A stretch of DNA of 36,244 nt from Gelidibacter salicanalis (GTDB lineage Bacteria; Bacteroidota; Bacteroidia; Flavobacteriales; Flavobacteriaceae): positions 42,019 to 78,262 of the forward strand of contig NZ_JAEHJZ010000022.1 of assembly GCF_016469035.1 (NCBI RefSeq), in the 5' to 3' direction. Position 1 is the first letter of the stretch. Every line of letters starts with the position of its first letter. The notes below the pieces were generated by a model. That model made no database searches. It was not told the origin of the DNA and was given only the letters and a program-made list of their open reading frames with translations. A program made the position numbers and the translations under genes. This document shows, one piece after another, positions 1 to 36,244 of this stretch.

Positions 1-113
1 TAAGAAATGGACCTTGGATGCTTTACATCAATCTGGTGCATTTGAGAATGATAAACAGGAATGGCATGGGGTGGATAGGGGGTGTCACTCTGTGTTATAC
101 ATACATATGTTGT
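1..113 (+). repeat. Cassette-spacer repeat, copy A (3' part only, cut by window edge)
   Basis: This stretch matches the last ~110 bases of the spacer repeats ending near 1430 and 3760. The shared words include aagaaatggaccttgga, catttgagaa, aaacag and ggcat, followed by a cactctgtgtta-like stretch and the terminal atatgttg. Read in one frame it encodes the same peptide as copy B (KKWTLD, FENDKQ), running on to a stop at 112-114. The gene-side boundary GTTGTAAACC begins at 109. Only the right end is visible because the window starts inside the repeat. Confidence 0.7.
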
Positions 114-177
114 AAACCTCACTCAAAAAATTATCTTATTTCTATGGATTAGTGTTTGTAGCTGGAGAGCATAATAT

Positions 178-504
178 TTAGTGGAAAGATTCTTTATAAA
201 GTCTTTTATTGGATTTTATGTCGTCAATTATAGCTTTACTATCTTCTTTGGTGGAATCTAAAAATATAACACCGTTCGGAGAGAAGCTCTTGTAATCGAG
301 ATTTTTTAAGGAATCTTGAGTAAAATCATCAAAGTATTCAACTATAAAATAAATTCTTTCGATTTCATTGCCATATAGAACAGAATAAAAAACACATATA
401 CGTTTTTTATACTCAAATGTATCTGGAAAAGGAGTTAGTAAAAATTCTTTCGAGATATAAGTTTTCTTTAATCCTGTGATTTCAATATTATTTCCTTGTG
501 GCAT
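178..504 (-). CDS. Hypothetical protein, 108 aa
   Basis: I do not recognise this protein. It is a 108-residue, lysine-rich, soluble-looking product with no signal peptide or membrane segment. Several hydrophobic/aromatic strands (RICVFYSVLY, IERIYFIVEYF) suggest a small alpha/beta fold. It starts at an ATG facing away from the secreted protein at 548 and ends ~60 bases from the spacer boundary at 109. It therefore fills the first cassette on the opposite strand from every other cassette gene. The codon use is AT-rich like its neighbours. The mismatch between the two ends of this cassette suggests that two cassettes have fused, this gene belonging to the first. It may be real, but support is only an intact reading frame and sensible composition. 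Confidence 0.5.
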   Translation of the reverse strand: MPQGNNIEITGLKKTYISKEFLLTPFPDTFEYKKRICVFYSVLYGNEIERIYFIVEYFDDFTQDSLKNLDYKSFSPNGVIFLDSTKEDSKAIIDDIKSNKRLYKESFH

Positions 505-547
505 AGTGAAGATTTTATACTAAATTAAACAATTAAAAACCAACATT

Positions 548-961
548 ATGAAAAACATTTTAATGACAGTATTATTTTTATTGCCTCTTTTTGCTATTTC
601 ACAAAATGTAAAAGCAACAATGGAGGGCGGAAGACAAGTAATCCTAAAATCAGACAATACTTGGGAATATGCGAAAATGGAACACAATAAAGAGAATTCA
701 TGTGTCGTAGAAAACGGATTCAAAGAACCAAAATGGAATACAAGTTCAACTTGGAAAAGGATGGGTACAAGAGTCGATGATTTAAAAACACACATTTCTG
801 TTGATATGGGAGTTGACGAAAAAGATATTACACTTCTATCACTTTCTGAACAACTTGGAAACGGAGTTTATGTACTCTGCGTAAAAGGAACTAAAATGAA
901 ATACAGAAGAACGGGTTCTGTTTTTAGAAAAGATGGAGAAGACGTATTAAAAATGAACTGA
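548..961 (+). CDS. Secreted DUF3157-like protein, 137 aa
   Basis: Residues 1-19 form a clear Sec signal peptide (MKNILM, hydrophobic core LFLLPLFA, cleavage after ISQ), so the product is exported. The mature N-terminus carries the pattern A-T-M-E-x-G-R-x-V-I-L-K-S-D-x-T-W-E-Y, which I associate with the short DUF3157-type periplasmic proteins of Bacteroidota, whose function is unknown. The rest (about residues 50-137) contains a conserved-looking 'VYVLCVKGTKMKYRRTG' segment and two cysteines (C52, C111). The ATG at 548 gives the signal peptide directly. The gene is alone in its cassette and ends ~35 bases before the next spacer repeat. Family assignment is from the motif only. Confidence 0.75.
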   Translation: MKNILMTVLFLLPLFAISQNVKATMEGGRQVILKSDNTWEYAKMEHNKENSCVVENGFKEPKWNTSSTWKRMGTRVDDLKTHISVDMGVDEKDITLLSLSEQLGNGVYVLCVKGTKMKYRRTGSVFRKDGEDVLKMN

Positions 962-995
962 TTAGAAGAACATAAATAGAATAAACACTGCTCAC

Positions 996-1429
996 AATAA
1001 CTAAGAATTCGGCTCGCCGATTACTCCCTACGGTCATGAGTAAGTTGCCCAGAGCTGCATATGGTATTGACGAATCCGGTTGATTTGCCGTCTATGGGTA
1101 AAACGTTGTGTTAAGGGGAGGGAATTTGGTTGTTGTGCTATTTTGGGCGGCCAAGTAGTATAGAACCCTCTTGTTCTATAACGTGTTAAGTGACTTTGCT
1201 TGTGGTTTGAATTAAGGATGCCTGGTTTTTGCCGTTTAGTTTTAATGTTGGGCTTATTTGGCCCCCAATTAGTTGGGAGTGCTATTTCAAATTTATACAT
1301 TTGAGATATGAACTATAAGAAATGGACCTTGGATTCTTTACAGAAATCGGGTACATTTGAGAACGACAAACAGAAATGGCATGTGGTAGATAGGTAATAT
1401 ATATGGCACTCTGTGTTAAATACAGATAT
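996..1429 (+). repeat. Cassette-spacer repeat, copy B (full length, ~435 bp)
   Basis: This spacer begins with aataactaagaattcggctcgccg right after the DUF3157-like gene and ends at atatgttgg before the next gene. It is closely matched along nearly its whole length by copy D (3332-3759), by the first ~160 bases of copy C (2101-2270) and by the last ~110 bases of copy A. Internal hallmarks are ttgccgtctatgggtaaaacgtt, a hairpin with stem TATAGAAC/GTTCTATA (1159-1166 with 1173-1180), and tttttgccgtttagtttta. The corresponding stem in copy D is TATAGAAC/GTTTTATA, so pairing is kept through a G-U. It carries no convincing long gene. A minus-strand reading frame across it is a chance opening in a repeat. 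Confidence 0.8.
1308..1397 (+). other. Short conserved reading frame inside spacer repeat (29 codons)
   Basis: The frame starts at ATG 1308 and reads MNYKKWTLDSLQ...FENDKQKWHVVDR before a TAA at 1395. Copy A keeps the same frame with mostly conservative changes (KKWTLDALHQSGAF, ENDKQEWHGVDR). Copy D has a stop after MNYKK. The pattern suggests the degraded N-terminus of a once longer gene that became part of the spacer, rather than an active microprotein. I do not recognise the family. Confidence 0.3.
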
Positions 1430-2108
1430 GTTGGCTGTAAGCTAAAAAACCGAGTATTATGTCAATGACTATTATAGCTTTTATTAATAAAGCAAAAATA
1501 CCGTCTAAATTAGAACTTGAGGCTCAAATTAGAACACTCGGTTATAATTTTAAGTTTAACGAGAACTTTAATCTTTTTGACGAGTTTGGAGGAGATTGTG
1601 AATTAAATGGGCAGAAAACATTTATTGAAGTTTATTTTATTAAAAAAGAGGAATTAGATGACTTGTCCTCATTAGATGAAGATTTAGAAAGTTATGATTC
1701 TGCATTTTCATTTATTTGGGGAGCTGACTCTATTGCTGGTGCTTGCATTTCAATTATTTCAGTAGCATTAATAGATTTGTGCAACTCCAAAATACTTTTT
1801 GAGGATTTTGAAGTTTGGTATGACCGAGAAAAACTTTTGAATGAAATCCCCATGTTTTTAGAAGAAAAGAACACAAGTCTTAGGAAAGTAAAAAAAATAA
1901 AATTACCAGTCGATAAAAAAAATAAAATTGAAAAAATAACAAACATAATTATTTGGAGCCTACTGGTTATCACTACCATTTTAATGAATCGAAAAATAAT
2001 ATCTTGGCACATTCCATCATTAGTCTTGGCTTTTATACTTATTAAAAGTATAATTGAGACTAATAAAAAATGATATAAAATGGAATTGTAATGCCTACAG
2101 CCAATAAC
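1430..2108 (+). mobile_element. Putative gene cassette 2 with self-complementary ends
   Basis: The segment begins with GTTGGCTGTAAGC (1430-1442), and just after its single gene comes GCCTACAGCCAATAAC (2093-2108). The tag GCxTACAGCCAA is the reverse complement of the start at 11 of 12 positions, while neighbouring cassettes carry different tags. In integron cassettes the 5' end of a cassette (after the GTT cut) pairs with the R'' box at the start of its own attC. This pairing of cassette-specific ends is the same geometry. No integrase gene is visible in the window. Confidence 0.55.
1459..2073 (+). CDS. Hypothetical membrane-anchored protein, 204 aa
   Basis: I do not recognise the family. Residues ~1-150 look soluble and acidic (DDLSSLDEDLESYDSAF), with one hydrophobic stretch near residues 90-107 (GACISIISVALIDLC). 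A lysine-rich linker (RKVKKIKLPVDKKNK) leads to two short C-terminal membrane helices at about 160-176 (NIIIWSLLVITTILM) and 184-198 (IPSLVLAFILIKSI). The arrangement suggests a cytoplasmic domain tethered to the inner membrane by a C-terminal hairpin. It is the only gene of its cassette and starts at ATG 1459, 17 bases after the left boundary tag, so it is presumably expressed from a promoter in the upstream spacer. Confidence 0.65.
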   Translation: MSMTIIAFINKAKIPSKLELEAQIRTLGYNFKFNENFNLFDEFGGDCELNGQKTFIEVYFIKKEELDDLSSLDEDLESYDSAFSFIWGADSIAGACISIISVALIDLCNSKILFEDFEVWYDREKLLNEIPMFLEEKNTSLRKVKKIKLPVDKKNKIEKITNIIIWSLLVITTILMNRKIISWHIPSLVLAFILIKSIIETNKK

Positions 2109-2270
2109 TAAGAATTCGGCTCGCCGCACCTGTCCCGCCTTAGCGGGGTAGGCCAGAGATGCATACTGTGTTAACGAATCTGGTTGGTTTGCCGTGTATG
2201 GGTAAAACGTTGGGTCAAGGTAAGGGTTTTTGGAAGTTGTGCTGTGATTGATTTGGTCAAGTGTGTACAT
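2101..2270 (+). repeat. Cassette-spacer repeat, copy C (5' part only)
   Basis: The first ~160 bases match copies B and D (ccaataactaagaattcggc, gccagag, ttgccgt, tatgggtaaaacgttgggtc). The remainder up to the next cassette boundary at 2426 is unrelated to them apart from the last ~15 bases (tatacatgtgttgg). The insert ctgtcccgccttagcggg (2130-2147) adds a small GC-rich hairpin absent from copy D. This copy is therefore a chimera of a shared left half and a different right half. Confidence 0.7.
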
Positions 2271-2278
2271 GCGTAGTG

Positions 2279-2304
2279 GTTACTTTTGGGAAAGTAACTT
2301 TTTT
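2279..2304 (+). terminator. Intrinsic terminator in spacer C
   Basis: A perfect 8-bp stem GTTACTTT/AAAGTAAC (2279-2286 with 2291-2298) with loop TGGG is followed directly by six T residues (2299-2304). It would end transcription coming from the cassette-2 gene on the plus strand and separate it from the cassette-3 gene. Confidence 0.75.
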
Positions 2305-2425
2305 CATTTTGCTGGCATCATAAAATAAAAAGAGCTTTGGTTAAATTGTATCCTGTCCTTAAAATTAATATGTTTGATAGGAACATATAATGAATATTGG
2401 CGCAACTGTATGCGTGTATACATGT

Positions 2426-3338
2426 GTTGGCAGTAATTAAAAGAAATGACGAAAACGAAAAAAAGCTATTGTTTAAGATGTGATTTTAAGACAAATCATA
2501 ACATTTTAGATAAACACGGAATTAGAAGTGACAATGAAGATTATGATTATGCTATAGATTATATGATTGTTCAATGTCTTGGTTGTGAAAGAATATCTTT
2601 CAGAGAAGAATTTATAGACATTGAATCTGCATATCCTAACGAAAATGGAGAATGGATACCTGAAATAACTGTCGAACTTTATCCAAAAAAATTAAGGGCT
2701 AAAAGAAAACTCGAAAGCACTCACATTCTACCAGATAGAATAAAACTCGTTTACGAAGAATCAATTAAAGCTTACAATGCAGATTGCTTTATACTTACAG
2801 GAGTTGCCTTCAGAGCAATAATAGAAGCAATATGTCTTGAAAAAGAAATTCCTGGTCGAAATCTTGAGAAGAAAATCAATGCTCTTGTTAGGAATAAATT
2901 AATAACAGAAAAAGAATCTAAAAGACTTCATTCAATACGCTTCATAGGAAATGATTCTGTTCACGAAATGAAAGCACCAAGGGAAGAAAGTTTAAAAATT
3001 GTTCTCAATATCATCGAACACTTATTGAACAATCTTTACTTAATTGATTATAATAGTCAGAATCATTTAGAGACTGTGATTGACCAATTTGGAGAATTTA
3101 CAGAATTGTTAAGCTATACTCTGCCAAAATTTGAAAAAGGGGAGGAAATACCAATAGCAAAAATTTTAGGAAAAAAAGTAAGAAGATTAAATGGTAGATT
3201 AAGTGATTTTGAAACAGAACTAATTTCGAAAATCGGAACTAACGAATACAATTTATTAGAAGTAGGTAAAATCGATACATATGGAGAAAGCACAAGTCAA
3301 GTTCAACATTTCGTAATAAAATAACTACTGCCAATAAC
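2426..3338 (+). mobile_element. Putative gene cassette 3 with self-complementary ends
   Basis: The left end GTTGGCAGTAATT (2426-2438) is the reverse complement, at 11 of 12 positions, of the sequence AACTACTGCCAA that follows the gene (3323-3334, continuing as taac to 3338). The tag differs from those of cassettes 2 and 4, so the match is not just a shared spacer sequence. One gene (2446-3324) occupies the cassette completely. Confidence 0.55.
2446..3324 (+). CDS. DUF4145-type protein with N-terminal zinc-ribbon-like cysteines, 292 aa
   Basis: The N-terminus has paired cysteines, C9-L-R-C12 and C45-L-G-C48, as in a small zinc ribbon. The middle (about residues 80-200) has the helical pattern of the DUF4145 family, including 'LVYEESIKAYNAD', 'GVAFRAIIEAIC', 'LEKKINAL' and 'IRFIGNDSVHE'. 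That family belongs to the HEPN-like helical superfamily and often occurs in defence and restriction contexts. The C-terminal ~80 residues are unassigned. It might be an RNase-like effector or a structural partner; the R-x4-6-H motif typical of catalytic HEPN proteins is not clearly present, so activity is uncertain. It is a lone cassette gene with its own promoter presumably in spacer C, downstream of the terminator at 2279. Confidence 0.75.
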   Translation: MTKTKKSYCLRCDFKTNHNILDKHGIRSDNEDYDYAIDYMIVQCLGCERISFREEFIDIESAYPNENGEWIPEITVELYPKKLRAKRKLESTHILPDRIKLVYEESIKAYNADCFILTGVAFRAIIEAICLEKEIPGRNLEKKINALVRNKLITEKESKRLHSIRFIGNDSVHEMKAPREESLKIVLNIIEHLLNNLYLIDYNSQNHLETVIDQFGEFTELLSYTLPKFEKGEEIPIAKILGKKVRRLNGRLSDFETELISKIGTNEYNLLEVGKIDTYGESTSQVQHFVIK

Positions 3339-3759
3339 TAAGAATTCGGCTCGCCGATGGGCCAGAGCTGAATATTGTGTTGACGCATGCGGTTGCTTTG
3401 CCGTCTATGGGTAAAACGTTGGGTCAAGGTAAGGATATTTGGAAGTTGTGCTGTTTTTGGGTGGCCAAATGGTATAGAACCCTCTTGTTTTATAACTTGT
3501 TAAGTGCTTTGCTTGTGGTTTGAATTTAGGATCCCTGGTTTTTGCCGTTTAGTTTTAAAGTTAGGGCTAATGTAGCGCCCAATAAGTTGGGAGTGCTATT
3601 TTAGATTTCAAATTTATACATTTGAGATATGAACTATAAGAAATAGACCTTGGATGGTTTATATGAATAGGGTACATTTGAGAACGGCAAACAGAAATGG
3701 CATGGGGTATATAGGTGATATATACGTAACTCCTCGTGTCATATGCTATATATACACAT
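3332..3759 (+). repeat. Cassette-spacer repeat, copy D (full length, ~430 bp)
   Basis: This is a near full-length match to copy B, starting caataactaagaattcggc and ending at the boundary before GTTGTATGCC. The TATAGAAC stem, the gccgtttagttttaa word and the aagaaatagacc segment are all present, but the short conserved reading frame is stopped after five codons. A second ctcggctcgctc word follows at 3781-3792, just before the next gene. Confidence 0.8.
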
Positions 3760-5367
3760 GTTGTATGCCATTTAAAAAAACTCGGCTCGCTCAAAAAGAA
3801 CAAATTATGAAAGGAATTGGACTATTACTATTTTTATGCTTATCCACAAATATTTTTGGGCAGTTTTCAAATGAAACCGTATTTAATGATGCTTTTGATA
3901 GACTTAATACGGAAAAATATAATGAAGCCTTAACATTATTTAATTCCTTAATAACTAAAGACCCAAATTGTGCGGACTGCTATTATGGTAGAGCCAAAAC
4001 AAATTATTTTTTAAAAAAATATAAATCCGCAATTATAGACTGCGAAAAATCATTAATAGGAACTAAAGATTTACAAGCAAACTATAGTCTTTTGGGAGAT
4101 ATTAAATACAAAACAAATGATTATGCTGGTTCTGTGGCTGCTTATGAAAAAGCACTTTCAATTCAAAAAGAAGAAAATGACAATAGAACTGATGGAAAAG
4201 AAATTTTAATCGAGACTAAATATTATGAGATTTCAAAATTGAAAAGTGAAGCGATTAAAAACAATAGACCACAACTTGGCAACTTCAATTTAAATATATC
4301 TTTCTTTGATAAAGTCATAACCCAAAAACTAACAGTAGATGATTTTTACAGGCATATTTATGATTATTTAGAAAGTTGGGAAAGCAAAAAATATGAGGAA
4401 TTCAATGAACTAACTGGAGAACACGATTTATTGGTAAACTCACCCGAAATTTTACTTAACTATAAAGGAAGTAGAATCTATCTTACCTTGAAAAGTTTAA
4501 ATGACGACACCAATGCAATCTATTATATTCAAGTTGGATTGAATTGCAAATGTGAATGGTTTAACATTAAAAATGAAGCAACTACAAATGGATATAAGCA
4601 ATATGAATATTCTGATAATCCAGATAATCGGAACTCAATGTTTGGCGGATTGGACATTAAATATAAAAAAGGCAATAAAACTCTAATTTATAACAAGTTT
4701 CACTCGAAAGTCTATTCAGATTTCTCATTAAGCCAAGAATTTCCCAAACCTAAAAAACCAACCAAGTCAGACGAATATTTACAATTAGCAAAAGTAAAAT
4801 ACAAATCAAGTAAAGTTATGGAAGCAATGGAAAATGTGAATAAAGCAATAGAGTTGGATAAAAACAATTCTGACGCTTATTTCTTTAAAGGACTTATTTA
4901 CTTTGACAATATAGAAGGAAATAAAGAATTTAGTGAAGGCTCACAAACTTGGGCAACTATGGATGAGTTTAATAAAGCTATTTCAATTAACTCAAAAAAT
5001 CCAGAATATTTTCTAAAAAGAGCAAGTTTATATAATCTAATAAATCAAAAAGAAGATGCGATTTTAGATTTACAAAAAGTTTCTGAACTTCAACCTACAA
5101 ACTCACAAACTTTAAGAGAATTGGCTAATATCTTAATAGATTCAGAAGAATATTCAAACGCTTTACAAGTACTTGACACCTTAATCATAAAAATTACCGA
5201 CGATGCTCAACTTTTTTTAGAAAGAGCAATGTTAAAAAATAAAATGGGAGATAAAAATGGTGCTTGTAGTGATTATAAAAAAGCAGAAAAATTAGGATTT
5301 AGCAAAAGTGGTAGATTAGATTTAATTGAACTGATTCAAAAATGTCGGTAAAAAAACGGCATACAAC
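3760..5367 (+). mobile_element. Putative gene cassette 4 with perfectly self-complementary ends
   Basis: The left end GTTGTATGCC (3760-3769) is the exact reverse complement of GGCATACAAC (5358-5367) immediately after the TPR gene. The tag is different from those of cassettes 2 and 3. The right end is also the first arm of the attC-like hairpin described at 5358-5552. Confidence 0.6.
3807..5351 (+). CDS. Secreted/periplasmic tetratricopeptide-repeat protein, 514 aa
   Basis: The start chosen is ATG 3807. It gives a good Sec signal peptide (MKGIGLLLFLCL, cleavage after IFGQ), whereas the upstream in-frame extension runs through the spacer repeat. Mature residues ~25-130 contain TPR units (EKYNEALTLFNSLITKDPN, CADCYYGRAKTNYFLKKYK, DYAGSVAAYEKAL). 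Residues ~160-320 form a non-TPR insert with several cysteines. Residues ~325-514 return to TPR units (MEAMENVNKAIELDKNN, DAYFFKGLIYF, EDAILDLQKVSELQP, MGDKNGACSDYKKAEKLGF). TPR arrays mediate protein-protein contacts in the periplasm or at the outer membrane, and no enzymatic motif is visible. It is the single gene of cassette 4. The protein class is certain, the function is not known. Confidence 0.85.
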   Translation: MKGIGLLLFLCLSTNIFGQFSNETVFNDAFDRLNTEKYNEALTLFNSLITKDPNCADCYYGRAKTNYFLKKYKSAIIDCEKSLIGTKDLQANYSLLGDIKYKTNDYAGSVAAYEKALSIQKEENDNRTDGKEILIETKYYEISKLKSEAIKNNRPQLGNFNLNISFFDKVITQKLTVDDFYRHIYDYLESWESKKYEEFNELTGEHDLLVNSPEILLNYKGSRIYLTLKSLNDDTNAIYYIQVGLNCKCEWFNIKNEATTNGYKQYEYSDNPDNRNSMFGGLDIKYKKGNKTLIYNKFHSKVYSDFSLSQEFPKPKKPTKSDEYLQLAKVKYKSSKVMEAMENVNKAIELDKNNSDAYFFKGLIYFDNIEGNKEFSEGSQTWATMDEFNKAISINSKNPEYFLKRASLYNLINQKEDAILDLQKVSELQPTNSQTLRELANILIDSEEYSNALQVLDTLIIKITDDAQLFLERAMLKNKMGDKNGACSDYKKAEKLGFSKSGRLDLIELIQKCR

Positions 5368-5552
5368 AGCTGTATAAAAAAAATAGGGCAAGTCAGTGCT
5401 AAACCCAATGGTTCAGGCATATTTGCGAAGTCGCCAAATCTTTTGATTTGGCTTTTAGAAAAATAATATAAAACAAAATGCAAAAGATTTGGCTTGTGGA
5501 TAATCCGAAAATTTATTGATTATTTACAGCCCTACTTCTTTTATACTAAACG
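5358..5552 (+). repeat. attC-like recombination-site candidate (long hairpin, ~195 bp)
   Basis: The outer arms GTATAAAAAAAATAGGGC (5372-5389) and GCCCTACTTCTTTTATAC (5529-5546) are complementary at 16 of 18 positions. Inside lies a perfect 8-bp stem GCCAAATC/GATTTGGC with loop TTTT (5433-5452). The element starts at the R''-like box ATACAAC and ends at AAACGTTGGCG, so a GTT boundary opens the next segment. This is the layout of an integron attC site, though longer than most. The sequence style is common between genes of many Bacteroidota, in my recollection. Recombination activity is inferred. Confidence 0.55.
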
Positions 5553-5667
5553 TTGGCGTTCATTGTAAAAAGACAACCGATGCACATTGGTATGTCGCAC
5601 ATTCGACGAGCAACCAAAACCTACAAAAGAGCCAAATTTAAGCCAAAACACATAGAATATTGACAAT

Positions 5668-6321
5668 ATGGATGAAAATGAAAAAATAAGAATTTACAAA
5701 GATAGATTAAGAATATTCTTGATACTCTATGTCTTTAGTGAGCCTTATTCTGATTTAAATTTTCCTAATTTAAAAAGGATTTTCAAAAGTGAACAGCGTA
5801 TTCAGAAAATTGACTTTTTATTAAGAAATCCTGATTACTTATCATTTGAATTAATAAATATTGCGAAAGGTGACTTGTCAAAACAATTGGAGATTAAGAA
5901 AATTGTCAAAGATATTTTTGAAAATAAGGAGCCTGTTATCAGACGATTAGAAATGGAAAGATTCTTTTTTGGAGCATATGAGGATATCGATAATGTAATT
6001 GCTTTTTTGAAAAGTGTAGATTTCATTGATTTCTCAAGTAAAAAAAGTATCGACCTGAAAACAATTGAAAAAAAATATTTCATTACACAATATGCAATAG
6101 ATAAGTTTGAAAGCGCAATAAAGTCATTACCTGCATTAAATTGGTATGTTCAAAGATGTGGTTTAATCAAAAATTACTTTGGAGATTCATCAGGAAGTCA
6201 ATTAAGAATATCTCAATATCAAATTGATGAATATAAAAACACAACTTACAAAGAGTATATAGGAGGAATCCAGGAGAATGTTAATACAGAATTCTTTAAC
6301 CTTTATCTAGAGAAATTATGA
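5668..6321 (+). CDS. Small middle component of a putative ABC-three-component defence system, 217 aa
   Basis: This is a soluble, largely helical protein with no catalytic motif that I can see. Its role is inferred from position. It overlaps the start of an SMC/Rad50-like ATPase by four bases (ATGA), and that gene abuts a nuclease-like gene, giving the small-protein/ATPase/effector trio of ABC-3C systems, of which Lamassu is a member. In such systems the small 'middle component' bridges ATPase and effector. The hydrophobic N-terminal helix (RLRIFLILYVFSEPY) and the central 'MERFFFGAYEDIDNVIAFLKSVDFI' region (split here by sense only) look winged-helix-like. Start ATG 5668 lies ~115 bases after the attC-like element. 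I could not match the sequence itself to a named family. Confidence 0.6.
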   Translation: MDENEKIRIYKDRLRIFLILYVFSEPYSDLNFPNLKRIFKSEQRIQKIDFLLRNPDYLSFELINIAKGDLSKQLEIKKIVKDIFENKEPVIRRLEMERFFFGAYEDIDNVIAFLKSVDFIDFSSKKSIDLKTIEKKYFITQYAIDKFESAIKSLPALNWYVQRCGLIKNYFGDSSGSQLRISQYQIDEYKNTTYKEYIGGIQENVNTEFFNLYLEKL

Positions 6322-8435
6322 ATTTCGATTTTAAAAAATTTACTGATGAATTATACGAAGAGTATAAAGAGCAATTAACCAAATCTGAGGTTGAAGAAAT
6401 ACTTAATCTAAATGATGAATACAGTAGAGATACTCCAATGTCAACAGGTAAAAGACTATTAATTGACAAGGTAACTCTGCTGGGTGAAAAGGGTATCTCA
6501 GAAAATTCAGATTATTCAGGTGCTAAAATTAATTTTTCTTTACCTTTTGAATCAGGTCTCAATATTATTATTGCAGACAATTTAAAAGGAAAATCAAGTA
6601 TTTTCAAAATAATAAAATACGCACTCACTGGAACAAATTCATTAAAGGATAATATTAAAAAGTGGATTAATCATGCTTTTGTGAACTTTAGTATAAATGA
6701 AAAAAAGTATACAGTATTTTTAGACTTGTCGAAATACAGAATTTATGCTGGATTATTCAATGGTTCTTTTAATTCATTAGATGAATTGGAAAATTATTCT
6801 GATGAGGTCGTTTTTGATGCAAGTAGTGAAACTTCCTATCAAGATTTAATAAACGACTTTTTCTTTCAGCAATTCACATATTATTCTTTGAAGTGGACAC
6901 AGAAATCTTCCCAAAAAGACAAGGATGATTTAATTGAGGCTGGAGCTAGTTGGAAAACTTATTTTAAATCTATTTTACTCGAGTCAAAAGATTCCACTAG
7001 CCTAATGTATGGTGACCAAGGGAAAAAAGTTTTTCAAATGCTTTTAGGTCTAAAACTGACTTATCCAATAAACAGATTGACAATAAAAAAAGATTTGCTT
7101 AATTATGAAAAAGCAAAAGAGCAATCTTTTACAGAAAGACAAAAAAAACAGGAAAAACAAAACCTGGAGAAATTTCAGCAGAGACTAACAGATATAAATA
7201 TTGAGTTGAATGAAATTCAAATAATAAGCAAGGAAAAGGTTAATCTAGCACCACTTTACATTGAATATAATTCGCTTCTTGGCTTAATTCAATCAGAGAA
7301 TAAGAAATCAATTGAAATTGAAAATGTAAAGCAATTAAAGAACAAAGAATTACATTCAATTAAAACAAAACAACAAACAAATCAATCTGAGATTTTTCGA
7401 TTAAAAAAAGAATTAGAGAAAGCGAAAAAGCAAAGTAATGACTTAAAAGAATTTGTGGATATTGGTATTTTGTTTTCCAACTTGGATATTAAATATTGTC
7501 CTGGCTGTAATCATGATGTTTCAGAAATACAAAAACAATCTAGGTTGCATGAGCATAAATGCTCATTGTGCAACGAATCAACTATTGGTAATGAAGATGA
7601 TGTTGATATTGATGTATTTAAAGATAAGATTGAAAATTTAAAAATCACTATTAAAAATTTAGAGTCGGAAATATGTACGCTTTCAGAACAAAATGACATT
7701 TTTCAGGAAAAATTCAATTCTATTTATTCTGATATTGTCAGTTCCGAAAAGATGTTTGATGGGATTCAAGATGTATCTTCTTTATCTGATGAACTTCAAG
7801 AATTAGAAAAAATAATAAATTCCGAAAAGAGTAAAGTAAATCCTTCCGATTCGAGAAAAGAAGAACTTGTGTCAGAAAAGGCTGTGTTAAATTTTCAACT
7901 ACAAGAAATAACATCTCAAGAAATAATTCGAGGCTCAAATTATGCAACAAAAATCAATCTTCTAGATTCAGCAATTGAAAAGTTATCTGAACGAAGATTT
8001 GAATTAGGAACAAAAGTTTTAGATAGACTTTCGGAATTAATGAAAAATGAGATACATGATTTTGGATTAACTTCAATTTCAGAAGTTTTGATTAAGGAAA
8101 ATTTCGAAATTTACTACAAACAGGATAATGAGTATGTGACCTTTGAAAATATAGCAGAGGGTGAGCAGTTAAGGGCGAAAATAGCATTTTATTTGAGTCT
8201 AATCCAACTTGATATCGAGTTTAATTTTGGCAGACATACACGGTTATTAATAATTGATAGTCCTGGAAAAGAGGAAGCTGATTTAAAATATCTAGAAGGT
8301 TTAGCCCGTGTTTTACAAAGCATAGAATCAAGATATGGAGATAAATTGCAAATATTAATTGGAACAGCTGAAAGAAAATTATCAGGTGTTTTAAAAAATC
8401 AAAAAGAATTTGCTGTCGATGAATATGTATTCTAA
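6318..8435 (+). CDS. SMC/Rad50-like ATPase with four-cysteine coiled-coil apex, 705 aa
   Basis: The ABC-type ATPase core is split over both ends. A Walker A-like loop is at residues 86-94 (ADNLKGKSS; the usual first glycine is replaced by A86). The signature-like AEGEQLRAK is at 613-621 and Walker B LLIIDSPGKEE is at ~643-653, with D647. Between them runs a long charged coiled coil broken near the middle by C394-P-G-C397 and C415-S-L-C418. That is a full four-cysteine zinc-binding unit, rather than the single CxxC hook of Rad50. The protein is much shorter than true SMC proteins, as is usual for defence ATPases of the ABC-3C/Lamassu type, which are thought to sense DNA ends or phage DNA and release an effector. 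It overlaps its upstream neighbour by 4 bases and the downstream gene by 1. Confidence 0.8.
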   Translation: MNFDFKKFTDELYEEYKEQLTKSEVEEILNLNDEYSRDTPMSTGKRLLIDKVTLLGEKGISENSDYSGAKINFSLPFESGLNIIIADNLKGKSSIFKIIKYALTGTNSLKDNIKKWINHAFVNFSINEKKYTVFLDLSKYRIYAGLFNGSFNSLDELENYSDEVVFDASSETSYQDLINDFFFQQFTYYSLKWTQKSSQKDKDDLIEAGASWKTYFKSILLESKDSTSLMYGDQGKKVFQMLLGLKLTYPINRLTIKKDLLNYEKAKEQSFTERQKKQEKQNLEKFQQRLTDINIELNEIQIISKEKVNLAPLYIEYNSLLGLIQSENKKSIEIENVKQLKNKELHSIKTKQQTNQSEIFRLKKELEKAKKQSNDLKEFVDIGILFSNLDIKYCPGCNHDVSEIQKQSRLHEHKCSLCNESTIGNEDDVDIDVFKDKIENLKITIKNLESEICTLSEQNDIFQEKFNSIYSDIVSSEKMFDGIQDVSSLSDELQELEKIINSEKSKVNPSDSRKEELVSEKAVLNFQLQEITSQEIIRGSNYATKINLLDSAIEKLSERRFELGTKVLDRLSELMKNEIHDFGLTSISEVLIKENFEIYYKQDNEYVTFENIAEGEQLRAKIAFYLSLIQLDIEFNFGRHTRLLIIDSPGKEEADLKYLEGLARVLQSIESRYGDKLQILIGTAERKLSGVLKNQKEFAVDEYVF

Positions 8436-10123
8436 TGAATAAAAATTTTGAAATATTAGAATTTAAAACTTTGAGCACTCCTGAGAAAATTAGTTTTCTT
8501 GAGAATGATTTTGTTGGTTCAATAATAAACCTTGAAGAAAAAACTATAAACTCTTCAATGCGTGAAATTATATTAGATGAAAAAGAAAACTCTTTTGTTA
8601 GAAAAATTGGGCTAGAATTATTTACAGACTTGGTGGTATTAGGAAAACTAAAAATAAGACAAGGTTTAAGTTTGCTAATTGATGATTGGATTCCAAGTTC
8701 AGAGATTTTTATAGAGCTCCAACGTTTAAAGGACCTATACTTGTATTATGATGACTCAAATGAAGAAATTGAAATAATTTACCAACAGAAATTAAATGAT
8801 TCAGAAGCAGAATTAGTTTCTGAAAGCTTATTAAATCTGGGACTTATTAATTTCCAAAAAGCATTAACCTCAACGTCCGAGGAGGAATGTTCTAAAGCTT
8901 TAACAATTAGTGAATCCTATTTCATTAAATCATATGAAGAATTAGAAAATCGAATTGACTCTAATTTTTACTTTAAAGTTGTTTCAATTCTTGGTGAAAT
9001 AATAAATAATAGATGGGGTTCTGCAAAAGAGTATATACGTGAGCTTGGGAATATCCTTTTTCAAAGAGAGGTTTTTTCATTTGATTATAAGCTTGAAAAT
9101 TTGCAGTTTAGCTTTTATAAAATACTAACATCTTTGCAAAAACTATGTAATAAACAACCAAATAATTGGCTTGATTATAGGTCAGAACTTGACAATGTTT
9201 ATCTATGTTATTCAGAAATAACTAATTCTACTTTAAAGCAAAGATTGAATGAAAATTCAGTGGCAAGTAGTTTAGGCAATTTTGTTAGTGAAAAAATTTT
9301 CGAACCATATTTTATGATACATTTTAGTTCTGAAATAACAAAACTAAATGTAAGGTTAGGAGAACTCCAACAGGGTACGGAGGAACATAATTTTCTCTCA
9401 TATCTTAAATCAGTTATTGAGAATAACAATAAAAAAAAAGTTGAATTAGATAGTCTTGGTAGGAGGTTCAAAAATTTATTCCCAACTCATAACCAAGTAA
9501 TTATTGAGCAATTAGTTAATCAAATAGTTAAACCTTCTGATTGTTTAAAGGCTTTTGAAACACTTACTAATAAATCAAATAGTGAGCTAGTTGATTCACT
9601 AATTTTTGCAAGTGCAAAAATGCAAGGTGATAAAAAATACTGGGCAAACAATTCTGATGAGAATGAAAGGAACAAGTATTTAGCAAATTTAGTTGAAGCA
9701 AGGGGCTTCTCAATTAAGGACCAAACTCAATGGAGTACATCAAATGAAGGTAAAAAAAGTGGAGAAATTGATATATTTATAACAGAAAAAGATGGTAGTC
9801 CTAAATCAATTATTGAAGCCTTAATTCTTGACTCATTAAAAACGGATTATATAATTCTTCATCTCGATAAACTATTTAGATATGATACAACTGGATTAGA
9901 AAACAATTATATAATAACATATTCTACTGCGAAGGACTTTGCTAAACTCTGGAATAAATACAAAGCCTTTATTTCAAAACACGTATACAATTATAAATTT
10001 ATTGATTATGAAGAGATAAATGATTACAATTTTACTGACATAAAAATTGGAGTAGCAAAACATTTGAGAAATGGAAAGAAAATTAAATTGTATCACATAA
10101 TGATAAATCTAAGTGAACGATAG
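8435..10123 (+). CDS. Putative effector with C-terminal restriction-endonuclease-like domain, 562 aa
   Basis: Residues 1-400 are helical and unrecognised. The C-terminal region looks like a PD-(D/E)xK nuclease fold: 'NERNKYLANLVEARGF' with E421, then 'DQTQWSTSNEGKKSGEIDIFI' elements with G443-E-I-D446, then I-I-E461-A-L463. D446 and E461 fit the two acidic positions, but the usual lysine of ExK is leucine (EAL), so the lysine may come from elsewhere or the enzyme may work differently. The start ATG 8435 overlaps the last base of the ATPase stop codon, so the two are co-translated. As third gene of an ABC-3C-like operon it is the likely DNA-degrading effector. It could instead be a nuclease-fold sensor. 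Confidence 0.65.
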   Translation: MNKNFEILEFKTLSTPEKISFLENDFVGSIINLEEKTINSSMREIILDEKENSFVRKIGLELFTDLVVLGKLKIRQGLSLLIDDWIPSSEIFIELQRLKDLYLYYDDSNEEIEIIYQQKLNDSEAELVSESLLNLGLINFQKALTSTSEEECSKALTISESYFIKSYEELENRIDSNFYFKVVSILGEIINNRWGSAKEYIRELGNILFQREVFSFDYKLENLQFSFYKILTSLQKLCNKQPNNWLDYRSELDNVYLCYSEITNSTLKQRLNENSVASSLGNFVSEKIFEPYFMIHFSSEITKLNVRLGELQQGTEEHNFLSYLKSVIENNNKKKVELDSLGRRFKNLFPTHNQVIIEQLVNQIVKPSDCLKAFETLTNKSNSELVDSLIFASAKMQGDKKYWANNSDENERNKYLANLVEARGFSIKDQTQWSTSNEGKKSGEIDIFITEKDGSPKSIIEALILDSLKTDYIILHLDKLFRYDTTGLENNYIITYSTAKDFAKLWNKYKAFISKHVYNYKFIDYEEINDYNFTDIKIGVAKHLRNGKKIKLYHIMINLSER

Positions 10124-10667
10124 TCAGGCGCTAAGAGCCATGCACATTAAGCAAACGCACAGATCGACCGCACAACCAAATTTGCTTAAAGAGCATGTCC
10201 ACGACCGGTCCTAGAGAAGTCATGAACCGGCATTATAAATCAATGAGTGAGTGGTTTAATAAAATTGGATAGAAAAGCTGCTATAAAAAAAATTAAATCA
10301 ATTTATTAATCTTATCAATTTCATTGAACCATTTGCTGTTTTGAAAAATTTATATTTGACTATTGAGTGTATTTTTCGGTAGCTTTACAAGGCTAATTAA
10401 GCAAATTGAAATTTGAAATTCAACCTTTTATAAAAGTGCAAAAATTAAAGAAGCACTTGTACACGGAATTCGTAAGCCATACACTACACTATTTTATGAA
10501 AATAAAGAAAACGTATAATGTTTCAATATAGTACAGTGAGCGCGTTATATAAAAAATCTCTTTGATGTTTTTATTTAAAAGTTTATTAGCCTTTAGCTCG
10601 TATTCCACAAAAAAGACAAAAAATCAAATAAGCATCCCTAATTTACAATAGCAATCTCCAAAAAATC
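10124..10667. other. Intergenic stretch, no gene seen
   Basis: These ~540 bases contain no credible coding frame. The first ~100 bases (ggcgctaagagccatgcacattaagc onward in composition) are GC-richer than the rest and share the word atgcacatt with the leader at 5581-5590. That may be a degenerate cassette end. The expected complement of the left tag GTTGGCGTTC of this segment was not found here. The remainder is AT-rich and must hold the promoter of the serine hydrolase. Confidence 0.5.
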
Positions 10668-11885
10668 ATGATCACTAAAAAATCATTTTTCCTACTCTTG
10701 CTTTTAACTCTCGCATCACTAAGTCTTAGCGCTCAAGATGGTCAAACTCTTGAAGTAAAATCGGCGTATAATGAACTTGCGGATATTCCTGGTGAAACGA
10801 TGGGTCAGAAACTTGAAAGTCTGCTTTTCTGGTCGCAGGATGAAAAGGAACGCCGCTTCCCAATCATGCATGCTATTTTCTCGAGCATTCCTATTCCTTC
10901 TACTGCCCACAGTACTCCGTTGAAAGCGTATAAGAACATCACTCCAAAGTGGGAGGACGACACGACCTTAGATGCGTATATGAATGACCATCGTGTTCAG
11001 GGCGTTATCGTAATTAAAGATAATCAAATTCGCCTAGAAAAATATGCCGACGACAGCAATCAAGAGACGCTTTGGACTTCCTTTTCCGTCGCTAAATCTG
11101 TTTCTTCGATGTTGGTGGGGATCGCTTTAAAAGAAGGAGCTATTGAGAGTTTAGAAGATCCTTTAAAAAAATATATTAACGAATTTAAAGGCTATGATTA
11201 CGGAGAAGTGACCGTCCGCCAACTATTAACGATGACTTCTGGAATTGAATGGAACGAGGATTATGAAGATCCAAACTCGGATGTCGGACAAATGTACAAG
11301 GCAAACTGTCAAGGTACCGAGTCTCATATTTTGACTTATATGAAGCCCTTAAAATTCGCTCACAAACGGGGGACGCATTGGAACTATAGTACCGGTGAAA
11401 CTGATTTAGTGGGAATTTTGGTCCAGAAAGCTACAGGAATAAGCTTAGCAGAATATCTTTCTGAAAAGATCTGGAAACCCTTTGGTATGGAGTCTGACGC
11501 GTATTGGTTAGCCGATGAATGCAGTCATCTCAATTTAGGTGGAAGTGGGCTTTCGGCGAGTTTAAGAGATTTTGCACGACTGGGACTGCTGATGTTGGAT
11601 GCCGGTGAAATTGGAGATAAAAACATACTTTCAGAGGAATGGCTTGAAGATGCTACGTCACTACTTAATCAAACCAATGACCAGGGCGATGGCTATGGCT
11701 ATTTATGGTGGCGTTTTAAGGACGGAAGCTATGGCGCTTTAGGAATTTTCGGTCAGATGATTTATATCAATCCGCCTAAAAACCTTGTCATTGCCCAAAT
11801 GGCAGCTTGGCCAAAAGCGGGTTCTAAAGAACTCACTCAAGAAAGACAGGCTTTTATTGATGCCGTTCAACGCGTAATTGATTAA
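10668..11885 (+). CDS. Serine hydrolase, beta-lactamase class C / 6-aminohexanoate-dimer hydrolase (NylB)-like, exported, 405 aa
   Basis: Residues 1-22 are a signal peptide (hydrophobic core FFLLLLLTLASLSL, cleavage after SAQ). The serine-lysine catalytic motif is S140-V-A-K143, and the second motif is Y240-S-T242 in 'HWNYSTGETD'. The third KTG-like box is replaced by a G-I-F-G-Q stretch near the C-terminus, as seen in NylB-like hydrolases rather than true beta-lactamases. The segments 'YGEVTVRQLLTMTSGI' and 'WNEDYEDPNSD' are typical of the NylB-like branch. It probably hydrolyses an amide or ester in the periplasm; the substrate is unknown. Codon use and GC are higher than in the cassette genes to the left, so it probably belongs to the core genome beside the island. 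Confidence 0.88.
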   Translation: MITKKSFFLLLLLTLASLSLSAQDGQTLEVKSAYNELADIPGETMGQKLESLLFWSQDEKERRFPIMHAIFSSIPIPSTAHSTPLKAYKNITPKWEDDTTLDAYMNDHRVQGVIVIKDNQIRLEKYADDSNQETLWTSFSVAKSVSSMLVGIALKEGAIESLEDPLKKYINEFKGYDYGEVTVRQLLTMTSGIEWNEDYEDPNSDVGQMYKANCQGTESHILTYMKPLKFAHKRGTHWNYSTGETDLVGILVQKATGISLAEYLSEKIWKPFGMESDAYWLADECSHLNLGGSGLSASLRDFARLGLLMLDAGEIGDKNILSEEWLEDATSLLNQTNDQGDGYGYLWWRFKDGSYGALGIFGQMIYINPPKNLVIAQMAAWPKAGSKELTQERQAFIDAVQRVID

Positions 11886-11918
11886 TAAGACACTATACCA
11901 GCATCGCGTTTAAAGGCC

Positions 11919-12050
11919 TTGAAAGGTTTTCAAAACCATTTTGATGATAACATAAAATGCAAAAAAATTTATCCTAATTGGGCGGTGGTAGTATTTATTG
12001 TGAGTATAGTTTTGGGGCTTGCTGCAGTTGCGCTCTTAGTAATAAGATAA
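11919..12050 (+). CDS. Possible small single-pass membrane protein, 43 aa (TTG start)
   Basis: A short frame opens at TTG 11919 after an AAAGG and ends in a clean membrane helix, WAVVVFIVSIVLGLAAVALL, with VIR at the C-terminus before TAA at 12048. An ATG at 11957 lies in a different frame because of a run of seven A residues, so the natural start is doubtful and a one-base slip there would join it to the helix. It may be a decayed or an active small membrane protein. Confidence 0.25.
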   Translation: MKGFQNHFDDNIKCKKIYPNWAVVVFIVSIVLGLAAVALLVIR

Positions 12051-12185
12051 TTTGCTAATGTACTAAATTATGGAGCGTAATTAATTTTAAGCTAAAAGTT
12101 AAACTAAAGCTGACCTATAAATTTTAGGCTTCATTGTTATCCGCTATATTTATTTTAATGAAAGATTCAAGATTCTAAGTAGTAC

Positions 12186-12213
12186 AAATCCCGCTCTTTA
12201 GCGGGATCTTTGC
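12186..12213. terminator. Bidirectional-looking terminator hairpin
   Basis: A perfect 8-bp stem ATCCCGCT/AGCGGGAT (12188-12195 with 12200-12207) and loop CTTT is followed by a T-rich tract (ctttgctttgttt) and preceded by an A-rich stretch (acaaa). It sits between the plus-strand serine hydrolase and the converging minus-strand gene ending at 12317, so it can serve both. Confidence 0.75.
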
Positions 12214-12316
12214 TTTGTTTCCTAGACGCTTTATTTTGAAATTTTTAAAATTCAATCCTCAATGATAACCGAACGGGCAATGCCTTTGTTCAACAGATTC
12301 CAATTTCATCCTATGA

Positions 12317-12532
12317 TCATTTTTTCTTATAAGGTGATTTCTTCACATTGCCTGATTCCCCATACCCAGCTGGATCATTGGATTCTGGCACTTTATCAGG
12401 GTCTTCTTTAGTTGGTTTTTCAGCTGAATCTGATTTTGAATCTGGCTCCTTGATATTATCTTGCCGCTTTACATTTTGCTCATTCTCTATTTTGGGATCG
12501 AGTAACGGTGTCTTTTTTTCTTCTTTTTTCAT
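12317..12532 (-). CDS. Small charged, disordered protein, 71 aa
   Basis: The start chosen is the ATG at 12532, giving MKKEEKKTPLL and a sequence dominated by K, E, D, S and P with no hydrophobic core. It is therefore probably intrinsically disordered. The longer upstream extension of the same frame is rich in aromatic and hydrophobic residues typical of non-coding AT-rich DNA and is left out. Short acidic/lysine-rich proteins of this type are frequent in Flavobacteriaceae next to stress genes, but I can assign no function. It is a lone gene converging on the serine hydrolase with a shared terminator. Confidence 0.5.
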   Translation of the reverse strand: MKKEEKKTPLLDPKIENEQNVKRQDNIKEPDSKSDSAEKPTKEDPDKVPESNDPAGYGESGNVKKSPYKKK

Positions 12533-12927
12533 GATTATGATTTTTATTTTAATGGAAGTTAATCTAAAGTAAATAATTATTCGCAGCTTGGTTGATAAAA
12601 TATTCTGTGACCATATATATTCTAATAAATGTAGATTAGAAATCGTACAAAATAGATATAATAAGTGACATATCTTATTGACAAGATTAAAGTATGAGAC
12701 TTCTGGAAAAGAGAGTGTTATGGCTAAATATCTACTATGATTTCCAAACTCCATTTAAAAAAACCAAAAAGCTTTATCATTTTAGTTTTAAATACTCCAT
12801 TGTGAGTAAGGAATTGTCCTTTTTTTTTTAATCTTCCTATATTCAACAATTATTGCAAAAATTCACGGTCTATAATTGCCCTAACGGTTATAGTCGATAA
12901 ATAAACTAAATGTATTCTTAACCTATT
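12533..12927. other. Intergenic stretch with a dyad upstream of the restriction locus
   Basis: No gene is seen. Between 12872 and 12895 an imperfect dyad (ctataattgcc / cggttatag) lies ~35 bases upstream of the gene at 12928 and could be an operator or part of its promoter. The rest is AT-rich and must contain the divergent promoters of the small gene at 12532 and the gene at 12928. Confidence 0.35.
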
Positions 12928-13257
12928 ATGGCTAACCGTCCCTATACAAATAGTGAGATTCAAGAGAAAGTCGCAACTGAAGCAAGAAAACTGTCTGACT
13001 CTGATTTAGACAAATTCTGCACAAAGCATCATTCAAAATTAATTTTTGATATCAATTTCCCGCTCTTTCTCAGAATCCCAGATCATTTTACATACGCTCA
13101 AAAATCAGATGCTGTGAAAGATGAAAAAGGTGTCAGTCGATCGACGTGGAGATTTGAATTTAAGCGCAACGGATTTTCCTATGCTATAAGTACACAATGG
13201 TATCCTAGAAATGATGAATATGTACAGCGATGGCTTCGTAAAATGCATAATTCTTGA
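12928..13257 (+). CDS. Hypothetical protein preceding hsdR, 109 aa
   Basis: This is a compact soluble protein. Its C-terminal half ('WRFEFKRNGFSYAISTQWY', 'NDEYVQRWLRKMHNS') has the look of a conserved domain, but I cannot name the family. It starts at ATG 12928 and ends 102 bases before hsdR on the same strand, so it may share the promoter region or be the leader gene of the restriction locus. No signal peptide, membrane segment or nuclease motif is visible. A role in restriction is suggested only by position. Confidence 0.65.
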   Translation: MANRPYTNSEIQEKVATEARKLSDSDLDKFCTKHHSKLIFDINFPLFLRIPDHFTYAQKSDAVKDEKGVSRSTWRFEFKRNGFSYAISTQWYPRNDEYVQRWLRKMHNS

Positions 13258-13359
13258 GCGTTTATGTATTCTTTTTATATCTTTAGAAACTAACAACACT
13301 TCCTACGAGCACTTCCAAAAAAGAAGCTGCTTTATTAGTGTAATAACCAACCGCTTGTA

Positions 13360-15669
13360 ATGTCTAAAAACATTTCCGAATCAGATACTAGAGCAAACTT
13401 TATAGACCCAAAACTAGCTGATAGCCAGTGGGAACCAATTCATATTGTTAGAGAATACTATTTTACGGATGGTCGAAAATTACTTGGTAACAAGCGGGGC
13501 AAGAGGCTGTTCCTAGATTATTTATTAAAATACAACAACGCCAACTTGGCCATTGTCGAAGCTAAGAAATTAGTTGATCATCCTACTAAAGGACTTCAAC
13601 AAGCATTGGAATATGCACATAAACTCGATATAAACTTTGTTTATGCTACTAATGGCGTACGAATTTATGAGTTTGATAGGCGCACAGGGAAGGGAGATTA
13701 TATTGATGATTTTCCAACGCCAAAAGAATTGTACAACAGACTTTTTGGGAAGACCAATCAATTAAAAGAACAGTTACATAACATCCCTTTTTTACTCACA
13801 GGAAATTTTGGTCCTCGATATTATCAGGAAATTGCCGTCAATAAAACGATGGAAAGTATTGCTGATGGTCAGGATCGTATTCTTTTAACTTTAGCTACTG
13901 GTACTGGCAAAACTTTTATTGCTTTTCAAATAGTGCATAAACTATTGCAGGCCAAATGGAATTTAGACGGAAATGATAGACGTCCAAGAATTCTATTTTT
14001 AGCAGATAGAAACGTTTTGGCAGACCAAGCAATCAATACGTTTAATCCTTATGAGAATGATGTTATAAAAATCGATGGAGAAGAAGTGCGCAAACGCAAC
14101 GGCGTTGTTCCTACCAATGCCTATATCTTTTTTGCCATATATCAAGCCATTGCCGATCGGGAGGATATTGGCGGTTATTATTCGAAATACCCAAGCGACT
14201 TTTTTGATTTGGTGATTATTGATGAGTGCCACCGCGGAAGTGCTAACGAAGAAGGGTCGTGGCGCGCCATATTGGATCATTTCAGTCCTGCGGTTCATTT
14301 AGGAATGACGGCGACACCAAAACGTGATGATAATGTGGATACCTACCAATATTTTGGAAAGCCTATTTATGAATATTCCTTAAAAGAAGGAATTCAAGAT
14401 GGATTTTTAACGCCATACAAAGTAAAACGAGTGACGACCAATATCGATGAATACATTCATACCAACGACAGTCGTATTATTCAAGGCGAAGTGACCAAAG
14501 ATCGTTATGAGATCAAGGATTATAATAAAAGTATTACCATCAATCAACGAACAGATCTTGAGGCTAGAACGATTTTAGAACACATTGGCAAGATGGATAA
14601 AACCATTGTGTTTTGTGCCAATCAAGATCATGCCTTGGATTTAAGAGATTATGTCAATAAACACAAAACCGTTTCCGATCCCAATTACTGCGTGCGCGTA
14701 ACCAGTGACGAAGGAAAACACGGAAGAGAATTGCTGGAAATGTTTCAAGACAATGACAAAGACATTCCAGTGATTTTAACGTCTTCAAAAATGTTGACTA
14801 CAGGTGTGGATGCTCGAAATGTCAGAAATATCGTGTTGACAGCGCCGATTGGCTCTATGGTAGAATTCAAACAAATCATTGGTCGTGGTACTCGTGTTTT
14901 TGATGGTAAAGACTTTTTTACGATTATAGATTTTGTCGGAGCTACCAATTTGTTTTACGATACCGCCTGGGATGGCGAAGCAGAAGAAATTGAAGAAGGT
15001 GGAACAGGAGGTGGTGATTCAAAACCAAAACCATCACAAAAACCTGATGTCAAGGAACCCGGTGAGCCATACGAACGAAAAGAAAAACTGATTGTAGAGT
15101 TGTCCAACGGACGTAAATTGAAAGTCACAGATGTGGACACTCGGTATATTGACGAAAACGGAAGACCTTTGACGGCGCGTGAATTTCTCGAAAAATTGAT
15201 AGGGGAATTGCCTGGCATTTATACAGATGTAGAACAATTACGTTCCATTTGGGCAAATCCAGATTCCCGATCTGATTTATTGATAAAATTGGCTGACTTA
15301 GGTTTTGATAGAGAGCAGCTCAACGATTTACGAAATATGATTGCCACGCCCGATTGTGATATTTTTGATGTGTTGGCACATATATCCTTTTCATCGGAAT
15401 TGATGACACGAAAACAACGTGTGGAATTTGTAAAAGGAGATCCGCAGGTTTTTGAAGTCTATAAAAACCTTGAAGCCAAGGAGTTTTTGGAATTCATTCT
15501 GAAGCATTACGAGAAGTACGGCATTGAAGAATTACGGCGTGATAAATTGGGAGATTTGGTAACCCTAAAATTAGGAACGCCAAAAGACGCTAAAAATGCT
15601 TTTGGTAATATGGATGTCCTTTTGGGAGCTTATTATAAACTCCAGCAGCAAATATATCAAGTGTCCTAA
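13360..15669 (+). CDS. hsdR: Type I restriction enzyme, R subunit (EcoEI-like), 769 aa
   Basis: This is the DNA-translocating and cleaving subunit of a type I restriction complex. An N-terminal PD-(D/E)xK nuclease is visible (D53, then I-V-E67-A-K69). The superfamily 2 motor follows, with Walker A TGTGKT (residues 180-185), DECH at 288-291, TATP at 317-320 and the late helicase motif QIIGRGTR. A glycine-rich linker (EEGGTGGGDSKPK) leads to an EcoEI-type C-terminal helical domain ('LREFLEKLIGEL'-like, 'FGNMDVLLGAYYKLQQ'). At 769 residues it is a normal EcoEI-class length. Its tail is unlike the three hsdR-tail remnants further right, which come from another family. It is separated from hsdM/hsdS by a regulator and a nucleotidyltransferase gene. 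Confidence 0.93.
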   Translation: MSKNISESDTRANFIDPKLADSQWEPIHIVREYYFTDGRKLLGNKRGKRLFLDYLLKYNNANLAIVEAKKLVDHPTKGLQQALEYAHKLDINFVYATNGVRIYEFDRRTGKGDYIDDFPTPKELYNRLFGKTNQLKEQLHNIPFLLTGNFGPRYYQEIAVNKTMESIADGQDRILLTLATGTGKTFIAFQIVHKLLQAKWNLDGNDRRPRILFLADRNVLADQAINTFNPYENDVIKIDGEEVRKRNGVVPTNAYIFFAIYQAIADREDIGGYYSKYPSDFFDLVIIDECHRGSANEEGSWRAILDHFSPAVHLGMTATPKRDDNVDTYQYFGKPIYEYSLKEGIQDGFLTPYKVKRVTTNIDEYIHTNDSRIIQGEVTKDRYEIKDYNKSITINQRTDLEARTILEHIGKMDKTIVFCANQDHALDLRDYVNKHKTVSDPNYCVRVTSDEGKHGRELLEMFQDNDKDIPVILTSSKMLTTGVDARNVRNIVLTAPIGSMVEFKQIIGRGTRVFDGKDFFTIIDFVGATNLFYDTAWDGEAEEIEEGGTGGGDSKPKPSQKPDVKEPGEPYERKEKLIVELSNGRKLKVTDVDTRYIDENGRPLTAREFLEKLIGELPGIYTDVEQLRSIWANPDSRSDLLIKLADLGFDREQLNDLRNMIATPDCDIFDVLAHISFSSELMTRKQRVEFVKGDPQVFEVYKNLEAKEFLEFILKHYEKYGIEELRRDKLGDLVTLKLGTPKDAKNAFGNMDVLLGAYYKLQQQIYQVS

Positions 15670-15677
15670 CACAACTA

Positions 15678-15699
15678 ATCGCATATCGCGATATGCGAT
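15678..15699. promoter_or_regulatory. Perfect 22-bp palindrome, likely operator O1
   Basis: The half-site ATCGCATATCG is followed directly by its exact reverse complement CGATATGCGAT. It lies 9 bases after the hsdR stop and ~65 bases upstream of a second, related site. Its position in the only gap of the restriction operon makes it a likely binding site of the wHTH protein encoded next. Confidence 0.7.
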
Positions 15700-15742
15700 A
15701 TATAACGGCGAATTCTTATTTTATATTGAAAATATGATTAAT

Positions 15743-15764
15743 ATTGCATATCGGAATACGCAAT
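15743..15764. promoter_or_regulatory. Imperfect 22-bp palindrome, likely operator O2, abutting a start codon
   Basis: The arms ATTGCATAT and ATACGCAAT flank CGGA. The site matches O1 at 17 of 22 positions. It ends one base before the ATG at 15765, so a bound protein would cover the transcription and translation start region, a typical autorepression layout. Confidence 0.65.
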
Positions 15765-16289
15765 ATGATGAAAAATAATAACACATTAAAGCCTCAGGAT
15801 ATCTTGATCCTTTTAAAAATTTGTACGTTGGGAGAGCAAGATTGGTTTCAACATGATCTATCTGAAGCCTTGGGTATCAGTCAATCTGAAATATCAGAAT
15901 GTTTGTCACGCTCAAAATATTCTGGATTAATAGATGCCAACCGTAAAAAAGTGAATGTACTAAGTCTGTTGGAATTTATACAATACGGTATCAAATATGT
16001 TTTTCCACAGCAACCCGGTGCTATTGTAAGAGGTGTTGCAACTGCACATTCTGCGCCACCATTAGATCAGGAAATACTAAGCGACCAAAATTACGTTTGG
16101 CCTTATGCAAGAGGTACTATGCGTGGCCAGGCGATACAGCCACTTTATAGAACAATTCCGAAAGCTGTTTTGAACGATAAAAAATTACATGAAGTATTAG
16201 CGCTTGTTGACGCCATTAGAGTTGGTAAAGTACGTGAACAGCATTTAGCCATATCCCTATTAAAAGAACGCCTTCAATATGCGGAATAA
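15765..16289 (+). CDS. Winged-helix regulator paired with a nucleotidyltransferase, 174 aa
   Basis: The start is ATG 15765 (or the adjoining ATG 15768); an earlier TTG at 15744 would place codons inside the O2 palindrome. Residues ~8-60 form a helix-turn-helix ('QHDLSEALGISQSEISECLSRS', quoted here in parts: DLSEALGIS, QSEISECL), with a wing near 'SGLIDANRKKV'. The C-terminal half ('VATAHSAPPL', 'VWPYARGTMRGQAIQPL', 'AIRVGKVREQHLAISLLKERL') is a conserved-looking partner domain that I cannot name. It overlaps the downstream nucleotidyltransferase by 11 bases, which together with the two palindromes suggests an autoregulated antitoxin-like role. It may also control hsdM and hsdS, which follow without a gap. 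Confidence 0.75.
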   Translation: MMKNNNTLKPQDILILLKICTLGEQDWFQHDLSEALGISQSEISECLSRSKYSGLIDANRKKVNVLSLLEFIQYGIKYVFPQQPGAIVRGVATAHSAPPLDQEILSDQNYVWPYARGTMRGQAIQPLYRTIPKAVLNDKKLHEVLALVDAIRVGKVREQHLAISLLKERLQYAE

Positions 16290-16968
16290 TACGTTCATCA
16301 ATTTAAAAATTGTTGCCGAAGTGGCGCATGCTTTGGGTGATCTTAACGCAGAAGTCGTGTATATTGGCGGTGCCATCATAAGTATTTATGCTACCGATGC
16401 AGCTGCAGAGCCACCGAGAGTAACCACGGATGTTGATGTATGTGTGCAAGTATCGAGTCTTGGACAAATGGAAGCATTAAGAGAGCGGCTACAGCAAAAA
16501 AGTATTTATCCTGATCCCGAAGGAACACATTTATACCGCTATACCTACCAGGGGATTCTTATTGATTTTATTCCGTTTGAAGCAACGCCACTTGGACCTA
16601 CCAATCCTTGGTTGAAGCCTGGTTTTGCCAAAGCTTTCCAAACGCGTATTGATGATGTTGAAATTTCAGTGCTTCCTGTATCACTGTTCCTTGCCACAAA
16701 ATGGGAGGCCTTTAAAAACAGGGGTTCTGATCCAAGATGGAGTCACGATTTTGAAGATATCATTTATGTATTAGACACTAATTTAGAATTGATAGATGAA
16801 GTTAATGTGGCAAGTGACGAAGTGAAAAATGTATTAAAATTAATGAGCCTCTTTATTCTTGAGCATCCTAATAGCCAAGAAATAATAGAATGTCATATCA
16901 ATCAAATGACAGCGCATGAACGCGCTGCAATTATAAAAGCAACTTTACAAAAGATTACGCAGTTATGA
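16279..16968 (+). CDS. Nucleotidyltransferase, AbiEii/toxin-like, 229 aa
   Basis: The fold is DNA polymerase beta-type: 'VVYIGGAIISIY' gives the G30-G31 loop, 'TTDVDVCVQV' gives the metal-binding pair D51-x-D53, and 'GILIDFIPFE' supplies the third aspartate D95. Such enzymes add nucleotides to RNA or protein targets; AbiEii-family members are toxins of type IV-like abortive-infection pairs. The C-terminal helical part ('LATKWEAFKNRGSDPRWSHDFEDI' region) carries a conserved K-x-x-A-x-x-x-R-x-x-x-D motif seen in these toxins. The gene overlaps its wHTH partner by 11 bases and hsdM by 4 (ATGA), so it is embedded and co-translated in the restriction operon. Whether it is toxic or serves in regulating restriction is not known. 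Confidence 0.82.
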   Translation: MRNNTFINLKIVAEVAHALGDLNAEVVYIGGAIISIYATDAAAEPPRVTTDVDVCVQVSSLGQMEALRERLQQKSIYPDPEGTHLYRYTYQGILIDFIPFEATPLGPTNPWLKPGFAKAFQTRIDDVEISVLPVSLFLATKWEAFKNRGSDPRWSHDFEDIIYVLDTNLELIDEVNVASDEVKNVLKLMSLFILEHPNSQEIIECHINQMTAHERAAIIKATLQKITQL

Positions 16969-18497
16969 GCATACAAAACAACATCAATAGAATTACTGAT
17001 ATCCTGCGTCGTGATGACGGGATTTCGGGGGCGATGCATTATACAGAGCAGATTTCTTGGATTCTATTTCTAAAATTTCTAAACGATTACGAAAACAACA
17101 AAGCAGACGAAGCCTATTTAGAAGGTAAAGACTATAACTATGTTCTGCGTGAAGATTTGCGTTGGCCACATTGGGCATGTCCTAAAGATGCCGATGGAAA
17201 ATTGGATGTCAAACAGGCGTTAACGGGGGCTGATTTGATTGACTTTGTCAACGATACCTTGTTTCCGTATTTGAAAGCGTTTAAAACGACCACCAACGAC
17301 CCGAAATCCTTGACCTATAAGATTGGTGCTATTTTTGAATACTTGGACAACCGAATCGCCAGTGGTCATACCTTGCGAGAGGTTTTGGATATCATTGATG
17401 CTTTAGATTTCCAGAGTAGTGATGAGTTATTTGAATTGTCCAAAGTATATGAAGATCTACTGAAAGGCATGGGAAGTGATGGTGGAAACTCGGGTGAGTT
17501 TTATACCCCACGAGCCATCATAAAAGCCATGGTAGAAACCACTGATATCAAAGTAGGCGATACCATTTATGACGGTGCAGTTGGTTCTGGTGGATTCTTG
17601 GTGGAAGCCTTTGACTATTTAACCCAAGACGGTAAAAAGCAAAAACTGTCCGCTTCCGATTGGGATACTTTACAGAACAAAACCTTCTTTGGACAAGAAA
17701 AAACATCCTTGGGTTATGTGATGGGTATGATGAATATGATTCTGCACGGCATAGAAAGTCCGAACGTATTTAAAGGCAATACCTTAACGCAGAACATCCG
17801 TGATTTTCAAGAAAAAGACCGGCACAATGTGATCTTGGCAAATCCACCGTTTGGCGGAAAGGAAAAAAAGCAAATCCAACAAAACTTTCCAGTAGAAACT
17901 AATGCGACGGAAATCTTGTTTTTACAGCATTTTATGAAAATGTTGAAATTGGAAGGTCGTGCTTCGATTATTGTTCCTGAAGGGGTGTTGTTTCAGACCA
18001 ACAATGCCTTTACCAAAGTGAAACAAACCTTACTGGAAAGCTATAATGTGCATACCATCGTGAGTTTACCTGCTGGTGTTTTCTTGCCGTATAGTGGCGT
18101 GAAAACCAATATTCTGTATTTTGACAGAAAAGGCGCAACGAATGATATTTGGTATTATGATGTCACACCACCCTATAAACTGACCAAAAATAGACCGATT
18201 CTTTACGAACATTTTGAAGAGTTTGTACATTTATTCCACCATCCAAAAGAACGAAATGCCACCAATGCTAAATTAAAAGACAGTGTCACCCTGAGCGCAG
18301 TCGAAGGGTCTCAACAATGCAACGATTGGACAGTAAACATTGAAGAAATTAAAGATTACGATTTAAGCGCCAAAAACCCACACAAAGTTGTGGAAGTGGT
18401 TCACTTAAGTCCAAAAGAGTTGTTGACTGCTATTAAACAAAATGATGCGGAGATATTAAATTTAATGAACCAAATTGAAAACTTGATTGATGGGTAA
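16965..18497 (+). CDS. hsdM: Type I DNA methyltransferase, M subunit, 510 aa
   Basis: This subunit methylates adenine at the site chosen by HsdS. The N-terminal helical domain is present ('GISGAMHYTEQISWILFLKFL'-type, in parts: MHYTEQISWI, LFLKFLNDYE). The SAM-binding motif I is D203-GAVGSGGF, preceded by 'GEFYTPR', and the catalytic motif IV is N293-P-P-F296 followed by GGKEKK. It starts inside the nucleotidyltransferase stop codon (ATGA), and its end overlaps hsdS by 8 bases. Residues ~440-451 (SVTLSAVEGSQQ) are encoded by an inserted REP-type repeat in a surface-like region before the C-terminal helix, apparently tolerated because the frame stays open. Confidence 0.95.
   Translation: MSIQNNINRITDILRRDDGISGAMHYTEQISWILFLKFLNDYENNKADEAYLEGKDYNYVLREDLRWPHWACPKDADGKLDVKQALTGADLIDFVNDTLFPYLKAFKTTTNDPKSLTYKIGAIFEYLDNRIASGHTLREVLDIIDALDFQSSDELFELSKVYEDLLKGMGSDGGNSGEFYTPRAIIKAMVETTDIKVGDTIYDGAVGSGGFLVEAFDYLTQDGKKQKLSASDWDTLQNKTFFGQEKTSLGYVMGMMNMILHGIESPNVFKGNTLTQNIRDFQEKDRHNVILANPPFGGKEKKQIQQNFPVETNATEILFLQHFMKMLKLEGRASIIVPEGVLFQTNNAFTKVKQTLLESYNVHTIVSLPAGVFLPYSGVKTNILYFDRKGATNDIWYYDVTPPYKLTKNRPILYEHFEEFVHLFHHPKERNATNAKLKDSVTLSAVEGSQQCNDWTVNIEEIKDYDLSAKNPHKVVEVVHLSPKELLTAIKQNDAEILNLMNQIENLIDG
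18283..18312. repeat. REP-type palindromic repeat inside hsdM
   Basis: The sequence gtgtcaccctgagcgcag followed by tcgaagggtctc is the kind of small dispersed palindrome found between genes in many Bacteroidota genomes. The arms ACCCT(T) and (C)GAAGGGT enclose the CTGAGCGxAGTCGAAG core. Here it lies within the coding region and adds about ten residues in frame. A related copy lies at 31231-31255. Confidence 0.65.
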
Positions 18498-19659
18498 GTG
18501 GAAGGAAGTTAAAGTTGAAGATATTGCCAAGAAGATTCAATATGGTTATACTGGAAAAACTATTAAAAAAGGTGATTATAGATACTTAAGAATTACAGAT
18601 ATTCAAAATCAAAGTGTTAATTGGAGTACTGTACCAATAAGTGATGTGTCTTCAGGAAAGGATATAGAAAAGTACAAATTAGAAATAAATGATATTCTTT
18701 TTGCTCGAACAGGAGCAACTGTCGGAAAATCATTTTTAATCGAAGATACTGAACCTTCCATATTCGCTTCCTATTTGATTAGGGTTCAGCCAAAAGAGAT
18801 TGTATTTCCGAAATATTTATATTTATATTTTCAATCTGAATCATATTGGAAACAAATTAGAGCCCATGAAATCGGAGCAGCACAACCTAATGTAAATGGC
18901 AAAAAATTAGGGATGATTAAATTCCCACTTCCACCTTTAGTTGAACAACAACGCATCGTCACAAAATTAGATACTTTATTTACTGATATAGACGAGGCTA
19001 TTCGTTTGTTAGAAGAAAACATAGCGCATACTCAAGCTTTGATGGGAAGTGTGTTGGATGAGGAGTTTGGAACGAAAACGCCAAAACATAAACTTGGAGA
19101 GTTTGATAAAATAAAAGCAGGTGGTACTCCATCAAGATCCAATAAATCTTATTGGAATGGGAAAATTCCGTGGTTAACGTCAAGAGAGCTAAACACTCAT
19201 TATATTTCTGAATCTGTTGAAAAAATCACAGAAGAAGGATTGAATAATTCTAATGCTAAAATATTTACTGAAGGGACTTTATTGTGTGGAATGTATGATA
19301 CAGCAGCAATGAAAATGTCCATTCTAAAAATTGATGCAACTTGTAATCAAGCTATTGTTGGTATTAAACCTAAAGAGGATATTTTAAACGTTGAGTTTTT
19401 AAAGTTTCAATTAGAGTTTCAGAAACCCGAAATAATGAGATCTAGACGAGGTGTTCGTCAGAAAAATTTGAATGCAACAATGATTAAAGATTTGAACATT
19501 TGGGTTCCAGCTCTAAAAGAGCAAAATATGATTGTTCAAAAAATTAATAAGTCTAATAAATTGAATGAAAAACTTATTCAAGTACATATCCAAAAACTCA
19601 CTCATTTAAAATCTTTAAAGAGCAGTTTGTTGGATCAGGCATTTAAGGGGGAGTTGTAA
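18490..19659 (+). CDS. hsdS: Type I restriction specificity subunit, 389 aa
   Basis: Two target-recognition domains (residues ~1-145 and ~195-345) are each followed by the conserved spacer that begins 'PLPPLVEQQRIVTKLD' in the first half and 'VPALKEQNMIVQKIN' in the second. Long helices (LDTLFTDIDEAIRLLEENI and NEKLIQVHIQKLTHLKSLK) set the distance between half-sites. The C-terminus SSLLDQAFKGEL is the usual HsdS ending. The start is the ATG at 18490, overlapping hsdM by 8 bases; a TTG three bases earlier is less likely. The protein determines the bipartite DNA target, which cannot be read from the sequence. Confidence 0.93.
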   Translation: MGKWKEVKVEDIAKKIQYGYTGKTIKKGDYRYLRITDIQNQSVNWSTVPISDVSSGKDIEKYKLEINDILFARTGATVGKSFLIEDTEPSIFASYLIRVQPKEIVFPKYLYLYFQSESYWKQIRAHEIGAAQPNVNGKKLGMIKFPLPPLVEQQRIVTKLDTLFTDIDEAIRLLEENIAHTQALMGSVLDEEFGTKTPKHKLGEFDKIKAGGTPSRSNKSYWNGKIPWLTSRELNTHYISESVEKITEEGLNNSNAKIFTEGTLLCGMYDTAAMKMSILKIDATCNQAIVGIKPKEDILNVEFLKFQLEFQKPEIMRSRRGVRQKNLNATMIKDLNIWVPALKEQNMIVQKINKSNKLNEKLIQVHIQKLTHLKSLKSSLLDQAFKGEL

Positions 19660-19671
19660 AAAGATGATTGT

Positions 19672-21189
19672 ATGAAACAAGAGGGTGTAGTAAAAAGTGA
19701 AGCTCTTTTTTTTGAGTTTACTTTAAGTGGCTTTAAGAAGCACATTAAGGAAGAACTAAATCAAAACATACTTTTTTCAGCACCTTTCGGCGCTGGAAAG
19801 ACTACCTTTCTTGAGGGTTTTTTTAAAGGTAATGATAGCGATTATGTTGTGGTTAAGTTGAAGCCAATAAATTATTCTGTAAGTAATAACAAGGATGTTT
19901 TTGAGCTGATTAAATTTGATATTGTTTTTGAATTATTAGCTAATTATCAAGATCAAATTAGTTTAGAGTTTTTTAAGCCAAGCATTAAAGAGGCATTGTT
20001 GCCTTTTTTAAAGTCAGATTTTAAAGGATTAAATATCCTTACGAGTATTCTTCAATTAGAGTCTACAATAGGAAAGCCTTTAGCTAAATTAATTACTGAA
20101 ATTTATAAAACACAGAAGGATTTTAATTCCTTTATTGAAGAAACAACAACGGACGATGCTAAGGTTATTTATGACTATTTGAAATCTATAGCAGACAAAG
20201 AGGGCTCTGCTTATGAAAATGACAATCTTACTCAGCTTCTTTATGGGCTAATAAATGAATTAAAAGAAAAAACAGAAAAAAAGACTGTTTTACTCATTGA
20301 CGATTTAGACCGATTAGACCCAGATCATATTTTCCGATTATTTAATGTTTTCAGTGTACATAATCAAAATTTTGGAGATGTAGAAATAGAAAATAAATTT
20401 GGTTTTGATAAAATTATTTTCGTGTGCGATTTAGAAAATATTAGGAAGATATACGAACATAAATATGGCGCAGAAGTAGATTTTAAAGGCTATATCAATA
20501 AGTTTTATTCAACAGAGCCTTTTGAATTTGATATTAGAGCTATTGTTAGGGAAAATATAAATGATATACAGAAGTTTTTATTTTCGAAATTAGATGAACA
20601 TTATTTTGGTTATTTCAAGGAATATAAAGCCTATAATCTTCCATTACGTGCCATACTTGTCGATCTAATAAATCAACATAAATTACATTTCAGGGATTTG
20701 ATGCATATCCAACCCATTGAGATATATCTTCATCATTCAAATACTGGTGTGGATCTACCAAACAATGTGAAATATTCTCCTACAAGATTATTGTTTAGAA
20801 TATTGAAGTCCTTTTATGGAAGTTGGAATAAAGTGGAGTCCGTTTTATTTTACATGTCGACGAATCATCCACGTAATATTGCCACTAACAAAGATTTAGA
20901 GTATGATGAAGATACGAGAATTAGTGCAGATATTTTAGGCATTAGCTTTTATAATGAAATTTGCTCAAAAATGAAAGTTAAAGAGTTTTACGAAATTGTT
21001 GTTGGTGGTTCTACTTTTCAAATATTAGGAGAAGTAGAGCATATGAGGGATTTAAGAGGGATGGATTTTTTAACAATTATAAAAATATCTGCACAAAATG
21101 TATTGAATCAGGACATTATAGGTGAATTAGAAATTTATCCACAATTATATCAAAGTTATTTGAAAATGAAAACCAATGGATTGTTGTAA
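19672..21189 (+). CDS. KAP-family P-loop NTPase, 505 aa
   Basis: Walker A is G40-A-G-K43-T-T in 'ILFSAPFGAGKTTFL'. Walker B is 'VLLIDDLDRLDPDHI' with D210-D-L-D213, the D-D-x-D-R pattern of KAP NTPases, followed by 'IIFVCDLENIRKIYEHKYG' and 'FKGYINKFYSTEPF', which are also typical of that family. No transmembrane segment is seen in the insert region where many KAP proteins carry two. The gene starts 12 bases after hsdS, so it is in the same transcription unit. KAP NTPases occur in defence systems (for example QatA and PifA), and this one may be an accessory anti-phage gene carried with the restriction locus. Its own mechanism is not evident. Confidence 0.82.
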   Translation: MKQEGVVKSEALFFEFTLSGFKKHIKEELNQNILFSAPFGAGKTTFLEGFFKGNDSDYVVVKLKPINYSVSNNKDVFELIKFDIVFELLANYQDQISLEFFKPSIKEALLPFLKSDFKGLNILTSILQLESTIGKPLAKLITEIYKTQKDFNSFIEETTTDDAKVIYDYLKSIADKEGSAYENDNLTQLLYGLINELKEKTEKKTVLLIDDLDRLDPDHIFRLFNVFSVHNQNFGDVEIENKFGFDKIIFVCDLENIRKIYEHKYGAEVDFKGYINKFYSTEPFEFDIRAIVRENINDIQKFLFSKLDEHYFGYFKEYKAYNLPLRAILVDLINQHKLHFRDLMHIQPIEIYLHHSNTGVDLPNNVKYSPTRLLFRILKSFYGSWNKVESVLFYMSTNHPRNIATNKDLEYDEDTRISADILGISFYNEICSKMKVKEFYEIVVGGSTFQILGEVEHMRDLRGMDFLTIIKISAQNVLNQDIIGELEIYPQLYQSYLKMKTNGLL

Positions 21190-21326
21190 TAGACAACCTT
21201 TATTATGGGTAGATGAGATTGTATATAGTCCGAAACCCGCCCAAGTGAGTGTCGCTAAGTGAGATCGGAATCATTTAGCTAGACTGTTAGAGTTGAAATC
21301 CTGGAATAAATTAAAAGTATTAATAT

Positions 21327-22646
21327 ATGCCTGAAAACAAACATATAGAATACAAACAACAAGTAACGCCAGAGTTAGAAAAAGAAGTGGTCGCATTTCT
21401 AAATTCTAATGAAGGTGGAATTATCTATATTGGATTTGATAATACAGGGTAACCAGTAGGCGTAAAGGATGCGGATCATGATCAACTGCTAATTAAAGAC
21501 CGATTGAAAAACAACATTCTTCCGTCGTGCATGGGGCTTTTTGATTTGGTAACAGAGCGTAAAGAAGTTAAAGTGATCATCAAACTTATTGTTGCAGGAG
21601 GTTATGAAAAACCGTATTATATTAAAAGATACGGTTTGTCAGAAAAGGTTGCTTTTATTAGAGTAGGTAATTCTTCAGAGCCGATGCCAACGCGACAAAT
21701 TGAACAGCTTTTTGCCAAACGGACACGTCACTCTATCAGTAATATAAAATCGAAGAAGCAGGAACTTCATTTTCAGCAGTTGCATATTTACTATCCAGGT
21801 ATAGGGAAGGTGCTCAATGATCAATTTGCGAAAAATCTAGAACTTCTTACCGAAGACCATAGCTATAATTATGTAGCTTATTTGCTAAATGATGTGAACA
21901 CTATTTCAGTGAAAGTTGCCCGGTATTACGGCATTGATCGTGTAGACTTAAGTGAGAGCAATGAATATGGTTATGAATCTATTATAAAGGCAACACAGCA
22001 AGTGCTAGATAAATTGAATTTAGAAAACCGAACGCTAACTAAAATCACTGCGAAGGAACGTCAAGAAAAACGTATATGGAATGAGATTGCAATTAGAGAA
22101 GCTGTCGTTAATGCTTTTGTACATAATGATTATACAAAAGAGTTGGCACCTAAGTTTGAGCTTTTTGATAATCGTTTAGAAATAACCTCTAATGGCGGTT
22201 TGCCAGACGGACTTTCTAAAGATGAGTTTTTTGAAGGTTTTTCTATACCTCGAAACAAGGAACTCATGCGCATTTTTAAGGATTTGGATTTGGTGGAGCA
22301 ATTAGGGTCTGGAATTCCTAGAATTCTTCAAGCGTATCCTAAAGATTGCTTTCAGTTTTCAGAGAATTTTTTAAGGATTACATTGCCATCAGTGCGAGAT
22401 ACCCCCCAAGTCACCCCCCAAGTCACCCCCCAAGTTGAAGAACTTTTAAAAGTATTTACGGGGATGCATAATAGAAGTGAATTACAGGAAAAATTAGGGT
22501 TAACAGATAGGAAAAATTTCAGATTAAACTATTTAAATCCGTCAATAGAGATGGGGTTTGTATCACTTACGATTCCCGATAAACCGACCAGTCATAAACA
22601 AAAATATTATTTAACAGAAAAAGGGAAAGCATTTAATCCGCTATGA
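21327..22646 (+). pseudogene. AlbA_2/HATPase_c_4 DNA-binding ATPase gene, broken by one in-frame TAA
   Basis: From ATG 21327 the frame reads MPENKHIEYKQQ...EGGIIYIGFDNTG, the AlbA_2 (Schlafen-type DNA-binding) start, then hits TAA at 21450-21452, and continues in the same frame as PVGVKDADHDQLLIKDRL to a stop at 22644. Downstream are the AlbA_2 remainder, the 'AVVNAFVHNDYT' and 'LEITSNGGLPDGL' motifs and 'QLGSGIPRIL' of the HATPase_c_4 region, three TPQV repeats, and a C-terminal winged helix. The consensus at the stop is DNTGxPVGV, so a one-base change (for example AAA to TAA) explains it. A TTG at 21504 could restart a truncated protein lacking the first 59 residues. Proteins of this COG2865 type are regulators or defence accessories. 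Confidence 0.8.
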
Positions 22647-22690
22647 CATTTACCGAACTTATAAGGGGCTAATCTAGCGATAATATAGGG

Positions 22691-22846
22691 GATACAGCTT
22701 GGAGTAAGCGTGAAGACATCAAAACCGAATTAAAGATGGATATCATCGTCAAATTGGCTGAGTTTGGATATCCGCCAGTAACTATGGAAGCTGTTTATAA
22801 AAACGTGTTGGAACAGGCTGAGAATTTCAAGAGGAATAGGAGGTAG
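22691..22846 (+). pseudogene. hsdR 3'-end remnant, copy 1
   Basis: The 52-codon frame ends at TAG and reads DTAWSKREDIKTELKMDI...KLAEFGYPPVTMEAVYKNVL...FKRNRR. This is the C-terminal tail of large HsdR subunits (DUF3387-type end, with the W-x-x-R-E-x-(V/I)-x-A-x-(L/M) and YGYPP/FGYPP...VLxQAE pattern). The rest of that hsdR is missing. Copies 2 and 3 lie at 33835 and 35018. The intact hsdR at 13360 does not end like this, so it is not the source. Confidence 0.75.
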
Positions 22847-22860
22847 GGAGTAATTAAAAC

Positions 22861-22983
22861 TAAGGTAAAATTCCATTTATCTACATCTCTTAAAATCAGT
22901 TTTTGATTGACCAATTCGTCAAATAATTCACGACTTGAAATATTTAAAATTTTTCAAAGTTTTGTTGTGCTTATTTTATTCAT
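22861..22983 (-). pseudogene. N-terminal remnant of an unknown protein with an internal TGA
   Basis: On the minus strand, ATG at 22983 opens MNKISTTKL, then TGA, then KILNISSRELFDELVNQ and LILRDVDKWNFTL in the same frame, ending at the junction with hsdR-tail copy 1. The sequence resembles the small DNA-binding-like N-terminal domain (S/T-T-K-L-A-K-x-L-N-I-S-x-x-E-L-F) found at the start of various nuclease or antirepressor-type proteins. Only ~40 codons survive. Confidence 0.4.
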
Positions 22984-23367
22984 TTTTATTAAATTTTGTA
23001 AAAATACATTGTGGAAATACCTCTATTTTACTACAAATCTAATAGTGTTTTAACAAAAGCCAAATTATTTTAGCATTTGATATCTGATAAAACGCATTAC
23101 ATCGATTATTTGATTTGTAATTCTCATATTATGAGCTAACGATGAGTACTAATATTTATTTTTTTTACGGAAAAATTTGATGTAAAATCTCTGAAATAAT
23201 ATAATTTCAGGATTACATTAAGGTATTAAAAGAGGTCGAAAATCATACCGTAGCAATGGCTGAAATGGTACAGGATTTTAAGTTAGAAACTTCTAAGAAC
23301 TAAAGGTTTAAATATTACTTCTATACAAAACATTTCTCGTCAAATCGTATAATATCATAATTCATTA
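22984..23367. other. Intergenic stretch with a short coding remnant
   Basis: The stretch is AT-rich with no complete gene. At 23211-23303 a plus-strand open stretch reads DYIKVLKEVENHTVAMAE and MVQDFKLETSKN, then TAA, with no start codon and a stop just upstream. It looks like the last ~30 codons of a lost gene. I do not recognise it. Confidence 0.35.
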
Positions 23368-23483
23368 TCAGGGTATAACCTGACGATTTATTCAGATTAG
23401 TCAGCCTATAACCTGACAAAACACTTGGCTATGTCAGGTAATAACCTTACTTTTGATGTACGCCTGTCAGGTTAAAACTTTAT
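23368..23483. promoter_or_regulatory. Operator cluster: four copies of TCAGGTtAtAACCTGA-type palindrome
   Basis: Four related sites precede the HTH gene: tcagggtataacctga (23368-23383), gtcagcctataacctgac (23400-23417), gtcaggtaataaccttac (23433-23450) and gtcaggttaaaacttta (23466-23482). All share half-sites TCAGGT and AACCTGA around a central TAT or TAA. The last ends four bases before the start codon, which suggests cooperative autorepression by mobile mystery protein A. Confidence 0.8.
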
Positions 23484-23486
23484 GTT

Positions 23487-23945
23487 ATGAACAAGAAAAG
23501 ATTGCAAATAGAACAATTAGACCGAAAACTAAAAGGATTTAGAGAAGCAGTTCAAGTCACACAACCGACTATTGGCTGGCTCAAAACGGTAAGGGTCTCC
23601 ATAGGAATGTCGCTGCAGCAAGTCGCAGATAAATTAGCAATTACCAAACAAAGTGTTCAGGAAATCGAAATAAGGGAAAAGGAAGGTAGTATTACACTAA
23701 ACAGTCTAAAAGAAACAGCAAATGCACTGGATATGCAACTCGTATATGGATTGGTGCCCAAGGATGGTACTATAGACGATTTAATAGAACGAAAAGCGAA
23801 AGAATTAGCACTGCGTATTGTTTCTCGAACCTCCAACACCATGAAGTTGGAAGATCAAGAAAACTCTAAAGAACGTCTTCAAAAAGCCATCGAAGAACGC
23901 AAGGCCATCATTAAAAACGAAATGCCTAAATCTTTATGGGATTAG
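23487..23945 (+). CDS. Mobile mystery protein A (HTH antitoxin-like), 152 aa
   Basis: The protein has the arrangement of the mobile mystery protein A family: an N-terminal basic stretch (MNKKRLQIEQLDRKL), a helix-turn-helix at ~35-62 (GMSLQQVADKLAITKQSV, then QEIE), and a charged helical C-terminus ending MPKSLWD. It always travels with the Fic-domain protein B, here overlapping it by 10 bases. It is the probable DNA-binding antitoxin and autorepressor of the pair, acting on the four operators just upstream. Start ATG 23487 is the only sensible one. Confidence 0.88.
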   Translation: MNKKRLQIEQLDRKLKGFREAVQVTQPTIGWLKTVRVSIGMSLQQVADKLAITKQSVQEIEIREKEGSITLNSLKETANALDMQLVYGLVPKDGTIDDLIERKAKELALRIVSRTSNTMKLEDQENSKERLQKAIEERKAIIKNEMPKSLWD

Positions 23946-24532
23946 ACTTAGAATATATCGATGGGCAAACCCCAATTGATGAAGAGGAAAAAGAGGGCCT
24001 ATTAATCGAGACCATTAGCACAAAGGCTGAACTGGATGAATTTGAGCAACTCAACATAGAAGAGGCTTTACAATGGGTGTTCGGAAAAAAATTTAAACCC
24101 GAACAGGTGTTTACTGAGAAGTTTATTCGTAACCTACACAAACGTATGTATGGCAATATATGGGCTTGGGCAGGAACTTTTAGAAAATCTGATAAAAATA
24201 TTGGCGTAGATAAACACCAAATTCCTATGCAACTTAAAGTGCTTTGCGATGATGCATTGTATTGGATAGAAAACCGCACATTTTCTCCTGAAGAAATAGC
24301 TATTCGTTTTAAACACCGTTTAGTAAGCATCCATTGTTTTCCTAATGGAAATGGTCGGCATAGCAGGCTAATGGCCGACATAATTATTGAAAAACTGTTT
24401 AATAAAGAACTCTTCTCTTGGGGCGCAAGCAATTTGTCTAAAGCTACCGAAACTAGAACAGCATATCTGCAAGCGGTTAAACAGGCCGACCAGAATAAGT
24501 ATCAACCCCTGTTGGATTTTGCATCTTCCTAA
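23936..24532 (+). CDS. Mobile mystery protein B, Fic-domain protein, 198 aa
   Basis: The Fic catalytic motif is H133-C-F-P-N-G-N-G-R-H-S-R, close to HxFx(D/E)GNGRxxR with N in place of the metal-binding D/E. It is preceded by 'IAIRFKHRLVSIHCF'. 'FIRNLHKRMYGNIWAWAGTFR' and 'HQIPMQLKVLCDDALYWIE' are characteristic of the protein B family. Fic enzymes transfer AMP or other nucleotide parts to target proteins; here it is the likely toxin of a two-gene module. The start codon lies within the last codons of protein A, so translation is coupled. The family was named for occurring in mobile regions, which fits this position between scars. Confidence 0.88.
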   Translation: MGLDLEYIDGQTPIDEEEKEGLLIETISTKAELDEFEQLNIEEALQWVFGKKFKPEQVFTEKFIRNLHKRMYGNIWAWAGTFRKSDKNIGVDKHQIPMQLKVLCDDALYWIENRTFSPEEIAIRFKHRLVSIHCFPNGNGRHSRLMADIIIEKLFNKELFSWGASNLSKATETRTAYLQAVKQADQNKYQPLLDFASS

Positions 24533-24846
24533 TTGTTCGTTTCAGCTATTTAAGTTATTGACAAGATGAGAGTTATAGGTGACATAGGAGAGGAGGAAAG
24601 TTAGGTTTTATTTTTTGTCGAACGACTAAGACTCCAATCGGCTAAATTCATAAAGGCATATATGGACAAACTTGGTTGACGTTAAAGGTAAAGATGGTTT
24701 TAGTTGAAGTAAGTCTTCCAATTTTTTAAAGCGTATTAAGGAGAATTGTCCTTTCTAGCAGAGATAACTTTTTGTTCTTGAACGAGCTAGTAAATCTGCT
24801 CAAATTCATAATTTGATTCTCCCTAAATATTCTTAAATTTAGCGCC
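24533..24846. other. Intergenic stretch before the Wadjet operon
   Basis: No complete gene is seen. A plus-strand open stretch near 24615-24680 (FVERLRLQSAKFIKAYMDKLG, then stop) could be a gene-end remnant but is too short to trust. The right end carries the promoter described separately. Confidence 0.3.
24812..24841 (+). promoter_or_regulatory. Bacteroidota-type promoter of the Wadjet operon
   Basis: TTTG at 24812-24815 is followed after 18 bases by TAAATTTA at 24834-24841. These correspond to the -33 TTTG and -7 TAnnTTTG boxes (last base differs). The first gene starts six bases later, so the message would be nearly leaderless. Confidence 0.4.
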
Positions 24847-26049
24847 ATGGACATTCAATCTTTCAATGATATCAAGGAATTGCTCACTGCTCTAAAAAGA
24901 GAAGACAGACTTTTTTATGAAATGTTTGGAAAGCGAAAGTCGTTGGAGTTTAAACTTTCTTATGCTCTGGAACTGGTCGATTATGATGAAGCGCGCATAG
25001 ATTATCTAGTCAAAAAGGCGGTGTTGCGGGAAAACGGAGGACTGTTGGAAATCGATGGTCTATTTTTGGAGTTTTTTGAGCAAGTCCTTGAAGTGAATGA
25101 GGAAATTAATTTGGCCTCCATTGATGAAAATATCAAATCCATTCAGGAAAACATTGTTTACTTTTTAAATGAAAATAGCGAGCATAGAAGGCATGCCTAT
25201 CTAAGAGAGATAAAAAGAACTTTTCGTAAAATAGGCGTTGTAACGATCCGTAGCGTTATTGACCTGAGACGTAAAGTTGACAATACCTTTAAAAATGAGC
25301 CGAATTTTAAAAACAAGCAACTCAAATTAAAACATCTTGATGAGAAAAGAGTGATGGTAAAAAAGCTGAGTGGTCAAGCTCTTAATCTTATCAATGAAAA
25401 CCAGCCCGTCTTTTTTAAAACCTCCCAAGATGAGGAATTAAAACGGATCATTACAGAGTTGAAGCTTCAGCTGAATGAATGTTCCCATAACTTGATCGAA
25501 ATTGAAAAACAGATCATTGATTATCTGAATCAGATTAAGCACCAAGGCTTGTTTTTGGAGAAGCTTCGTAAATTAAAATATCTAAAGGATCATTTTACCA
25601 TTGAAGCAGAAACGGATATCAAACAGCACTTAGCAAAAAGCAATTCCTTAATTTTTGAACGAAGATTGGGCGAACCTCTTAATCTTTCATTGGATTTCAT
25701 TCTCAATGAAGAAAGAGCTTTTGCATCCATTAAGAAAGTTGCTAAAAATTATAAATCCAGAACACACATCGTTCCCGAGCTTGCAGAAACTATTGCAACC
25801 GATTTTCTTGAAAATAATGTGGAGCAAGAAATCATGATCAATCTGGAGGAGGTACGAAATCATTTTTTGGCCACAGGCGATAATCTGTTCAACTTTATCG
25901 TAAACTACAACTTTAACAAGGAGGTCGGTTTTGAGGAACGGGTTACAGTATATTGTCAACTTGTGTCCATTTATGATCAGGAATTCACGATTGCCAATGA
26001 ATTTGAAAATTTTAATGGTGTGGAATACGCTATGGTTTATCCTAAATAA
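24847..26049 (+). CDS. jetA: Wadjet subunit JetA (MksF-like kleisin), 400 aa
   Basis: This is the first gene of a four-gene operon in the canonical order kleisin, KITE, SMC, TOPRIM protein. The protein is all-helical with a winged-helix-like N-terminus (FNDIKELLTALKREDRLFYEMF), a long coiled-coil middle and a compact C-terminal domain ('FNFIVNYNFNKEVGFEERVTVY' region), as in MksF/MukF-type kleisins. In Wadjet the kleisin links the SMC heads and helps extrude plasmid DNA. It is followed 6 bases later by jetB. The assignment rests on the operon and helical pattern, since these subunits diverge strongly. Confidence 0.8.
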   Translation: MDIQSFNDIKELLTALKREDRLFYEMFGKRKSLEFKLSYALELVDYDEARIDYLVKKAVLRENGGLLEIDGLFLEFFEQVLEVNEEINLASIDENIKSIQENIVYFLNENSEHRRHAYLREIKRTFRKIGVVTIRSVIDLRRKVDNTFKNEPNFKNKQLKLKHLDEKRVMVKKLSGQALNLINENQPVFFKTSQDEELKRIITELKLQLNECSHNLIEIEKQIIDYLNQIKHQGLFLEKLRKLKYLKDHFTIEAETDIKQHLAKSNSLIFERRLGEPLNLSLDFILNEERAFASIKKVAKNYKSRTHIVPELAETIATDFLENNVEQEIMINLEEVRNHFLATGDNLFNFIVNYNFNKEVGFEERVTVYCQLVSIYDQEFTIANEFENFNGVEYAMVYPK

Positions 26050-26055
26050 ATAAAG

Positions 26056-26628
26056 ATGAAAACAAAATACACCTCCGAAATTTTTGAAGTGCTTCGCCGT
26101 GGTCGGTTTATATGCTCCAATAGTCCCGACGATCGTATAAAAATGCTCTACAACATTCTTGAGGAGGAGGAAACATTTTACGAGTTGCAAAATTATTTCG
26201 CCCATATCAATTACAATTTAGAACACGGAAACGAATATTTTTATTTTAGTCGCTTGGAAAGCAATACGGATCTGGATAGGAAACTGAACAAAGCCTTTGG
26301 CTGGATCGACTTGCTGGACTTTTTAAAAACATTTGACACTTCTTTTGACGTGGGTTTTAGGTTTTCGCCTGCAGAAATTGTCAATCAACTAAAGAACAAT
26401 GCCGATTTAAAAAATAAATTGGACAATCTAAAAAGGCTAGGCGCCGATAAAAAGAATTATTCCGAAAGAGTTAAAAAAATAATCGAGCAATTGATTAAGG
26501 ACGATTTTGTGGCCTTAGAAAATGAAATGTCCGAAACCTATAAAGTGCTTACCTCTTTCAATTATTTAAAAGACTTGGTTACCGCTATTAATATTCCTGA
26601 AGAAATAGAGAATGAGATACCTGAATAA
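26056..26628 (+). CDS. jetB: Wadjet subunit JetB (MksE-like), 190 aa
   Basis: This small tandem-winged-helix (KITE) type protein begins MKTKYTSEIFEVLRRGRFIC, the usual MksE-like opening with 'VLRRGRFI'. Aromatic-rich helices (FYELQNYFAHINYNLEHGN, EYFYFSRLES) follow, then a C-terminal helix that ends in the jetC overlap. KITE dimers bind the kleisin and regulate the SMC motor. The gene overlaps jetC by 17 bases, so synthesis is coupled. The subtype cannot be fixed from this protein alone. Confidence 0.8.
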   Translation: MKTKYTSEIFEVLRRGRFICSNSPDDRIKMLYNILEEEETFYELQNYFAHINYNLEHGNEYFYFSRLESNTDLDRKLNKAFGWIDLLDFLKTFDTSFDVGFRFSPAEIVNQLKNNADLKNKLDNLKRLGADKKNYSERVKKIIEQLIKDDFVALENEMSETYKVLTSFNYLKDLVTAINIPEEIENEIPE

Positions 26629-29600
26629 AATCATATTTATAAACAGCGCATCGGTAGCCTATGCAGAGATTGAGCTTGACGGCAACGTGCATCTGATTGG
26701 TACCCAGGGTGTCGGAAAAAGCACGCTTTTACGTGCCATTTTGTTTTTTTACAATGCCAACAAGGTCAAACTTGGAATTCCACGTGAGAAAAAAAACTAT
26801 GACGATTATTATTTTCCTTATCAAAACTCCTATGTCATTTATGAAGTGATGAAAGATGGCGTTCCATTTTGTGTGCTTAGTTACAAAGTGAACGGCAAAG
26901 TGGCGTTTCGGTTTTTTGACTCTGGGTATGAGCAACAGCTTTTTATTGACCATCAGAATCGGGCGTTTGAGAATTGGGAGCAGATTCGTCAGGCTTTTGG
27001 CAAATCAATATATTATACGTCTATCATTTCTAGTTATGATGAATTCCGAAGGATTATTTACGGCGATAATAAATCCCTTAAACCTGAATACAGAAAATAT
27101 GCAATTATAGAAAGTAGGCAGTATGAAAATATTCCGCGCACCATTCAAAATGTGTTTTTAAACTCCAATCTGGAAGCTAAATTTATCAAGGACACCATCA
27201 TTAATTCCCTTAATGAGGAAGAGTTTACCATCGATCTGGAGAATTATTCCAAAAACCATCTCCGTGAATTTGAAAGTCAAATTAATGATATCGCTATTTG
27301 GTCTAAAGCAAATAGGAAAGGAGAAGTGCCTATCAGGAAACAGGCGGATAGCATCATTGACCATTACCGTATTCATAATTATTTGAATCGGGAGAAATCG
27401 GAGTTATTTCGGAATTTGTTGTCGCGAATGGATTATGTAGAAATACAAAAGCCACTACTTCAAGTCGAGATTTTAGAAGAAAGTCAAACAAAGGATCGGT
27501 TTTATGAAGAGTTTGAAAAGCTCAAAGAATTACATCAAAAACGCGAGCAAAAAATAATTTCTGAAATAGATTATTTCAAGAAACAGATTGCGGAAGCACA
27601 GAGGAAACAACAGGAATATCAAAGAATCGAAATTGATATATTGATTTCCAAGGTCGCGGAGAAAGAATCCTTGCAACAGGAAAGGGGCGCATTGGCTGAA
27701 GAAAAAAACCTGCTCACTTCAAGATTTGCAGATATCAGGACGAAATATGAAAACTTGATCCGGCAAATCGAAAATGAAAAGCAAGCTTACTTAAATACCA
27801 AAACTTCAGAAATCAATCAATTGGAGCAGGAGTTTGGAAATTCTAAAATGGAACTTTTTACCAGCTATCAAAAAATAGTTAACGACATTAAGATCAATTC
27901 CGAAGCAGAAAAAACAAATGCGGTAGAAGAGATCGAAAGACTTAAGAATGAGAAACACCGTCTCGATAATCAAAAATCAGAATTAAAATATCAAATCTTT
28001 TTTGAAAGTGAAATAGGAGCGGGCAAACAAAATCAGGAGCAGTTAATTGCCAAGATTTCTGCTGGTAACTCCGCGATTGCGGATTCAAAGTACCAAATCA
28101 AAAATGCTAGAAAAGAATGGGAACTTGAAACTGAAAGAATAGACGCCCGATTTGAAATTGAAACGGCAAAGGCAAAAGACCAAAGCGCTGAAGCTGAAAA
28201 CGTGATAAAGGAAATTGAGTCTAAACTATTCCAAAGTGAAGATTCCTTTTACGGCTGGTTAAATAAAAATGTTTCGAACTGGGAAAATACTATTGGGAAA
28301 GTCATTGATGAAAATGTTCTATTTCATTCGGATCTTGAACCAGAGCAATTTGAAAAGGAAACGGAATCCCTATTTGGTGTCCGCGTCAATTTGGAAGTTC
28401 TCGAGAATAAAATCAAAAGTGTTCAAGAATATCGACAGGACATAGAAAGATTAAAAAAACAGCTGGAGCAAATCCAAAAAAACAGTATTCGGATAGAGGC
28501 TGAAAAAGAAACGGAACAAAATAAATTGAAGAGTGGCTTTAACAAAAAAATCAAAAATTTAAATGATTTAATTGCAAAAGAAGACTATCAGTTAAATCAG
28601 AATGAGGAAAAACAGAAGATCAATAGCGTCCAATTGAGAGAATGGGTTGAAAAATCAGAAGCTGAAAAGAAAATCAGAGCCACCGAAATTGAAAAGAAGT
28701 TAGAAAATTGTTCTTATGAACTTTCAAAAGCAACAGATCAGTTAACGGCGGTTAAGAAAAATATTTCTAGAAGGATTTCATTAAAGGAAACGGAACGGGA
28801 TAAAAAGACTGCTGATTTAGAAGCAAGTAAAAACGAAAAAGTTTCAACCTTCCAGTCTTCTATTAACAATCACAAAGAGCAATCCGACCTTCGCATTGAA
28901 GTACTCCGCAAAAATCAGATGGATGAATTGGAGGATAAAGGTGCAGACAGAAAACGATTGGAAGAAATAGATGGGAAATTGTCTACTATAATAAGTTCCT
29001 TGGAATTTATAGCGCAAAATGAAAAAACGGTCATCGAATACCAAAAAGATAAACGAGAGTTATTTGACCTTCTTCCGCAATGGAAAACAGATAAAATTAC
29101 GATAGAAAAACAACAACTTCATAGTGCTGACACCCACAAGATTGAACTTTCAAAGTCCCATAAAAAGCTAAGCCATCAAACAGAAAAGGTGAAATCGCTT
29201 GAGGATAAGTTTTCTATTTTAGAAATTGATATTTTAGAATTTGAGAAATTCAAAAAATCCGAAGCTTTTGCTGGTATGGAAGCCGTTTTGGAGGATTCTT
29301 CTGATAAAGAAGAACAGGATATTTCAAAAAAGGCTTCGCTTCTTATTTCTGAAATTAATGACAAATACTATAAAGGAATTGGTAAGTTTCAAGAACTTCA
29401 GCGTTCCATTAATGGCTTTGTTAGCAACTTTAATGAAGCGAATGTGTTTCAATTTAAAGTACAATTTGGCAATGATGAAGATTATCTCAATTTCGCCCTA
29501 AACCTCAAAGAATTCATCGAGGAAGATAAAATTCAAGAGTATCAGAAACGCGTGAACGAACGCTTTGGAACTATTATTAATCAAATAGGACGGGAGACCA

Positions 29601-30313
29601 CGGAACTGACTTCTAAGGAAGCTGAAATTGAGAAAACAATCAAAAAAATCAATGATGATTTTTTACATAAAAACTTTGTGGAAGCCATAAAGGAAATGGA
29701 AATGCGTACGCAGAAAAGTTCCAATCCTATTGTATCCCTTCTTTTGGAAATAAAGAATTTTAATGAGGAGCACAGTCTACAATTGGGACAGATAAACCTT
29801 TTCAGCACTTCAGAATCGTCCTCAAAAAACCACCGCGCCGTGGAATTGGTCAAACAGTTGATAAAAGAACTTGAACGGGCCAAGACGTCCACTTTAACCT
29901 TATCTGAATCTTTTGATCTGCAATTCCGTATCGTTGAAAATGACAACGATTCCGGCTGGGTGGAGAAGCTTTCAAACGTTGGTAGTGAAGGAACGGACGT
30001 TTTGGTAAAAGCGATGATAAATATTCTACTTCTTAACGTTTTTAAGGATAGTGCCTCGAGAAAAATAAAAGACTTTAAATTGCATTGTATGATGGATGAG
30101 ATCGGGAGATTGCACCCCAATAATGTGAGGGGGATTTTAAAATTCGCCAACGAGCGAAATATCCTGCTCATCAATGGTTCTCCAACAAGTCAAAACGCGA
30201 CGGATTATAAATACACCTATAAATTGGCTAAGGAACAATCGAAAAGCAATCCAAAAAGATATTTGACCAAGATAAATCGATTGATAAAAGTGAATACAAA
30301 AATTTCGAATTAA
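26612..30313 (+). CDS. jetC: Wadjet subunit JetC, SMC-like ATPase (MksB-like), 1233 aa
   Basis: Walker A is G-T-Q-G-V-G-K-S-T near residues 31-39, in 'VHLIGTQGVGKSTLLRAILFFY'. It is followed by about 700 residues of heptad-rich coiled coil with a hinge-like interruption around residues 540-600 (FYGWLNKNVSNWENTIGK, 'FGVRVNLEVLENK'). The C-terminal head has the degenerate signature SNVGSEGTDVLVK and the Walker B 'LHCMMDEIGRLHPNN'. SMC proteins of Wadjet extrude loops on circular plasmids and hand small circles to the JetD nuclease. Length, motifs and neighbours all agree. The stop TAA overlaps the jetD start by one base. Confidence 0.92.
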   Translation: MRYLNKIIFINSASVAYAEIELDGNVHLIGTQGVGKSTLLRAILFFYNANKVKLGIPREKKNYDDYYFPYQNSYVIYEVMKDGVPFCVLSYKVNGKVAFRFFDSGYEQQLFIDHQNRAFENWEQIRQAFGKSIYYTSIISSYDEFRRIIYGDNKSLKPEYRKYAIIESRQYENIPRTIQNVFLNSNLEAKFIKDTIINSLNEEEFTIDLENYSKNHLREFESQINDIAIWSKANRKGEVPIRKQADSIIDHYRIHNYLNREKSELFRNLLSRMDYVEIQKPLLQVEILEESQTKDRFYEEFEKLKELHQKREQKIISEIDYFKKQIAEAQRKQQEYQRIEIDILISKVAEKESLQQERGALAEEKNLLTSRFADIRTKYENLIRQIENEKQAYLNTKTSEINQLEQEFGNSKMELFTSYQKIVNDIKINSEAEKTNAVEEIERLKNEKHRLDNQKSELKYQIFFESEIGAGKQNQEQLIAKISAGNSAIADSKYQIKNARKEWELETERIDARFEIETAKAKDQSAEAENVIKEIESKLFQSEDSFYGWLNKNVSNWENTIGKVIDENVLFHSDLEPEQFEKETESLFGVRVNLEVLENKIKSVQEYRQDIERLKKQLEQIQKNSIRIEAEKETEQNKLKSGFNKKIKNLNDLIAKEDYQLNQNEEKQKINSVQLREWVEKSEAEKKIRATEIEKKLENCSYELSKATDQLTAVKKNISRRISLKETERDKKTADLEASKNEKVSTFQSSINNHKEQSDLRIEVLRKNQMDELEDKGADRKRLEEIDGKLSTIISSLEFIAQNEKTVIEYQKDKRELFDLLPQWKTDKITIEKQQLHSADTHKIELSKSHKKLSHQTEKVKSLEDKFSILEIDILEFEKFKKSEAFAGMEAVLEDSSDKEEQDISKKASLLISEINDKYYKGIGKFQELQRSINGFVSNFNEANVFQFKVQFGNDEDYLNFALNLKEFIEEDKIQEYQKRVNERFGTIINQIGRETTELTSKEAEIEKTIKKINDDFLHKNFVEAIKEMEMRTQKSSNPIVSLLLEIKNFNEEHSLQLGQINLFSTSESSSKNHRAVELVKQLIKELERAKTSTLTLSESFDLQFRIVENDNDSGWVEKLSNVGSEGTDVLVKAMINILLLNVFKDSASRKIKDFKLHCMMDEIGRLHPNNVRGILKFANERNILLINGSPTSQNATDYKYTYKLAKEQSKSNPKRYLTKINRLIKVNTKISN

Positions 30314-31176
30314 TGAAGTTGACTCCCAAAATAGCACGGATCCTTTTAAGGCTTACTAAAGGTGAAACGCTACCTGCCAGTGCTGCCAAAAGCCCGCTAG
30401 TTAGCGAATTGATTGCTGAAAATATCCTCCTTCAGAAAGGGAAACACCGAAAAACCCTAACGCTCAGCAATCAAAAAGCGCTTTTAGTATTTCTTTCTAA
30501 CCAATTGCAAATCCATAATTTGGAGGATTATATTACTGCACTTGACAATGAGGAGTCCAGCCGTGCTGACTTTGTTAAGGTGGCAACCGACTCAAAAACG
30601 TCCAAGGAAAGAGCCTTTAAAGGTTTTTTGATCAATGCCTACGACCACATTAATGCCACTTTAAACGCCAAGGAATATCCTATTTCTCCCCATAATGGCA
30701 GTTTTGCATTTATCTATGATTATGAAAACTTCCGCATTCCGGAGGATATCACGATTGTAGGTGTGGAAAATGCCCGAAATTTTCGTCACATTCAAGAACA
30801 GCGCTATCTCTTTAAAGAAATCAATCCGTTATTTATTTCGCGCTATCCCCAAAGCCAACACAAGGATGTGATTTCCTGGTTAAAAACAATTCCCAATCGG
30901 TATCTGCATTTTGGAGATTTTGATCTGGCGGGAATTGGAATTTATCTCAATGAATATAAGGTTCATCTTCAGGAACGATCCCAGTTTTTTATCCCTTCCA
31001 ATATTCAGGAATTGATACACCAATTCGGCAATCGTCAACGGTTTAACAACCAAATCCGAAATTTTGATGTTGAAATTGCAAATGAACCGCTTCTTGACCA
31101 TTTGCTAAAGATCATTGAAACGGAAAAGAAGGGTTTGGATCAGGAATATTTCATTCAAACATTGAAGAAGTTATGA
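30313..31176 (+). CDS. jetD: Wadjet nuclease subunit JetD (TOPRIM), 287 aa
   Basis: The C-terminal half has the TOPRIM layout of topoisomerase VI/Spo11-type nucleases: a glutamate at E152 in 'ITIVGVENARNF' and the D-x-D at D202-F-D204 in 'YLHFGDFDLAGIGIYLNEY'. The N-terminal ~100 residues form a helical domain that begins MKLTPKIARILLRLTKGE. JetD cuts the small circular DNA fed to it by JetABC, and it is shorter here than in the best-known Wadjet (about 400 residues), which may indicate another Wadjet subtype. Start ATG 30313 overlaps the jetC stop. Confidence 0.88.
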   Translation: MKLTPKIARILLRLTKGETLPASAAKSPLVSELIAENILLQKGKHRKTLTLSNQKALLVFLSNQLQIHNLEDYITALDNEESSRADFVKVATDSKTSKERAFKGFLINAYDHINATLNAKEYPISPHNGSFAFIYDYENFRIPEDITIVGVENARNFRHIQEQRYLFKEINPLFISRYPQSQHKDVISWLKTIPNRYLHFGDFDLAGIGIYLNEYKVHLQERSQFFIPSNIQELIHQFGNRQRFNNQIRNFDVEIANEPLLDHLLKIIETEKKGLDQEYFIQTLKKL

Positions 31177-31510
31177 TTTAAAAATATTTGCTCTCTAAGA
31201 TATCATTGCAAGGGCCCCAAAAGATCGTGATTGCGCTGAGCGAAGCCAAAGTGCAAATATTTTAACGACATTATATTGCTACGAAGTAAACACGGAGTAT
31301 CCTCGATTATAAAAATTAAAAATAACAAGGCCTGATTAATCCCATAATCTTTAAAAAAAATACTTATAAAAACTTTTAGATAACAAATTGACGGCTCCAG
31401 AGGGTGGTTTATGGGCTATATAAACACTTGTTTCAACCGGACTCGTCAATGATGTACAAAACTCTGGAATATTCTGATGGGGGAGGGAAAACTGCAGCGA
31501 GTAGAATAAC
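31177..31510. other. Intergenic stretch between converging Wadjet and HipT genes
   Basis: No credible gene is seen. The stretch contains the REP-type repeat near 31231 and is followed by the 3' end of the minus-strand hip operon. The bases 31390-31500 are GC-richer (cggctccagagggtgg) and may be a decayed fragment that I cannot name. Confidence 0.4.
31231..31255. repeat. REP-type repeat copy downstream of jetD
   Basis: The sequence ttgcgctgagcgaagccaaa followed by gtgcaa has arms TTGCgCT and AgTGCAA and the core CTGAGCGxAGxCxAAG shared with the repeat inside hsdM at 18283. It lies 55 bases after the Wadjet operon, where REP elements are usually found, and may help end the transcript. Confidence 0.45.
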
Positions 31511-32437
31511 TTATTCGAACACCTTGATTCTAGTTTCCAACAATTTCAAATACTTTTCTTTCATGTCATCTGAGAGGAAAGAAATTTCAAGCAGTTCTTT
31601 CCATTTTGGGGTAGCCTTTTTTAATTGTTGCAGTGCAGTAGCTATCGTTTTTTCGTTGAGCAGGAGTCTTTCTTTGGCATAATAGTCTATAAAGTCAGAT
31701 GCTTTTAAATTACTTTTTTTCCCTTTCAATGACAGTGCAATTTCTTCTTCTGGATTTTTAATTGCTATCGTGGTATTTAAGTAATCATATATAGGAGTAA
31801 GCGTTACTTTATCATTTTTGGTAATTAGGGAAAAGTTTTTCAAATGCATATCTTCATTACCAGTAACATAACAAAAAAGAACTCTTTTGAAAAAATCGGC
31901 TTTTTCAATGGCGGGAAATGAACAGTATTCGTCAAGTACGGGAATGAGTTTCTCCATTGTAAAACGGTATTTTGTGTCTCTTGAATTTCCTGTTAATTGA
32001 GCAAAATCTTCGGTTGCCAATTTCTTTCCTTTTCCGTAGCGATCAAAACGCTTAATGAAATAGGATAAACTTCCGTCTTTCCCATAAAGCATCCCGTGAA
32101 AAGGCACGTTTAAACCAAATACTTTAGCCATTCGCATCGTGACATCTTCATTTTCAGGTAATTCTGGAAACAAATCATTTTGTGGCTTTATAATGTAGGT
32201 GCCAAATTGATCCACAATTTTAAATTCTTGATCAACTATTGAAATAGCCGCGCTAAGCTTTGGTTGTACTCCTTGAATGGAAAGCTTTTTAGCTCTGTTG
32301 GCGGCTTCCTGTCGAAGTTCGGCAGCAGTGTATGGTAAATCATTTAAATGAGTAAGCTTAGGAGCTATCATTCGGAGTCCTTTTAAACTATATTTATCGG
32401 TACCACATAATTCATAAGTAATAGGACATCTATTCAT
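31511..32437 (-). CDS. hipT: HipT-like serine/threonine kinase toxin (HipA C-terminal type), 308 aa
   Basis: The HipA kinase core is present without the N-terminal subdomain, which is encoded separately upstream. The glycine-rich loop is S53-I-Q55-G-V-Q-P-K, the catalytic loop is 'GNEDMHLKNFSLI' with the D and N of HxDxHxxN-type HipA proteins, and the metal site is 'LTPIYDYLNT'. The S-I-Q sequence corresponds to the autophosphorylation motif reported for HipT kinases. HipA/HipT kinases phosphorylate aminoacyl-tRNA synthetases and stop growth. The start is ATG 32437 (a TTG lies six bases earlier), overlapping the stop of the HipS-like gene by 8 bases. Upstream order HTH, HipS-like, kinase matches hipBST. 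Confidence 0.88.
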   Translation of the reverse strand: MNRCPITYELCGTDKYSLKGLRMIAPKLTHLNDLPYTAAELRQEAANRAKKLSIQGVQPKLSAAISIVDQEFKIVDQFGTYIIKPQNDLFPELPENEDVTMRMAKVFGLNVPFHGMLYGKDGSLSYFIKRFDRYGKGKKLATEDFAQLTGNSRDTKYRFTMEKLIPVLDEYCSFPAIEKADFFKRVLFCYVTGNEDMHLKNFSLITKNDKVTLTPIYDYLNTTIAIKNPEEEIALSLKGKKSNLKASDFIDYYAKERLLLNEKTIATALQQLKKATPKWKELLEISFLSDDMKEKYLKLLETRIKVFE

Positions 32438-32744
32438 TGTCAACCAATTTAACCGTTACTGAGCCTACTAAATCATTTCCTGTAGCAATCAGTTGAGAGA
32501 AATAATCTTTTTTATCAATTTTCCCAATACGTAATAACCCTTCTAACATGACACCTTCAGGTAATAGGCCTTCAAAAAATGGAGGAAAGGATGGATAACT
32601 ATATTTTTTATGACTTGTTGGCATGGTCAATGAAACCGCAGCGTCTTGATAATTTTCATCATAATCAAAATTATAGTTATTAGCAGATACTTCTGTTAAA
32701 ATACCAGCTCTTTTTCCGTGGACAAATACGATTGCTTTTCTCAT
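32430..32744 (-). CDS. hipS: HipS-like protein (HipA N-terminal domain), 104 aa
   Basis: This small protein is the free-standing N-terminal subdomain of HipA ('AIVFVHGKRAGILTEV', 'VSLTMPTSHKKYSYPSFPPFF', 'EGLLPEGVMLEGLLR', 'DYFSQLIATGNDLVGSV'). In the HipBST system described in Escherichia coli, the corresponding HipS acts as the antitoxin on the HipT kinase. The gene starts 2 bases after the stop of the HTH gene and overlaps the kinase gene by 8 bases, so all three are one operon. Confidence 0.85.
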   Translation of the reverse strand: MRKAIVFVHGKRAGILTEVSANNYNFDYDENYQDAAVSLTMPTSHKKYSYPSFPPFFEGLLPEGVMLEGLLRIGKIDKKDYFSQLIATGNDLVGSVTVKLVDNE

Positions 32745-32746
32745 AA

Positions 32747-32956
32747 TTATTTAGTTAAAGGGCTTTTGAATTCTATCTTGATATTTAAAACTTGGAGTAC
32801 TGCCAATAGATTATTGAAGCGCACTGTTTCTTTATTTTTTTCAATATCAAAAACAGTCGTCTTTCCTATACCCGCTAAGTCGGCTAACTGAAGCTGTGTG
32901 AGTCCTGCTTTTTTTCGGTGGTCTTTAATAAAGACGCCTAAATCAAGATCATTCAT
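32747..32956 (-). CDS. hipB: HipB-like helix-turn-helix protein, 69 aa
   Basis: A Cro/CI-type helix-turn-helix fills most of the protein (LGVFIKDHRKKAGLTQLQLA, then DLAGIGKTTVFDIEKNK), with a short hydrophobic C-terminus (LNIKIEFKSPLTK). It is the promoter-distal-to-proximal first gene of the minus-strand hip operon and probably represses it through the two dyads just upstream (32961-32976 and 33031-33048). Confidence 0.87.
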   Translation of the reverse strand: MNDLDLGVFIKDHRKKAGLTQLQLADLAGIGKTTVFDIEKNKETVRFNNLLAVLQVLNIKIEFKSPLTK

Positions 32957-32960
32957 TATA

Positions 32961-32976
32961 TACTGTTTTAACGGTA
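32961..32976. promoter_or_regulatory. Operator dyad 1 of the hip operon
   Basis: TACTG and CGGTA flank tttaa-type spacer bases (tactgttttaacggta), giving one mismatch from a perfect TACTG/CAGTA dyad. It is 4 bases upstream of the hipB start on the minus strand. Confidence 0.55.
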
Positions 32977-33030
32977 AAAATACACAATTTAATTGTATCT
33001 GTATGTTGAAACAGTGAAAAAATTAAAATA

Positions 33031-33048
33031 TTACTGTTAAGGCAGTAA
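33031..33048. promoter_or_regulatory. Operator dyad 2 of the hip operon
   Basis: TTACTG and CAGTAA form a perfect 6-bp dyad around TTAAGG. It matches the first site in half-site sequence and lies ~75 bases further upstream of hipB, consistent with repressor looping or cooperative binding. Confidence 0.6.
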
Positions 33049-33197
33049 TTTGTGAGTTGTAATTATGAAAAGTTTCATATTTTAAGAAAAATGCGGATAG
33101 TTGCTGTGATAGCGGTAAATAGCATAATTGTTTAAAAGATTTCTCTTAGATTTAATTTTAATAAAATAGATCTCGAAATTATGGCTTCGCAATAGTA

Positions 33198-33213
33198 TAA
33201 ACAAATTTGTTTA
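33198..33213. promoter_or_regulatory. Perfect 16-bp palindrome upstream of the HigA-like gene
   Basis: TAAACAAA is followed directly by TTTGTTTA, 9 bases before the start codon at 33223. It is a probable autoregulatory operator of the HTH protein encoded downstream. Confidence 0.6.
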
Positions 33214-33222
33214 CATTTATAT

Positions 33223-33480
33223 ATGAGTACGTTAGTAGAAAGATACAAAGGCATCCACCCTGGAATAATATTGGAGCGCTTACTTAGCCAAAAAGGGATT
33301 TCACAGCGTTCTTTCGCGCTTTCTATTGGTGAGTATACTCAGACAATAAATGCAATAACTAAAGGCAAAAGAAAGCTCAATACAGCTCTAGCTTTGAAAA
33401 TTGAAAAGAAACTGAACATAGAAGAAGGATCTCTTGCGCTTCTTCAAACCTATTTCGACATTAAGGAAGAAAAAGAGTAA
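33223..33480 (+). CDS. HigA-like XRE-family antitoxin, 85 aa
   Basis: The protein starts MSTLVERYKGIHPGIILERLL, the typical opening of plasmid-maintenance HigA/VapI antitoxins (HPGxxLxxxL). The helix-turn-helix is at ~25-55 (GISQRSFALSIGEYTQTINA, then ITKGKRKL). The acidic C-terminus overlaps the next open frame. An operator-like palindrome lies just upstream. Its partner is the DUF6922-like protein, not a HigB nuclease. Confidence 0.8.
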   Translation: MSTLVERYKGIHPGIILERLLSQKGISQRSFALSIGEYTQTINAITKGKRKLNTALALKIEKKLNIEEGSLALLQTYFDIKEEKE

Positions 33481-33721
33481 GCTAAAAAAAAATACGCCTG
33501 ACTTAACTCTATTAAGAAAGTCTTTATTTTGGGATACAGATATTTCTAAAATTGATTGGCGAAACCAAAGTCTCGCAGTAATTAACCGGATATTTGAACG
33601 CGGAAATGATATTGAAAAGGAAGAAATTAAACGCTTCTATAAAAGTTCTAAAATTAATGAAGCACTTTCACAGGAAACTCTTAAGCCATACACTATTTAT
33701 AAAAATAAAAATAAAGCATAA
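33434..33721 (+). CDS. DUF6922-like partner of the HigA-like protein, up to 95 aa, start uncertain
   Basis: The core 'LLRKSLFWDTDISKIDWRNQ' followed by 'LAVINRIFERGNDIEKEEI' fits the small DUF6922-type family often found after XRE antitoxins. No ATG or GTG precedes this core in frame. The only bacterial start is TTG 33434, deep inside the antitoxin gene (47 bases overlap). The alternative is a +1 slip near the antitoxin stop (gaaaaagagtaag), which would give an antitoxin-partner fusion. A 9-A run follows at 33484. The protein may be a toxin or a co-regulator. The family call is tentative. Confidence 0.55.
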   Translation: MRFFKPISTLRKKKSKLKKNTPDLTLLRKSLFWDTDISKIDWRNQSLAVINRIFERGNDIEKEEIKRFYKSSKINEALSQETLKPYTIYKNKNKA

Positions 33722-33834
33722 TTCTATAGTATAGTACTGTATAATAATTAGCAAAGTATTTTGACAGATCTGCAATAATTTTAGAACTAAAATTTTATAT
33801 ACCAATTAAGACCATTATAGACTAGACCATTATA

Positions 33835-34005
33835 GACTATAAGACGAAGTATACGGATTGGAGTGAACGTGAAGATATCAATGCCGAATTAAAGATGGAT
33901 ATCATAGTTAAATTGGTTGAGTTTGGGTATCCGCCATTAACTATGGAAGCTGTTTATAAAAATGTATTGGAACAGGTAGAAAATTTTAAGAGGAATAGGA
34001 GGTAG
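33835..34005 (+). pseudogene. hsdR 3'-end remnant, copy 2
   Basis: The 57-codon frame (DYKTKYTDWSEREDINAELK ... VEFGYPPLTMEAVYKNVLEQ ... FKRNRR, TAG) is a second copy of the HsdR tail. It matches copy 1 almost codon for codon but with several substitutions, so it is not a recent duplicate. Beyond the stop it shares a further ~30 bases (gttggattTcg, ataagatact) with copy 3 but not with copy 1. Confidence 0.75.
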
Positions 34006-34311
34006 GTTGGATTTCGTCTATAAATAAGATACTCTCATAATATCAGAATTAATGCAATTATAGAGATTTAGTTAAAGTGTCATTTTTTGGAAGACTACAT
34101 ACGAGTATAAGCCAAAATTCTTGTGGTGGCAATAGTTTTTTATTACTTTGGAACTTATCCCTAAAGATGAATTTCAATTTGGAAACTGATTAATTACTTA
34201 TTTTTTTAAAAAATGCTTTGATATATTTTTTCATTTAGTGTTCATTTTTTCTAACTCATTTATATTTTATCTATAGTAAGATAAATAAACAATGCGATAA
34301 GTTATCTCCAA
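34006..34311. other. Intergenic stretch, no gene seen
   Basis: The stretch is AT-rich, with scattered poly-T runs and no coding frame of note. It lies between an hsdR-tail scar and the 3' end of the minus-strand FKBP gene. Nothing further can be supported. Confidence 0.5.
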
Positions 34312-34767
34312 TTAATTAACAGAAATTAAATGAATATCAAAAATAAGTACAGCCCCACCAGGAATACCAGAACGGCCCTGACTTCCATATCCTAAATGCG
34401 AAGGAATTAATAATTTACCCTTACCACCTTCTTTAAAATAGGTAATACCTTCTGTCCATCCTTTAATTACTTGTTGTAAACCAAACGAAATTCCATTAGC
34501 ATCACTTTTATCAAAAGTCTTACCGTCTAAGAAATAACCTTTATAAGCTACGGTTACATTAGAGGTTGTCGCTGGTTGCTCACCAGAGCCAAGCTCATCA
34601 ATAATATAATACAAGCCAGAATCACTTTTTTGAGCCTCTAACTTATTAGTGTTAATATATGCTAAAATTTCTTCATTATTTTTTTCTTTATAGTCAACAT
34701 TGTCATCACTTTTATTACATGCCGTTAAGAATGCAAATACCAAAACAATTAATGCATGTTTCTTCAT
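34312..34767 (-). CDS. FKBP-type peptidyl-prolyl cis-trans isomerase, lipoprotein, 151 aa
   Basis: A lipoprotein signal (MKKHALIVLVFAFLTA-C17) precedes a short acidic linker and a single FKBP domain: 'DSGLYYIIDELGSGEQP', 'NVTVAYKGYFLDGKTFD', 'QQVIKGWTEGITYFKEGGKG', 'LLIPSHLGYGSQGRSGIPGG' and the ending 'AVLIFDIHLISV'. The proline-binding aromatic residues (Y, F, W) of the FKBP pocket are present. It catalyses prolyl isomerisation and so assists protein folding at the membrane surface. It has no obvious link to the defence genes and is probably a resident chromosomal gene between two remnants. Confidence 0.93.
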   Translation of the reverse strand: MKKHALIVLVFAFLTACNKSDDNVDYKEKNNEEILAYINTNKLEAQKSDSGLYYIIDELGSGEQPATTSNVTVAYKGYFLDGKTFDKSDANGISFGLQQVIKGWTEGITYFKEGGKGKLLIPSHLGYGSQGRSGIPGGAVLIFDIHLISVN

Positions 34768-35017
34768 AAAAATCTATTTTTTAAGGGGGCAAATATAGGA
34801 AAACGAAATAACAAACAGTAACAAATCGGTTTGTAATTTTCAACAAGGAATATAGTGTAAAATTTAAACGCGAGGAATGCGATTAATCTTCAATCCTACC
34901 TAGATAGTGTTAATGAAGATATTGATGAGGATATTTAATTCTAGTCTTCTATGATCAAATATATCATAAATAGAATCAATGCTTGATTTGATTTTTGCGC
35001 TTCTTTAGGAAGTGACA
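34768..35017. other. Intergenic stretch with a short coding remnant
   Basis: The stretch holds the upstream region of the FKBP gene. At ~34875-34938 a plus-strand open stretch reads RNAINLQSYLDSVNEDIDED before TAA and may be the end of a lost gene. It is too short to assign. Confidence 0.3.
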
Positions 35018-35292
35018 TTCTTTGAAGACTTGGGTATGGATTATGAAGAAAAGGTCTTTTACGATAGTCTAATTACCGTGAAAGAGCAATCTGGATTTGA
35101 GTTTCCTGATGGTGAAAATTTAGAATTAGCGAAAGACATTAAAGCGATTGTAGACGATAAGACATCAAAGCCGAATTGAAGATGAATATCATCGTTAAAT
35201 TGGCGGAGTTTGGATATTCACCGGTGACGATGGAAGCCGTTTACAAAAACGTGTTGGAACACGCTGAGAATTTTAAGAGGAATAGGAGGTAG
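35018..35292 (+). pseudogene. hsdR 3'-end remnant, copy 3, with internal deletion and frameshift
   Basis: The first part reads FFEDLGMDYEEKVFYDSL, ITVKEQSGFEFPDGENLE and LAKDIKAIVDDK, the region just before the tail in DUF3387-type HsdR. A deletion of the KYTDWSxRE segment then changes frame, and the tail resumes as DIKAELKMNIIVKLAEFGYS ... MEAVYKNVLEHAENFKRNRR, TAG. This copy reaches ~100 codons from the end of hsdR, further than copies 1 and 2. Confidence 0.78.
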
Positions 35293-35371
35293 GTTGGACT
35301 TCGACTGAAAATAAGATACTATTTAAATTTCAATAATTTATGCGATTTTAAGAACTTTCCTCCCAAATCTA

Positions 35372-35563
35372 TTAGTGAAAACTTAATTTGTAATTTTCTT
35401 CTATATCAGCTATTTCAGCAGTGGATAGTTGTTTGAATTCTTTTTCTTTGGCTCGATTTGAGAATACGCCATTATTTTGTTCGAAGAACCTAACCAATAA
35501 AGCAACCATGTCATTTGGCATTTCGAATATATTATCCAAATACGACTTGAATTCTTCATGTTG
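35372..35563 (-). pseudogene. Fic-family protein, C-terminal remnant
   Basis: On the minus strand an open stretch without a start reads QHEEFKSYLDNIFEMPND, MVALLVRFFEQNNGVFSNRA, KEKEFKQLSTAEIADIEENY and KLSFH before TAA. The 'ALLVRFFEQNNG...F..L...EI..IE' pattern is the usual winged-helix end of many Fic proteins. The catalytic Fic core is absent, and the fragment faces hsdR-tail copy 3. Confidence 0.6.
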
Positions 35564-35782
35564 AGTTTAATAAAAACAAATTGTACGTGGTTTTCTTAAT
35601 TGCTAATTAGAATGTTGTTGTGGAGTAACAGGTGTTTTTTAGTAAAAACAGGTAAAAAGATGGCATATTCTGTAAAAACAGGTATGAGGTTGGAATAATA
35701 AATAAAAATAAACTATAGTCAATTTAAGCCACTTGGGGAAAAGTTGACATTTGATTTTTTTTATCTTCACAATAAATTATCT
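35564..35782. other. Non-coding stretch with direct repeats
   Basis: Two exact copies of gtaaaaacaggta lie at 35642-35654 and 35672-35684, 30 bases apart, with a weaker third copy (gagtaacaggtg) near 35624. They could be regulator-binding sites. No gene is visible. Confidence 0.4.
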
Positions 35783-35832
35783 TAGAGGAAGGGGTTTTCA
35801 AGAAGTTCTTTCCATTTAGGAGTAGGTGGATT
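35783..35832 (-). pseudogene. HipA C-terminal scrap
   Basis: On the minus strand the stretch reads PPTPKWKELLENPFL, then TAA. The intact HipT-like kinase contains ATPKWKELLEISFL in the same place. The DNA also matches 31567-31610 (caag-agttctttccatttgg in both). It is a remnant of a second hipA-type gene ending 26 bases before the TOTE gene. Confidence 0.6.
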
Positions 35833-35857
35833 TTAGTCATTTTGAAAAAATTAGTAA

Positions 35858-36244
35858 ATGAAACACGAATCTAAAATAAATATCTTCCACGCTCTCTTTC
35901 GGGGGCGGGAAGATGTCTTTGCTGTTCGTTGGGAAAAGTCAGGAAAGTCGGGATATATGCCATCCTATCAGTATGATCCATATCACTATCGTTTGCATAA
36001 AATGAACGGTGGCACTTTTGCAAATTATTCACACAAAACGTGTTTAGCGCTCACAGACAATGAAATCCAAAAACACTTGAATGGGGCTCAGCAAATCGGA
36101 GTTTATCCATTGTTACAAGACAATACTTCTTGGTTTTTGGTAGCGGATTTTGATAAACAAAACTGGAGAGAAGAAACCGTGAATTTCTTAAATGCTTGCA
36201 AGGAAAAAAATATTCCTGCTTATTTAGTGTCTGGTCGGTAAGTG
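35858..36244 (+). CDS. TOTE conflict system primase N-terminal region, partial at window edge
   Basis: The 127 residues visible match the archaeo-eukaryotic-primase domain of TOTE conflict proteins: 'IFHALFRGREDVFAVRWEK', 'SGKSGYMPSYQYDPY', 'GGTFANYSHKTCLALTDNEI', 'QQIGVYPLLQDNTSWFLVAD' and the metal-binding D-F-D followed by KQNWREE. In intact genes a SRSGxGxHVW motif and a superfamily 2 helicase follow. Here the frame reads SGR then TAA three bases before the window end. Either the gene is broken just there (the expected SGK can be read one frame over, ggtaag) or the full protein is absent. The remainder is outside the window. Confidence 0.75.

What the first reader, a model, noticed from the sequence alone, without database searches (positions are those of the whole stretch)
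1..5600. Integron-like cassette array with cassette-specific complementary ends but giant spacers
Three successive single-gene segments begin with GTTG plus a private tag (GGCTGTAAGC, GGCAGTAATT, TATGCC), and each ends with the reverse complement of its own tag (11/12, 11/12 and 10/10 matches). The tags differ between neighbours. In integrons this pairing between a cassette's 5' end and its own R'' box is a by-product of circular excision at attC. The spacers here are 195 to ~435 bp, longer than classic attC sites, and no integrase is seen. The array could be a distant integron type or a different recombinase system that moves single genes.
Basis: partly seen in the sequence, partly recalled or inferred. 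Interest (0 to 1): 0.72.

Follow-up and report, generated by a model that had tools for sequence, protein, structure and literature searches.

The report
Integron-like gene cassettes without integron integrase
The window holds part of a gene-swapping system that looks and probably works like the integrons known for carrying antibiotic-resistance genes but appears to use a different enzyme lineage, and the resistance gene tet(X) seems to travel as one of its cassettes.

Summary
Segments 1430-2105, 2426-3335 and 3760-5367 start with GTT plus a private tag and end in its reverse complement; over the own-genome stretches fetched, pairing beats all 20,000 permutations. A candidate integrase lies on another contig: a 397-aa tyrosine recombinase, followed 59 bp after its stop by a GTT junction, a cassette, a 117-bp hairpin site and another cassette. 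In 13 of 18 testable family loci the downstream sequence holds an exact tag pair, against 23 of 306 cross-pairings. These recombinases lack the IntI-specific domain and fall outside the IntI clade, though IntI may be their sister. IntI was found in 0 of 299 family genomes. The giant spacers are chimeras of an IS91-family end and the last codons, promoter-like motif and attachment site of a recombinase gene. Movement: a 1,327-bp tet(X2) unit bounded by GTT, with paired tags, occurs in four plasmids with three right and two left flanks. Best reading: an integron-like system with a non-IntI recombinase. Catalysis is inferred.

The parts
1..108 (+). right arm of a giant site: copy of the 3' end of the Y397 recombinase gene plus its attachment-site arm; the left part lies upstream of the window
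   Evidence: 79% identity to the Y397 3' end over 68 nt (L013:12031-12098); right-end HMM hit
109..998 (+). segment with ORFs 178-504(-) and 548-961(+); tag GTTGTAAACC has no partner, perhaps a composite or decayed cassette
999..1429 (+). giant site, class B: IS91-family terminus (about 999-1249), promoter-like TTG-N20-TAnnTTTG at 1329-1359, Y397 3' end and attI-type arm (about 1327-1411)
1430..2105 (+). cassette 1: GTTGGCTGTA tag, ORF 1459-2073 (204 aa), complement TACAGCCAAT
   Evidence: homologues in other genera
2106..2425 (+). giant site, class A: IS91-family terminus (about 2105-2261), promoter-like motif 2346-2376, 3' end of a G013-type recombinase and arm (about 2361-2429)
2426..3335 (+). 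cassette 2: GTTGGCAGTA tag, ORF 2446-3324 (292 aa; weak PD-T7-4 profile match, E 8.4e-9), complement TACTGCCAAT
3336..3759 (+). giant site, class B: IS91-family terminus (about 3335-3567), promoter-like motif 3650-3680, Y397 3' end and attI-type arm (3648-3765)
3760..5367 (+). cassette 3: GTTGTATGCC tag, ORF ending at 5351 (listed start 3654; an in-frame ATG at 3807 lies inside the cassette), TPR-like by inspection only; complement GGCATACAAC
   Evidence: its family scan failed
5368..5551 (+). short hairpin-type site (arms TGTATAAAAAAAATAGGGC / GCCCTACTTCTTTTATAC)
   Evidence: circle-form fold E -36.2, z -9.2, R box 10/10
5552..5561 (+). last GTT junction (GTTGGCGTTC), followed by a Lamassu-type operon 5668-10123; no exact partner found

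Best explanation
This is a cassette array of an integron-like system that uses a tyrosine recombinase other than IntI. Shown: the recombinase gene is followed closely by an attachment site ending in GTT and then by gene cassettes; each cassette starts GTT+tag and ends tag-complement+AAC/AAT, followed by a recombination site that is often a hairpin of about 117 bp; one such unit occurs between different neighbours with exact GTT borders. Inferred: the recombinase joins at GTT; the tag and its complement form the outer stem (R box) of a folded single-strand site in the excised circle, as in integron attC, so each cassette keeps its own matching pair. Giant sites are chimeric: the terminus of an IS91-family element (which itself sits right after the R'' box of sites) fused to the last codons of a recombinase gene, with a promoter-like motif and an attI-type arm. 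They may act as portable promoter-plus-attachment modules (hypothesis).
For: Layout recombinase-GTT-cassette-site-cassette in the own genome and relatives. Exact tag pairs in 13 of 18 loci against 23 of 306 cross-pairings with up to 3 kb of flank (10 of 18 against 13 of 306 with 1.49 kb); own-genome permutation 0 of 20,000. Circle-form sites close 9-10 of 10 R-box positions in 16 of 16 (partly by construction, since sites were found by that pairing), z -1.3 to -9.2 from 12-30 shuffles each; with the next cassette's tag 12 of 16 keep at most 1/10; bottom strand more stable in 11 of 16. Precise unit: 1,327-bp tet(X2) GTT-to-GTT unit in four records with three right and two left flank types; tet(X3) shares sequence with it only from GTTA onward. 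Giant-site composition; promoter-like motif in 30 of 36 right arms (one of them the Y397 gene's own) against 266 of 20,000 random windows. Four of four full IS91-type copies begin after AAC/AAT and end GTTC before AAC.
Against: No recombination was observed. 5 of 18 family loci and 10 of 15 class-wide loci with enough flank showed no exact pair, 3 of 17 platforms had no partner at all and three more started from a 6/7 match. The window's first segment and last junction break the rule. In the two giant window sites folded, the top strand folds better, opposite to integron practice. Right arms are related by descent, so the promoter count is not independent; only 6 of 18 recombinase 3' ends have the strict motif. 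The window's contig has no Y397-type gene found, so action in trans is assumed; it does carry another, phage-integrase-type recombinase about 20 kb before the window (C134:22361-22825), which gave no BLAST hit to Y397 and was not studied.
Confidence: 0.87

Rival explanations
1. An ordinary integron remnant (CALIN): cassettes of a canonical IntI whose gene was lost or lies elsewhere.
For: Geometry, tag pairing and hairpin sites are integron-like; canonical IntI passes its cut-off in 105 of 395 genomes sampled across the phylum, and reviews list Bacteroidota among phyla with integrons.
Against: 0 of 299 family genomes have IntI at E<=1e-60 (the tool warns that its control genomes did not ring either, but the same model rang). 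The arrays adjoin a different recombinase, which lacks the IntI-specific domain in 28 of 28 sequences.
Confidence: 0.06
2. The spacers are only non-autonomous IS91-family elements (MITEs) that landed between unrelated genes; the tags are a by-product of target choice.
For: The left part of the giant spacers matches the IS91-element terminus; full IS91 copies lie at the same position.
Against: Tag pairing is as exact at sites without IS91 sequence and at the tet(X2) unit. IS91 insertion does not explain matching tags at both ends of a gene.
Confidence: 0.05
3. The complementary ends are RNA features (stem-forming transcript ends or terminators) and not recombination sites.
For: Inverted complementary ends around a gene can form RNA stems (general knowledge; no call).
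Against: GTT-bounded block exchange between plasmids of different orders; recombinase adjacency.
Confidence: 0.02

Closest known systems
Integrons (IntI / attI / attC)
   Same: Recombinase beside an attachment site, array of mostly single-gene cassettes, hairpin sites with R and L stems, private R'/R'' pairing within each cassette, exchange bordered by GTT
   Different: Recombinase lacks the IntI additional domain (61 versus 103 residues in that stretch) and lies outside the IntI clade; attachment site at the 3' end of the recombinase gene; R pairing of about 10 bp with variable bases and not the GTTRRRY heptamer (heptamer recalled); giant chimeric sites
CALIN (clusters of attC lacking integrase; passages of PMC9024848 seen)
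   Same: The window's array has no matching recombinase gene found on its contig
   Different: A platform with recombinase exists in the same genome. Those authors report for Bacteroidetes only In0 earlier and then one complete integron (Salinibacter)
Simple tyrosine recombinases, 'integron-like' subgroup (passages of PMC8138268 seen)
   Same: XerA/IntI-type core; [quoted passage not shown] NCBI already names one relative on a Chryseobacterium plasmid 'site-specific tyrosine recombinase/integron integrase'
   Different: Whether the present clade was included in that paper is not known; no cassette arrays of this kind are described in the passages seen
IS91/ISCR family
   Same: One end of giant sites, and a 2.4-kb element with IS91 transposase plus a 306-aa recombinase
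   Different: Explains half of the giant spacer, not the tag pairing
xerD-tet(X3) module (passages of PMC7494873 seen)
   Same: In four plasmid records looked at, a 221-aa member of this recombinase clade (53-58% identity to the 14 relatives listed) precedes tet(X3) or tet(X5); in the tet(X3) records an attI-like hairpin and GTT lie between
   Different: The paper names the arrangement; in its text the words cassette, integron and recombinase have 0 occurrences

Membership tests
Integron | IntI recombinase with the IntI-specific additional domain (defining according to passages of PMC9668308) | tested here: not met
   28 of 28 Y/Z recombinases have 61 residues between the KDR and HxLRH motifs against 103 in 10 of 10 IntI; TIGR02249 matches 3-181 and 239-315 only in the genome search and scores 187.8 bits against a cut-off of 265
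Integron | Recombinase falls in the IntI clade | tested here: not met
   IntI is one side of a branch at 100/100 with none of 28 Y/Z rows inside. But the fork joining IntI, two divergent Y/Z rows and the other 26 is open, so IntI may be sister to or arise among them
Integron | Attachment site next to the recombinase gene, cassettes inserted there | tested here: met
   Paired GTT junction 45-99 bp past the stop in 14 of the 15 loci listed; the 15th (L066) was listed by another GTT, its clear pair is at +26. Here it is at the 3' end of the gene
Integron | attC-type hairpin with R''/L''/L'/R' stems, complementary within the cassette | tested here: met
   R stem in 16 of 16 (13 of 14 parsed sites, the 603-bp one left out, plus 3 window sites); L stem seen in most but not all printed folds
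Integron | Core sites RYYYAAC / GTTRRRY (recalled) | tested here: not met
   GTT and mostly AAC kept, but the next bases are often not RRRY, e.g. GTTGTGC, GTTGGCA
Integron | Cassettes exchange as precise units | tested here: met
   tet(X2) unit 1,327 bp GTT to GTT in 4 of the 5 tet(X)/tet(X2) loci of Bacteroidota tested; the fifth (L144) was not matched by the strings used, though its similarity block has the same ends
Integron | Excision as circles and bottom-strand recombination by the recombinase | not testable with these tools
   needs an experiment; fold energies favour the bottom strand in 11 of 16 sites
IS91 family (giant-site left half) | Shares terminus with an element encoding an IS91 transposase | tested here: met
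   The three giant window sites match element positions 3-238 over their first 155-251 nt, 70-87% in the longer pieces; transposase NF033538 361 bits

The most novel reading that the evidence does not exclude
Bacteroidota carry a widespread integron-like system built on a recombinase lineage outside IntI, either separately evolved or a sister line that shows what integrons looked like before the IntI-specific domain. It captured single genes including tet(X), and IS91-family elements have spread chimeric 'promoter plus attI' sites through it. This would explain why a recombinase fragment travels with tet(X3).
Probability: 0.6. Interest if true: 0.93.

Novelty: new variant of a known kind. Interest (0 to 1): 0.87.

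Why it matters
Integrons are recognised by IntI and its sites. Reviews list Bacteroidota among integron-bearing phyla (passages), and true IntI does occur in other lineages of the phylum, but not in the 299 family genomes sampled. If this system works as inferred, a cassette-shuffling platform with a related recombinase in 80 of 299 sampled family genomes and 63 of 247 class genomes (only part of these were tested for tags) has been overlooked by such searches. It gives a testable source and transfer unit for tet(X), and it asks whether the IntI-specific domain is really needed to recombine folded sites.

Tried and rejected
Rejected or left: (1) Rfam RNA families and tRNA genes in the window: none. 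(2) The 306-aa IS91-linked recombinases as the cassette integrase: they form a separate clade inside insertion elements, so they are treated as guests; this was not tested by experiment. (3) Mobility proof from the cassette-2 gene: its one named relative (Ignavibacteriae MAG, 68%) shows no cassette context by inspection. (4) N-terminal extension as a HARP-like domain: only weak matches (HARP E 0.11, DUF5710 E 0.0019), so not claimed. (5) Two copies of an efflux-type gene (L012, L017; 95%) share the end tag but one is truncated upstream, so they were not used as proof. (6) The LEFT element upstream of Y-type genes: over the relatives' loci a LEFT hit was found only in L087, beside IS91-like sequence by inspection. 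(7) tet(X3) on Acinetobacter plasmids has no exact tag partner. Of two Bacteroidota plasmids with relatives, Chryseobacterium and Rufibacter, both show an exact pair after the recombinase, the first perhaps by chance. Phage records hold no relative at E<=1e-30. Literature: ten searches listed no paper that by title or abstract describes such a system; preprints and most subscription journals are not in that library.
Full report
OBSERVATION. Segments 1430-2105, 2426-3335 and 3760-5367 start with GTT plus a tag and end with its reverse complement (7/7 scored positions each). The shared spacer core has 43 places in the genome; the reversed control pattern has none. With profile HMMs of both spacer ends over 20 own-genome stretches, 29 uninterrupted pairs give a summed match of 225; none of 20,000 permutations reached it (best 204). 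Eleven of the 29 score 7 or less of 11. The rule is not universal: segment 109-998 and the junction at 5552 have no exact partner.

THE RECOMBINASE. The own genome has 30 phage-integrase-type matches. One, a 397-aa protein (Y397, L027:1440-2633), is followed 59 bp past its stop by GTTGTACCCA, which opens a 2.8-kb cassette ending TGGGTACAAC; a 117-bp site follows, then a 450-bp cassette, then a giant site. The catalytic motifs of a tyrosine recombinase can be read in it (GLRVGE, KGKKDR, HTLRH, LGHSSTKTTEIY; inspection). Matches at E<=1e-60 occur in 80 of 299 sampled genomes of the family, the own one included, and, with a relative as query, in 63 of 247 of the class. In the own genome Y397 is the only match at that level, on contig C662; the window lies on C134. 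C134 has another integrase-type gene about 20 kb before the window, which gave no BLAST hit to Y397 at 1e-8 and was not studied.

SAME LAYOUT IN RELATIVES. With 1.48-3 kb of flank, 13 of 18 family loci have an exactly paired tag in their own downstream sequence; tags of one locus tested on another's sequence pair in 23 of 306. With flank cut at 1.49 kb the figures are 10 of 18 and 13 of 306. The clear junctions lie 26-99 bp past the stop. Class-wide it is 5 of 15 against 9 of 210. Of 17 platforms followed, 3 had no partner; in eight the array could be followed into a next cassette whose tag also pairs exactly (nine with the doubtful L086). Fourteen sites were parsed and nine are 115-121 bp long; the longest, 603 bp in L086, may be spurious.

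SITE STRUCTURE. When a cassette's end is joined to its own start, as in a circle, 16 of 16 sites close an outer stem of 9-10 of 10 positions, and most of those printed also show an inner L stem separated by a few unpaired bases. With the next cassette's tag the outer stem is mostly lost (12 of 16 at most 1/10). The outer stem is partly by construction. Energies against 12-30 dinucleotide shuffles give z from -1.3 to -9.2. The bottom strand is more stable in 11 of 16, but not in the two giant window sites.

NOT IntI. In the stretch between the KDR and HxLRH motifs all 28 Y- and Z-type proteins aligned have 61 residues; ten IntI from the phylum have 103. In a tree of 46 rows IntI is one side of a branch at 100/100 and contains no Y or Z row. 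The fork that joins IntI, two divergent Y/Z rows and the remaining 26 is open, and several branches are long, so the tree does not say whether IntI is a sister of this lineage, arose among it, or came to the same function separately. TIGR02249 scores 187.8 bits against a cut-off of 265. IntI at E<=1e-60 was found in 0 of 299 family genomes and over its cut-off in 105 of 395 phylum genomes. One paper calls the additional domain a defining trait of IntI (passages); [quoted passage not shown] NCBI already labels one relative 'site-specific tyrosine recombinase/integron integrase'.

WHY THE SPACERS ARE GIANT. The first 155-251 nt of the three window giant sites match the terminus of a 2.4-kb element that encodes an IS91-family transposase and a 306-aa recombinase (70-87% in the longer pieces). 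The right arm matches the last codons and downstream site of a recombinase gene: Y397 for two sites (80-88% over 85-118 nt; 100% over 115 nt at L011, elsewhere in the genome) and the G013-type gene for the third (84% over 69 nt). In 17 of 26 matches outside the gene itself the Y397-derived part begins at the same base. It carries TTG-N19..21-TAnnTTTG, which resembles the Bacteroidota promoter consensus (recalled): 30 of 36 right arms have it (18 of 23 class B, one of them the Y397 gene's own; 12 of 13 class A), against 266 of 20,000 random windows of the same loci. Of 18 recombinase 3' ends, 6 match strictly, 4 loosely, 8 not. In the class A window site the TTG lies outside the part that aligns to the recombinase, so there the motif is not only inherited coding sequence. 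The copies are related, so the count is not independent.

MOVEMENT. Searching plasmids with Y397 at E<=1e-40 found 62 records, 49 of them Acinetobacter. In the four records looked at that have tet(X3) or tet(X5), a 221-aa clade member lies directly before it; no exact tag partner was found for tet(X3) there. On an Empedobacter brevis plasmid tet(X2) is flanked by GTTATGTGCC and GGCACATAAC plus a hairpin site. The GTT-to-GTT unit is 1,327 bp with the same border sequences in four records (Empedobacter, Sphingobacterium, Bacteroides xylanisolvens, Myroides), with two types of left flank and three right flanks; a B. fragilis record was not resolved by the strings used, although its similarity block begins and ends at the same positions. 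tet(X3) shares sequence with tet(X2) from GTTA onward and not before. A 2020 paper on tet(X) names the xerD-tet(X3) arrangement; the words cassette, integron and recombinase do not occur in it (passages). Homologues of the window's first cassette gene (42-50%) were found in three other genera: one in an exactly paired cassette with another tag, one in a cassette with a 6/7 pair seen by inspection, one without.

MECHANISM. Shown: architecture, private pairing, folding potential, exact unit borders. Inferred: the Y-type recombinase recognises the folded site and joins at GTT; the tag pair is the R box. The giant sites may be portable promoter-attI modules, made when an IS91-family element fused with a recombinase gene's end; this step is a hypothesis.

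PLACE AMONG KNOWN SYSTEMS. It looks and probably works like an integron. It is not filed as one, because the IntI additional-domain and clade tests fail. Ten literature searches listed no description of it by title or abstract; preprints were not searchable.

Noticed in passing
L009:5893-8332, L017:4326-6755, L018:1-2442, L027:6055-8485: A 2.4-kb IS91-family element with its own 306-aa tyrosine recombinase begins after AAC/AAT and ends at GTTC before AAC in four of four full copies; the cassette end before it is visible in three, since L018's contig starts there. A similar pair is annotated between catB and tet(X2) on a Myroides plasmid.
   Followed up: partly
L036:2463-3056: A group II intron-type reverse transcriptase with maturase domain lies next to one IS91/recombinase element.
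   Followed up: no
L080:5315-7000 and 7650-9100: Transposase-like sequences (IS1182- and IS110-like by inspection only) interrupt cassette sites in a one-contig relative genome; recalled IS1111-attC elements of true integrons behave alike.
   Followed up: no
window 5668-10123: A Lamassu-type operon (LmuC, LmuB, LmuA profile matches) follows the last GTT junction; whether it belongs to a cassette is not known.
   Followed up: partly
L027:2731-5475: The first cassette after Y397 encodes a 914-aa protein with a match to the defence protein Ppl (E 3.6e-19).
   Followed up: no
recombinase N-termini, e.g. L027:1440-1770: Many clade members carry an extra N-terminal part of about 100 aa with only weak Pfam matches (DUF5710, HARP) in the six tested.
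   Followed up: partly
L012 end and L017 end: A 95% identical efflux-type gene (named by inspection) ends two contigs with the same end tag but different giant-site subtypes; one copy is truncated upstream, beside a gene that looks like transaldolase.
   Followed up: partly
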